Shown here piece after piece: positions 1 through 48,595 of a stretch of DNA of 48,595 nt. A program made the translations under genes and the position numbers. The stretch lies in contig JAAETT010000394.1 in NCBI GenBank assembly GCA_024228115.1, positions 1-48,595 of the forward strand, given 5' to 3'. The notes below the pieces were generated by a model. It did no database searches. It was not told the origin of the DNA and worked only from the letters and a program-made list of their open reading frames with translations. The stretch's first letter is position 1; every line of letters begins with the position of its first letter. The DNA comes from a bacterium. GTDB lineage: Bacteria > Myxococcota_A > UBA9160 > UBA6930.

Positions 1-129
1 CGAAGCACACTCCGCATTCGCGCCACGGAATGGGCATCGACCACCCAAAACGAGATCCGTCAGCGTCAATCGCCGCGCGGCACGCTGAAACATTGGAAAG
101 CCAGCTTCTCAGCCAACTTTCGTGCATAG
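1..129 (+). CDS. 3' end of an unidentified reading frame (partial at left edge)
   Basis: Frame 1 is open from the first base and stops with TAG at 127-129, giving 42 residues that end in a basic, aromatic stretch (GTLKHWKASFSANFRA). I do not recognise the family. Codon use (CAA, CAT, AAA, TTT) is less GC-biased than in the neighbouring genes, which would fit a mobile or acquired gene. A stretch this short can also be open by chance, so the call is weak. Confidence 0.3.
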   Translation, partial: RSTLRIRATEWASTTQNEIRQRQSPRGTLKHWKASFSANFRA

Positions 130-135
130 TTCAGG

Positions 136-567
136 CTAGGACCGAACCAGGATCATCTGGGTGCAGCGGAACAAGGCGATCGTCTTCTGCGCAGCCTGGT
201 TGCTGATTTCGACATCCCAGACCTGGGTGGTTCGCCCGAGATGAACCGGGTGGGCGCGACCGAAGACGAGGTCGCCCTCGCGGGCCGTGCCCAGGAAGTT
301 GGTCTTCAATTCGATCGTCGTGAAGCCGGCCTTCTCGAAATCCAGGTGTTCACCGATGCCCGCGGCGCAGAGCCAGTCGGCCAGGGTGATCACGACCGGC
401 GCCCACAGGAAACCGGTTCCCGCTACCACTTCTTCCGTCACCCGGAACTGGCCTGTCACTTCTTCCTTGCTGCAGGTCAGGATCTCGACCCCGACCATGC
501 CAGGGTGCTTTTGTGAGGCAAACTCGTTGAGCCTCGCGACACGCTCCTCGCTGCTCTCTTCGCTCAT
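136..567 (-). CDS. PaaI-type hotdog thioesterase
   Basis: The 143-aa product matches the small single-domain hotdog thioesterases (PaaI/DUF4442-like) that hydrolyse acyl-CoA or related thioesters in the cytosol. Visible features are the mid-protein helix region (FLWAPVVITLADWLCAAG), the typical strand TTIELKTNFLGTAREGDLVFGRA, and the closing strands WDVEISN...KTIALFRCTQMIL. The ATG at 567 starts MSEESSEERVARLN and gives the usual family length; the frame runs further upstream but that part is arginine- and proline-rich and looks non-coding. The next gene starts divergently 140 bp away. The substrate cannot be told from sequence. Confidence 0.75.
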   Translation of the reverse strand: MSEESSEERVARLNEFASQKHPGMVGVEILTCSKEEVTGQFRVTEEVVAGTGFLWAPVVITLADWLCAAGIGEHLDFEKAGFTTIELKTNFLGTAREGDLVFGRAHPVHLGRTTQVWDVEISNQAAQKTIALFRCTQMILVRS

Positions 568-707
568 CGGCTCTCCATCTCGTTTCTGGCCAGCCATCCA
601 GGTGGGGCGGTGGTGATTGCTCTCTCGCCATGGGGCGTCAGGAGCCCCGCTGCAGCGGCTGGCATCGCCAAGATGCCCGGCCGACACTCCCCCATCAAGG
701 AGCCCGC

Positions 708-1238
708 ATGATGAAAGGCGCCGAACTTCGCGCGATCCTCGCCCTGCCCTTCAACGTGCTCGTCACGATCCCCGCCCTGCTGCTCTGGTGGAGGGGCGAT
801 GCGTCGTGGCCGGCCGTCGGCCTGCTCCAGGGCATGCTCGCCGTTGCCTGCTTCGGAATCGGCCTGACGCTCATGATCACGACGATCCGGCTGTTCGGCA
901 GCGAAGGACACGGCACGCTCGCGCCTTGGGACCCGACCGAGACCCTGGTGGTTCGCGGACCCTACCGCTTCGTGCGTAATCCCATGATCAGCGGCGTCCT
1001 CTTCAACCTGGTCGGCGAAGCCCTGATCACGGGCTCCTGGGCGCTCGGGATCTGGTTCGCCGCCTTCTTCCTGGGAAACGCGATCTACATCCCGCTCTTC
1101 GAGGAGAAGGGACTCGTCGAACGGTTCGGCCCGGCCTACGAACGCTACCGACGAGCCGTCCCGCGTTGGCTACCGCGCATCACGCCCTACGAGCCCGCGT
1201 CCGAGCCTAACGATCCGGCTCGTCCTCCCCGCGTTTGA
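708..1238 (+). CDS. Isoprenylcysteine carboxyl methyltransferase-like membrane methyltransferase
   Basis: The 176-aa integral membrane protein has about four hydrophobic segments and the C-terminal signature of the ICMT/PEMT-type methyltransferases: GPYRFVRNPMISGVLF, then an acidic EEKGLVERFG and YERYRRAVPRWLPR, which form the SAM-binding cavity in this family. Such proteins methylate small lipophilic substrates at the membrane; the bacterial substrates are mostly unknown. The ATG at 708 follows an AAGGAG ribosome binding site at 697-702. The 3' end overlaps the convergent dinB gene by 32 bp, so the two share a tail-to-tail junction without room for a terminator. Confidence 0.8.
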   Translation: MMKGAELRAILALPFNVLVTIPALLLWWRGDASWPAVGLLQGMLAVACFGIGLTLMITTIRLFGSEGHGTLAPWDPTETLVVRGPYRFVRNPMISGVLFNLVGEALITGSWALGIWFAAFFLGNAIYIPLFEEKGLVERFGPAYERYRRAVPRWLPRITPYEPASEPNDPARPPRV

Positions 1239-2454
1239 TTCCCAAGGCGGGCGCCATCCGCTCGACATCGCTCTGCCCGGCCCGCCGCACGACGCTTGTG
1301 CCGTACTTGTCCGTCAGCCGGTCGAGCGCCTTGTTGAGGCGGGAACGCTTCTCCCGGCCGTTGCCCTCATCGAAGAGTGAGAGCTGCTCGGGCCGCGAGA
1401 CCAGGTTCGTCGCGCCAACCCCGATGAGCCGCACGGGTTCGCGGAGTTCCGTCCGGCCGAGGAGCAGCCTGGCCGTCGCCGCAATTTCCCCGCCATCATC
1501 CGTCGGTTCTGCGAGCGTTTCGCGACGGGTGAGCAGTGGGTAGCCGCGAGGCCCCGAAGCGACCCGCCTACCGAGCTTCACCTTCAGGACAACCGTACGC
1601 GCCTTGGAATCCGAGCGTCGCAGCCTTCGCGCCACGGATTCCGCGTGGGTGAGAATGGCGGCTTCGAGGGTTCGCATGTCGGCGACGTCGCGCCCAAAGG
1701 TGTTCTCTTCGCTCATCGAGACGGCATCCCGATAGGCTTCGACTTCGCGAACATCGACGCCACGAGCCAGGCGCGCCACCCGCAACCCCCAATCCCCCAG
1801 AACGGTTTCGAGGCGCGAGCCGTCGGCGCGTGCAAGATCTCCGATCGTCTCGATTCCGATTCGCGCCAACCGTTCGCGCGCCACCGGCCCGACACCCCAG
1901 ATGCGCCCGACCGGTAGCGGGTCGAGGAAGGCCTGGACCTCGCCCGGCCGGATCTCGAGCAGGCCATCGGGCTTGGCCGAATCGCTGGCGATCTTCGCCA
2001 CCATCTTGATGGGTGCGATGCCGACAGAGGCCGCGAGGCCGGTTTCCTCGCGAATCTCCTTGCGCAGCCGTTCGCCGGCCTCCGCCACGGGGCCGTGCAA
2101 CCGCTCGGTGCCCGTCATGTCCAGGAAGGCTTCGTCGAGGGAGAGCCCCTCCACGGCTGGCGTGAAACGGCGGAAGACCTCGAAGATCCGCTTGGACTCG
2201 GCGCTGTAGACCGACATGCGACCGGAGAGGAAGATCAGCTCTGGACACAGCTTCAGCGCCTGGGCGCTTGGCATGGCCGAGTGGATACCGAACTTGCGTG
2301 CCTCGTAGCTGGCAGCCGACACCACACCGCGAGCCCCCTTGCCACCCACCACGACGGGCTTGCCTTGCAGCTCGGGCCGATCCCGCTGCTCGATGGACGC
2401 ATAGAACGCATCCATGTCGGCGTGCAGAATCGTTTGCTGCCGGCGGGACTTCAC
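1207..2454 (-). CDS. dinB: DNA polymerase IV (Y-family, DinB)
   Basis: A 415-aa Y-family translesion polymerase. The catalytic carboxylates are present: D13 in HADMDAFYAS, and D107/E108 in GLSLDEAFLDMTG. The HhH region (IWGVGPVARERLARIGIETI) and little-finger domain follow. The C-terminal part contains QLSLF, which fits the beta-clamp binding motif, so the protein can probably be recruited to stalled forks. The start taken is GTG at 2454; an in-frame ATG at 2496 would add 14 residues but would overlap the divergent peptidase gene. The family copies damaged DNA and extends mismatched ends with low fidelity. dnaE2 lies 3.2 kb away. Confidence 0.92.
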   Translation of the reverse strand: MKSRRQQTILHADMDAFYASIEQRDRPELQGKPVVVGGKGARGVVSAASYEARKFGIHSAMPSAQALKLCPELIFLSGRMSVYSAESKRIFEVFRRFTPAVEGLSLDEAFLDMTGTERLHGPVAEAGERLRKEIREETGLAASVGIAPIKMVAKIASDSAKPDGLLEIRPGEVQAFLDPLPVGRIWGVGPVARERLARIGIETIGDLARADGSRLETVLGDWGLRVARLARGVDVREVEAYRDAVSMSEENTFGRDVADMRTLEAAILTHAESVARRLRRSDSKARTVVLKVKLGRRVASGPRGYPLLTRRETLAEPTDDGGEIAATARLLLGRTELREPVRLIGVGATNLVSRPEQLSLFDEGNGREKRSRLNKALDRLTDKYGTSVVRRAGQSDVERMAPALGIKRGEDEPDR

Positions 2455-2480
2455 AGCACGGAAAGGTAACGTCCCCGGCC

Positions 2481-4316
2481 ATGAGCGATCCCACATCGAC
2501 CACAGAAGAATCGACTCCGACCGTCGGAACCGGGCCCGCAGCGGGCGTACGCTGGGACCTGTCCCACCTGTACCGCGAACCGGCCCGCGAAGGGTTGGAG
2601 GCGGATCTGGCCGCGGCGCTCGAAGCCGCCTGTGCGTTCGAGAAACGCTACCGCGGGGGCATTGCGACGCTCTCCGCCCCAGATCTGGCCGCAGCGGTCG
2701 CAGCCTACGAGGATCTGCAGGAACCGGTCGCCCGGGCCGGATCCTTTGCCCAGCTGCAATTCGCCGGGGATACCCAGGCCCCCGCCCACGGCGCTCTCCT
2801 GCAGCTCGTGCAAGAGCGCGGCACTGCGATTCGCCAACACCTGCTCTTCTTCGAGCTCGAGTGGGTTGAGGTCGAGGAACAGCGGGTTGCCGGGCTACTG
2901 GCGGAGCCGGAGCTTGCAGGGCGCAAACACCTGCTCGAATCCCTTCGCCGCTATCGACCCCACGTTCTCTCCGAGCCCGAGGAACGCATCCTCGAAGAAA
3001 CGGCCAACACCGGGGAGCGCGCTTGGAGCCGGCTCTTCGACGAGATCCTGGGCGCTGCCCGTTTCTCCGTGGAACTGGAGGAAGAAACCCGGGACCTCTC
3101 CGAGGAAGAGGTGCTCTCGCTGCTCTATGACGGGAACCGGGATCACCGCCGGGCAGCCGCCCGCGGCCTTACCGCGGGCTTGAAAGAGCACTCTCACGTG
3201 CTCGCCTTCATCTTCAACACACTCGTGCAGGAGAAAGCGACCCAGGATCGTTTGCGCAGCTACGAAGATCCGATCGAGGCCCGAAACCTGGCGAACGAAA
3301 TCGAAGGACCGGCCGTGCACGCACTCCTCGATGCGTGCGAGGCCGGCTACCCGATGGTCCAGCGCTACTACCGCCTGAAAGCGAAACTGCTGGGCATCGA
3401 AGCGCTCGAAGACTACGACCGGTACGCGCCGATCGGTGAGCCTCAGGGTGAGCGGAGCTTCGGAGAAGCGCGGCGCATCGTCTTGGAGGCCTACGCTGAT
3501 TTCTCGCCCGAGATGGCCGGAATCGCTGCACGCTTCTTCGACGAGGGTTGGATCGATGCAGAACTCCGCGAAGGCAAGCGCGGCGGGGCCTTTTCCGCTT
3601 CGACGCTCCCCGCAGTCCACCCCTACGTCCTGCTCAACTACACGGGCAACCTGCGCGACGTGATGACCGTCGCCCACGAACTGGGCCATGGCGTCCACCA
3701 GCACCTGGCGCGAGAGCAGGGCCTCTTCGAGCAGAGCACCCCGCTCACAACGGCAGAAACCGCAAGCGTCTTCGGGGAGATGCTGGTCTTTCGTCGGCTG
3801 TTGAAGGAGCAAGACGACCCGAAGACCCGGCTGGCGCTTCTCTGCGGCAAGCTCGAGGACGCATTCGCCACGGTCTTTCGCCAGGTGGCCATGACCCGCT
3901 TCGAGGAATCCCTCCACGCGGCCAGACGCGAAGAGGGGGAGCTGGCCATTCCGCGCATCAACGAGCTCTGGCTCGCGGCCAACGCAGCGATGCTAGGCGA
4001 TGCGATCACGCTCACGGACGACTACGCATGGTGGTGGCTCTACATCCCCCACTTCGTGCACTCGCCCTTCTACTGCTACGCCTACGCCTTCGGGGAGTTG
4101 CTCGTACTCGCCCTCGTCCGGCACTACGACGAGGAAGGAGAGGCCTTCGTGCCGCGTTATCTCGAACTGCTGCGCGCCGGGGGATCCGCATCGCCCCCGG
4201 AACTCCTCGCCCGGGTAGGCCTCGACATCACGGATCCGGCCTTCTGGCAGGGCGGCCTGGCCCTGCTCGAAGAGATGTTGAGCGAAGCAGAGGAACTCGC
4301 CGGGGCTTCTCGCTAG
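2481..4316 (+). CDS. pepF: M3-family oligoendopeptidase F
   Basis: The 611-aa protein is a cytosolic zinc metallopeptidase of family M3 (oligoendopeptidase F/thimet type), which trims short peptides. The zinc site is H399-E400-x-x-H403 in AHELGHGVHQH, with the third ligand E426 in TTAETASVFGE. The N-terminal two thirds is helical and acidic, as in the M3 lid domain, and the length is normal for PepF. The ATG at 2481 starts MSDPTSTTEES; the frame is open further upstream but only across the antisense of dinB. dinB diverges 26 bp upstream, and the 3' end overlaps the convergent flavoprotein gene by 4 bp. Confidence 0.93.
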   Translation: MSDPTSTTEESTPTVGTGPAAGVRWDLSHLYREPAREGLEADLAAALEAACAFEKRYRGGIATLSAPDLAAAVAAYEDLQEPVARAGSFAQLQFAGDTQAPAHGALLQLVQERGTAIRQHLLFFELEWVEVEEQRVAGLLAEPELAGRKHLLESLRRYRPHVLSEPEERILEETANTGERAWSRLFDEILGAARFSVELEEETRDLSEEEVLSLLYDGNRDHRRAAARGLTAGLKEHSHVLAFIFNTLVQEKATQDRLRSYEDPIEARNLANEIEGPAVHALLDACEAGYPMVQRYYRLKAKLLGIEALEDYDRYAPIGEPQGERSFGEARRIVLEAYADFSPEMAGIAARFFDEGWIDAELREGKRGGAFSASTLPAVHPYVLLNYTGNLRDVMTVAHELGHGVHQHLAREQGLFEQSTPLTTAETASVFGEMLVFRRLLKEQDDPKTRLALLCGKLEDAFATVFRQVAMTRFEESLHAARREEGELAIPRINELWLAANAAMLGDAITLTDDYAWWWLYIPHFVHSPFYCYAYAFGELLVLALVRHYDEEGEAFVPRYLELLRAGGSASPPELLARVGLDITDPAFWQGGLALLEEMLSEAEELAGASR

Positions 4317-5251
4317 ATCAACCTCTCGGCGGCATCGAGCCCGGCGGCCAGAGCACAGACAAGGCCCGGGCTCGAGGCGTCGGAGTGGACGATGCGAGGC
4401 CCCTCCTGGGGACGTTCCCGGCCAGGAGAACCCGGGACGATGAAGCGGTGCACCGACGGCCGACTTCCCGCCAGGGAAAGAGCCGACGGCAGGAGATCCC
4501 AGAGGCTCGTCCCGACTTCCTCATCCGGGAGATCCCACCACTGGTCGGATGTCTCATCGGAAAGATCGATGCGCGTCGTCGCATGCCCTTCCACCTGAAG
4601 CATCCACACGCTCGTCGCACCGGAATCCGCGTCCGGAACATTGTGTAGAGCGATTGGCCCGTCGCTCGGATCGGTGCCCGTGCTCTCGAAGAACACGGTC
4701 ATGTGCCGGCCACCCTGTTCGGGCTTCCCGAGTGGCATACTGACGATCACGCCGTCCGCCAGGGTCGTACGCTCGCCACTCGGTGCGACATAGCGGACCG
4801 TCGCGGTCGCTTCGGTGGCAGCGACGTCGATGACTTCCCATCCAAACCGGATCGGAATCCCGTTTGCCAGGGCGTCGACGACGGCAGGGCCCGTCGCCAA
4901 CTCCGGCGGCGTGACAAGCGGGCCTTGGGGTTCTTGCGCGTGGTTCTTGGTTGATCTGAAGGCTTCGCGCCAACGTGCCGCTTGCCGGCGCCATCCCGGG
5001 GCCGCATCTCGCGCTTCAGGCGCTTGCGGGAGATCTTCTTGAACGACCGTGGTCAGCAGTGGTTTCTCGAGGCACAGCCCTGCCAGGAGAGACTGGGCTT
5101 CCGGGTCGACGACACAAAGCGGCTGCTTTGCGAGGTACCCCCCGGTCCGCGTAGCGGCCTCGATCACCTCGACATCTCGGCCCAGAACCCGCAGCCGCCG
5201 TGCAGCGGCGAGACCCGCCGCCCCAGCACCGATGACGAGGATCCGTGTCAC
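4313..5251 (-). CDS. Renalase/amine-oxidase-like FAD-dependent oxidoreductase
   Basis: The 312-aa flavoprotein opens with a Rossmann FAD-binding motif (ILVIGAGAAGLAAARRL), an acidic residue at the end of strand 2 (VEVIEAA) and the RTGG signature, and ends with SPGLVCALAAGLDAAERLI, the usual C-terminal FAD contact. Length and layout resemble bacterial renalase-like or amine-oxidase-like proteins, which oxidise reduced nicotinamides or amines; the substrate is not visible. The GTG at 5251 overlaps the TGA of the upstream receiver gene in a GTGA arrangement, so the two are translationally coupled. I infer a functional link to that receiver, but no known pathway pairs them. Confidence 0.78.
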   Translation of the reverse strand: MTRILVIGAGAAGLAAARRLRVLGRDVEVIEAATRTGGYLAKQPLCVVDPEAQSLLAGLCLEKPLLTTVVQEDLPQAPEARDAAPGWRRQAARWREAFRSTKNHAQEPQGPLVTPPELATGPAVVDALANGIPIRFGWEVIDVAATEATATVRYVAPSGERTTLADGVIVSMPLGKPEQGGRHMTVFFESTGTDPSDGPIALHNVPDADSGATSVWMLQVEGHATTRIDLSDETSDQWWDLPDEEVGTSLWDLLPSALSLAGSRPSVHRFIVPGSPGRERPQEGPRIVHSDASSPGLVCALAAGLDAAERLI

Positions 5252-5622
5252 GTCCGACGCGCGGCCTCGACGGCGTTGAGCAGTGCCTGGGGCCCGAACG
5301 GCTTGGCGAGGTAGACAGCACCAACCGTCTCGAGCAGACGTTGATGATCGGCCTGAAGGGGCTTGCCGCTGCTCAGGACGATGGCCGCGGAAGGATCGTG
5401 GGCCCGAAGCGCCTCGATGACAGGGGCAGCGCCATCGGGAGGAATGGTGGCATCGATCAGCGCCTGGTCCACGGAACGGTGGGCCGCCTTCAACCATGCG
5501 ATCGCGGAGGCGCCATCCTCCGCAGCATGCACGTCGGCTCCACTCCGCTCGAAGATCCGAGCAACGAGGCGCAGAACGATCGGCTCGTCATCGACGACGA
5601 GTGCGAGCGGGGCGTCATCCAC
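5248..5622 (-). CDS. Stand-alone response regulator receiver protein
   Basis: A 124-aa CheY-like single receiver domain. The acidic pocket D11-D12 (VVDDEP), the phospho-acceptor D57 (ALIDATIPP), the switch Ser in IVLSSGKP and the conserved Lys in YLAKPFG are all present. There is no output domain. The frame extends upstream well past the plausible start, but only across the antisense of dnaE2. The best start is the GTG at 5622, immediately before VDDAPLALVVDDEP. It overlaps the next gene by 4 bp. A sensor kinase is not adjacent; the closest in the window is at 41.0-43.0 kb. Confidence 0.8.
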   Translation of the reverse strand: MDDAPLALVVDDEPIVLRLVARIFERSGADVHAAEDGASAIAWLKAAHRSVDQALIDATIPPDGAAPVIEALRAHDPSAAIVLSSGKPLQADHQRLLETVGAVYLAKPFGPQALLNAVEAARRT

Positions 5623-5671
5623 CCCTGGAGGATGGCGCAAATCCGTGGCCTGGAAACACTTGACTGAAGGC

Positions 5672-5694
5672 GAACAAAACACGAAAATCGGAAC
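5672..5694 (+). promoter_or_regulatory. Possible LexA-like site before dnaE2
   Basis: Just upstream of the dnaE2 start are three spaced GAA(C/A) half-sites: GAAC at 5672, GAAA at 5683 and GAAC at 5691. The first pair fits GAACN7GAAA, one base off the direct-repeat SOS box GTTCN7GTTC read on the opposite strand. A TTGACT hexamer at about 5660 could be a -35 element. dnaE2 is LexA-controlled in many bacteria, which makes the site plausible, but it is not exact and the LexA of this organism is unknown. Confidence 0.3.
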
Positions 5695-5696
5695 TC

Positions 5697-8600
5697 TTGC
5701 CCGACACACCCCCCTATGTCGAGCTGCGGTGTCGCAGCGCGTTTTCTTTCCTCGAGGGCGCCTCGAATCCGGAAGATCTCGCCCTTCGCGCGGCGGAGCT
5801 GGGCCACGGCGTACTCGCCTTGGCCGATCGGGATGGCCTGTATGGCGCGCCTCGCTTCCACGCGGCTGCCCATGGCGCCGGGCTGCGCGCCATCGTCGGG
5901 GCCGAACTTGCCCAGGCTGCCGGCGGGCCACTGGTGCTCCTCGCCGAGACCCGCCAGGGCTACCGCAACCTCTCACGGCTGTTGACCGTCGCCCAGGAGA
6001 ACGCACCCAAGGGCGAGGCCCATGCCAGCTGGGAGGAACTCGAAGCCCATACCGGCGGGCTCACGGCCCTGGTGCCAGCAACCGGCTCACTCACCCCGAC
6101 GCGGCTCGACCGCTTGCACAGCATCTTTGGCCCAGGCCATCTCGCCCTCGGCGTGGGGCGAGCCCTCGACCGGTCACTCGAGGGAGGCAACCGCTTTGCG
6201 ACGGCGGTGGCAGAGAGTTGTGGCGTCCCCATCGCCGCCTGGGGCGACGTGCGGGTAGCGCGGCCCGAGGGCCGGAGGCTGCTCGATGCGTTCACTTGCC
6301 TGCGCGAGAAGACCACGCTCGACAAGGCGGGCCGGCGGCTCCTCCCGAACGGTGAACGCACGTTGCGCACCCCGGCACAGATGGCAGCGCGCTTCGCCGA
6401 TCGCCCCGAATGGCTACGCACGGCCCACGAGACGGCCGAGCGCTGCGGGTTCACCTTCGAGGATCTGGGCTACCGATTCCCCACCTACCCCACACCCGAA
6501 GGCGAGTGCCAGCGCTCCTGGCTGCGCAAGCTCACCTTCGCCGGTGCGCGGGAACGCTACGGAAGCCCCTTGCCGCAGCGCGCACACGCGCAGATCGAGC
6601 ACGAACTCTCGGTGATCGGGAAGCTCGAACTGGACGGGTACTTCCTGATCGTCTGGGATATTGCACGCTTCGCCCGGGAGCAGGGAATCCTCTGCCAGGG
6701 GCGCGGCTCGGCGGCGAATAGTGCGGTTTGTTATGCGCTGGCCATCACGGCCGTGGATCCCGTCGGCATGGAGCTTCTCTTCGAGCGCTTTCTCTCCGAA
6801 GAGCGCGGCGAGTGGCCGGATATCGACCTCGACCTGCCCTCCGGTGATCAGCGCGAAAAGGCAATCCAATACGTCTACGAGAAGTACGGTCCCCACGGCG
6901 TGGGGATGACGGCAACCGTCATCTCCTACCGGACCCGCTCCGCCTTCCGGGAAATCGGCAAGGTGCTGGGCATGGAGATGGATTTCCTCGACCGGCTGGC
7001 AAAGAAGCTTCGCCAGTTCCATTTCCGCGAAGACGCGGATGATTCGCGAGCCATGTTGCGGGAGGCTGGCGTCGACCCGGCTTCACCACGCATCCAGCTG
7101 CTGCTCGAGCTCTCCGAGCAGATGCAGGGGCTGCCGCGACACCTGGGCCAGCACACCGGGGGACTGGTGATCGCCCACGATCGACTCGACGAGGTGGTCC
7201 CCATCGAGCCCGCGGCCATGCCGGGGCGGCGGGTCGTGCAATGGGACAAAGACGACCTGGCCGACCTCGGGATCATCAAGATCGATCTATTGGGCCTCGG
7301 CATGCTCGACGCCCTCGAACAGACGATCCCCTTGATCCGCGAGTACGAGGGCGTGGAGATCGACCTCGCCCACCTCCCACCCGACGATCCGCTCACCTAT
7401 GACATGATCCAGAAGGCGGATACGGTGGGCGTCTTCCAGATCGAGAGCCGCGCCCAGATGGCGACGCTGCCGCGTATGAAGCCCAGGTGCTTCTATGATC
7501 TGGTCGTAGAGATCGCGATCATCCGACCGGGCCCGATCGTCGGGAAGATGGTGCATCCCTATCTGAACCGACGCGCCGGCCGCGAACCCGTGACCTATCC
7601 CCATCCTTCACTCGAACCGATCCTGAAGCGCACCCTCGGCGTGCCCATCTTCCAGGAGCAACTGCTGCGGCTGGCGATGGAAGCCTCGGGCTTCACCGGC
7701 GGCGAGGCCGAAGAACTGCGCCGGGCCATGGGCTTCAAGCGCTCTGCCGAGCGCATGGTCCAGATCGAAGCCCGCCTGCGCAGTGGCATGGAGGCGCGGG
7801 GCATTCGCGGCGAGGCCCAGGAGGAGATCATTCGCGGCATCACTTCGTTCGCCCTGTATGGCTTCCCCGAATCCCACTCGGCCTCCTTCGCCCTGATCGC
7901 CTACGCCTCCGCCTACCTTCGCGCCCATCACCCGGCGGCTTTCCTGGTCGGCATGCTCAATGCCTGGCCCATGGGCTTCTACAACCCCGCCACCCTGGTC
8001 AAGGACGCCCAGCGCCATGGCGTCGAGATCCTCCCCATCGACGTCGCCCGCTCCCACTGGAAGTGCACCCTCGAACCGACACAACAGGAGCGTCCCCGCT
8101 GTTGCGTCGGGTTGCGTTTCGTAGCGGGGCTTTCGAGAGAAACGGGGCAGCGGATCGTCGCGGAACGGGCGAATGGGGCGTTTGCGGGGCTGGCCGATTT
8201 TGCGAAGCGGGTGGCGCCGAAGCGGAACGAGATCGATGGGTTGGCCGAATCCGGCGCCCTGGCGTCGATCGACCCGACGGCACCGACGCGACGGTCGGCG
8301 ATCTGGCAGGTGGCCGCGGTGGAGCGCGATCCCCAATCGCTGTTTGCGGGGACGAAGCCACCCGGAAGCGAGGCGCCCTCCCCGCTCGCCGAGTTCACGC
8401 CCCTCGAAACCACATTGGCGGACTACCGCACCACCGGGCTCACGACCGGCCCCCATGTCATGGGCCACCTACGTGCGGAACTCGGCGCCCGCGGCGTGCT
8501 CCCCGCCCGAGCCCTGGGCGAACTGCCGAACGGGCGTTTCGTGCGCACGGCGGGGCATGTGATCGTTCGCCAGCGGCCCGGCTCGGCGAAAGGCTTCTGT

Positions 8601-8837
8601 TTCCTCACGCTCGAGGACGAGACCGGCATGTCCAATGCGGTCCTCACCCCGGATGTCTTCGCCCGGCTGCGCATTCCCCTCCACGCCTCACCACTCCTCG
8701 AGGTGGCCGGTGTGGTCCAGAACATCGACGGGGTCATCCATGTGAAGGTGGGGAGCATTCGGCCTCTGGCCACGCCATCCAGCGCAAACTCCCATGGGGG
8801 GCACGAAACGGGCTACGGCTCCCACGACTACCACTAG
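5697..8837 (+). CDS. dnaE2: Error-prone DNA polymerase III alpha subunit DnaE2
   Basis: The 1046-aa protein has the DnaE2 layout and length: an N-terminal PHP domain (YVELRCRSAFSFLEGAS, ADRDGLYG), the C-family palm with catalytic D377 and D379 in PDIDLDLPSG and D530 in KIDLLGLG, a helical finger/HhH region, and a C-terminal OB domain (KGFCFLTLEDETGMSNAVL). The PHP motif reads RCRS where replicative DnaE has a metal-binding HxH, so the proofreading-type metal site appears lost, as expected for the mutagenic paralogue. The start is TTG at 5697 with no better in-frame start nearby. The usual partners imuA and imuB are absent from the window; dinB is close by. The end lies inside a 12-bp palindrome at 8830-8841. 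Confidence 0.93.
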   Translation: MPDTPPYVELRCRSAFSFLEGASNPEDLALRAAELGHGVLALADRDGLYGAPRFHAAAHGAGLRAIVGAELAQAAGGPLVLLAETRQGYRNLSRLLTVAQENAPKGEAHASWEELEAHTGGLTALVPATGSLTPTRLDRLHSIFGPGHLALGVGRALDRSLEGGNRFATAVAESCGVPIAAWGDVRVARPEGRRLLDAFTCLREKTTLDKAGRRLLPNGERTLRTPAQMAARFADRPEWLRTAHETAERCGFTFEDLGYRFPTYPTPEGECQRSWLRKLTFAGARERYGSPLPQRAHAQIEHELSVIGKLELDGYFLIVWDIARFAREQGILCQGRGSAANSAVCYALAITAVDPVGMELLFERFLSEERGEWPDIDLDLPSGDQREKAIQYVYEKYGPHGVGMTATVISYRTRSAFREIGKVLGMEMDFLDRLAKKLRQFHFREDADDSRAMLREAGVDPASPRIQLLLELSEQMQGLPRHLGQHTGGLVIAHDRLDEVVPIEPAAMPGRRVVQWDKDDLADLGIIKIDLLGLGMLDALEQTIPLIREYEGVEIDLAHLPPDDPLTYDMIQKADTVGVFQIESRAQMATLPRMKPRCFYDLVVEIAIIRPGPIVGKMVHPYLNRRAGREPVTYPHPSLEPILKRTLGVPIFQEQLLRLAMEASGFTGGEAEELRRAMGFKRSAERMVQIEARLRSGMEARGIRGEAQEEIIRGITSFALYGFPESHSASFALIAYASAYLRAHHPAAFLVGMLNAWPMGFYNPATLVKDAQRHGVEILPIDVARSHWKCTLEPTQQERPRCCVGLRFVAGLSRETGQRIVAERANGAFAGLADFAKRVAPKRNEIDGLAESGALASIDPTAPTRRSAIWQVAAVERDPQSLFAGTKPPGSEAPSPLAEFTPLETTLADYRTTGLTTGPHVMGHLRAELGARGVLPARALGELPNGRFVRTAGHVIVRQRPGSAKGFCFLTLEDETGMSNAVLTPDVFARLRIPLHASPLLEVAGVVQNIDGVIHVKVGSIRPLATPSSANSHGGHETGYGSHDYH

Positions 8838-8841
8838 TGGT
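8830..8841. repeat. 12-bp perfect palindrome spanning the dnaE2 stop codon
   Basis: ACCACTAGTGGT is a perfect inverted repeat that contains the dnaE2 TAG stop. No T-run follows, so it is unlikely to be an intrinsic terminator. It may be chance. Confidence 0.4.
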
Positions 8842-8911
8842 CCGATTGGACTCAGTGTTCCAATTCGACTCGCTTTCGCCCTGTGGGACCCAAAATTCTC
8901 TTTCAATTGAC

Positions 8912-8925
8912 TTACCGATTGGTAA
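8912..8925. promoter_or_regulatory. TetR-type operator candidate upstream of the 846-aa lipoprotein
   Basis: TTACCGATTGGTAA has arms TTACC and GGTAA around a GATT centre, the size and look of TetR-family operators. It lies 30 bp before the lipoprotein ATG at 8956, between a TTGAC and a TAAAAT element that are too close together (10 bp) to be a normal sigma-70 pair. No TetR regulator gene is present in the window, so the regulator would be encoded elsewhere. Confidence 0.4.
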
Positions 8926-8955
8926 AATGCGCGCTCTATCTGGGGGAGCCTCACC

Positions 8956-11496
8956 ATGATTCTGCGCACAAAACACCTGTTCGTCTGCCTGCTCGCTGCG
9001 ACAGCCCTCCTCGGCTGCCCCCCCTCGGGCCCCCCCGCGAACATCCAGATCCTGTCGCCCGCTCAGGGCGACTTCGTGTCCGGTACCAGCGTCATCGTCA
9101 CGCTCGATGTCGCCAGGGCCACCGGCGCCGACATCACGATCAACGGCACACCCGTCGTCGGCGCGCCGAACATCGGCACGGTCGACGTGACCGTGCCCAT
9201 CGATCCCGGCCAGATCTTCAACCCGATCATCGCCGAGTTCTCGAAGGGCACCGTCTTCATCCGTCGCCGCGTCACGATCGTCGCGGTCGACGACATCAAC
9301 ACCCACTTCGTCGCGGACGGTTCCCTTTCTTCCCAGGCCGTCGGCATGCGAATCGCCAACACCGGCCTCGCACAGATCACACCCGTCATCGAGAGCCTCT
9401 CCTCCGACTCCCTCGATGTCTCCGACCTGATCACCGGCCAGAACCCGATCGCGCAGGGTTCGATGGCCGGCATCAACTACACCGCCAACGCTGTCGAGGT
9501 CGGCTTCGGTGGATTCGGGATGACAGCGGCCTCCGTCACGGACCAGATCGACTTGACGATCACGATCGACGATTTCTTCGTCGAGCTGGATCTCGAGTTG
9601 GGATTCCTGGGCTCCTGCACCCTCGAAATCTCCTCCGCCACGACCGACATCACGGGCGGCTACGATTTGCAGCCACTGGCCGGCACCCCGTCGCAGGTCG
9701 ATGTCAACCTGGTCACGCCCACGGGAGTCGTGCTCAGCGGCTTCAACTCGCAATTCGTCTCGGGCATCTGCAACGACCCGATCATCGGCGACATCGTGAA
9801 CCTGATCATGGGACCGAGCCAGCTTCAGACTCTCGTCCAGGACGGCTTCGAGACGAGCCTCGGGGATCCGGACGGCGTCGGGCCGCAGGATTCGCCGCTT
9901 GCCGAAGCCATCCAGACCGCGCTTGCCGGCATCGACATCGCCGGCCCCCTCGGAGCGGGCCTCGGCGGCACCTTCAACGCCCCGATCGACCAGATCAACG
10001 AGGACGTCGATGGCCTAACGCTCATCGTCGATGCGGACATCTCTCAGGGCGACTTCCACGCGGAAGCCCCGGACCTACCGGGCTCTCTCGGCCTCACCGA
10101 GACCTTCCCGACCTTCGCTGCCACCACGCCGGTGGGCGGCCTGCCCTACGGCATGGCCTTCGGCATTTCCAGCACGGCCATGAACCAGCTGCTGAAAGCC
10201 CAGATCGAAGGCGGTCTGATGATTGCCGACCTGACGGAAATCGATCTCGGTGGCTTCATCCTGCCCCTCACCACCACGACCATGGCGGCCTTCGTCCCCG
10301 AGTTGCTCGGCATCTACCCCGGGACCGACCCCTTCGAAATCCATTTGCGCCCGCAGATGGCGCCGGTCTTCACCGGAAACCCGGGCCCGGGCGGCGAGCT
10401 TGCTGAACTCGCACTCTCCGCCTTGCAGATCGACCTCGTCCATGCGCCGAGTGGAGACATCCCGGTCTCGATGCAGGTCGATGTAAATCTGGGCATCAAT
10501 CTGGATCTGGCAGGAGGTGGTCTCTCCTTCCTCGCCGTCGTACCGCCGGGCGCGTCGATCGACGTGACGATCGTAACCAACGAAGTCGGTACGAATGAAG
10601 GCCCGCTCGTCGCCACCATGCAGGCGATCTTCCCGCTCATGGCCGACACGCTAGGCGATGCGCTCGGGGCCTTCCCCTTCCCGTCCCTCCTCGGGATGGA
10701 CATCGCGACGGTCGAGATCTCCCGCATGGGGACATTCCTCGGTGTCTTCGCCGACCTCGTGGTCGTTCCCACCAGCGGAATCCAGAACGTCTCCGTGACC
10801 GATCAGAGCATCCTGGTCGAGGGCTATCACGACGGCGGGTGCTGGATCGGCGAATTCCGCCGACGCGTATCGGCCCTGGCCCTTGGCAACACGGTCAAGG
10901 CCAACCTCAAGGGCATGCTCGGCGCCGATTCTGGCTGCACCCTCAACGATCAGACCTGGCGGGCGCAGAACGAGTACCGGGTGAACTTCGACATCGTCGG
11001 TGTCGTCGGTGAGCAGTGGACCCTCGACATCGATCACTCGATCCTGGGGGCGTATACGATCTACGACGAGAGCAACGTCTTCGGGGACGGCGGAGGCACC
11101 GCCCAGTTCCAGTCAGCGGTGCAAGGCCAGATCCTCGTGGATGGCATCCCGCAAGGGACTTTCGACTTCAATCCCAACGTGACGTCGCTTCATCATCCCG
11201 TGTCGGGGAGCGCCTTCGACTCCAACGTCGAGTTCAGCGGCTCCAACGCCACCCAGCTGGTCGGAACCGGAAACGCCGCCATCCAGCTCAACTTCCGGTT
11301 CGACATGAGAGCCCACTCGGACTCGAACGAGGTCTTCCCAGCGATCACCGGCGACGAGGTGGCGATCCGATTCGGGAAGAACGACACGATCGACAACAAC
11401 TTCACGGCGGGCAGCTACCCGGGCGCGGGTTCCCGCGACATCGGCGGCGACGGACACAAGGCCCTCGTCACCCTGACGGCGGTACCGATTCCCTGA
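8956..11496 (+). CDS. Large secreted lipoprotein, possible TULIP (BPI-like) lipid-binding fold
   Basis: The 846-aa product starts with a lipoprotein signal peptide (lipobox LLGC, Cys at about 21) and a proline-rich linker, then an Ig-like strand region (INGTPVVGAPN). The middle, about residues 250-620, alternates long amphipathic strands with helices ending in paired motifs: GISSTAMNQLLKAQIEGG, LGIYPGTDPFEIHLRPQM, VSMQVDVNLGINLDLAGG and FPFPSLLGMDIATVEISR. This pattern recalls BPI/TULIP lipid-transfer domains; that is my inference, not a clear homology. The last 200 residues are a separate beta-rich domain with several Asp/Asn residues. The ATG at 8956 follows GGGGGAG. A TetR-like palindrome lies upstream. 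Likely outer-membrane or periplasm-facing; function unknown. Confidence 0.75.
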   Translation: MILRTKHLFVCLLAATALLGCPPSGPPANIQILSPAQGDFVSGTSVIVTLDVARATGADITINGTPVVGAPNIGTVDVTVPIDPGQIFNPIIAEFSKGTVFIRRRVTIVAVDDINTHFVADGSLSSQAVGMRIANTGLAQITPVIESLSSDSLDVSDLITGQNPIAQGSMAGINYTANAVEVGFGGFGMTAASVTDQIDLTITIDDFFVELDLELGFLGSCTLEISSATTDITGGYDLQPLAGTPSQVDVNLVTPTGVVLSGFNSQFVSGICNDPIIGDIVNLIMGPSQLQTLVQDGFETSLGDPDGVGPQDSPLAEAIQTALAGIDIAGPLGAGLGGTFNAPIDQINEDVDGLTLIVDADISQGDFHAEAPDLPGSLGLTETFPTFAATTPVGGLPYGMAFGISSTAMNQLLKAQIEGGLMIADLTEIDLGGFILPLTTTTMAAFVPELLGIYPGTDPFEIHLRPQMAPVFTGNPGPGGELAELALSALQIDLVHAPSGDIPVSMQVDVNLGINLDLAGGGLSFLAVVPPGASIDVTIVTNEVGTNEGPLVATMQAIFPLMADTLGDALGAFPFPSLLGMDIATVEISRMGTFLGVFADLVVVPTSGIQNVSVTDQSILVEGYHDGGCWIGEFRRRVSALALGNTVKANLKGMLGADSGCTLNDQTWRAQNEYRVNFDIVGVVGEQWTLDIDHSILGAYTIYDESNVFGDGGGTAQFQSAVQGQILVDGIPQGTFDFNPNVTSLHHPVSGSAFDSNVEFSGSNATQLVGTGNAAIQLNFRFDMRAHSDSNEVFPAITGDEVAIRFGKNDTIDNNFTAGSYPGAGSRDIGGDGHKALVTLTAVPIP

Positions 11497-11515
11497 TCAG
11501 GCGGCGGGCGCGCGG

Positions 11516-11827
11516 TCAGTGGACAGCGTGCTCGCCGCTCCCGTCTCCGCCCAGGAGTTCACGGGCTCCCTTCCAGAGGCTCACCAGCAGCCCGGCGAGA
11601 AACAAGCCGACCAGGAAGCCGAAGCCGATCGTGCCGACCATCCCCTCGGCCCGCACGAAGCCCGTCGTGAACAGGCATAGGAAGGCCACGTACATGGCCA
11701 CCGCTGTCAGTCGCGCGAGTAGCGCCTTCGCGCGGCCGGCTGGCAGAAAAGAAACGACCAGCCAACCGCCGACGAGGGCGGCTACGGCGCCCCATCCAAC
11801 TTGCCACAGGATCCCGGGTTCGATCAT
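11516..11827 (-). CDS. Small three-helix membrane protein of unknown function
   Basis: The 103-aa protein has three hydrophobic segments (VGWGAVAALVGGWLVVSFLP, VAMYVAFLCLFTTGFV, TIGFGFLVGLFLAGLLVSLW) joined by short basic loops and a polar C-terminal tail. I recognise no family. It begins 13 bp after the transketolase stop on the same strand, with AAGGG from the tkt end as ribosome binding site, so it is probably cotranscribed with tkt. A GTG at 11830 is an equally usable start. Confidence 0.6.
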   Translation of the reverse strand: MIEPGILWQVGWGAVAALVGGWLVVSFLPAGRAKALLARLTAVAMYVAFLCLFTTGFVRAEGMVGTIGFGFLVGLFLAGLLVSLWKGARELLGGDGSGEHAVH

Positions 11828-11840
11828 CACTGCTGGCCCT

Positions 11841-13853
11841 TCAGCGGTTCAGGTGCTCCCGGACCGCCGCAACCAGCTTCGGCGCGGTGAATCCAAAATG
11901 CTCCTCGAGCGCCTGGTAGGAGGCGGACTTGCCGAAGCCCTTCATGCCGTGCACGAGGCCCCGTCGGCCGACCCAACGGCGCAAGCCTTCGCCGATTCCC
12001 GCCTCGACGGCGACCACCGGAACGTCCTCGGGAACCAGGCGGTCCTGATAGGCATCGTCCTGCTCGGCAAGGAGCTCGGCACAAGGGATGGAAACGACCC
12101 GCGCTCGGATGCCATCCGTACCGAGCATCGAAGCCGCCTCGCTTGCCAGCGCGACCTCTGAACCGGAGGCCAGCAAGACCAGGTCGAGCCCTGCTTCGGG
12201 CTCACGAACGACGTAGCCACCCTTCCAGACGTCGCGGGGCTCGAAAGGCGCCTCACGCTTCAGCGCCGCGACCTTCTGGCGGGACAAGGCCAGCGCCATG
12301 GGGCCACTCGCATTGCGAGCCTGGTAGGCCCAGGCCATCGCGACCTCGATGCCATCGGCCGGACGAAAGACCGTGAGCCCGGGAATCGACCGAAGGGCGT
12401 CCACATGCTCGACTGGCTGGTGGGTCGGCCCGTCCTCACCAACGAAGATCGAATCGTGGGTGAACACGAACGTCGAGGGGATGCCCATCAACGCCGCCAG
12501 ACGCACCGAGGGGCGCATGTAGTCGCTGAAGACCATGAAGGTCCCAGAAAACGGCAGGAACGTGCCATCCAAGGCGATTCCGTTGGTGATCGCGCCCATG
12601 GCGTGCTCGCGCACACCGAAGTGGAGGTTGGCACCGGCAAAGGGATCCTCGCCCTGCCCGACGAAACCCGAATCCTTGATGGTCGTGTTGTTCGAACCCG
12701 CGAGATCGGCGGAGCCTCCGAGCCAGATCGGCGCGGCCTCGACGAGGCGTTGGATCACCGCACCGGAGTGAACCCGCGTGGCATTGGTCTCGCCCTCGAA
12801 CCCCTCGAGAAGGCGGGCCTCGAAGTCTTCGGGCAGCTTGCGCTCGCGAGCTGCCTGCCAGGCGGCGAAACGCTCCGGATGACTGGCCTGCCAGGCCTCG
12901 AAACCCACGTCGGCCTCGCGCCTTGCCTCCGTCTTCGCCTTCGCTCGCTCGTCCATGTACGCGCGCACTTCCGAAGCCACGTGGAAGGTCGGCTCCAGGG
13001 GAATCCCCAGATTCTCCTTCGTCAGGCGATCTTCGCCGTCCTTGAACGGACCCCCGTGGGCCTTGGAGAGGCCGGCCCAGTTCGGGCTGCCATGGCCGAT
13101 GACCGTGCGGGTGATCAACAGGGAGGGCCGTCCAGACTCGCTCCGCGCCGCCTCGAAGGCGACGTCGAAGGCGTCGACATCCTCGCCATCGACCTCCTGG
13201 ACATGCCAACCCTGGGCCTCGAAGCGCCCGCGTACGTTCTCGGTGAACGTGATGTCCGTGGGGCCATCGATCGTGACCTGGTTGTCGTCGTAGAGGACGA
13301 CGAGGTTGCCGAGCCCGAGGTGCCCGGCCAGGGAAGACGCCTCGTAGGAGATGCCCTCCATCATGTCGCCGTCGCCGGCCACGGCCACCACGACGTGCTG
13401 CCCAGGCCCCTCGCTACCGACGCCGTAGCGGGAACGGGTCGCACGCCCGGCGATCGCCATCCCTACCGCGTTGGCGAGCCCCTGGCCGAGGGGACCTGTG
13501 GTCACCTCGACGCCCGGCGTATCTCCATATTCCGGGTGGCCCGGCGTCATCGAGCCGAGCTTGCGGAAGTTCTTGATCTCCTCGAAAGGAAGCTCGAAGC
13601 CGAACAAGTGCAGGAGCGAGTAGAGCAACATCGAGGCGTGGCCACCGGAGAGCACGAAGCGATCGCGCAGCGGCCAATCCGGATCCTGGGGATCGAAGCG
13701 CAGATGCCGATCCCAAAGCTGGAATACGGGCCTGGCGAGGCCCATGGCCGCACCCAGATGCCCGATCCCGGCTGCCGCCACCGCATCGATGGTCAGGCCG
13801 CGAATCGTGTTCTCGATCTGCTCGCGAAGCGCGGGGGAAAGCTCCGTCGCCAT
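11841..13853 (-). CDS. tkt: Transketolase
   Basis: A 670-aa thiamine diphosphate enzyme that moves two-carbon ketol units between sugar phosphates in the pentose phosphate pathway. TPP-binding motifs are GDGDMMEG (160-167) with the downstream DDNQ (189-192); TGPLGQG and the C-terminal THDSIFVGEDGPTHQPVEH are typical of transketolase. The early motif reads GHLGAAMG where most transketolases have GHPGxPMG, a mild deviation. The ATG at 13853 is preceded by GGAGG at good spacing and starts MATELSPALR, so the longer open frame upstream is not used. No other pentose phosphate genes are nearby. Confidence 0.93.
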   Translation of the reverse strand: MATELSPALREQIENTIRGLTIDAVAAAGIGHLGAAMGLARPVFQLWDRHLRFDPQDPDWPLRDRFVLSGGHASMLLYSLLHLFGFELPFEEIKNFRKLGSMTPGHPEYGDTPGVEVTTGPLGQGLANAVGMAIAGRATRSRYGVGSEGPGQHVVVAVAGDGDMMEGISYEASSLAGHLGLGNLVVLYDDNQVTIDGPTDITFTENVRGRFEAQGWHVQEVDGEDVDAFDVAFEAARSESGRPSLLITRTVIGHGSPNWAGLSKAHGGPFKDGEDRLTKENLGIPLEPTFHVASEVRAYMDERAKAKTEARREADVGFEAWQASHPERFAAWQAARERKLPEDFEARLLEGFEGETNATRVHSGAVIQRLVEAAPIWLGGSADLAGSNNTTIKDSGFVGQGEDPFAGANLHFGVREHAMGAITNGIALDGTFLPFSGTFMVFSDYMRPSVRLAALMGIPSTFVFTHDSIFVGEDGPTHQPVEHVDALRSIPGLTVFRPADGIEVAMAWAYQARNASGPMALALSRQKVAALKREAPFEPRDVWKGGYVVREPEAGLDLVLLASGSEVALASEAASMLGTDGIRARVVSIPCAELLAEQDDAYQDRLVPEDVPVVAVEAGIGEGLRRWVGRRGLVHGMKGFGKSASYQALEEHFGFTAPKLVAAVREHLNR

Positions 13854-13994
13854 CAATCCTCCGGGTTCCGAGGCCGCGATGGAGGGCTTCGGAGAGACGG
13901 CGCGAGGGTAACGGGTTTGCAACTGCCCCGAAACGTGGAGGGAATGGAACGTCGTTTGCGCACCGGCTACCGGCGCAATCGACCGCAGCCTGGC

Positions 13995-14585
13995 CTAGGC
14001 CCGAAGAGCGGCCTCCACGAAAGGCAGGCGATCCGCGCCGAAGAACATCTCGTCTCCGACGAAGAACGTGGGTGCCCCGAAGGCCCCTCGCTCGATCGCC
14101 TCCTCGGTGGTCGCTCGGAGGGAAGCCTTGACCTCCGGATCCGCGGCGGCGGCCAGCAGGGCCGCCCCGTCCAATCCGGCGCCGTTCGCGACCCGGACGA
14201 TTTCTTCAGGTTGGCCGAGATCCACCCGGCCTGCCCAGAAAGCCGGATAGACCGCCCCATGAAAAGCCGGGAACACCCCAGCAGCCATCGCAGCCTGCGC
14301 CGTGCGCATCAGCAGCAGAGTATTGATCGGGAAGGCTGGGTTCGCCTCGAACGGGATGCCGTAGTGAGCCACGAAGCGGTGCATCTCTACCCGCCCGTAG
14401 TTGCGCTTGGCCTCGATCGGCTCCATGGCTGGCGATTGGTTGCCAGTCGCCTTGAACACCCCGCCTAACAACATCGGACGATAGACCAGCTCACAAGCGG
14501 CGCGCTCCTTCAGCCCGGGGAGCTGCGTATCCGCCATGTAGCTGTACGGGCTGCCGTAGTCGAAGAAGAACTCGAGACGGGCCAT
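13995..14585 (-). CDS. 2-hydroxychromene-2-carboxylate isomerase-like (DsbA-fold, GST kappa type) protein
   Basis: The 196-aa protein has the thioredoxin/DsbA fold of HCCA isomerases and kappa-class GSTs: LEFFFDYGSPYSYMAD at the N-terminus, with the active-site Ser in SPYSY, a helical insertion, and the cis-Pro motif GAFGAPTFFVGDEMFFGADR near the end. NahD-type members isomerise a naphthalene ring-cleavage product using glutathione; many homologues have unknown substrates. It starts at tandem ATGs (14588 or 14585) overlapping the stop of the DUF1214 gene in an ATGA arrangement, so it belongs to that operon. Confidence 0.83.
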   Translation of the reverse strand: MARLEFFFDYGSPYSYMADTQLPGLKERAACELVYRPMLLGGVFKATGNQSPAMEPIEAKRNYGRVEMHRFVAHYGIPFEANPAFPINTLLLMRTAQAAMAAGVFPAFHGAVYPAFWAGRVDLGQPEEIVRVANGAGLDGAALLAAAADPEVKASLRATTEEAIERGAFGAPTFFVGDEMFFGADRLPFVEAALRA

Positions 14586-15700
14586 CATCCCTTCCTCAGA
14601 CTGTCGAGAGCGACGACACGCGTCGTCGGGATCGGGTGCGCATCCGCCAGCACCCATCGGAAGCCCATGATCCCGTGGTCATGGCCCGCAGTGTCGATCC
14701 AGTTCGGGTGGCCGGGATCCTCTGCCGCTACGACGATCTCGACGCGACCGTCGTCCTCTACCACCGCGTCGCCGCTGTTCAGATGCACCCGGCGGTTCTG
14801 GTGGTCGAGGGATTCGGCCCAGACGTTGCCGAGCTGGAAATTCCAGTAGTGGCAGGCCGGTACCGGCGCCTCGATGACGAGCGCCTCGTCCGGGCCCAGG
14901 CGCCAATAGCCCAGTGGGATCACGATGTTCGGATCCCCACCGACGAAGCGGTGGTTTTCCTTGTCCGGCAGATGAAAGGCATTCACCGGCGCCTTCTCCA
15001 GGAACCCGACGACCCAATCCGCAAACCATTGGGCGCAGCCCATCGCGTACAGTGCAGAACCCATCAACTGGCCCGGCACACGGCTCGGGTCGAGGGGCGC
15101 CGGAGGCTCGTCCTCGTCCAGGCACTCGATCTCCAACGCGACCGGTCTTTCCCTCGCCCGATCGAGGAAGGTCTGCCGGACGAGAACCTGGGTCGTATCC
15201 GGCCCCATCTGCAACCACCCTACGCCGGCATCTTCCGGCGGCTCCTGGGAAGCGAGAATCTCGAAGCGGCCGTCCTCGTCCAGCTTCAGCTCGGAATCGT
15301 TCAGATGGCCGACCCCGCCGGTGATGCGATCGCGTTTCGCGAAGTTCTGGTTCTGGGCAGCGAAGCCCAGATAGTGGATCGTTCCTCGTTGGCCGCGGAT
15401 GCGGTAGCGGTGACGGCCGTTCACCGACGCAGAGAGGTAGTAGTTGTCCGGGTTGTCGAGCCCCATCTTCACGAGCTCAGGAAGCGCCCGGAACTCCGGG
15501 TGACGGGGGCCCGTGCCTTCCGCAAAGGACACCAGCCCGGCTCGGAGCAGCCGACTCAGGTACCGAAGGCCTTCCCCGCGATCGAAGGTAGAAGCGCGAA
15601 GATCGTCCCGTTGCAGAACGTCGCCGGCCTTCTTGAGCAAGTCGCAGAACTCGATCCAGGCTTCGCCGCTCTCGACTTTCTCGATGGGATCGTCCGTCAT
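14585..15700 (-). CDS. DUF1214 domain protein
   Basis: The 371-aa product has the DUF1214 C-terminal domain: ACHYWNFQLGNVWAESLD, then GHPNWIDTAGHDHGIMGFRW, ending in TTRVVALDSLRKG. The N-terminal half is the companion region often found with it (IEFCDLLKKAGDVL, then a long polar segment with NYYLSASVNGRHRYRIRG). The biochemical role of the family is not established. The ATG at 15700 was chosen because it lies just after the VOC gene stop; ATGs at 15733 and 15727 are alternatives. It is the middle gene of a VOC / DUF1214 / HCCA-isomerase-like operon. Confidence 0.75.
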   Translation of the reverse strand: MTDDPIEKVESGEAWIEFCDLLKKAGDVLQRDDLRASTFDRGEGLRYLSRLLRAGLVSFAEGTGPRHPEFRALPELVKMGLDNPDNYYLSASVNGRHRYRIRGQRGTIHYLGFAAQNQNFAKRDRITGGVGHLNDSELKLDEDGRFEILASQEPPEDAGVGWLQMGPDTTQVLVRQTFLDRARERPVALEIECLDEDEPPAPLDPSRVPGQLMGSALYAMGCAQWFADWVVGFLEKAPVNAFHLPDKENHRFVGGDPNIVIPLGYWRLGPDEALVIEAPVPACHYWNFQLGNVWAESLDHQNRRVHLNSGDAVVEDDGRVEIVVAAEDPGHPNWIDTAGHDHGIMGFRWVLADAHPIPTTRVVALDSLRKG

Positions 15701-15707
15701 GGTGTGC

Positions 15708-16199
15708 TCACGAATCCGTTCCTTCATTTCCATGCTCGCTCGCCACGCCTTCCCCGCCTCCTTTGGACCGCCCGTCACTGCCGAGGTGCCCCTTGCCCGG
15801 AACAAAGTTCACCTCGACCCGAATTCCATCCGGATCCTCGAACAGGATCGAATAGTAGCCCGGAGCAAATCCGCTCTCTTCCGGTCCGTGAACGATCTTC
15901 GCGGAGAGTTCGCCCTGAACGAAGGCGAAGATGGCATCCACGTCTTCGCGCTGCCGTGCGCGGAAGCACAGGTGATGAAGACCGGGACGGTCCTGATCGA
16001 AGGCCACGTCGCGTTTCTCCGGCGGCGCGCCTCGCACCAGGATGCCCGTGCGGCTTCCGATGCAATAGACGACGTCTTCGCCCTTGAACAGCGTCTTCAT
16101 CTCCAGGAAGTGACAGAGCGATTCCCAGAATGGAATGCAGCGGTCAGGATCCTTCACCGTCAGCTGGAAATGTGCGATGCCGTTGACTTCGATTCCCAT
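15708..16199 (-). CDS. VOC (glyoxalase/bleomycin resistance/dioxygenase) family protein
   Basis: A 163-aa vicinal-oxygen-chelate protein with the two beta-alpha-beta-beta-beta modules: IAHFQLTVKDPDRCIPFWES at the start, LHHLCFRARQREDVDAIFA in the middle, and the closing EDPDGIRVEVNF, whose Glu is a usual metal ligand. Likely ligands are H10 of the first strand, the His pair in LHHL, and that Glu. It could be a glyoxalase, an epimerase or an aromatic dioxygenase-related enzyme. GGGAGGAG precedes the ATG at 16199. It heads a minus-strand operon and diverges from the phosphotransferase gene. Confidence 0.8.
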   Translation of the reverse strand: MGIEVNGIAHFQLTVKDPDRCIPFWESLCHFLEMKTLFKGEDVVYCIGSRTGILVRGAPPEKRDVAFDQDRPGLHHLCFRARQREDVDAIFAFVQGELSAKIVHGPEESGFAPGYYSILFEDPDGIRVEVNFVPGKGHLGSDGRSKGGGEGVASEHGNEGTDS

Positions 16200-16422
16200 G
16201 ACTCCTCCCGACCGGCAGTCTATCGCGCCAAAAAAATGGAAGCCGCCACGGGAAAGCGACCGCATCAGAAGCGCTCCCGCGGGTTCGGGATCAACCGAAG
16301 AACTGCACCCCCGCGGGGCCAGTTCAACTCGATGGCTCGGATGCCAGAGCTTGAAGCAAGCGGCGCGATGCTGGATGTTGCGTCTCGGCGAGGAAGTCAC
16401 CCCCGCCAAGGAGGCACCCAGC

Positions 16423-17469
16423 TTGAACCAGCCCGCAGCCATTCCCGGAGTCGATCTCGAGGTGCTGCGTGCCTGGATGGACGCGCAGGGACTCGCATCG
16501 GGGCCGATCGAAGACGTGGAAGCCCTGGGCGGCGGAACCCAGAACATCCTGCTGCGCTTCCGCCGCGGAAACGACGCCTTCGTGCTGCGGCGGCCCCCGC
16601 TTCACAAGCGCCGGAACAGCGATGAGACGATGCGCCGGGAAGCCCGCGTGCTGGGAGCACTCGCGGGCTCGGAGGTCCCCCATCCGGCGTTGATCGCGGC
16701 GTGCTCCGAGGAGGATGTCCTCGGCGCAGCCTTCTACTTGATGGAACCGATCGACGGCTTTCAGGCGCCAGCGGGCCTGCCCGCGCTTCACGCGGAGAGT
16801 GCGGCCATCCGCCATCGAATGGGCCTGTCGATGGTGGATGGCATTGCGGCCCTCGGCCGGATTGATTTCGTGAAGGTCGGGCTCGAGGGCTTCGGGCGAC
16901 CGGAAGGTTTCATCGAGCGGCAGGTTCCGCGTTGGCAGCAACAACTCGCGAGCTACGCGGAGCTTCCCGGATACCCGGGCCCGGAAATCCCTGGGGTCGA
17001 ACGGGTCGCCGACTGGCTCGAACGCCACAAGCCCACCGATTGGAGGCCCGGCATCTTGCACGGCGACTACCATCTGGCCAATGTGCTCTTCGAGCTGGAG
17101 GGCCCGGAGCTTCTGGCCATCGTCGATTGGGAGCTCTCCACCGTCGGTGATCCGCTGCTCGATCTGGGTTGGATGCTCGCCACCTGGCCAGACCCGGGGC
17201 AACTCGCAAGTGGGGTCGTCAGCGTCCAGCCTTGGGAGGGGTTCCCGAGCGCCGACGAGCTGATCGCGCAATACCGCCAGGGCACGGATCGCTGCCTCGA
17301 TGGCATCGTCTGGTACGAAGTCCTGGCCTGCTACAAGCTCGGCATCATCCTGGAGGGCAGTCATGCGCGCGCCTTCGCCGGGAAGGCGCCGAAGGAGATT
17401 GGAGACCTGCTCCACCACCAGACCCTCGGTCTGTTCGAGCGCGCGCTGACCCGCATTGCCACAGCCTAG
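16423..17469 (+). CDS. APH-fold phosphotransferase family protein (ACAD10-like)
   Basis: The 348-aa product is an aminoglycoside phosphotransferase/ACAD10-like kinase. The kinase-like N-lobe is seen in LGGGTQNILLRFRRGNDAFVLRRPP; the catalytic loop is ILHGDYHLANVLF (HGDxxxxN), followed by the metal-binding IVDWELSTVGDPLLDLGW. These proteins phosphorylate small alcohols or hydroxyacyl compounds and are often found near acyl-CoA dehydrogenases; no such gene is here. The TTG at 16423 follows a strong AAGGAGG (16408-16414) at 8 bp spacing, better than the ATG at 16375. Confidence 0.85.
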   Translation: MNQPAAIPGVDLEVLRAWMDAQGLASGPIEDVEALGGGTQNILLRFRRGNDAFVLRRPPLHKRRNSDETMRREARVLGALAGSEVPHPALIAACSEEDVLGAAFYLMEPIDGFQAPAGLPALHAESAAIRHRMGLSMVDGIAALGRIDFVKVGLEGFGRPEGFIERQVPRWQQQLASYAELPGYPGPEIPGVERVADWLERHKPTDWRPGILHGDYHLANVLFELEGPELLAIVDWELSTVGDPLLDLGWMLATWPDPGQLASGVVSVQPWEGFPSADELIAQYRQGTDRCLDGIVWYEVLACYKLGIILEGSHARAFAGKAPKEIGDLLHHQTLGLFERALTRIATA

Positions 17470-17558
17470 TTCGCGCCGACTCGTACTCGTTCGCGCCGGG
17501 TGACATCTCCAGGAAAGCTGGTCACAATTGGCGCCGCCCATCTGGGGAGGAGCCGTCC

Positions 17559-18809
17559 TTGCCGTTCGGAATCGCGCCGGAAATCCTGCTGGCCGGCACG
17601 CTTGCGCTCTACATGGCGTGGGCGATCGGCGCCAACGACGTGGCCAATGCCATGGGCACGAGCGTCGGCTCGGGCGCGTTGACAATTGCCGGTGCCATCG
17701 TGGTCGCCGGTGTGCTCGAGTTCAGCGGCGCGTTCCTGGCCGGCGGGCATGTCACCGACACGGTCCGCAAGGGAATGCTCGATCTGGATCTGATCTCGAG
17801 CGATCACCTCCGTTATGGCATGTTGGCCGCCCTCGCCTCGGCGGGAACCCTGCTGCTCGGCGCAACCCGGCTCGGACTGCCCGTCTCGACCACCCATTCC
17901 ATCGTCGGCGCGATCGTCGGCTTCGGCACCGTTGCCATCGGGCCCGAGGCCGTGAATTGGGGAAAGGTCGGACAAATCGTCGCGAGCTGGCTGACCTCGC
18001 CGCTGCTCTCCGGCGTTCTGGCTTTCTTCACCTTCCAGATTCTCCGGGCCCTCGTCCTCGACCGCGAAGATCCCGCAAGTCAAGTTCGGCGTGTCGGCCC
18101 GTTCTTCTTCTTCTACGTGTTCTTCATCATCGGCCTCGTCACCCTGTTCAAGGGCCTGAAGAATCTCAGCCTCGACCTCGATCTTCCCCAGGCGATCGGC
18201 GCGTCCGTCGTCCTTGGCCTGGTGGGAATGGCGTTTGGCACCGTGGTGCTGCGGCGGGTCCAGAACCGTCCGGGGAACGCCGAGGACCGGTTCAGCCAGA
18301 CGGAAAAGGTATTCGTCGTCCTTCAGATCCTCACGGCTTGTGCGGTCGCGTTTGCCCACGGCTCCAACGACGTCGCCAACGCCATCGGCCCTCTGGCGGC
18401 CGTCGTCAGCTCGCTCGATGGCGCCACCGAAGTTGCCCGGAAGGCCCCGGTGCAGCCCTGGATGTTGGCCATCGGCGGCCTCGGAATCGTGCTCGGGTTG
18501 GCAACCTGGGGCTACAAGGTCATGGAGACGGTGGGCAAGAAGATCACCGAGCTCACGCCCAGCCGCGGTTTCGCGGCAGAGCTGGCGGCCGCGACCACCA
18601 TCGTCCTGGCCTCGCGTTTGGGCATTCCGGTCTCGACCACACACACCCTCGTGGGGGCTGTGTTGGGTGTCGGCCTGGCTCGTGGCATCGGCGCCATCGA
18701 TATGCGCATCGTCGGACACATCGTCGTGTCGTGGGTGGCGACCCTGCCGATCGCCGCCGGGCTGGCCATCTTCTTCTTCTATTTCTTCAAGGGCTTGCTG
18801 AGCCCGTAA
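17559..18809 (+). CDS. pit: PiT-family inorganic phosphate transporter
   Basis: The 416-aa inner-membrane protein carries the two PiT signature repeats: GANDVANAMGTSVGSGALT (about residues 24-42) and GSNDVANAIGPLAAV in the second half, each followed by a PVSTTHS/TTHT element (GLPVSTTHSIVG and GIPVSTTHTLVG). Around ten hydrophobic segments are visible. The family imports phosphate, probably as metal phosphate with protons. The TTG at 17559 follows GGGGAGGAG. The DUF47 gene begins 10 bp downstream behind a shared AAGGAGG, a standard pairing. Confidence 0.92.
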   Translation: MPFGIAPEILLAGTLALYMAWAIGANDVANAMGTSVGSGALTIAGAIVVAGVLEFSGAFLAGGHVTDTVRKGMLDLDLISSDHLRYGMLAALASAGTLLLGATRLGLPVSTTHSIVGAIVGFGTVAIGPEAVNWGKVGQIVASWLTSPLLSGVLAFFTFQILRALVLDREDPASQVRRVGPFFFFYVFFIIGLVTLFKGLKNLSLDLDLPQAIGASVVLGLVGMAFGTVVLRRVQNRPGNAEDRFSQTEKVFVVLQILTACAVAFAHGSNDVANAIGPLAAVVSSLDGATEVARKAPVQPWMLAIGGLGIVLGLATWGYKVMETVGKKITELTPSRGFAAELAAATTIVLASRLGIPVSTTHTLVGAVLGVGLARGIGAIDMRIVGHIVVSWVATLPIAAGLAIFFFYFFKGLLSP

Positions 18810-18818
18810 GGAGGCGAC

Positions 18819-19487
18819 GTGTCCTGGATCGACAAACTCGTGGGCCGCTCGCCGATTGGCCCGATGCAGAAGCATATGGAGGCTGCTGTCGCCTGCGCCC
18901 GACAGATCGTACCGCTCGTGGAGGCCATGGCGTCCGGTGACCAGGAAGCCGTTCGCCGTTGCCGTGCCGAGATCGACCGGCTCGAACACGAGGCAGATGA
19001 CATCAAGCACGAGATCCGCAGTCATATGCCCCGCCGCCTGATGATGGCCATGGAGCGACGGGACATGCTCGACATCCTCGACCAGCAGGATTCGATCGCC
19101 GACGTCACCCAGGATATCGCCGAGCTGGCGGATCAGCGAAACATGCATCTCCCCGAAGCGCTTGCCGGACCCTTCCGCGAGCTGGCCACGCGGGTCGTGG
19201 CGGCCTGCGAGCAGGGCCAACGGATCATCGACGAACTCGACGAACTGGTCGAGACCGGCTTCGGTGACCGGGAGGTGGCGCGGGTCGAAGAGATGATCGG
19301 CGAGCTCGGCCGCATCGAAACCGACACCGACGTTTTGCAGGACCGTGCCGCGCGCACGCTCTTCGCCATGGAAGACGAACTCGGAATCAGCACCGTCTAT
19401 TGGCACCAGACGATCCTGTGGATCGCGGACCTGGCTGACTACGCCGAGCGGGTCGGCAACCGCCTCCGCTTGCTGATCGCAAGTTAG
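18819..19487 (+). CDS. DUF47/PhoU-like partner of PiT transporter
   Basis: The 222-aa, all-helical, acidic protein is a DUF47 (TIGR00153, PhoU-like) member: helices such as CRAEIDRLEHEADDIKHEIR and MLDILDQQDSIADVTQDIAEL carry the Glu/Asp pattern that binds metals in PhoU-like proteins. The family is thought to modulate the adjacent PiT permease. GTG at 18819 is preceded by AAGGAGG at 18808-18814 and lies 10 bp behind pit, so the genes form an operon. Confidence 0.88.
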   Translation: MSWIDKLVGRSPIGPMQKHMEAAVACARQIVPLVEAMASGDQEAVRRCRAEIDRLEHEADDIKHEIRSHMPRRLMMAMERRDMLDILDQQDSIADVTQDIAELADQRNMHLPEALAGPFRELATRVVAACEQGQRIIDELDELVETGFGDREVARVEEMIGELGRIETDTDVLQDRAARTLFAMEDELGISTVYWHQTILWIADLADYAERVGNRLRLLIAS

Positions 19488-19517
19488 GCGACCCTCGGAA
19501 CGTCCCTGACAGAAACC

Positions 19518-19541
19518 GGGGGCGCCTTCTCGCCTGGCCCC
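19518..19541. terminator. Weak GC-rich hairpin between convergent genes
   Basis: GGGGGCG followed by a CCTTCT loop and CGCC, then a three-base bulge and CCCC, could form an imperfect stem between the convergent DUF47 and DUF4404 genes. There is no T-run, so it would be at most a weak bidirectional terminator. Confidence 0.25.
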
Positions 19542-19544
19542 AGC

Positions 19545-19805
19545 CTAGATGCCGAGGCGACTCAGCTGCCGCGTGATCGCGTCCACGGTGGTCGTAAGGG
19601 TCGGATGGCTCGTCTCGAGGGCGAGCAACAGATCCCGGAGCTTCTCTCCCAGCCCGTCGCCGCCGGAAAACTCTTCGCCAAGCGCCTCATCGATTTCGCG
19701 CCCCACCTCCGCCAGACGAGCCCGGAGGTCGGGATCGAGGTCCTCGGTCTGGTGCAGCTCTTGCTCGAGCTTTCGAACCGCCTTTTTCAGATCATCTTGA
19801 CTCAA
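19545..19805 (-). CDS. DUF4404 family protein
   Basis: The 86-aa acidic helical protein fits DUF4404: a KLEQELHQTEDLDPDLRARL N-terminal helix pair, then ETSHPTLTTTVDAITRQLSRLGI, the characteristic HPTL and terminal GI. Function unknown. The start is TTG at 19805, preceded by GAGGAGCGAGG on the minus strand; no ATG is available. Confidence 0.7.
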   Translation of the reverse strand: MSQDDLKKAVRKLEQELHQTEDLDPDLRARLAEVGREIDEALGEEFSGGDGLGEKLRDLLLALETSHPTLTTTVDAITRQLSRLGI

Positions 19806-19894
19806 AGTACCTCGCTCCTCGACCCATGTGCGTCACGGGATGGAACCCGAATTGAGAACTCTCTACAGACCCCTAGGATAGCCGTACCGCGGAA

Positions 19895-20572
19895 GTGCTC
19901 ACCCCCAATCGGAGTGGCAGGGTCGCCAGCCTGCTGTCCCCGGGAGGACCCAGGATCATCCGACGCTTCATCTCGATTCTTCTGTGCCTGAGCCTTCCGC
20001 TCGCCGGCTGCACCTCGTTCGCCCTGTCCCGTCAGACGGGCGTCCTCCCGATCCCGAAGCACGAGCGAGCGAGCGAGGCGGCGCTTCTCGTGGAGCGATT
20101 CGAGTTCGACGAGGACACCCTGACGACCTTTCACGATCGGGCAAAGTGGAGAGAGCTCCTGATTGCCGGTCTCGATCAATCGAACATCTTCGCGACGGTC
20201 GGCGAGGCCGAGCGCGGTGCCTCCGATTTCGAAGGCTACACGCTCTCGGGCACGGTTCGCCGGTTCCGTTTCGAGAAGAACTGGGTACCGACGTTCATCC
20301 CATTCCACGTGGCCTTGAGTTTCTTCACCCTGGGCGCGTACACGATCTTTGGCGGCCCGACGACCGGTACGGCCGTTCGAATGACGGTCGATTTCGAGCT
20401 GAAGGACGCGTCAGGAGAACTCGTCACGTCCTTCAGGGAGAACTACGCCTCGACCCGTGCCGTCAACATCTACACGAGCGACGCCAAGAACCCCTACAAC
20501 AACCCGAACGTGGCCCTGGCCAGCTTCATCGATGCCGCGGCCGGAAAACTCGAGGCCGCGCTGCAGCCATAG
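19895..20572 (+). CDS. Putative lipoprotein of unknown function
   Basis: The 225-aa product has a hydrophobic stretch (FISILLCLSLPLAGC) with a lipobox Cys, then a soluble domain with a hydrophobic segment around HVALSFFTLGAYTIFGGPTTG and the sequence FELKDASGELVTSFRENYAST. It looks like an outer-membrane lipoprotein, but I recognise no family. The start is uncertain: the GTG at 19895 places about 20 extra residues before the signal peptide, while a strong GGGAGGA at about 19937 is followed by RRFISIL with only ATC codons, so a rare start cannot be ruled out. Confidence 0.6.
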   Translation: MLTPNRSGRVASLLSPGGPRIIRRFISILLCLSLPLAGCTSFALSRQTGVLPIPKHERASEAALLVERFEFDEDTLTTFHDRAKWRELLIAGLDQSNIFATVGEAERGASDFEGYTLSGTVRRFRFEKNWVPTFIPFHVALSFFTLGAYTIFGGPTTGTAVRMTVDFELKDASGELVTSFRENYASTRAVNIYTSDAKNPYNNPNVALASFIDAAAGKLEAALQP

Positions 20573-20717
20573 CTCCAGAGAATCGGCCTCCGAAGCCATG
20601 CGGCAACGCACTTCGCAGGCTGGTCAAGACCCCAGGCTCCCGCGTTGGAGCCCACGGAGGAGCCGGCAGGGCGAACCAGCCCGGACGCGCCTACACTGCG
20701 GGCCAGGAGGATTTCAC

Positions 20718-21323
20718 GTGCGCACCCCGACCTCAGTCATCGCCCTGTTTCTAGGTCTCCTGCTGACCCTCGGCTGCTCGACGACCCGTATGCTGGAGAG
20801 CTGGAAGGCATCGGACCTGAAGGCCTCGGATCTCCAGTTCGAGCACGTGGTCGCCATCGCGATCGTGAGCAGGGAGTCGCAGCAGCGCATCGTAGAGGAC
20901 GCACTCGTCGCCTCGATGAGCCGCTCCAATGTGATGCCGGCGTACTCCCTTGTGAGCCAGGAGGATCGGGGGAATGTGGACCGGATGCGGGCGGCACTGG
21001 AGGAGCACGGGATGGATGGCGCCGTCACCGTGCGGCTGGTCAACGTCAACGAGAGGGAAACCTACGTTCCTGGCACGACCAGCTACTACGCGGGCGGCTA
21101 CTACGGCCACTACGGCCGCGTGGGCGTCCCCATCTACGACCCGGGTTACTACCGAAGAGACACCTACGTCAAGGTGGAGACCAGCCTGTACAACGTGGCC
21201 AAAGGCAAGCTCCTCTGGAGCGGCGTGAGCGAGACACTGAACCCCTCGCAGGTGGACGGGATGATCCAAGGTATCGTGGAAGCGGCGGGCAAGCGGCTCG
21301 AGAACGACGGGCTGATCCCGTAG
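20718..21323 (+). CDS. Tyr/Gly-rich lipoprotein of unknown function
   Basis: The 201-aa product has a lipoprotein signal peptide with lipobox LTLGC at about residue 20, a mixed alpha/beta domain (VVAIAIVSRESQQRIVEDALVAS), then a Tyr/Gly-rich segment (SYYAGGYYGHYGRVG) in the middle of the domain, and a closing KLLWSGVSETLNPS. The middle recalls small outer-membrane lipoproteins of DUF4136 type, but the match is only by pattern. GTG at 20718 follows AGGAGG at 20705-20710 at 7 bp. The ion channel frame begins right behind it, so the two are probably cotranscribed. Confidence 0.7.
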   Translation: MRTPTSVIALFLGLLLTLGCSTTRMLESWKASDLKASDLQFEHVVAIAIVSRESQQRIVEDALVASMSRSNVMPAYSLVSQEDRGNVDRMRAALEEHGMDGAVTVRLVNVNERETYVPGTTSYYAGGYYGHYGRVGVPIYDPGYYRRDTYVKVETSLYNVAKGKLLWSGVSETLNPSQVDGMIQGIVEAAGKRLENDGLIP

Positions 21324-21406
21324 CGCTTTCCGACAAAGCTGCGGGGCCGACAGCCGGACCTCTCGGGGCCTGGCGGTGGCGGCTGCTCGGCGCTTCGCTG
21401 CTCGCC

Positions 21407-22657
21407 TTGTTGGTGGGCCATGCGACGGTAAACGGTACGGCTCTCGAAGACGCCGTGATGGGCCCGCTAGGGCTCGTCTTCATCGGCGCTCTCGTCTGGG
21501 CGCTCGACCCGCGACGCATTCCGCGAGCGCTGGCCGTACTGCTCGTGGCGCCGATCCTCGTTGGCCTTCTCGGCTTCGAGGAGCGCTGGGCCGCAGCCGC
21601 TGGCTCCTGGTATCACATCCCGCTGTTCCTGGTGGCAACCTGGGCAGTGATCGACCGGGCGGTGCATGCAGAACACGCGGACAAGGACGTGGTGGTGGGC
21701 TCGATCTGTGCCTACCTGCTGGCCGCCATCACCTTTGCCGCGATCTACGCGGGAATCGAGCGCGTCTTGCCCGGCGCGTTCTCGCTAGGTGAGGATGCGG
21801 GAGAGGCGCGGGATTTCGGCCGGCTTCTGTACTTCAGCCTCGTCACGATCACGACCCTGGGCTACGGCGACGTCACCCCCGTGCACCCGCTTGCCCAGAC
21901 GCTGGTATCCCTCGAAGCGGTGCTCGGCATCCTCTACCCGGCGGTCATCGTGGCACGCATCGTCGAGCTGGCAACGCAAGGAAACACGCGCGTCTTCGCA
22001 CCGGCGCCCGCCGCGGGCGAGCGATTCGGCGGCCGCTACCGGCTGCTAGCGCTGCTGCTGGTCGGGACGCTACTCAGCATGCCCTTGATCCAGGCAAGCC
22101 CCTTCGGGGGCTTCGGGCTCGGAGCACTGCTCTTCGTACAGTTGCTCGGCGCCCTCTACGCCACGGGGAGCCGAGGGATCGTTGCCTGGATCGCATGGGG
22201 ACTTGGCGGAATTGCCATGCTAGGCGGCCTCTGGCCCGGAGAGTCGGGCAACCCTGTTGCACGCATGGGACTGGTCGGAGAGGTCGGGTTCTTCCTGGTC
22301 GCAACGGGGGCCCTGGTCAACTGGCTTGCGCGTGAGCGCAACGTCACACGCGAGGTCTTGTTCGCTTCCCTCGCTGCCTACTTGATGTTGGGCTTCTCCC
22401 TGGGCGCATCGTTCCGCCTCGTGGAGTTGTTCCATCCGGGTGCGATCTATTTCCCCGGCGGCGTCTCGGGGGGCAGCCTCGGCCACACCTACTTCGGCTT
22501 CATGACGCTCACGACGACCGGCTTCGGCGAGATCCGGCCCGCCACGCCCATCGCCGAAAGCCTGGCCACCCTCGGAGCGCTGATCGGAACCTTCTACCCG
22601 GCGGTGTTGCTCGCACGGCTCGTCTCCCTGGGCGCATCCCCAGAGCCGAAACCATGA
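21407..22657 (+). CDS. Tandem two-pore ion channel protein (two pore loops in one chain)
   Basis: An integral membrane protein, about 416 aa from the first ATG/GTG/TTG codon, with two similar halves. Each has hydrophobic helices, then helix-pore loop-helix: TITTLGYGDVTP (filter GYGD at 152-155) and TLTTTGFGEIRP (filter GFGE at 372-375). Both are followed by the same motif, LGILYPAVIVARIVELA and IGTFYPAVLLARLVSLG. The first filter is a canonical potassium-type sequence; the second is divergent. One chain would give two of the four pore loops. The start is unclear: the frame is open upstream and a TM segment begins at RLLGASLLALLVG, but no ATG, GTG or TTG lies in frame before 21407, so a CTG start at 21383 or 21398 is possible. 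Confidence 0.75.
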   Translation: MLVGHATVNGTALEDAVMGPLGLVFIGALVWALDPRRIPRALAVLLVAPILVGLLGFEERWAAAAGSWYHIPLFLVATWAVIDRAVHAEHADKDVVVGSICAYLLAAITFAAIYAGIERVLPGAFSLGEDAGEARDFGRLLYFSLVTITTLGYGDVTPVHPLAQTLVSLEAVLGILYPAVIVARIVELATQGNTRVFAPAPAAGERFGGRYRLLALLLVGTLLSMPLIQASPFGGFGLGALLFVQLLGALYATGSRGIVAWIAWGLGGIAMLGGLWPGESGNPVARMGLVGEVGFFLVATGALVNWLARERNVTREVLFASLAAYLMLGFSLGASFRLVELFHPGAIYFPGGVSGGSLGHTYFGFMTLTTTGFGEIRPATPIAESLATLGALIGTFYPAVLLARLVSLGASPEPKP

Positions 22658-22669
22658 GAAGAACCTCCC

Positions 22670-23650
22670 CTACCGGCCGCCCGGTAGGCCGTCGCGAATC
22701 CTGGCGGAGAAGCCGGCGTCGATCGGCGAAGTCTGGGCCCGGGCGGAAATCGCACTGACACGTCGAAGCTCGTCGAAGGGAAGGCTCGTATCGACGGTGC
22801 CCCGCTCGTAGCCGAGCTCGTCGAGGCGGCCGTTCACGAGGATGCGCCAGTCGAACGGCCTGTCTGCCGCCAGATGTTGGACATGGCGACGGATGGTCGT
22901 GGTGCAGTTGTGGCTTGCCGCGTTGTACCAGCGCGGCTGCTGAGCAAGGCGATCGATCGTCTCCAGATAATCGACGAGCAGTGCGCGCGCGGCTTTCGCC
23001 GACGTCTGGAGCCGATACAGGTACACATCCTCCCCCCGATGGTGGGTACGAAGGCCGATCACGTCTCGCTCGTCGGCCACGACGTAGTAGAGCTCGAACT
23101 GGCGGAAGAACCCGAGCACGGCAGAGTAGCTCTCGTCGGCTTCCTTGCGGGTCTCGATGGAAATCGCCAGAGGCGGTCCGTCTTCGAAGGTCCAGCTGAC
23201 GATAGTATGAGCGATCAGCGGTGAGCCCCAATAGATCAGGTAGAAGTCGATCCCCGTGACCTTGGAGAGGTCGATCGTGCGCTCCTCCCAGACCGGATCG
23301 AAGTCCGTCTCACTGCGGAAACGAAAGTTGCGGACGTTCTGGATCGTCGCCCGATCGCCGTCGAAACTCACAGTGGCCGGGTGCGCCACATCGGCGGTCC
23401 AGACCCGATCGTTGCTGGGCTCGAGTGAGCCCCACCAGAAAAGGACCAGCAGGAAGAGCAGCCCGAAGCCAGCGAGGCCGCGCACGGCAGGCCGGACACG
23501 GAGCAGCAGGCCGAGCGACAGCACGACGAAGCCCAGGGCGAGCCCGCCCGCGGCCGGCCGGGACGTGGGGCCATCGAACCATACTGCAGCGCCACCCCAA
23601 AGAATCGCGAGCGCAACCGCTGCGCCGATCAGGATACGTATGAGTCGCAT
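22670..23650 (-). CDS. DUF4105 membrane-anchored periplasmic protein
   Basis: The 326-aa protein has three N-terminal hydrophobic segments (about residues 5-75) and a DUF4105 (Lnb N-terminal-like) periplasmic domain ending in the family signature YNAASHNCTTTIRRHVQHL, with the Cys and Asn of NCTT preserved. The family is thought to be a thiol-hydrolase-like envelope enzyme; the substrate is unknown. The ATG at 23650 is preferred; a TTG at 23662 is an alternative. It ends 13 bp from the channel gene in convergent orientation and diverges from the M48 gene. Confidence 0.8.
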   Translation of the reverse strand: MRLIRILIGAAVALAILWGGAAVWFDGPTSRPAAGGLALGFVVLSLGLLLRVRPAVRGLAGFGLLFLLVLFWWGSLEPSNDRVWTADVAHPATVSFDGDRATIQNVRNFRFRSETDFDPVWEERTIDLSKVTGIDFYLIYWGSPLIAHTIVSWTFEDGPPLAISIETRKEADESYSAVLGFFRQFELYYVVADERDVIGLRTHHRGEDVYLYRLQTSAKAARALLVDYLETIDRLAQQPRWYNAASHNCTTTIRRHVQHLAADRPFDWRILVNGRLDELGYERGTVDTSLPFDELRRVSAISARAQTSPIDAGFSARIRDGLPGGR

Positions 23651-23730
23651 CCGGTGATTCAAGCATACGTGGCTGCAATCGCGAGGGGGAAGCGTACACT
23701 GCGCTACCCCCTCATCAGGAGTGCCCTCGA

Positions 23731-25152
23731 GTGAAGCCCCGGATCGTTCTCATCCTCTTGCTTGCAATGCTCTGCTGGGCCGGCTGCCTCAGCACTTCTC
23801 GAGAGAGCGCCATCGGCGATCAGGAGGCGGAGAAGGCCGAGAAGAGCATGGGGCTGGTCACGGATCCGATCCCGCTCGCCTATGTGCGCAGGATCGGCGA
23901 GCGACTCACCGCGGTCTCCTCGCGGCCGGAAGGGCCCTGGAGTTTCAAGATTGCGGATTCGGAGGAGCCGAACGCCTTCGCCCTGCCGGGAGGCCATGTC
24001 TATGTGACCCGGGGGCTGCTCGCCCTGATCAACTCCGAAGACGAGCTCGCCGGGGTGATCGGTCACGAGATCGGACATGTGACGGCACGCCATAGTGCAA
24101 AGCAGGTGGGAGCCGCCGTGCTGACGGCGCCCGTCACCCTGGCCAGCGCCATCACCGGAATGGCCGTTGGCCTGGTGAGCCCGCTGTTGCGCGATGTCGT
24201 AAAGGGAACCGGACAGCTCGTCACCAAGGGCCTGGTGCTCGCCCCCTTCGGACGGGTGCAGGAAACCAGGGCCGACGAGATCGGCCAGACCCTGGCCGCC
24301 CTGGCAGGCTACGACCCGGCGGGCCTGCCGCGCTTCCTGCATACCCTCGGGCGCGACATCGAGTTGCTGGGGGTCGATGAAAGCCATTTCCACTTCCTGA
24401 ACAACCATCCGATGACAGAAGACCGCGTGGCGAAGACGGGAGCGAGGGCGAAGACATTGACGAGGGGAACGGGCGCTCCTCTGGCACACACGGCGGCGGA
24501 GTTGTTCGCCAAGCTCGATGGGCTGTTGGTCGGCGCCGACCCGGCACAGGGCGTGTTTCGGGAGAGTCTCTTCCTGCATCCGGGCCTCGATCTGGCGATC
24601 GACTTTCCCGAAGGCTGGGAGACCGTAAATACGCCCGAGGCAGCAGGCGCCGTGAATCCTGAGAAGGACGCGGCCGTGGCCCTGCGGCTGGTCGCCGCGG
24701 ACACGACCCTCGATGCAGCGCTGGCAAAGGCCGCGAAAGAGCAGAAAGGCGTCGTGTTCGAACGCAGCAAGATCCGGGGGCTCCCGGCCGCGCGAACCCA
24801 GCATGCATCGGGCGGACACAACGCGGACATCACATTGATCGGCTTCCGTGGAGATGTCTTTGCAATCGTCGGACAGAGTTCGGAGAGGGACGCGAAATCC
24901 CTCGAGCCAATCTTCGAGAAGACCAGTCGCAGCTTTCGGGCGCTACGGTCCAGCGAGCGTGGGTCGATCCGCGAATCGCGCCTGCGCGTGCGCACGTCGC
25001 GCAGTCAGGAAACCGCCAGCAGCCTCGCGAAGCGCACGGGTTCGACCTGGTCGGCCAAGGAGCTGGCGGTGGCGAATGGTGTCGAGTTCGAGGCCCACTT
25101 CTTCAGAGGCCAGAGCGTGAAGGTGGCCGTGCCCGAGCCCTATTCGCGCTGA
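23731..25152 (+). CDS. M48-family metalloprotease lipoprotein (BepA/YfgC-like)
   Basis: The 473-aa lipoprotein (lipobox AGC at about residue 19) is a periplasmic M48 zinc protease. The HExxH is H112-E113-x-x-H116 in VIGHEIGHVTARH; the third ligand is E178 in QETRADEIG. A helical segment between them may hug the membrane. Instead of the TPR domain of BepA, the C-terminal third (about 280-470) resembles a small beta domain that ends with an SH3-like WSAKELAVANG...GQSVKVAVP. BepA-type proteases degrade or assist misfolded outer-membrane proteins. The GTG at 23731 follows AGGAG. Its 3' end overlaps the convergent batD gene by 13 bp. Confidence 0.88.
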   Translation: MKPRIVLILLLAMLCWAGCLSTSRESAIGDQEAEKAEKSMGLVTDPIPLAYVRRIGERLTAVSSRPEGPWSFKIADSEEPNAFALPGGHVYVTRGLLALINSEDELAGVIGHEIGHVTARHSAKQVGAAVLTAPVTLASAITGMAVGLVSPLLRDVVKGTGQLVTKGLVLAPFGRVQETRADEIGQTLAALAGYDPAGLPRFLHTLGRDIELLGVDESHFHFLNNHPMTEDRVAKTGARAKTLTRGTGAPLAHTAAELFAKLDGLLVGADPAQGVFRESLFLHPGLDLAIDFPEGWETVNTPEAAGAVNPEKDAAVALRLVAADTTLDAALAKAAKEQKGVVFERSKIRGLPAARTQHASGGHNADITLIGFRGDVFAIVGQSSERDAKSLEPIFEKTSRSFRALRSSERGSIRESRLRVRTSRSQETASSLAKRTGSTWSAKELAVANGVEFEAHFFRGQSVKVAVPEPYSR

Positions 25153-26513
25153 CTGCGCGGGTTCAGCCCTGAGAAGACGGAGGGTGCGACCTGCGAGCGC
25201 GGCGCGGTGAGTACGGCGGCGCGAAAGGCGTGCAATGCAGGGCGGAGATCCACCGAGCCGGACGATGGCACGGCTACGCTGTAGCGGCCGTGCTCCAACT
25301 GGGCCCAGCATTCCGCGAAGCCCGAGGCCTCGGCTGCCCGGCGGGCAGTCTGATGATTCAGAGACGGCAGCTCGATCGCCAGACGGTCACGCCATCGCCA
25401 GAAGTCTCGAACGAGGGCATCGCCATCTCCGCGCCCTGCACTTCGCATCAGCTCACGAAAGAGCTGGGCTTCCGAACCGCGGCGCCATTCGCGGCGGGCC
25501 CGCCACCCCAGGAGCAGGCCCGGCAAGCGAGTGCGGGCCAGCTGCACCGTGAAGATCACGCCGAGAATCGTCAGCAGGAGCGCCAGGCGGTGTTCTCTGG
25601 TGAATGCCTGCAGACGGTCGAAGCCCGCGCGCCACCGCGTCCAGGGATCGGCCGGTACGACGAGGCTGGCCTGATCCGGTTCGCCTGTCACCTCGAAAGC
25701 GCGATCCTCGAGGATCTCGGTCTGGAGCGCTCCAGAACCAGGGTCCCACCAATGCAGCTCGATCGCTGGCAATGCGAATTCGCCGGGGCGTTGCAGCACA
25801 TAGGTGACACTCTCCACACGCTCGCCCTGGTACTGCCCGCGGTTGACCTGATCGGAGGTGCGCGGTTGGTCGGCGTAGACGGCAATGCCCGGTGGCACTT
25901 CGAAAACCAGATCGGGCAGCAACATTCCAAGAGCACGATCGGCGTTCATCCTCACCGTCCGCTTCACAGCATCCCCGACCATCAACGCGTCGAGAGGCCG
26001 GCTCCATTCGTCGCGCACGCGGAAGCGCGGAGTGGTGACCAGGCCTTGGATCCCTTCCGCCTCGGCCGGGATCACGACGTTCAAGCGCAGGGGTGGCGTG
26101 CGCAGGGTGAAGGGTGTTCCCGCCTTCCCGTCGCCGCCTGCGATTCCGAGCCGGATCTTCAGCGAAGGGATTTCCAGCCTGCCCGCTCGCTGCGGGAAGA
26201 TCACGTAGCTGCGGCGCTGGGCCGCGAAGCTGACGCCGTCGATGCGCTCGGTGAAGTTGGTGCCGAGCTGCTCGGGCATCAAGGCGACGGCGCCTTCCAG
26301 AACGAGTTCCGGGTAGGCGGGGGCCTTGCTGAACCAGGTGTCGGTCAGGATGTCGATGAAGAAGCGGGTCTGCTGACCGATCACCACCTGGCGGGCCGGT
26401 TCCGTGCTGACCCTCACGCGGAGGCGACCCTCGTTCATCAACTCGCGAGGCGTCTGCGCGTCGGCCAACATCGGGACAACGAGGACGAGCGCGACCAGGA
26501 GTACGCGCTTCAC
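25140..26513 (-). CDS. batD: BatD family protein
   Basis: The 457-aa protein has a signal peptide (VLLVALVLVVPMLADAQ), a large periplasmic beta-rich region with Ig-like repeats (YVIFPQRAGRLEIPSLKIRL, YVLQRPGEFALPAIELHWWD), one transmembrane helix (LALLLTILGVIFTVQLA) and a cytoplasmic C-terminal tail. This is the BatD (oxygen-tolerance/aerotolerance) architecture. BatD works with the BatA/BatB VWA proteins and a MoxR ATPase in a membrane complex. GTG at 26513 overlaps the stop of the TPR gene by 4 bp (GTGA). It is the last gene of the locus. Confidence 0.85.
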   Translation of the reverse strand: MKRVLLVALVLVVPMLADAQTPRELMNEGRLRVRVSTEPARQVVIGQQTRFFIDILTDTWFSKAPAYPELVLEGAVALMPEQLGTNFTERIDGVSFAAQRRSYVIFPQRAGRLEIPSLKIRLGIAGGDGKAGTPFTLRTPPLRLNVVIPAEAEGIQGLVTTPRFRVRDEWSRPLDALMVGDAVKRTVRMNADRALGMLLPDLVFEVPPGIAVYADQPRTSDQVNRGQYQGERVESVTYVLQRPGEFALPAIELHWWDPGSGALQTEILEDRAFEVTGEPDQASLVVPADPWTRWRAGFDRLQAFTREHRLALLLTILGVIFTVQLARTRLPGLLLGWRARREWRRGSEAQLFRELMRSAGRGDGDALVRDFWRWRDRLAIELPSLNHQTARRAAEASGFAECWAQLEHGRYSVAVPSSGSVDLRPALHAFRAAVLTAPRSQVAPSVFSGLNPRSQRE

Positions 26514-27130
26514 GGCGCACTCCCTGTCGGATCTTCTACCTGGTCTTGATAGGAGAACTTGAGCCTCAGGAAATCAGCGGGTGTCGTCTGTACCCGACGC
26601 ATCCACATCTCGCGCAGCTGGGCCTCACTCAGACCCTGGGCGCGTGCTTCTTCGGAAGTCATCTCGCCTTTGCCCTTGGCGCCCTTTTCGTCGAAGACGA
26701 TCTTGTCCGCCTCGAGCTTGCCACCGGTACCCCCCGCGTCCTCGTACTCCTTCTGGTCGAGTTCGAGCAGGCTCTGGACCCAGTCGAGATTGAAGGCCGC
26801 CTCGGGGAACTCGGGCTGGAGAACCAACGCACGCCGATAGGCAGAGATCGCTTCGGGCAGTCGCTCCTGACGAGCCAGGGCATTGCCGTACTGGAATTCT
26901 CCGCGCGCCGTATCCAGCACCGCCAGGGCAGACGCCGCCGAGGCCATGTCCTCGGCTTCATAGTAGGCGAGCCCCTTCCACAGACGATCCTCGAAGCTTC
27001 GGGCGGCCCGCAGCGGCTCACCTCGCTCGAGCCACAATCGGCCTTGCTGGTCGGGCGTCAGGAACCAATCCAGGGAAGGAGAACATGCGGTCCCCCCGAG
27101 CAGGAGCAGCACCACGGCAAGCCTCGTCAT
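26510..27130 (-). CDS. TPR lipoprotein, BatC/BatE-like
   Basis: The 206-aa protein starts with a lipobox (LLLLGGTAC), then tetratricopeptide-like helices (AISAYRRALVLQPEFPEAAFNLDWV) and an acidic, charged tail that ends in a membrane-proximal motif (SEAQLREMWMRRVQTTPADFLRLKF). TPR adaptors occupy this slot in Bat operons and are proposed to scaffold the VWA proteins. The ATG at 27130 overlaps the batB stop (ATGA), supporting this start over the upstream ATGs. Confidence 0.8.
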   Translation of the reverse strand: MTRLAVVLLLLGGTACSPSLDWFLTPDQQGRLWLERGEPLRAARSFEDRLWKGLAYYEAEDMASAASALAVLDTARGEFQYGNALARQERLPEAISAYRRALVLQPEFPEAAFNLDWVQSLLELDQKEYEDAGGTGGKLEADKIVFDEKGAKGKGEMTSEEARAQGLSEAQLREMWMRRVQTTPADFLRLKFSYQDQVEDPTGSAP

Positions 27131-28125
27131 ACCCGCCATTGCACCGTCCATCCACGCCGGAACCAGAACAGCATGCAGAAGGCGACCGCCCAGGCCAACG
27201 GATACCCCGCATCGTGCCAGGCGAGGGCCTCATCGCTGTCGATCGTATCCACCAGATGAGTTCGGATTCGGCGGCTCAGGGCCGTGACATCAGCTTCGTC
27301 CAGGGTGGCCTCGAGCAGGCTTCCGCCCACAGCCGTCGCGATGGCCTCGAGACCCGCGTGGTCGACCGGCGGTGCAAGCCGGTCGCTCGCAGGCAACGAG
27401 GAAAGGTCGAGACCCTCGGTCGCGATCTCTCCTCCCTCCGGCCCGCCGAAGGCCAGCAGGATCACCTGGTCGCCCGTGCGCTGCGCAAAGCCACCGAAGG
27501 CATCGGCGGCGCTTCGCTCGATCCCGTCGCTCAGGAACAGAACGGTGCCAGCGACGCTTTCGCCCGCCAGCAGTCGCTCGGCCAGGGTGAGAGCCTGGGT
27601 CGGGGCGTCGCCCGGCTGTGGCATCAGGTTCGGATGCAAGGCCTCCAGGTAGACCTCGAGCAGCTCCGTATCATCGGTAAAGGGCAACAGCTGGTGGGCG
27701 CTGCCGGCATAGCCGATCACCGCCGTTCGTGCGCCGCGGCGCCGCTTCAGCAGATCGCGCACCTTGTGGCGGGCGCGCTCCAGGCGGGTGGGCTGTTGGT
27801 CCGTGCCCAACATACTGGGGGTGAGCTCGATGGCGATCACGAGCGGAGCCTCGTCCTGGGTGAAGGGCGTGATCTCACGATTCCAGGTCGGACCGGCAAC
27901 GCCGAGAGACATCAGCACGGTGAGCAGCGTCATCAGCTGGTAGGGACGGATCGGCTTGCGCCCCCGTCCTGCGACCGTCAGATGCTCGAGCAGCTTCGGC
28001 GCGATGGCACCCTGCCATTGGAGCGTCGCGCTGTAGGCGCGGCGCAGACGTGTATGAAGCCAAAGGGCGTAGGGAATGAAGATCAGCCACCAGGGACGCA
28101 GGAAGTGAAAATCCAGATCAAGCAC
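27127..28125 (-). CDS. batB: BatB-like VWA-domain inner-membrane protein
   Basis: The 332-aa protein has two N-terminal membrane segments (RPWWLIFIPYALWLH, YQLMTLLTVLMSLGVAG), a VWA domain and a C-terminal anchor (LAWAVAFCMLFWFRRGW). The MIDAS signature, normally DxSxS, reads IELTPSM (E100, T102, S104), so two of the three metal-coordinating positions are conservatively changed. The typical BatB continuation TDQQPTRLERARHKVRDLL follows. GTG at 28125 overlaps the batA stop by 8 bp; GGGAG lies upstream. Confidence 0.87.
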   Translation of the reverse strand: MLDLDFHFLRPWWLIFIPYALWLHTRLRRAYSATLQWQGAIAPKLLEHLTVAGRGRKPIRPYQLMTLLTVLMSLGVAGPTWNREITPFTQDEAPLVIAIELTPSMLGTDQQPTRLERARHKVRDLLKRRRGARTAVIGYAGSAHQLLPFTDDTELLEVYLEALHPNLMPQPGDAPTQALTLAERLLAGESVAGTVLFLSDGIERSAADAFGGFAQRTGDQVILLAFGGPEGGEIATEGLDLSSLPASDRLAPPVDHAGLEAIATAVGGSLLEATLDEADVTALSRRIRTHLVDTIDSDEALAWHDAGYPLAWAVAFCMLFWFRRGWTVQWRV

Positions 28126-29107
28126 GACTTGGCGCTCCCACACCGGGCAGGCGCAGCATCGCATTGAACAACACGACACCGAAGATCAGCAGGCTCCCTA
28201 GCGGAACCCAGTAGAGTGCCCGCTTCGGTCGGTAGCTCTGGGTGTCGACCTTCTCTGGTTCGAGCTGGTCGAGCTCGGCGTAGACAGCCTCGAGCTGCTC
28301 GCGATCCAGCGCCAGAAAGGATCGGCCCCCGGTAGCCCCGCTGACACCCTCGAGTGCATCCGTATCCAACGCCTTCTCACCGACCGTGGCTGGATCGCCC
28401 ATCGCGATGGTGTGGATCGTAATTCCCTCTTCGCCCGCGATCTCCGCGGCGCGGTGCACGGGCATCTTGCTGCCGGAGTCGTTGCCGTCGGTCAGCAGGA
28501 TCACGACCTTGTTCTGCTTCTCACTGGCCTCGAACAGACGAACCGCCAGACCGATGGCATCACCGATCATCGTCTGGGCACCGGCCATCCGCGGCTGCAT
28601 CTCCTCCAGAAGCGAGCCGACCACCTCGCGGTCGTCGGTGAAGGGTGCCTGAAGGAACGCCGACTGGCCGAATACCGCCAGGCCCAAACGGTCGGTTTCA
28701 CGGCGGGCAATGAAGCCCGCGACCACTTCCTTCACGGCTTCCAGCCGGGTGATGCGCAACGCATCGGAGCCCGAGAAATCCTTCTCCTCCATCGATCCCG
28801 AGAGATCCACGATCAGCAGCAGATCCCGGGCGGGAAGCTCCTTCACGATCGGCTCGCCCACCCAGACAGGCCGGGCGAGCGCGGTCACGATGAGGAACCA
28901 GCCGATGATGTGATAGAGCTTCTGCCAGTTTCGCTTGCGGATGACGACCGCGCCTGCGGTCGGAAGCTTGCCGGTCAGCTCGACGAGTCGCTTGAAGAAG
29001 GGTGCGCGCACCGCCTCGCTCTCGTCATGGAACTCGGGCGCCAGCCAGATGACGAGTAGCGGCAACGGCAGCAACGCGAAGGCCCAGGGCAACTCAAATG
29101 CGAGCAT
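28118..29107 (-). CDS. batA: BatA-like VWA-domain inner-membrane protein
   Basis: The 329-aa protein has an N-terminal helix (FALLPLPLLVIWLA), a second near KLYHIIGWFLIVTALA, a VWA domain with an intact MIDAS D101-L-S103-G-S105 (IVDLSGSMEEKD) and the Thr/Asp loops (AQTMIGDAIG, LLTDGNDSG), and a C-terminal anchor (LGSLLIFGVVLFNAML). VWA domains bind metal and protein partners; with MoxR these are proposed to act as chaperone-like complexes. The ATG at 29107 overlaps the DUF4381 gene by 14 bp. Confidence 0.9.
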   Translation of the reverse strand: MLAFELPWAFALLPLPLLVIWLAPEFHDESEAVRAPFFKRLVELTGKLPTAGAVVIRKRNWQKLYHIIGWFLIVTALARPVWVGEPIVKELPARDLLLIVDLSGSMEEKDFSGSDALRITRLEAVKEVVAGFIARRETDRLGLAVFGQSAFLQAPFTDDREVVGSLLEEMQPRMAGAQTMIGDAIGLAVRLFEASEKQNKVVILLTDGNDSGSKMPVHRAAEIAGEEGITIHTIAMGDPATVGEKALDTDALEGVSGATGGRSFLALDREQLEAVYAELDQLEPEKVDTQSYRPKRALYWVPLGSLLIFGVVLFNAMLRLPGVGAPSRA

Positions 29108-29570
29108 GGTGGCCCTTCACCCAGGCTCGGCTCGCGGCGACGAGGCGGGATGCGGTAGACGCCGACAGCTCGCGGACCGCGTTGGGATCGTACGGCAGGA
29201 GGTCGAGGCATTCGGCGTCCGCTGGCTCGAAGCATCCGCCGTTCTGGTTGAGCCACTCTACCCAGATCGCTCCGTGCAAGCCTGCCACTTCATCGCGAGG
29301 AAAGGCGGCGAGAGCGGTCGCCCGGAGGACGAGCGGAAGCCCGGCCAATGCCTCCGTCCCACGCCCAATGGCATCGATGCGGCTCAGCGCCTCCCTGCGG
29401 TACCGATCTCGCTGCCAGCTACGCCAGCGCAACCAGGCAAACCAGGCGAGGATCAGAAGCAGGATCGCGCCCGCGACGAGCCAGCCGGGAGTCGCCGGAA
29501 GCCAGGAAACGGCCTCCGGAAGCGGGAGCTCCTTCAGCCCCCACATCCGGTCGCTGCCGAACTCGGCCAC
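29094..29570 (-). CDS. DUF4381 membrane protein
   Basis: The 158-aa protein has one N-terminal transmembrane helix (GWLVAGAILLLILAWFAWLRW) followed by a helical cytoplasmic domain (RATALAAFPRDEVAGLHG, WVEWLNQNGGCFEP), the DUF4381 layout usually found between DUF58 and batA genes. The role is unknown. GTG at 29570 starts 2 bp after the DUF58 stop; an internal ATG at 29546 is an alternative. Confidence 0.78.
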   Translation of the reverse strand: MAEFGSDRMWGLKELPLPEAVSWLPATPGWLVAGAILLLILAWFAWLRWRSWQRDRYRREALSRIDAIGRGTEALAGLPLVLRATALAAFPRDEVAGLHGAIWVEWLNQNGGCFEPADAECLDLLPYDPNAVRELSASTASRLVAASRAWVKGHHARI

Positions 29571-29572
29571 GC

Positions 29573-30490
29573 TCAGCGCCTCTGTCCGAGCAGTTCACGA
29601 AGCTGCCCGGCCACTGGCTCCGCCGTGCTGATTGGCAGCATCGGGATGTTCCGCCTGTGCAGCTCCTTCCTTCCTGTATCGACCGTATCCTGGAAGGCCT
29701 GTGCGAATCCGCTGCGCAACCGGCGATCCCGCGCGTCGAATTCGAGTTGCAGATCGCCGTCGCTGACCACCAGCAACGATGCATCCGGCAGTTCGCGTTC
29801 GAGCGGGTCGTAGACCAGGAGCACCAGCACGTCGTTATGCCGGGTGAGACGTCGCAGCAAACGAGAGGTCTCTTCGTCGGCCCCGTCCAGATCACTGACG
29901 AGCACGACCAGGTGATCGTGGCTCGCGAGTCGGATGGCCCGCTCGAGCACCCGGTTCAACTGCGCCGGATCGGAACGCTGGCCGCCGTCCGCACTGAGCA
30001 ACCGATTCATGCGTTCGAGTTCGTGCAGGATGGCCATTACGCGCGCCTTGCTGCGATGGGGCGGAACCTCGACTTGCTCGGAATCGTTGAACACGATCGC
30101 GCCCGGTCGATCGCCTTGGGAGAATACCCGCCACACACCGAGGGCCGCGGCATGGGCCGCGGTCACGGACTTCATCTGGATCTTGCTGCCGAAGAACATG
30201 TTCACGCGCTGATCCACCAACAGCAGGGTCCTGCGGTCGCGTTCCTCCGTGTAGACGCGCGTGTGCGGCTTGCGCATGCGCGCGGTGACCTTCCAATCGA
30301 TGTCGCGGATGTCGTCGCCGGGCAGATAGGCACGTAGCTCATCGAAATCGAGGCCGCGCCCGCGAATCCGTGATGCGCGCAGACCCGCGAGCTGGCTGGT
30401 GAGGGGCTGACGAGGCAGGAAGCTGAAGCCCCGGCCCTGGTATCGGAGCTTCACCAGTTCGCGGACCGCTACGTAGGCGCCGTCTTCCAT
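29573..30490 (-). CDS. DUF58 domain protein
   Basis: The 305-aa cytosolic protein contains the DUF58 core: LDFDELRAYLPGDDIRDIDWKVTAR, then a degenerate VWA-like fold (LLLVDQRVNMFFGS, LVVLVSDLDGADEE). DUF58 proteins accompany MoxR ATPases and BatA/BatB. The ATG at 30490 lies 8 bp after the moxR stop. Confidence 0.88.
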   Translation of the reverse strand: MEDGAYVAVRELVKLRYQGRGFSFLPRQPLTSQLAGLRASRIRGRGLDFDELRAYLPGDDIRDIDWKVTARMRKPHTRVYTEERDRRTLLLVDQRVNMFFGSKIQMKSVTAAHAAALGVWRVFSQGDRPGAIVFNDSEQVEVPPHRSKARVMAILHELERMNRLLSADGGQRSDPAQLNRVLERAIRLASHDHLVVLVSDLDGADEETSRLLRRLTRHNDVLVLLVYDPLERELPDASLLVVSDGDLQLEFDARDRRLRSGFAQAFQDTVDTGRKELHRRNIPMLPISTAEPVAGQLRELLGQRR

Positions 30491-30498
30491 CCCTCGCC

Positions 30499-31470
<972 letters not shown>

Positions 31471-31485
31471 GGGCCTCCCGCCAGC

Positions 31486-33009
31486 TCATTGCGCCAGCTG
31501 CCGCATGACGTCGCCAAAGATCTGGTCGATGGTAAAGGATGCGGGGCGCTGGCTCGGCGGGAACTGACGCAGCGAGCCGAGGAACCGAACCACCACGTCC
31601 TGTGCCTCGAAGATCCGCGGCACCCGATCCGTCCACCACTCGTTGTACGAGTTCGAGTCCGTATCGGCCTTCTCGTAGGGGTCACGCCGGAGGTGGAAGA
31701 TCTTCGGAATTCGCAGGAAGACGAAGGGCTCCCGCCAGACATCGAAGCGACGAGCGCGCTGCTCGGCGAAGACCAGTTTCCAATCTCCGACCCTCGTGCC
31801 TACCAGGAGTCCGTCGTCGTTGAAGTAGAGGAACTCCTTCCGCGGGCCTTTCTCGGCCTTGCCGGTCAGGTGAGGCAGGAAATCGTAGCCATCGAGATGC
31901 GCCCTGAACTGTTTGGTGCCAGCCTGATGACCCTTCAGCAACCGGCCCTTGATATCAGGGATGCCTGCCGCTGCGATCAGTGTCGGTGCCCAGTCGAGAT
32001 GAGAAATGATCTCGTTCGACACCGAGCCCGCCGCGATCTTGCCGGGCCAGCGCACCATGCCCGGCACACGGTAGCCGCCCTCCCAGTTCGTATTCTTCTC
32101 GCCGCGGAAGGGCGAGTTCGCCGCATCGGGCCAGGTATTGTAGTGGGGCCCGTTGTCGGTCGAGTAGACGACGATCGTGTTCTCTGCGATGCCCAGCGCA
32201 TCGAGCTTCACGAGCAGGTCTCCGACCTGGCGATCGTGGTCGACCATCGCGTCCGAATAGAAATCCTGGCCGGAGGTGCCGCGAATGCTCTCCGGAATAT
32301 GGGTCCGGAAGTGCATCCGGGTCGAGTTGAACCAGACGAAAAAGGGTTTGTCCGCCGCGTGAGCTCGATCGATGAAGCCGAGCGCCGCATCCAGGAACTC
32401 CTGGTCCACCGTTTCCATGCGCTTGCGCGTGAGCGGTCCGGTGTCTTCGACTTTCCCGTCCACGAAGGAGCGGATCACGCCACGCGGGCCATACCGTTCG
32501 CGGAATCCAGGGCGATCCGGATAGTCTTCGTGTTCCGGCTCCTCCTCCGCATTCAGGTGGTAGAGATTGCCGTAGAACTCATCGAAGCCGTGGTTCGTGG
32601 GTAGGAACTCATCCTTGTCGCCGAGGTGATTCTTGCCGAATTGCCCGGTGGCATAGCCGGCGGGTTTCAACAACTCGGCGATCGTCGGGTCCTTGGCCTG
32701 GATGCCGAGTTCGGCCCCGGGGACACCGACCTTGGTGAGGCCGGTACGAAAAGGGCTCTGGCCCGTGATGAAGGACGACCGCCCTGCAGTACAGCTCTGA
32801 TCACCATAGTAATCCGTGAATAGCATGCCTTCGTTGGCGATCCGATCGATATTGGGCGTTCGGTAGCCCATCATGCCGCGGGTATTCACAGATAGGTTGC
32901 TGAGCCCGATATCGTCGCCCCAGATCACCAGGATGTTGGGCTTGTCGGCAGCCTGAGCGCCTCCCGATACGAACAGCGCGAACAGCGCGAGCCCGAGGAT
33001 CCTCTTCAT
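31486..33009 (-). CDS. Secreted type I sulfatase (arylsulfatase family)
   Basis: The 507-aa product has a signal peptide (ILGLALFALFVSGGAQA) and a sulfatase domain. The metal ligands appear in WGDDIGLSN (D32, D33), and the catalytic motif is C73-T-A-G-R77 in SCTAGRSSFITG, where the Cys would need conversion to formylglycine. Other family marks are FGKNHLG and VVYSTDNGPHYNTWPD. It cleaves sulfate esters in the periplasm; the substrate is unknown, and no formylglycine-generating enzyme is in the window. The second ATG (33009) is the start because GGAGGG is 6 bp upstream; the ATG at 33015 sits against it. Confidence 0.92.
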   Translation of the reverse strand: MKRILGLALFALFVSGGAQAADKPNILVIWGDDIGLSNLSVNTRGMMGYRTPNIDRIANEGMLFTDYYGDQSCTAGRSSFITGQSPFRTGLTKVGVPGAELGIQAKDPTIAELLKPAGYATGQFGKNHLGDKDEFLPTNHGFDEFYGNLYHLNAEEEPEHEDYPDRPGFRERYGPRGVIRSFVDGKVEDTGPLTRKRMETVDQEFLDAALGFIDRAHAADKPFFVWFNSTRMHFRTHIPESIRGTSGQDFYSDAMVDHDRQVGDLLVKLDALGIAENTIVVYSTDNGPHYNTWPDAANSPFRGEKNTNWEGGYRVPGMVRWPGKIAAGSVSNEIISHLDWAPTLIAAAGIPDIKGRLLKGHQAGTKQFRAHLDGYDFLPHLTGKAEKGPRKEFLYFNDDGLLVGTRVGDWKLVFAEQRARRFDVWREPFVFLRIPKIFHLRRDPYEKADTDSNSYNEWWTDRVPRIFEAQDVVVRFLGSLRQFPPSQRPASFTIDQIFGDVMRQLAQ

Positions 33010-33183
33010 CGTCATCCCTCCAGATGCAAGATCAGCCGGCAGGGTAGTCCAACGCGGACGGGATGTGCTGGCTACGATCCGATGTTGAGGATGGATCCCC
33101 GGGATTGGCTCTGCCATGCGGTCCGGGGCCATTCAGCGTATGGCATCCAATCGGTTCGCAAGGCCGCCGTTCGGCTCACGTTC

Positions 33184-33648
33184 CTACGGTGCGAGAGGCA
33201 CCTTCTCTGCCAGACCGAACTGCACGGTCGCGTGGAGCTTGTTCTCGAGCTGGTAGTACCGCAGCACCTTCACCTCCGGCAGGACCCGGCGGAAGCGCTC
33301 TACGTACGAGTTGCGCAAGCTGGAGCGATCCTTGCCGATGTCGAGCGACTCGGCGAGGAGACCGCGGGCGGTTTCATCGTCGAGAGAACGCCAGGTCTCT
33401 GCGTAGATCTGGATCAGCTCGGCCTTGCGCAGGTGGAGTTCGCCGAGATCGTCCTGGAACTCGTCGTAGAGTGGCCAGAAACTCTGCGCCTCTTCCTGGG
33501 TCAGGTCCATGGCCGTTGCGATGATGGCTTTCTTCTCGGCTTCGGCAGCCGCCTTGGCGATGACCTGTTGGGTGGTCTGCGCGGCCAGGGGTGTACTCCG
33601 CGCAAAGACCAGAAACAGACCGCAGACCATCAGCGCGAACACCCGCAT
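33184..33648 (-). CDS. Secreted helical protein of unknown function
   Basis: The 154-aa product has a cleavable signal peptide (VFALMVCGLFLVFARSTPLAAQ) and then an all-helical, charged domain with LTQEEAQSFWPLYDEFQDDL, which resembles the LTxxQ-type helical repeats of periplasmic Spy/CpxP-like proteins, though I cannot confirm it. AGGAGG precedes the ATG at 33648. It has no clear operon partner. Confidence 0.7.
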   Translation of the reverse strand: MRVFALMVCGLFLVFARSTPLAAQTTQQVIAKAAAEAEKKAIIATAMDLTQEEAQSFWPLYDEFQDDLGELHLRKAELIQIYAETWRSLDDETARGLLAESLDIGKDRSSLRNSYVERFRRVLPEVKVLRYYQLENKLHATVQFGLAEKVPLAP

Positions 33649-33817
33649 CGCTTTCCTCCTGGGAACCGGGCCAGAAGCGTAGCGCGGCTCGACGGCCTTT
33701 ATTTCCCGAGCGCCACCCGGGCTGCCGGGCTCGGAGCACGCCGGAGGAGCATCGGATCGCCCCCGAGGCAGGCCGTCCCCACGAGCCGGCCCACCAGGCT
33801 GAGAGCTCCGGGTGCCC

Positions 33818-35680
33818 TCAGTCTGCCGCCTCTGCGATCTCCGCCTCGAGCAGATCGAAATGCTCGTACAGGATTCGCTTCACTTCTGCGATCATCTTCG
33901 GGTGTCCCTGCACCGAGTGACCCGAACGCACGACGAGTTCCGATTCCACATCCTCCAGGTGCGCACTCTCGTAGGCCACGACGCCATCATTCAGGTCCCG
34001 GAGCGGGCCGTCACCGGTGACCGAGACGATCGAATGGGCGCTCACTCCCCTTGCTTCCTTCAGGGAGCCGAGCGCAACCAGGAACCGGTTGCCCGGCGTC
34101 ATGTTGTCGAGACTCGTAGGCATCCGGCCAAGGCGAAGGCGCATCCGCAGATCTTCGTTGTTCGTGATCATCTCGGTCACCCGTCGGGAGAGGTCGAGAG
34201 GAAGGGTGATGAAGCTGCCAAGCCAGCCGGCAATTCGGCGGCGCGCCTGGTAACTCCCGCCGTGAGGCGTCGAGACGTACACGACCCGGCGCACGAAAGG
34301 CAACGCTTCAACGAACATCGCACGCGTCAGGAGTTCGCGTGTCTCATCCGATAGCTCGAGTTCGGAAATGTCTCGATCCGAGACGCCCTCCCAGAAGACA
34401 CCGTCGGAGTTCACGGCCTGGAGCTTGGTCAGCAGACCACCCTGGCTATGGCCCATCACGAGCATGTGCTGAAGGGCCGGATCCGTACCGCTCGGATCGA
34501 GATCGGACACGGTTTCGCGCAACGCCTGCCGGAGCAGGCTTCCCGAATAGAGAATGGGATTGCCGGTGTTGTAGAAGAAAAGCCAGATCTGGATCCGGTC
34601 GCCAACGGTGGGATCCCCTTGCAACTCGTTCACGAGTTCCGCCCACCGGCCCGGCGACGACGCGGTTCCATGAACGAGAACGACCGGAACGCGGCCGGGA
34701 CGGTAGGGATGCTGGAGGACCAACCCATCCTGCCGCTTGTCCTCGAAGGGGGTGAAGTCGCCGCTGAAGAACCCTCCGAATTCGAGGTTCCAGATGGCAG
34801 GATTCTCGAGACCAAAGGCCAGGGCCGTCGTCGGCTCGTACTCGAGAGGCACCCGGCGATCACCGATTCGGACCTCTTTCGAGCTGTCCATCACGTAGAT
34901 CTCGAGCGCCGCGGAGACCTTCCCGGTCATCACGGCAGTCCGGGGTTCCTCGATGCGAAGGAGTGCCGTGATGGGGACCCGCATCTTCGGGCCCACGCGA
35001 TGACCCGTGGCCTCCCCCTCGGCCCGCTCCACCGCGGCCGCGAGCGGGGCACCGATCCCGACGCGGCGATAGCGATTGCGCAGGCCCCGCACCCGCAGTT
35101 CAGCGCTCGGTACGACGTTTCGCATCCGGTAGCCGGACCAACCAAGATGGGCGGGGTCGACCTCGAGAGCGATGTACCCGTAGGGCAGCTCCCAACGATT
35201 CTGCACGGAGGAGAAGTCAGCCTCGCTCCTACCCGAAAACCCCAGGGCCAGGCCGCGGTTGTAGAGTTCGGCAGCAAGACGAAGACCAGGGTCGAATGGA
35301 TTTGGCCTCGCCTGATCCTTCTCGGGGAACAGATAGGCGTAGGCAGCCAGAGCAGCGGCCCTGTACCAGATCGGGTCTCGCGTCGCGTCGCCGTGGGCGA
35401 AGCTCAATTCCGCCAGCCCGAGCAACCGTTCGGCCGTATCCGGCCCGCCCAGCCCGACCCGGACCCTCTCGAGCGCTTCTTCGGGCGTGTCTTCGAAGGC
35501 TTCGATCAGTGAAAGCCGATCGAGAAGCTGACGGGCGCGAGCGCTCGGCGCCGGGCCGGTGAGGATGGTGCTCGTGAGTTCCCGACGCAGCCTCTGCGGT
35601 TCGACCTGGTCCACGCCGACCGGCGTGGCGCAGCCCGCCGAAGAAAGGGCTGCGACCAGAAGAAGGAACCTTGCGGCCAT
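33818..35680 (-). CDS. Alpha/beta-hydrolase lipoprotein
   Basis: The 620-aa lipoprotein (lipobox SAGC at about residue 17) carries a long N-terminal helical region, a beta-rich middle (LEIYVMDSSKEVRIGDRRV), and a C-terminal alpha/beta-hydrolase domain: oxyanion loop VVLVHGTASSPGRW, nucleophile Ser in VMGHSQGGLLTK, and a likely catalytic His in SGHSVQGHP. It would act at the outer membrane or periplasm as an esterase or lipase. The long N-terminal half is unassigned. Start ATG at 35680. Confidence 0.8.
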   Translation of the reverse strand: MAARFLLLVAALSSAGCATPVGVDQVEPQRLRRELTSTILTGPAPSARARQLLDRLSLIEAFEDTPEEALERVRVGLGGPDTAERLLGLAELSFAHGDATRDPIWYRAAALAAYAYLFPEKDQARPNPFDPGLRLAAELYNRGLALGFSGRSEADFSSVQNRWELPYGYIALEVDPAHLGWSGYRMRNVVPSAELRVRGLRNRYRRVGIGAPLAAAVERAEGEATGHRVGPKMRVPITALLRIEEPRTAVMTGKVSAALEIYVMDSSKEVRIGDRRVPLEYEPTTALAFGLENPAIWNLEFGGFFSGDFTPFEDKRQDGLVLQHPYRPGRVPVVLVHGTASSPGRWAELVNELQGDPTVGDRIQIWLFFYNTGNPILYSGSLLRQALRETVSDLDPSGTDPALQHMLVMGHSQGGLLTKLQAVNSDGVFWEGVSDRDISELELSDETRELLTRAMFVEALPFVRRVVYVSTPHGGSYQARRRIAGWLGSFITLPLDLSRRVTEMITNNEDLRMRLRLGRMPTSLDNMTPGNRFLVALGSLKEARGVSAHSIVSVTGDGPLRDLNDGVVAYESAHLEDVESELVVRSGHSVQGHPKMIAEVKRILYEHFDLLEAEIAEAAD

Positions 35681-35833
35681 GGTTGCCTACGGTGGCGGAG
35701 CCCAAACGCGCTGTCGACCCGAAGGCTGTTCGACGGGGAGAAACCCGTGGGGCGACTGCGGCGTTCGGCGCCAGATACGGGCTCGAGCCAGGGGGCAGCT
35801 ACAGGGGCCGTTCCGGACAGCCGACGAGAGCCC

Positions 35834-36406
35834 ATGTCCCGCTCGCCGGCCGTCCGTGTCAGTGCCGCGCTCGACATGTTCGAGTTGCTGGAGACATTCG
35901 AACCGGGTTCGCGTGCACGGGTCTGGGCACGGGTTCCCGAGCCAACCCGGGAGCTGATCGACTCCCTCTGGCGCACCCAATGGATCCCCCTCGAGCATGA
36001 CCACTACCTGCCCGAGGCGATCGTCGCCGAGTTTGGAGCCGAGAGGAGCCGCGATCTCTTTCGGCGCGCGGTTCCTTCCATTGTCGAGAAGCCGATGCTC
36101 GAGCCCCTGATCTTCGGGATGCTTCGTGTCTTGGGAACGCGCCGGGCACGGATGCTGACCGTCATCCCCAAAGGCTGGGGCCTGGTCTTCCGCGATCTCT
36201 GCGAGCCGCGAATGGGTATGTGTCGCGATGACGAAATCGAGGTGATCTTCGACTCGATTGCGCCTGAGGTCCGCGAATACCCGACCTATCTCGACATGTG
36301 GGAAGGCGTATGTCTCGGGTTGCTCGATCTCGCGTGCCCGGGTGGCTCATTGGATTTCGAACGGGCGCCGGACCGCTCCCGAGTCATCGCGCGCTTCCGT
36401 GGGTAG
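35834..36406 (+). CDS. Hypothetical protein
   Basis: A 190-aa soluble protein with no signal peptide. Visible pattern: WIPLEHDHYLPEAIVAEFG, a helical RSRDLFRRAVPSIVEKPML, and PKGWGLVFRDLCEP. This vaguely recalls the paralogous myxobacterial TIGR02265/DUF2378 proteins, but I cannot claim membership. The ATG at 35834 was chosen; the frame is open further upstream but that stretch lies in the region between two divergent genes. Confidence 0.55.
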   Translation: MSRSPAVRVSAALDMFELLETFEPGSRARVWARVPEPTRELIDSLWRTQWIPLEHDHYLPEAIVAEFGAERSRDLFRRAVPSIVEKPMLEPLIFGMLRVLGTRRARMLTVIPKGWGLVFRDLCEPRMGMCRDDEIEVIFDSIAPEVREYPTYLDMWEGVCLGLLDLACPGGSLDFERAPDRSRVIARFRG

Positions 36407-36489
36407 GGCAAAGCGGTCGGGCCAGGATCCTTCGTCCGCCCTCCATCGGGCTCTCCGGGCACCCGTCTCGAGCGACCAACCGATGTGGA

Positions 36490-37176
36490 TCAGCGCAGGG
36501 CTTCCAGCTCCACGCGCCGGTTGCGAGCCCGCCCCGCATCGGTCCCGTTGTCTGCAACGGGGCGACCTTCGCCGTGACCGACTTCGTCCAAACGCGCGGC
36601 CGCGATGCCATGGCCGACAAGGTAGTTCGCGACCGCGGCGGCGCGCCGCTCGGACAGGCCCTGGTTGTAGGCATCGGTTCCGATCGAATCCGTGTGCCCT
36701 GCAATTCGAACCCGCGTCTCGCGACACTCGCCCAATCGCGAGGCAACCGCGTCGAGGACGGTTCGGCCCGTTGGCAGGATTTCGGACCGGTCGAACTCGA
36801 AGTGGACGCCTTCGAACGTCACGGTCTCGTGGCAGGGATCAGCGGCCACCACGGGGGCCGGCATCGGCGCCGGGGCGGGCCCCGGTTCGGCGGAGGGCTC
36901 CTCGGCAGGCGTCGCTGCCGTCGTCTCCTCGGCTGCGCGATCCTGGAGCGCGTAGCAGATCCCGTAACCGGCAGCGCCGCCCACCAGGATCCCGAGCGCG
37001 CCGTAACCCATGATCGAATCCCCGTCATGACGACGGTCGTTGCTTGCGCCGTAGGCCGCCCCGCCTCCACCGCCAAGGCCGGCACCGATCGCCGCGCAGG
37101 TGGCAGGGGGCGGTGTCGATGCACAGCCCGCCGTGAACAGAAGGATCGCAAGAATCAATGCCATCGTTGAACGCAT
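36490..37176 (-). CDS. OmpA-family peptidoglycan-associated lipoprotein
   Basis: The 228-aa lipoprotein (lipobox FTAGC) has two glycine-zipper segments (GAGLGGGGGAAYGA, ALGILVGGAAGYG), a proline/alanine/glutamate linker, and a C-terminal OmpA domain (FEFDRSEILPTGRTVLD, VRIAGHTDSIGTDAYN, LSERRAAAVANYL, RARNRRVEL) with the residues that bind diaminopimelate. It tethers the outer membrane to peptidoglycan. The ATG at 37176 is preceded by AGGAG. It diverges from the GMC gene across 268 bp in which I see nothing beyond an A-run. Confidence 0.9.
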   Translation of the reverse strand: MRSTMALILAILLFTAGCASTPPPATCAAIGAGLGGGGGAAYGASNDRRHDGDSIMGYGALGILVGGAAGYGICYALQDRAAEETTAATPAEEPSAEPGPAPAPMPAPVVAADPCHETVTFEGVHFEFDRSEILPTGRTVLDAVASRLGECRETRVRIAGHTDSIGTDAYNQGLSERRAAAVANYLVGHGIAAARLDEVGHGEGRPVADNGTDAGRARNRRVELEALR

Positions 37177-37444
37177 TTCAAATCTCCTGGTTTGGCCATC
37201 TGGCGTGTGTCCAATGCCATCGATCGAGGACGGCCATCCGATGTTGATATCAGCAGCGTGCCGAAAGCGCCATTCGCAAAAAAAACCTGAGGGAGGGACA
37301 AGCCCATCGACGTGGGTCGAGGGGGATCAGACGAGTTCATCGCCCACCGGGAGGATCTGGCAGCAATGCAGGACCCGGATCCGGGGGAAGGATCGAGATG
37401 AGCATGGCTGCCAGCGACCGATCCTGGCGAGGTAGTATCCCGCC

Positions 37445-39092
37445 ATGGCAAAGACCGAGTTTGATGTATGCGTGATCGGCACCGGCGCGGGCGGTGGTGT
37501 AATGATCGACCAGCTCACCGCCGCGGGCCTCCAGGTCGTCGCCCTCGAACGCGGCGGCGAGCTCAGCATGGCCGATTTCGACGACGACGAGCTGCGCAAC
37601 CCGATCCGGGACCAGATCTTCTCCCCCCACCAACTCGAGACCTGGCGACCGGACGAGGCCACGCCCACCCAGACGGGGCGTTTCAGTCAGATCGCGCATT
37701 GCGTGGGCGGCACCCTCACCCACTGGGCGGCCTGGTCCTGGCGCTTCCGACCCGACGAATTCCGGGTGCTTCCCGCGGAGGGCCCGGTCGCCGGCGCGAG
37801 CCTCGCGGATTGGCCGATCGGCTACGACGAGATGGAGCCCTTCTACGAGAAAGCCGAGTGGGAATTTGGCGTCTCGGGAACAGGCGACGCGAACCCCTTC
37901 GCCGGCCCCCGCAAGAAGGGCTTCCCCAACCCCGCGCACCCCGAGCGTGTCACGGGACAGGTGTTCGCGCGGGGCGCGAAGAAACTCGGCTACTCGCCCT
38001 TCCCTGTTCCGATGGCGATCAACTCGCGTGCCTATGCCGGGCGCCCGCGCTGCATGTACGGTGGCGCCTGCCGCTCCTACGGCTGCCCCATCCATGCCAA
38101 GGGCACGACCTTCTCGATCTCCTTGCCGCGTGCACGAGCGACGGGAAACCTCGACCTCCGACCCGGCGCGATGGTCGTCGGGCTGCCAATGAAGGACGGA
38201 CGCGTAGTCGGCGCGCGCTACCTGGACGCCGCGGGGACGATCCATGAAGTCCGTGCGCGCCAGGTCATCCTCGCCGCGGGCACCGTGGGAACGCCCCACT
38301 TGCTGCTGCTCTCGTCGTCCGGCGAATTTCCCCAGGGCCTCGCGAATGGCTCGGGGCTGGTCGGCAAGAACCTCCAGTTCCATCACCATCCGGGGGCAGT
38401 CGGCGTCTTCGACGACGACCTGCGCGCCTACACCGGTTTCGAGACCCACACGGCCATCGACGACTTGCACGCGAGCGACGCGAAGCGCGGTTTCATCCGC
38501 GGCGGCGTCGTCGCCGAGCTGAACACCTTCACCCATCGCCTACTCGCTGGTGCTCGAGCCCGCCCTGCGCGGGGCCGAGCGTTCCTGGGGCGCGACGCTC
38601 AAACAACGGCTCCGGCAATTCCCGCGAACACTGGTGCTGGCCGGCATCTGCGAGGAGCTGCCGATGGAAGACAACCGGGTCGATCTCGACCCGGTCGTGA
38701 AAGACCGCTTCGGCCTGCCCGTCCCGCGCTTCACCAAACGCCAGCATCCGAACGATCTGGCAATGTTCCGCTGGTACGAGAAGAAGCTGGCCGAGATCGT
38801 CGAAGCCGCGGGAGGAAAGCAGGTCGCGACGCGCATCCCCGACCTCTCCATCGACGAGAACACCCATCAGAAGGGCAACGCCCACAACCACGGAACATGC
38901 CGGATGGGCGATGATCCCTCGAAGTCGGTCGTCGACAAATTTTGCCGCAGCCACGAGGTGCCGAACCTGTGGATCGTGGATGGCAGCGTGATGCCAACCA
39001 ACGGCGGCTACAACCCGACGCTGACGATCCTGGCCAACGCCTACCGGGTCGCCGACCACCTCCTGGGCGAAGTAAAGAGGCAGAGCCTGTGA
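37445..39092 (+). pseudogene. GMC-family oxidoreductase, interrupted by a frameshift
   Basis: The first part (from the ATG at 37445) has the FAD-binding GTGAGGGVMIDQL, typical GMC features (HCVGGTLTHWAAWSWRF, DWPIGYDEMEPFYEKAEWEF) and GLVGKNLQFHHHPG. At about 38525 the frame is lost and the remaining sequence is in the next frame: YSLVLEPALRGAERSWG through the C-terminal HNHGTCRMGDDP and NGGYNPTLTILANAYRVAD, ending at 39092. Removing one T near 38529 restores a continuous chain of about 548 residues. The Tat-targeted subunit behind it overlaps by 4 bp and is intact. Family knowledge: flavoprotein subunits of alcohol/sugar dehydrogenases. Either a real mutation or a one-base sequence error. 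Confidence 0.85.
38522..38545 (+). other. Frameshift region in the GMC oxidoreductase
   Basis: Upstream reading (GGVVAELNTFTH) and downstream reading (PSPIAYSLVLEPA) meet here with a +1 shift; deleting one base in the TTC at about 38528-38530 joins them smoothly. Confidence 0.75.
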
Positions 39093-39670
39093 CGGATTCG
39101 CGTCTCTCCCGCCGCCAACTCCTGAAGGACGGAACCCTCCTGGGCGGCGGCCTCTGGCTCGGCAGCCAGATCCCCTTCCCTCGCGCCGCACGAGCGGCCG
39201 CTGCGTCGGACGAGCCGGAAGTCTTGACCGCTGACGAGTGGAAGAGCCTCGAGGCGATCACCGCGCGCATCCTGCCGACGGATGATCAGCCCGGGGCGAA
39301 GGAGGCGGGCTGCACCAACTTCATCGACAAGGCCTTGTTGCATGAAGAAGCGGCGGCACTTCCTCTCTACCGGACGGGCCTCGCGGAGATCGAGGCCACA
39401 GCGGTGACACGCTACGGCAAGGGATTCGCTTCCCTCACGGAGGCGGAGCAAGACGCTCTGCTCGTTGACGTAGAGCAGACCGAGTTCTTCGAGACCGTGC
39501 GTGTCCACACCCTGATCGGCTTCCTCGCGGACCCGAAGTACGGCGCCAACCGGGACTTCTCAGGCTGGCGGGTCGCCGGCTACCCGGGGCCGCGGCATCG
39601 GCGAGGCGGCTACACACCGGAGCAGGTGACCGGCGCGGCCCCGGTTCGGGCGATCTGGGAAGACGAATAG
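39089..39670 (+). CDS. Gluconate 2-dehydrogenase subunit 3 family protein (Tat-exported)
   Basis: The 193-aa product has a twin-arginine signal (SRRQLLKDGTLLGGG) and a helical domain with VLTADEWKSLEAITARILP and GCTNFIDKALL, typical of the small subunit that accompanies GMC dehydrogenases at the periplasmic side of the inner membrane. GTG at 39089 overlaps the GMC stop by 4 bp, so they are coupled, and the pair is expected to fold together before Tat export. A cytochrome subunit is not adjacent in the same strand, but a di-heme cytochrome lies convergently. Confidence 0.85.
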   Translation: MTDSRLSRRQLLKDGTLLGGGLWLGSQIPFPRAARAAAASDEPEVLTADEWKSLEAITARILPTDDQPGAKEAGCTNFIDKALLHEEAAALPLYRTGLAEIEATAVTRYGKGFASLTEAEQDALLVDVEQTEFFETVRVHTLIGFLADPKYGANRDFSGWRVAGYPGPRHRRGGYTPEQVTGAAPVRAIWEDE

Positions 39671-39678
39671 GACGCGGG

Positions 39679-40692
39679 CTATTCCACCGGCGCCGGCTCG
39701 GCGATGTACGCGGCGTCCACCTCACCCGTCAGGCTGTCGAGGAAGCTGACGATGTCGGCGATCGTCGCCGCGTCGAGCTCACGGTCGAGCTGGTGCCAGG
39801 CCATCAGGCGAACGACCTCCGAGAGATCCGTGAGGCTTCCGTCGTGGAACCAGGGGCCGGTCTTCGCGATGTTGCGCAGTGACGGAACCTTGAAGAAGGA
39901 CTTGTCCGCGGCGTTCCCTGTAACCGACATACGACCGGTGTCCTCGGTCTCGTAGGGATGAACGAGGCCGAGCTTCTGGAACATGGCGCCCCCGAGCGCC
40001 GGGCCGGAATGGCAGGTGGTACAGCCGGTCTCGAAGAAGGCCGCCAGGCCGCGCAGCTGCGCCTCGTCCAGGGCGGCGTCATTGCCGGCCAGGAAGGCGT
40101 CGAAGGGGCCGGGTGTGAGCAAGCGCCGCTCGAAGGCGCCGATCGCCTTGGCCAGGTTGTCGTAGGTCAGCGCATCGGCCTCGCCCGGAAATGCCGCCGC
40201 AAACAGCGGGGCGTAGCCTGCGATCCCGCGCAGCTTCGCGATCACCGCGGCGTCCGACGGCATGGCCATCTCGATCGGGTTCAGGATCGGCCCCTTCGCC
40301 TGGGCTTCGACATCGGGCTCCCGCCCATCCCAGAACTGGGTGGCGTGGAGCGCGGCGTTGTACACGGTCGGCGAATTCCGTCCGCCGCGCTGCCCCTCGT
40401 GCCCAGGTGACGTGGGCTCGCCGTCCGCGCCAAAGCGATCCAGGGGATGACAGGAGTTGCAGCTGATGTCGTCGGCGAGGGAGAGTCGCTCATCGAAGTA
40501 GAGCAACCGGCCGAGTTCGATCTTCGCTTCGGTGACGGAGTTGGCCGGGTTGACCGCCTCTTTCGGAAGCTCGCCGAACGCGATTCCGACTCGTGCCCGC
40601 AGGGCCGCCGCGTCCGGATTCGCCGCACCGGTGCTCGCAACCAGGACGATCAATAGTCCACCGATCCAGCTTCCCATCTTCATCTGGCACAT
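39679..40692 (-). CDS. Di-heme cytochrome c peroxidase (CcpA/MauG family)
   Basis: The 337-aa periplasmic protein has a signal peptide (GSWIGGLLIVLVASTGAA) and two heme-binding motifs, C78-x-x-C81-H82 (CNSCH) and C224-x-x-C227-H228 (CTTCH), as in bacterial cytochrome c peroxidases and MauG-like proteins. The closing PSLRNIAKTGPWFHDGSLTDL is family-typical. The start is the ATG at 40692, preceded by AGGAGG; it begins MCQMKMGSW. It ends 8 bp from the Tat subunit gene in convergent orientation. It could reduce peroxide or accept electrons from the GMC dehydrogenase. Confidence 0.88.
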   Translation of the reverse strand: MCQMKMGSWIGGLLIVLVASTGAANPDAAALRARVGIAFGELPKEAVNPANSVTEAKIELGRLLYFDERLSLADDISCNSCHPLDRFGADGEPTSPGHEGQRGGRNSPTVYNAALHATQFWDGREPDVEAQAKGPILNPIEMAMPSDAAVIAKLRGIAGYAPLFAAAFPGEADALTYDNLAKAIGAFERRLLTPGPFDAFLAGNDAALDEAQLRGLAAFFETGCTTCHSGPALGGAMFQKLGLVHPYETEDTGRMSVTGNAADKSFFKVPSLRNIAKTGPWFHDGSLTDLSEVVRLMAWHQLDRELDAATIADIVSFLDSLTGEVDAAYIAEPAPVE

Positions 40693-40841
40693 CTCGAGAT
40701 GCCTCCTCTTTCGGCGTGGCGTTCTTTCCGCCTGCGCAGCTTCCACCCGCCCGTGTTCGTGGGGAGTGCCGCTGCAGCTTTGCGAACTTTTTAGGCTACC
40801 GCAGCCACGCGAGGAACCATCGAGATCGGGTGCCAAAGAGG

Positions 40842-40856
40842 CCCGCCGGCAGCGGG
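40842..40856 (-). terminator. Weak hairpin after the tRNA-Pro gene
   Basis: On the minus strand CCCGC, loop TGCCG, GCGGG is followed by CCTCTTT, about 40 bases past the tRNA 3' end. The stem is only five base pairs and the T-run is poor, so the call is weak. Confidence 0.25.
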
Positions 40857-40896
40857 TCGAACTTCCACACGATCAGACCCGTCCTACGAGGGCAAG

Positions 40897-40972
40897 TGGT
40901 CGGGGTGGGGGGATTCGAACCCCCGACGCTGACCACCCAAAGATCAGGCTCTGGCCGCTGAGCTACACCCCG
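40897..40972 (-). tRNA. tRNA-Pro(UGG)
   Basis: The 76-nt minus-strand sequence folds as a full cloverleaf: acceptor CGGGGTG/CACCCCG, D arm GCTC/GAGC, anticodon stem TGATC/GGTCA with the loop TTTGGGT (anticodon TGG, G37 as expected for tRNA-Pro), variable loop GCGTC, T arm GGGGG-TTCGAAT-CCCCC, discriminator A, and an encoded CCA. It reads CCA and, by wobble, other proline codons. Confidence 0.96.
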
Positions 40973-41012
40973 ACGGGCTGAAAGGATAGCCAACTCGACG
41001 TTGGAGTTCGGG

Positions 41013-43028
41013 TCAGGCCGCGAAGGGGAGAACCAGGGTGACGACGGTGCCTTTGCCCGGCTCGGTCACCACGCGAAGAGCACCGCCACTCTGCTCAGCG
41101 ATTCCGTAGACGGTGGCCAGGCCGAGGCCGGTGCCTCGCCCGACCTCCTTGGTCGTGAAGAAGGGCTCGAACATTCGCGAGCGGGTCTCCTCGTCCATAC
41201 CACTGCCATGGTCGGAGACCGAGAGAGCGGCGTAGCGCCCGGGGGCGAGGTCCGGAAATGTTCCGGACGGCCCGTCGGAGACGACAACCTCCTCAGTACT
41301 CAGCGTGACCGTCCCGCCTTCGGGCATGGCGTCCCGTGCGTTCACACAGAGATTCACCAGCACCTGTTGGATGTGGTTCGGGTCGGCCATGACGGGCGGG
41401 AGAGTCGGGCCGAGGCGTGTCGCCAGTGTCGCCTCGGCACCGAGGGCGCCGCGCAGCACCATCTCGAGGCGTTCGACGGCGGCATTCAGATCGAGGCGCT
41501 CGGGTTGTGCGGCCTGGCGACGTGAAAAGGCGAGCAGCTGGCCAACCGTGATTGCGGCGCGCCGCGCCGCATCCTGGATGGTGGCGGCGGCCCCATGAAG
41601 CTCGGACTCTCCGTCGAGGGATTCGACGAGTTGCTCCGCGTAGCCCTGGATCACGGTGAGGAGGTTGTTGAACTCATGGGCTGCGCCGCCCGCGAGCCGC
41701 CCCACCGCATCCATCTTCTGGGAGTGGCGAAGCTCCTCTTCGAGTTCGTTCTCGCGGGTAACGTCTCGGATGACGCCCACGTAGCTTTCGACGCGTCCGG
41801 CTCGGCCGCGCACGGGGGTGATGCTCGCATCTCGAAAATGACACGAACCATCCGCCCAGACGGAGGAATAGCGCCCACGCCACATGCGACCGGTCCCGAG
41901 TGATTCCGCGATCTCGACCATCAGATCGTCGTCGCCCTGCCCTTCGGAAAGGATGGTGACATCACTTCCAACCAGCGAATTCCGGCCCATCATCTGCGAT
42001 GCAGCGTCGTTGGCGTAGAGGATTCGCGCGTTCCTACCGATCACCAGGATTCCCTCTTCCGCCTGGTCGGTTGCCATCGCGAGGCGGTTGAGTTCGGATT
42101 GACGGCGTAGCACGCCAAACGCAAGGATCCCGACCAGCCCACATGCCCCGAGCACACCTGCCAGGTTGAGGAAATCAGAGGACGTAACGAGTTGATCGAC
42201 ACGGCTCGGTGTGGGTGCGACAACCAGGACGAGGGGACGATCGAGCAACGCGATCTTCCGCTCCTTCGAGAAAGGCCAGGGCTTCAAACCACGGTCTTCC
42301 TCCCCCGTCGGGGCGAATGCAACCAGTCCGTCTTCCTCGACCAGCGCGATCTCGTATTCGCCTTTCAGCTGGTAGGCCACACGGGAGACCTCGACCATCC
42401 GATCGATGCGAAAAACCGCATTCACGAACCCGACAACGGCGCCGTCGGTTCCCTTCACCGGCCAATAGCTGGCGAAGCCTCGCCCACCTTGCAGGAAATC
42501 CACGATCGCCCGGCTACGTGCAGGAGCACCGGTTTCCGTGGCTCGCCGAATGGCCTCCGACACATCGGGCGCCGGATGATCATGCAGGTTCCGACCCAGC
42601 GCGGCCTCGTTGCCCTCGTTGGGCACCGTCGTCCGGATCACCCAATCCGGGCCGAGCCAGTTGAGGGCCTGGAGGCCCGGAAGGCGATCCAGGAAGAGTT
42701 GGGCATCGCGCCGAAACACCTCCGGCTTGCCCGCATAGTGATCATTCCAACGCTCGACGAACGGCTGGATCGCGGCGAGGCGCCCATCGGTCCAGCTCAT
42801 CAGATGGTTGGCCACCTGATCCGCAATCATGCCCGCTTCGCGCTCGAGGGCCTGGCGGCGGTAGCTGCGTACCTCCATTCCGGCGAGCCCCACCAGGAGA
42901 AGCAGGACCATCACGATCGCCGACGCGCCCGCCCGGGCAGGCCGTGAGTTCGACGACCACAGCGCCTCACCCGGCACGCCGGAGTTGAGAATCCGCCGCC
43001 GGGTGTCGCCCTTCTCGTTAGTGCTCAC
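41013..43028 (-). CDS. Membrane-bound PAS sensor histidine kinase
   Basis: The 671-aa protein has a TM helix (about 36-50), an extracytoplasmic sensing domain of about 230 residues resembling a CHASE domain ([31 protein letters not shown]), a second TM (about 286-306), a PAS domain (318-425), a HisKA dimer domain with the phospho-acceptor H451 ([13 protein letters not shown]), and a HATPase domain ([45 protein letters not shown]). No receiver domain is attached and no cognate regulator is adjacent. Start GTG at 43028; the tRNA is downstream. The signal is unknown. Confidence 0.9.
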
Positions 43029-43058
43029 GAACTTCCATCGACACCCCGCGCAGTCGCC

Positions 43059-43724
43059 TCAAGCGAGCTGGATCAGGTTGAAGACCTTCTCCTCGAGCCA
43101 CACGACCAGCTCCCGCAAGGCCTCGGGCCGGATTTCGTGCTGCATCTCATATTCCCGGTAGTGGACATTGACGCCCCGGGCGAGCAGCTTCTCCCGGCTC
43201 TCCTGGGCGCGCGCCACCGGGATCATCGGGTCTTCGGTGCCATGGATGAGAAGTGCCGGGAAATTCTCGAGGGCTGGTTGGCTCGGAACCCCCTTCTCCA
43301 CGTGATCGGGCAGCCAGCTCGAGAGGGCGATCAGACCCGCGAAGCGCTCGGGGTTTCGCAGGACCAGGTCGTAGGCCATGACCCCACCTTGGCTGAAACC
43401 CATCACGACGGTCTTGCGCGGATCCATGGGATATCTCTGCGCGGCTTCATCGATGAAACTCTCGACCGCCTTGCTGGCAGCCTCGAACGCCTCGGGATCG
43501 ATCTCGCGATCCTCGGTGATCGGCCACCAGCCAAAACCCAGCATGCCCTGGCCGATTTCGAAGGCGACCGGACCCTGAGGGCACAGCACCAGGGCTCCCC
43601 CGCCATGGAGAACCGGTGCCAACCCGAGCAGGTCATGAGCGTTCGCCCCCCAGCCGTGAAGCATCAGGATCGTGGGAAACGGGCCCTCTCCGGGAGGGAC
43701 GTGCGCAGCGTACATGAGGTCCAT
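43059..43724 (-). CDS. Phospholipase/carboxylesterase family hydrolase
   Basis: The 221-aa alpha/beta hydrolase of the carboxylesterase/PF02230 type has LMLHGWGANAHDL (oxyanion region), the nucleophile Ser in MGFSQGGVMAYDL, the acid in LLIHGTEDPMIPV, and a C-terminal catalytic His in EYEMQHEIRPEAL. It cleaves short-chain esters or lysophospholipids in the cytosol. It lies 30 bp upstream of the histidine kinase gene on the same strand and may be cotranscribed with it. ATG at 43724. Confidence 0.88.
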   Translation of the reverse strand: MDLMYAAHVPPGEGPFPTILMLHGWGANAHDLLGLAPVLHGGGALVLCPQGPVAFEIGQGMLGFGWWPITEDREIDPEAFEAASKAVESFIDEAAQRYPMDPRKTVVMGFSQGGVMAYDLVLRNPERFAGLIALSSWLPDHVEKGVPSQPALENFPALLIHGTEDPMIPVARAQESREKLLARGVNVHYREYEMQHEIRPEALRELVVWLEEKVFNLIQLA

Positions 43725-43800
43725 CCGGAGAACCTAGACATTCCCAAGCCAGCCGCCCCCCAGGATGCGGAGCGCCCCTTTTCTGCTACATCCCCGCGTC

Positions 43801-45207
43801 ATGCCCGCCCCTCGTAGCCTGTTCGACAAAGTCTGGGAAACGCACTCGGTCCGGGAGCTTCCGGACGGGCAGACCCAGCTGTTCATCGGCCTGCACCTCG
43901 TCCACGAGGTCACCAGCCCGCAGGCGTTCGCCATGCTGAAGGAAATGAAGCTCGGCGTCCGTTACCCCCAGCGCACATTTGCCACCGTCGATCACATCAT
44001 CCCGACGGATTCGCAGCTGCGGCCCCTCGCCGACGATCTTGCCGAGGAGATGATGGTCGCCCTGGAACGGAATTGCCGCGAGCACGACATCCCCCTCTTC
44101 GATTCGGCGAGTGGCCGGCAGGGTGTCGTCCATGTGATCGGGCCCGAACTCGGCCTGACCCAGCCTGCCATGACCGTGGCGTGCGGCGACAGCCATACAT
44201 CCACCCATGGCGCGTTCGGCGCGATCGCCTTCGGCATCGGCACGAGCCAGGTTCGCGACGTGCTGGCCACCCAATGCCTGGCCATGGAGAAGCCCAAGCT
44301 GCGGCGCATCGAAGTGTCGGGGAAGCTAGGCGCGGGCGTCTACGCCAAGGACGTGATTCTCCACATCATCCGGCAGCTCGGCGTCAAGGGCGGCGTCGGA
44401 TTCGCCTATGAGTACGCCGGGACCGTGATCGAAGCCATGACGATGGAAGAGCGCCTCACGGTCTGCAACATGTCGATCGAAGGCGGCGCGAGGGTCGGCT
44501 ACATCAACCCGGACGAAGTGGCCTTCGACTATCTTCGCGGCCGCGAGTATGCACCGACCGGTGAGACCTGGGGTGCCGCAGAGCAATGGTGGCGAAGCAT
44601 GGCCAGCGAGCCCGGCGCCCCTTGCGACGATCTCATTTCGTTGGCAGGCGAGGACATCCCGCCCACGGTCACCTGGGGGATTCATCCCGGCCAGTCCGCG
44701 GGCGCCGACGAACCCATCCCGAACCTCAGCGATGTGCCCGACGCGGACCGGACCGCCTTTGCCGAAGCACTCGAGTTCATGGGCTTCCGGCCCGGACAGC
44801 CGATCGCGGGCACGAAGATCGATGTTGCCTTCATCGGATCCTGCACGAACGGCCGGATCTCGGATCTCCGCGAGGCCGCCCGCGTCGCAAAGACCGGCAA
44901 GGTCGCGGATGGCGTGCGGACGCTGATCGTCCCCGGCTCCCAGGCGGTCGCCCGCGAAGCCGAAGCGGAAGGGCTCGATCAGGTGTTTCGCGCGGCAGGC
45001 TTCGATTGGCGGGAGCCCGGCTGCTCCATGTGTCTCGCCATGAACCCGGACAAGCTGCAGGGACGCGAGGTCTCCGCGTCCTCGAGCAATCGCAACTTCA
45101 AGGGCCGACAAGGCTCCCCCACAGGACGCACGCTGCTCATGTCACCAGCCATGGTGGCTGCAGCGGCGTTGAAGGGCGAAGTCGTCGACGTCCGCGAGGT
45201 GCTGTAG
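43801..45207 (+). CDS. leuC: 3-isopropylmalate dehydratase large subunit
   Basis: The 468-aa aconitase-family enzyme isomerises 2- to 3-isopropylmalate in leucine synthesis. The 4Fe-4S cluster ligands are in [12 protein letters not shown] and [31 protein letters not shown] is the substrate-site signature. The ATG at 43801 starts [15 protein letters not shown], standard for LeuC; a longer frame from 43765 is less likely. leuD follows with 2 bp in between; leuA and leuB are not in the window. Confidence 0.96.
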
Positions 45208-45209
45208 CC

Positions 45210-45812
45210 ATGACGAGTATCGTCGAACGGGTCGAGGGCCGCGCATGTGTCGTGCGCGGAAACGATATCGACACCGATCGGATCATCCCCGCACGCTTCC
45301 TGCGCTGCGTCGTTTTCGATGGGCTCGGCGAGCATGCCTTCGAAGATGACCGCGAGCAGGCGAAGGGCGATCATCCCCTGGATGACGAACGATTCGCGGG
45401 AGCGAGCATCCTCGTCGTCGGCGAGAACTTCGGCTGCGGCTCTTCCCGGGAGCACGCGCCGCAATCGCTCCACCGCTTCGGCTTCCAGGCCTTCGTCGGA
45501 GCGTCGTTCGCCGAGATCTTCGCAGGAAACTGCACGGCCCTGGGCTTGCCCTGTGTCACCCTCGAGCCGAACGATCTCGAAGCCCTGATGGAGAGCGTCA
45601 GCCTCGATCCCACCCAGGAGGTCGTCGTCGACCTGGCCGGGCGCAGCCTCACCTACAAGGGCGGCACCTTGCCCGCCGGCGTCCGTGACGGCACCCGCAA
45701 GGCGCTCCTCGAAGGCACGTGGAACGCCACCCGTGTCCTGCTGGAGGCCGGCGACGCGATCGATACCCAGGCCGCAACGATCCCCTATGTGACGGGTTTC
45801 GGCGCCGCCTGA
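45210..45812 (+). CDS. leuD: 3-isopropylmalate dehydratase small subunit
   Basis: The 200-aa swivelling subunit of isopropylmalate isomerase. Marks are RGNDIDTDRIIPARFL at the N-terminus and GENFGCGSSREHAPQSL, the anion-binding loop. ATG at 45210 starts 2 bp after the leuC stop, a translationally coupled pair that forms a heterodimer with it. It ends 20 bp from the convergent epimerase. Confidence 0.96.
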   Translation: MTSIVERVEGRACVVRGNDIDTDRIIPARFLRCVVFDGLGEHAFEDDREQAKGDHPLDDERFAGASILVVGENFGCGSSREHAPQSLHRFGFQAFVGASFAEIFAGNCTALGLPCVTLEPNDLEALMESVSLDPTQEVVVDLAGRSLTYKGGTLPAGVRDGTRKALLEGTWNATRVLLEAGDAIDTQAATIPYVTGFGAA

Positions 45813-45832
45813 GCCCCGGGAGGCTTCGCGGC

Positions 45833-46810
45833 CTAATAAGCCTCGATGCGGTGGGCCCAGCTGCGCTCGGCCTCATACCAGGCGACGCAGCGGGCGATTC
45901 CGTCTTCGAGGGAGATCTGGGGAGCCCAATCCAGCAGGGCGGCCGCCTTGTCGATGCTCGCCCAGGTGGCCGGAACGTCGGCCGGATGGGCGGGCTCGTG
46001 CTCGATGATTGCCTTGCGCCCGAGCGCCTGTTCCACGGTGCGAATGAGCTCGTTCACCTGGAACGGCTGATCGCCTCCGAGGTTGATGACCTCGAAGCCA
46101 AGGGGCCGCGCAGCCGCGATCGTCCCACGCGCGATGTCATCGACGAAGGTGAAATCCCGCGACATCGTGCCATCACCGTAGACGATGATCGGGAAGCCTT
46201 CGCGAATCCGTTGCACGAAACGAAAGACACCCATATCCGGCCGACCGGCGGGGCCGTAGACCGTGAAATAGCGCAACACGGAGACATCGATGCCGTGAAG
46301 CGCATGATACGTATGGGCCAGCGCTTCAGCGCCGCCCTTCGACGCAGCGTAGGGAGAGAGCGGTCGACTCGTATCCTGATCCTCGGTATAGGGGCACGGA
46401 TTCGCTGCCCCGTAGAGGCTGGAGGTCGAAGCGAGCACGAACTTGGAGATCCCATGCTCGCGACAGAGCTCGAGCATGTTGAGCGTGCCCGTGATGTTCG
46501 TCTCCACGTACATCCAGGGATATTCGACGCTCGAGCGCACACCGGCCCTTGCTGCCAGGTTGAAGACCGCGTCGAAGCGGTGATCGCGCAGCGCTGGCAT
46601 GCGAAGGGTCGTCGGATCGGCAACGCTGGCCTCGACGAAGCTGAAGGCGGGTTGCGCCTGGAGGGCGCCCAGCCGGTGTTGCTTCATGCGGATATCGTAG
46701 GCGTCGTTCATGTTGTCGAGGCCGACCACATGGTGGCCCTCGGCAAGCAGCAGCCCCGCCGTGCGTGCGCCGATCATGCCTGCGGCGCCGGTCACGAGGT
46801 AGTTGGACAC
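45833..46810 (-). CDS. NAD-dependent nucleotide-sugar epimerase (UDP-glucuronate 4-epimerase-like)
   Basis: The 325-aa extended SDR enzyme has the NAD motif VTGAAGMIGARTAG (GxxGxxG), LDNMNDAYD, and the catalytic YxxxK in SPYAASKGGAEALA, with STSSLYG upstream. GLDNMNDAYDIRMKQHRL and YFTVYGPAGRPDMG resemble UDP-glucuronate 4-epimerases, which supply UDP-galacturonate for surface polysaccharide. The GTG at 46810 lies 2 bp after the stop of the enoyl-CoA hydratase gene upstream. Confidence 0.88.
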   Translation of the reverse strand: MSNYLVTGAAGMIGARTAGLLLAEGHHVVGLDNMNDAYDIRMKQHRLGALQAQPAFSFVEASVADPTTLRMPALRDHRFDAVFNLAARAGVRSSVEYPWMYVETNITGTLNMLELCREHGISKFVLASTSSLYGAANPCPYTEDQDTSRPLSPYAASKGGAEALAHTYHALHGIDVSVLRYFTVYGPAGRPDMGVFRFVQRIREGFPIIVYGDGTMSRDFTFVDDIARGTIAAARPLGFEVINLGGDQPFQVNELIRTVEQALGRKAIIEHEPAHPADVPATWASIDKAAALLDWAPQISLEDGIARCVAWYEAERSWAHRIEAY

Positions 46811-46812
46811 GC

Positions 46813-47592
46813 CTAACGTCCCCCGAACTCGGGATCGCGCTTGGCCAGGAACGCATCCATCCCCTCGGCGCGGTCTTCGGTCGCGAAAATGCCGCCGAAG
46901 GCTTCCTGCTCCAGCGCATGGGCCACGCGTGCGTCGGAGTCGGCGCCTTCCACGAGGAGCCGCTTGGCCACCGCCACGGCGACCGGGCCTTTCGCCGCCA
47001 CCGTCTCACCCGCGTGTTGGGCCGCCGCGTGAAGCGCATCCACGTCCTCGAAGCTTCGGTTGACGAGACCGATCCGCAGCGCAACATCCGTACCGATCGC
47101 CTCGCCGCCCAGCACCAACTCGCGAACCCAGCCCGGCGGCACCTTTCGCGCCAGGCGCGAGGTCCCGCCGAAGCCGGGAATCAATCCCAGGCTGACCTCC
47201 GGCTGGCCGAGCTTGGCCCGCTCGGTGGCGTAGATCCAATCGCAGGCACAAGCCAGCTCGCAGCCACCGCCCAGGGCGAAGCCGTTCACGGCTGCAATGG
47301 TCGGGATCTCGAGGGCTTCCAGCACCCCGAACGCGGCGTGGCCGAGCTGGGAGAAGCTGCGCCCCTCGGCCGGGGTCATCTTGCGCATCTCGGCGATATC
47401 CGCACCGGCCGCGAAGGCCCGGCCAGCGCCTGTGACCACGAGCGCGCGAGCAGCGGGATCCTCGGCCACCTCGCCGAGGCGGGTGCCGAGGGCGTTCAAC
47501 AGATCACCGTTCAGGGCATTCAGTGCATCCGGACGATTCAGGGTGAGCCAGGCAACGGGCCCGTGGCGCTCGGACAGGACGAGATCGGACAA
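46813..47592 (-). CDS. Enoyl-CoA hydratase/isomerase family protein
   Basis: The 259-aa crotonase has the oxyanion loop AGADIAEMRKM and both catalytic glutamates of true hydratases: in GGGCELACACDW and in QPEVSLGLIPGFGGTSRL. It adds water to short-chain enoyl-CoAs in beta-oxidation or butanoyl-CoA metabolism. The frame is open far upstream, but the domain begins at SDLVLSERHGPVAWLTLN, so the TTG at 47592, with GGAGAG upstream, is the start. The epimerase gene follows 2 bp after its stop, so they are cotranscribed although unrelated in function. Confidence 0.88.
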   Translation of the reverse strand: MSDLVLSERHGPVAWLTLNRPDALNALNGDLLNALGTRLGEVAEDPAARALVVTGAGRAFAAGADIAEMRKMTPAEGRSFSQLGHAAFGVLEALEIPTIAAVNGFALGGGCELACACDWIYATERAKLGQPEVSLGLIPGFGGTSRLARKVPPGWVRELVLGGEAIGTDVALRIGLVNRSFEDVDALHAAAQHAGETVAAKGPVAVAVAKRLLVEGADSDARVAHALEQEAFGGIFATEDRAEGMDAFLAKRDPEFGGR

Positions 47593-47716
47593 GGGCGTCT
47601 CTCCGGCAGGAAGTCCGAGATCATCGCCGCCCGGAGCGATCCCGCAACCTTCGGAAGGCGTGCTAGGATTCGCTTCCCGCGGGGACCCCGTCCCTGCATG
47701 AGAACCTGGAGGGCCC

Positions 47717-48436
47717 ATGCAACGTTCCAAACTCGCGCTTGTCGCCGGGGTGCTCGGCGCCCTGGCCCTGTTCGACGCCGTGATGGGCCCGATCTTGATC
47801 CACCTCGGTCTGGTCTCGCCGATGTTCGGCTTCCAGTGGTTGTTCCTGCTCGGGGTTCTCGAGGGCCTGATCGCCCTGGTGCTGGGGCTGATCGCGCTCC
47901 GCATGACCGGCGCTGGCAGTGGCACGTCCGGACGCAACCTGGCATGGCTGGGAGTCGGCAGCGGCACCGTGATGCTCCTGGTCTTGTTGGCCACCGCTGG
48001 ACCGAGCAGAAACGTGCCACCGATCAACGACATCTCCACCGATCTCGACGACCCGCCTGCCTTCTCAGTGGATCCCGCCGACCGCGCCCGCGACATGGCC
48101 TACCCGGAAGATTTCAAACCCCAGGTGCGGACCGCCTACCCGGACCTTGCTGCCCAGCCCACCGCTGCCGAGCCGGCACGTGCACTCGAACTGGCCGAGG
48201 CCACGGCCAAGAAACTCGGCTGGGAAGTGGTTGCCGTGGAAGCCGCGGCAGGCACCGTCCTGGCGCGGGATACCACCGGGATCTTCCAATTCGTCGACGA
48301 CATCGTGGTGCGCGTGCGCCCGGCCGAAGGCGGCGGATCTCTCGTCGACGTCCGGTCCAAGAGCCGAGACGGCCGTAGCGACCTCGGCGCCAATGCGGCC
48401 CGCATCCGGCGGTTCCAGGCCGCCTACCCGCGCTGA
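47717..48436 (+). CDS. DUF1499 membrane protein
   Basis: The 239-aa product has three N-terminal transmembrane segments (LALVAGVLGALALFDAVMG, WLFLLGVLEGLIALVLGLIA, NLAWLGVGSGTVMLLVLLA) and a C-terminal DUF1499 domain (FQFVDDIVVRVRPAEGG, VDVRSKSRDGRSDLGANAARI). The DUF1499 signature is clear; the function is unknown. The ATG at 47717 follows GGAGGG. Confidence 0.85.
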   Translation: MQRSKLALVAGVLGALALFDAVMGPILIHLGLVSPMFGFQWLFLLGVLEGLIALVLGLIALRMTGAGSGTSGRNLAWLGVGSGTVMLLVLLATAGPSRNVPPINDISTDLDDPPAFSVDPADRARDMAYPEDFKPQVRTAYPDLAAQPTAAEPARALELAEATAKKLGWEVVAVEAAAGTVLARDTTGIFQFVDDIVVRVRPAEGGGSLVDVRSKSRDGRSDLGANAARIRRFQAAYPR

Positions 48437-48469
48437 CGAAAGTAATCGGCGCCCGCGCCTAGTCCCTTG

Positions 48470-48595
48470 TCACACCAAAAGCTGGGGGTAGAGTCGTCGC
48501 AGTTTCACGCGGGCTTGTTGGGTCGTGAATTGCCAGTCGACGCCCTTCGTCGTTCGGTTGCGATCGTCTTGCCAGGCTTGGACTTGGCGCGTGAG
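48470..48595 (-). CDS. IS630-family transposase, C-terminal end (partial at right edge)
   Basis: The last 126 bases encode on the minus strand 41 residues to a TGA at 48470-48472, including VDWQFTTQQARVKLRRLYP, the conserved C-terminal sequence of IS630-type (DDE) transposases. The rest of the gene lies beyond the window. The terminal inverted repeat should lie between 48437 and 48470, but I could not define it without the other end. Confidence 0.75.
   Translation of the reverse strand, partial: LTRQVQAWQDDRNRTTKGVDWQFTTQQARVKLRRLYPQLLV

Follow-up and report, generated by a model that had tools for sequence, protein, structure and literature searches.

In contig JAAETT010000394.1, whose 48,595 nucleotides were analysed as a whole (hereafter the window), we found a gene encoding two channel units in a single chain (table 1). 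BLASTP aligned 124 residues of the two halves at 33% identity (E 4e-21), and one shared profile, which has the window's halves among its source sequences, scored 268 and 255 bits against them. Both also matched Ion_trans_2 (PF07885) above the curated cut-off of 22.5 bits, half 1 with 54.8 bits and half 2 with 27.7 bits. AlphaFold2 (AF2) models and the sequences revealed the same order in each half, that is, helix, pore helix, TxG[YF]G filter and helix, with TTLGYGD and TTTGFGE spaced by exactly 220 residues and each followed by an S6 motif (LYPAVIVARIVELA and FYPAVLLARLVSLG) that matches between the halves. A first-pass annotation of this DNA had described two homologous halves with filters at that spacing and matching motifs after both, and these results bear it out; it had also asked for a comparison of the halves, which match in sequence and in modelled layout. 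The resemblance is not due to chance: two channel units were indeed duplicated within the gene or fused to make it.

Table 1. Features of the tandem channel gene in the window, and the split tandem of genome G065
Feature	Position	Strand	Basis or remark
Tandem channel gene	21407..22657	+	TTG at 21407 is the start given by the first-pass annotation; frame open through 22657
Repeat 1, S1-S6 and pore loop	21368..21976	+	AF2 full-length model; PF07885 match
Repeat 1 helices			AF2 residues 2-21, 26-47, 54-68, 84-100, 107-134, 147-162 (pore helix), 175-204
Pore helix 1	21803..21850	+	AF2 model residues 147-162
Selectivity filter 1, TTLGYGD	21851..21871	+	Sequence; TTLG[YF]GD in 7/7 first halves
Inter-repeat linker, about 19 residues	21977..22033	+	AF2 pLDDT < 50 at residues 207-220
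Repeat 2, S1'-S6' and pore loop	22034..22636	+	AF2 full-length residues 224-424; repeat 2 modelled alone
Pore helix 2	22475..22510	+	AF2 full-length residues 371-382; also in repeat 2-only model
Selectivity filter 2, TTTGFGE	22511..22531	+	Sequence; second halves have TTTGYGD (5/7) or TTTGFGE (2/7)
Split tandem (L013 / L121 / L157)	G065:C8, about 226269-227542

The frame and the end of the gene at 22657 stand as first annotated, but its start probably lies upstream of the proposed TTG, around 21362-21383, either at the CTG at 21383 or at another codon after about 21362. Such a start is suggested by homology and by the changes relative to the 81%-identical ortholog, and helix S1 would then be complete; the TTG at 21407, the first fitting ATG, GTG or TTG of the frame, falls inside this helix. 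The stretch AWR[WF]RLLGASLLALL, located 5' of 21407, is conserved in orthologs, and an in-frame TTG in L009/L037 gives MEPWRFRLLG. Over the 12-15 codons 5' of 21407 the dN/dS against the 81%-identical ortholog is 0.26-0.41, a figure based on only 5-6 changes, which is weakly consistent with coding sequence. Before the conserved S1 start, neither the window nor the closest ortholog has an ATG, GTG or TTG, and the sole table 11 alternative start there, in both members of the genus, is CTG. Initiation by CTG, translational coupling or some other mechanism are all possible. In this region (window 21323-21413) the channel gene overlaps or comes directly after the stop codon (21321-21323) of an upstream gene for a secreted or lipoprotein-like product, which is read in another frame.

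The AF2 model of repeat 2, computed with 35 relatives, reached a pLDDT of 92.3 and a pTM of 0.88 and contains a pore helix and the filter in addition to six long helices. The second filter region, which the first-pass annotation had presented as a pore loop, is folded as such in the model (mean pLDDT 92). The full-length model, computed with four fused sequences (pLDDT 74.1, pTM 0.79), is of moderate confidence and predicts twice the set of six helices plus pore helix, with no cytosolic domain in its layout. No arginine ladder was found in the S4-equivalents, where Arg and Lys are not regularly spaced, number 1-4 per 32 residues and lie mostly at the cytosolic end.

Foldseek searches with both models returned weak matches only and none at E <= 0.001. 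After realignment, the pore of repeat 2 matched Kir and KirBac structures with Z 12-13 and an rmsd of about 2 A over 95-100 residues; such a Z is borderline where proteins are helical, but the matched proteins have the filter motif in common as well. Repeat 1 matched hERG, Eag and AKT1 with Z about 10.6 and an rmsd of 5-6 A, and its best PDB sequence match was KirBac / Kir. The KirBac / Kir pore domain resembles repeat 2 in structure and repeat 1 in sequence, but the window protein has no cytosolic Kir domain, possesses the additional S1-S4 helices and carries two pores per chain. There were no TPC or K2P chains among the realignment matches listed, which does not count as evidence against them.

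We found the tandem in seven of the 80 genomes of one Myxococcota order, intact in six and split by a frame change in one, and no further tandems turned up in 379 genomes of the phylum. The intact fused orthologs, distributed over three families of this order, are those of G003 (81% identity), G010 (60%), G048 (40%), G013 (35%) and G049 (31%); the records of three tandems (L037, L038 and L039) are derived from MAGs. Of the other four genomes in the window's genus, three lack a full-length tandem match (MAGs 82-93% complete), and such a patchy distribution suggests that the tandem channel is dispensable. The tandem channels of G010 (L009) and G013 (L012), two species placed in genus g7, are only about 35% identical to each other. 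They appear to have diverged more than expected from simple vertical descent, as old paralogs or horizontally transferred genes might.

When the single protein was used as a query, no close relatives were recovered from genome contigs and viral contigs, whereas a query with the alignment did find relatives. Only three fused loci, all of them orthologs listed above, were among the best 80 genome-contig matches. Single-copy relatives of 210-250 aa occur in Myxococcota, Pseudomonadota, Thermodesulfobacteriota, Acidobacteriota, Cyanobacteriota, Planctomycetota and others, and the profile built from the halves matches them along almost all of the profile's own length, which makes the whole 6TM unit homologous. 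The tandem is built from a bacterial Ion_trans_2 protein of about 220 aa that is widespread as a single copy. That one pore per chain is usual among its relatives, as had been proposed, agrees with the 92 single-copy sequences against seven fused ones in the set examined.

In a tree of 70 sequences, the seven first halves were placed opposite the seven second halves across one branch (100/97; 100% of bootstrap trees), and the branching inside the first-half clade nearly parallels that of the second-half clade. Separate clades with parallel branching are what one fusion event would leave behind if both halves were inherited together from then on, so that the fusion of these tandems arose once, with the halves diverging afterwards. 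We left out an alignment in which fused proteins were combined with single ones, L038 being misplaced in it. As to what preceded the fusion, the AU test of the halves as each other's sisters gave p 0.46, and L034, a single-copy protein from the same class, is joined to half 2 in the tree (96/87); the halves may stem from duplication in place or from fusion of two paralogs. Relative to G003, half 1 had a dN/dS of 0.22 and the linker plus half 2 one of 0.27, and both halves are maintained by purifying selection.

In G065 the two halves are adjacent but in different frames, with the shift inside the linker and the second half without a clear start. The frame change may be real, the halves being made as separate proteins in a natural split version of the tandem, or it may be a sequencing error. 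It could also be cited for the view that the tandem arose as an artefact of assembly or through a recent and neutral fusion of genes, to which we attach practically no probability: the fused gene is intact in six independent genomes, with identities as low as 30%, the clades of both halves indicate a single origin, and both halves are under purifying selection. The orthologs refute this explanation.

The filters of all 14 halves are of the K+ type, TT[LT]G[YF]G[DE]. First halves carry TTLGYGD in six cases and TTLGFGD in one, and second halves carry TTTGYGD in five, the two exceptions with TTTGFGE being members of the window's genus. Two differences between the halves are fixed (7/7 versus 7/7), that is, Leu in half 1 against Thr in half 2 before GYG and, five residues upstream, Val against Met. 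Among the 92 single-copy sequences, TTTGYGD occurs in 14, a filter with Phe in 16 and TTLGFGE in one. From these comparisons the GFGE filter is a minor and recent change at the level of the genus, and the Leu/Thr asymmetry is older and conserved. The literal filter GFGE had no match in the literature searched. The first-pass annotation took filter 2 to deviate from the K+ signature. A departure from K+ selectivity is not supported, as half 2 has TTTGYGD in five of the seven tandems, no tandem outside the window's genus carries GFGE, and single-copy relatives show TTTGYGD, GFGD and GFGE alike.

A loss of K+ selectivity by pore 2, which would make the channel non-selective or Na+-permeable, is what the Thr fixed before GYG in repeat 2 could suggest. 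TWIK1 resembles the window protein in having a Thr before GYG in one filter; this residue (T118, in the first filter signature) is needed for the acid-induced Na+ permeability of TWIK1, and the T118I mutant is locked in the K+-selective form (PMC11079055). We take the parallel with the Thr of repeat 2 as a lead. TWIK1 is nevertheless K+-selective at neutral pH, G-[YF]-G is intact in every half of the tandems, and the TTTGYGD and GFGE filters of single-copy relatives also argue against such a loss, which we regard as unlikely. Since distant orthologs keep GYGD and one single-copy relative has GFGE, the filter sequences do not indicate that K+ selectivity was lost.

The pore of repeat 2 evolves slightly faster than that of repeat 1 (dN/dS 0.37 versus 0.24), and the GFGE change affects repeat 2 and the window's genus only. 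Both facts would fit repeat 2 being a regulatory or structural partner with a pore-like fold, in a complex that is non-conducting or acts as an ion-sensing membrane scaffold. We hold this to be quite improbable, as the filter is intact in orthologs down to 30% identity and repeat 2 is modelled as an ordinary pore.

Each half resembles the bacterial single-repeat Ion_trans_2 proteins of about 220-250 aa (e.g., L041, L045, L083 and L108) in family, filters and type of S6 motif; those proteins, however, have one pore per chain, with four chains expected per channel, and the window protein has two pores. TPCs are endolysosomal cation channels of the voltage-gated superfamily and are not known to carry the K+ GYG filter. 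They share 2 x 6TM in one chain with the window protein, which differs by its K+ type filters, its 19-residue linker and the lack of an arginine-bearing S4. TPC membership is ruled out by the GYG-type filters and the S4 without arginine ladder. K2P chains have four TM helices, in the layout M1-P1-M2-M3-P2-M4, and K2P membership is ruled out by the 12 membrane helices modelled for the window protein. TPC1 and TPC2 are dimers of 2 x 6TM chains with an asymmetric pore (PMC5150636), and K2P channels, notably TWIK1, are dimers with two pore loops per chain (PMC11079055).

Two-repeat 6TM K+ channel homologues have also been described in dinoflagellates, oomycetes and chlorarachniophytes, their first and second repeats forming separate clades (PMC7576140). 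These eukaryotic tandem Kv-like channels have 2 x 6TM and a K+ filter in common with the window protein, and their repeats have diverged to 30% identity or less, but they carry S4 charges in voltage sensors, whereas the window protein lacks an arginine ladder and comes from a bacterial family. Its architecture resembles that of eukaryotic TPC and tandem Kv channels, with a separate origin from the bacterial family. No published example of a bacterial two-repeat K+ channel was found in the literature searched, which excluded most subscription journals. The suggestion of an unusual or undescribed family thus stands for the fused architecture, which is unusual and has no bacterial description in that literature, but not for the halves, as both belong to PF07885 and to the widespread bacterial family of 6TM single-pore proteins. 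What appears to be new is the fused architecture; the channel family itself is known.

We consider it likely that the tandem is a fused dimer of the common bacterial six-helix, one-pore K+ channel subunit, forming a voltage-insensitive, dimeric (pseudo-tetrameric) channel. A dimer is proposed because the two-pore TPC and K2P chains assemble as dimers, and by this analogy dimeric assembly is plausible. Each chain would supply two of the four pore segments, with two chains per channel, so that the segments would be ordered 1-2-1-2 around the pore with twofold instead of fourfold symmetry. The two pore segments have diverged in a fixed way, the residue before GYG being Leu in the first repeat but Thr in the second. 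Conduction, gating and physiological role are what we infer from this architecture. As S1-S4 are present but the S4-equivalent has no arginine ladder, K+ conduction without voltage sensing would be expected, and the absence of a cytosolic ligand domain would place gating in the filter or make it membrane-responsive. The most likely role, proposed with low confidence, would be a background K+ conductance helping to set membrane potential and K+ balance. More tentatively, and with some doubt, the tandem might be the first recognised natural bacterial 2 x 6TM K+ channel, an independent prokaryotic counterpart of the step from four identical to two fused and diverged subunits that preceded the TPC-like channels of eukaryotes, in which the conserved Leu/Thr asymmetry leads to a TWIK1-like, condition-dependent selectivity. 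Tandem fusion of channel subunits has been seen as the step that enabled asymmetric eukaryotic pores, in TPC and then in the four-repeat Na+ and Ca2+ channels (PMC5150636). With a simple, sensorless family as its source and single-copy relatives still living, the bacterial tandem would be a small natural model for studying the effects of fusion and filter divergence on selectivity and gating.

No neighbour common to all six genomes was found around the tandem gene, and the surroundings gave no consistent clue to its role. An M48 peptidase gene lies within a few kb in three genomes, all from family f1, and an Lnb_N gene is on the opposite strand in two. The latter encodes a membrane protein with an Lnb_N domain and, in two genera, converges on the gene of the tandem channel (window 22670-23662 and L153:10439-11434, both on the minus strand). 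Upstream in the window (17625-19487), a PHO4 phosphate transporter followed by PhoU_div (DUF47) makes up an ordinary Pit-type phosphate uptake pair. On the other side, at 25140-29107 of the minus strand, a BatD-like protein and its same-strand neighbours probably form a Bat-type cluster, which is highly conserved in G003.
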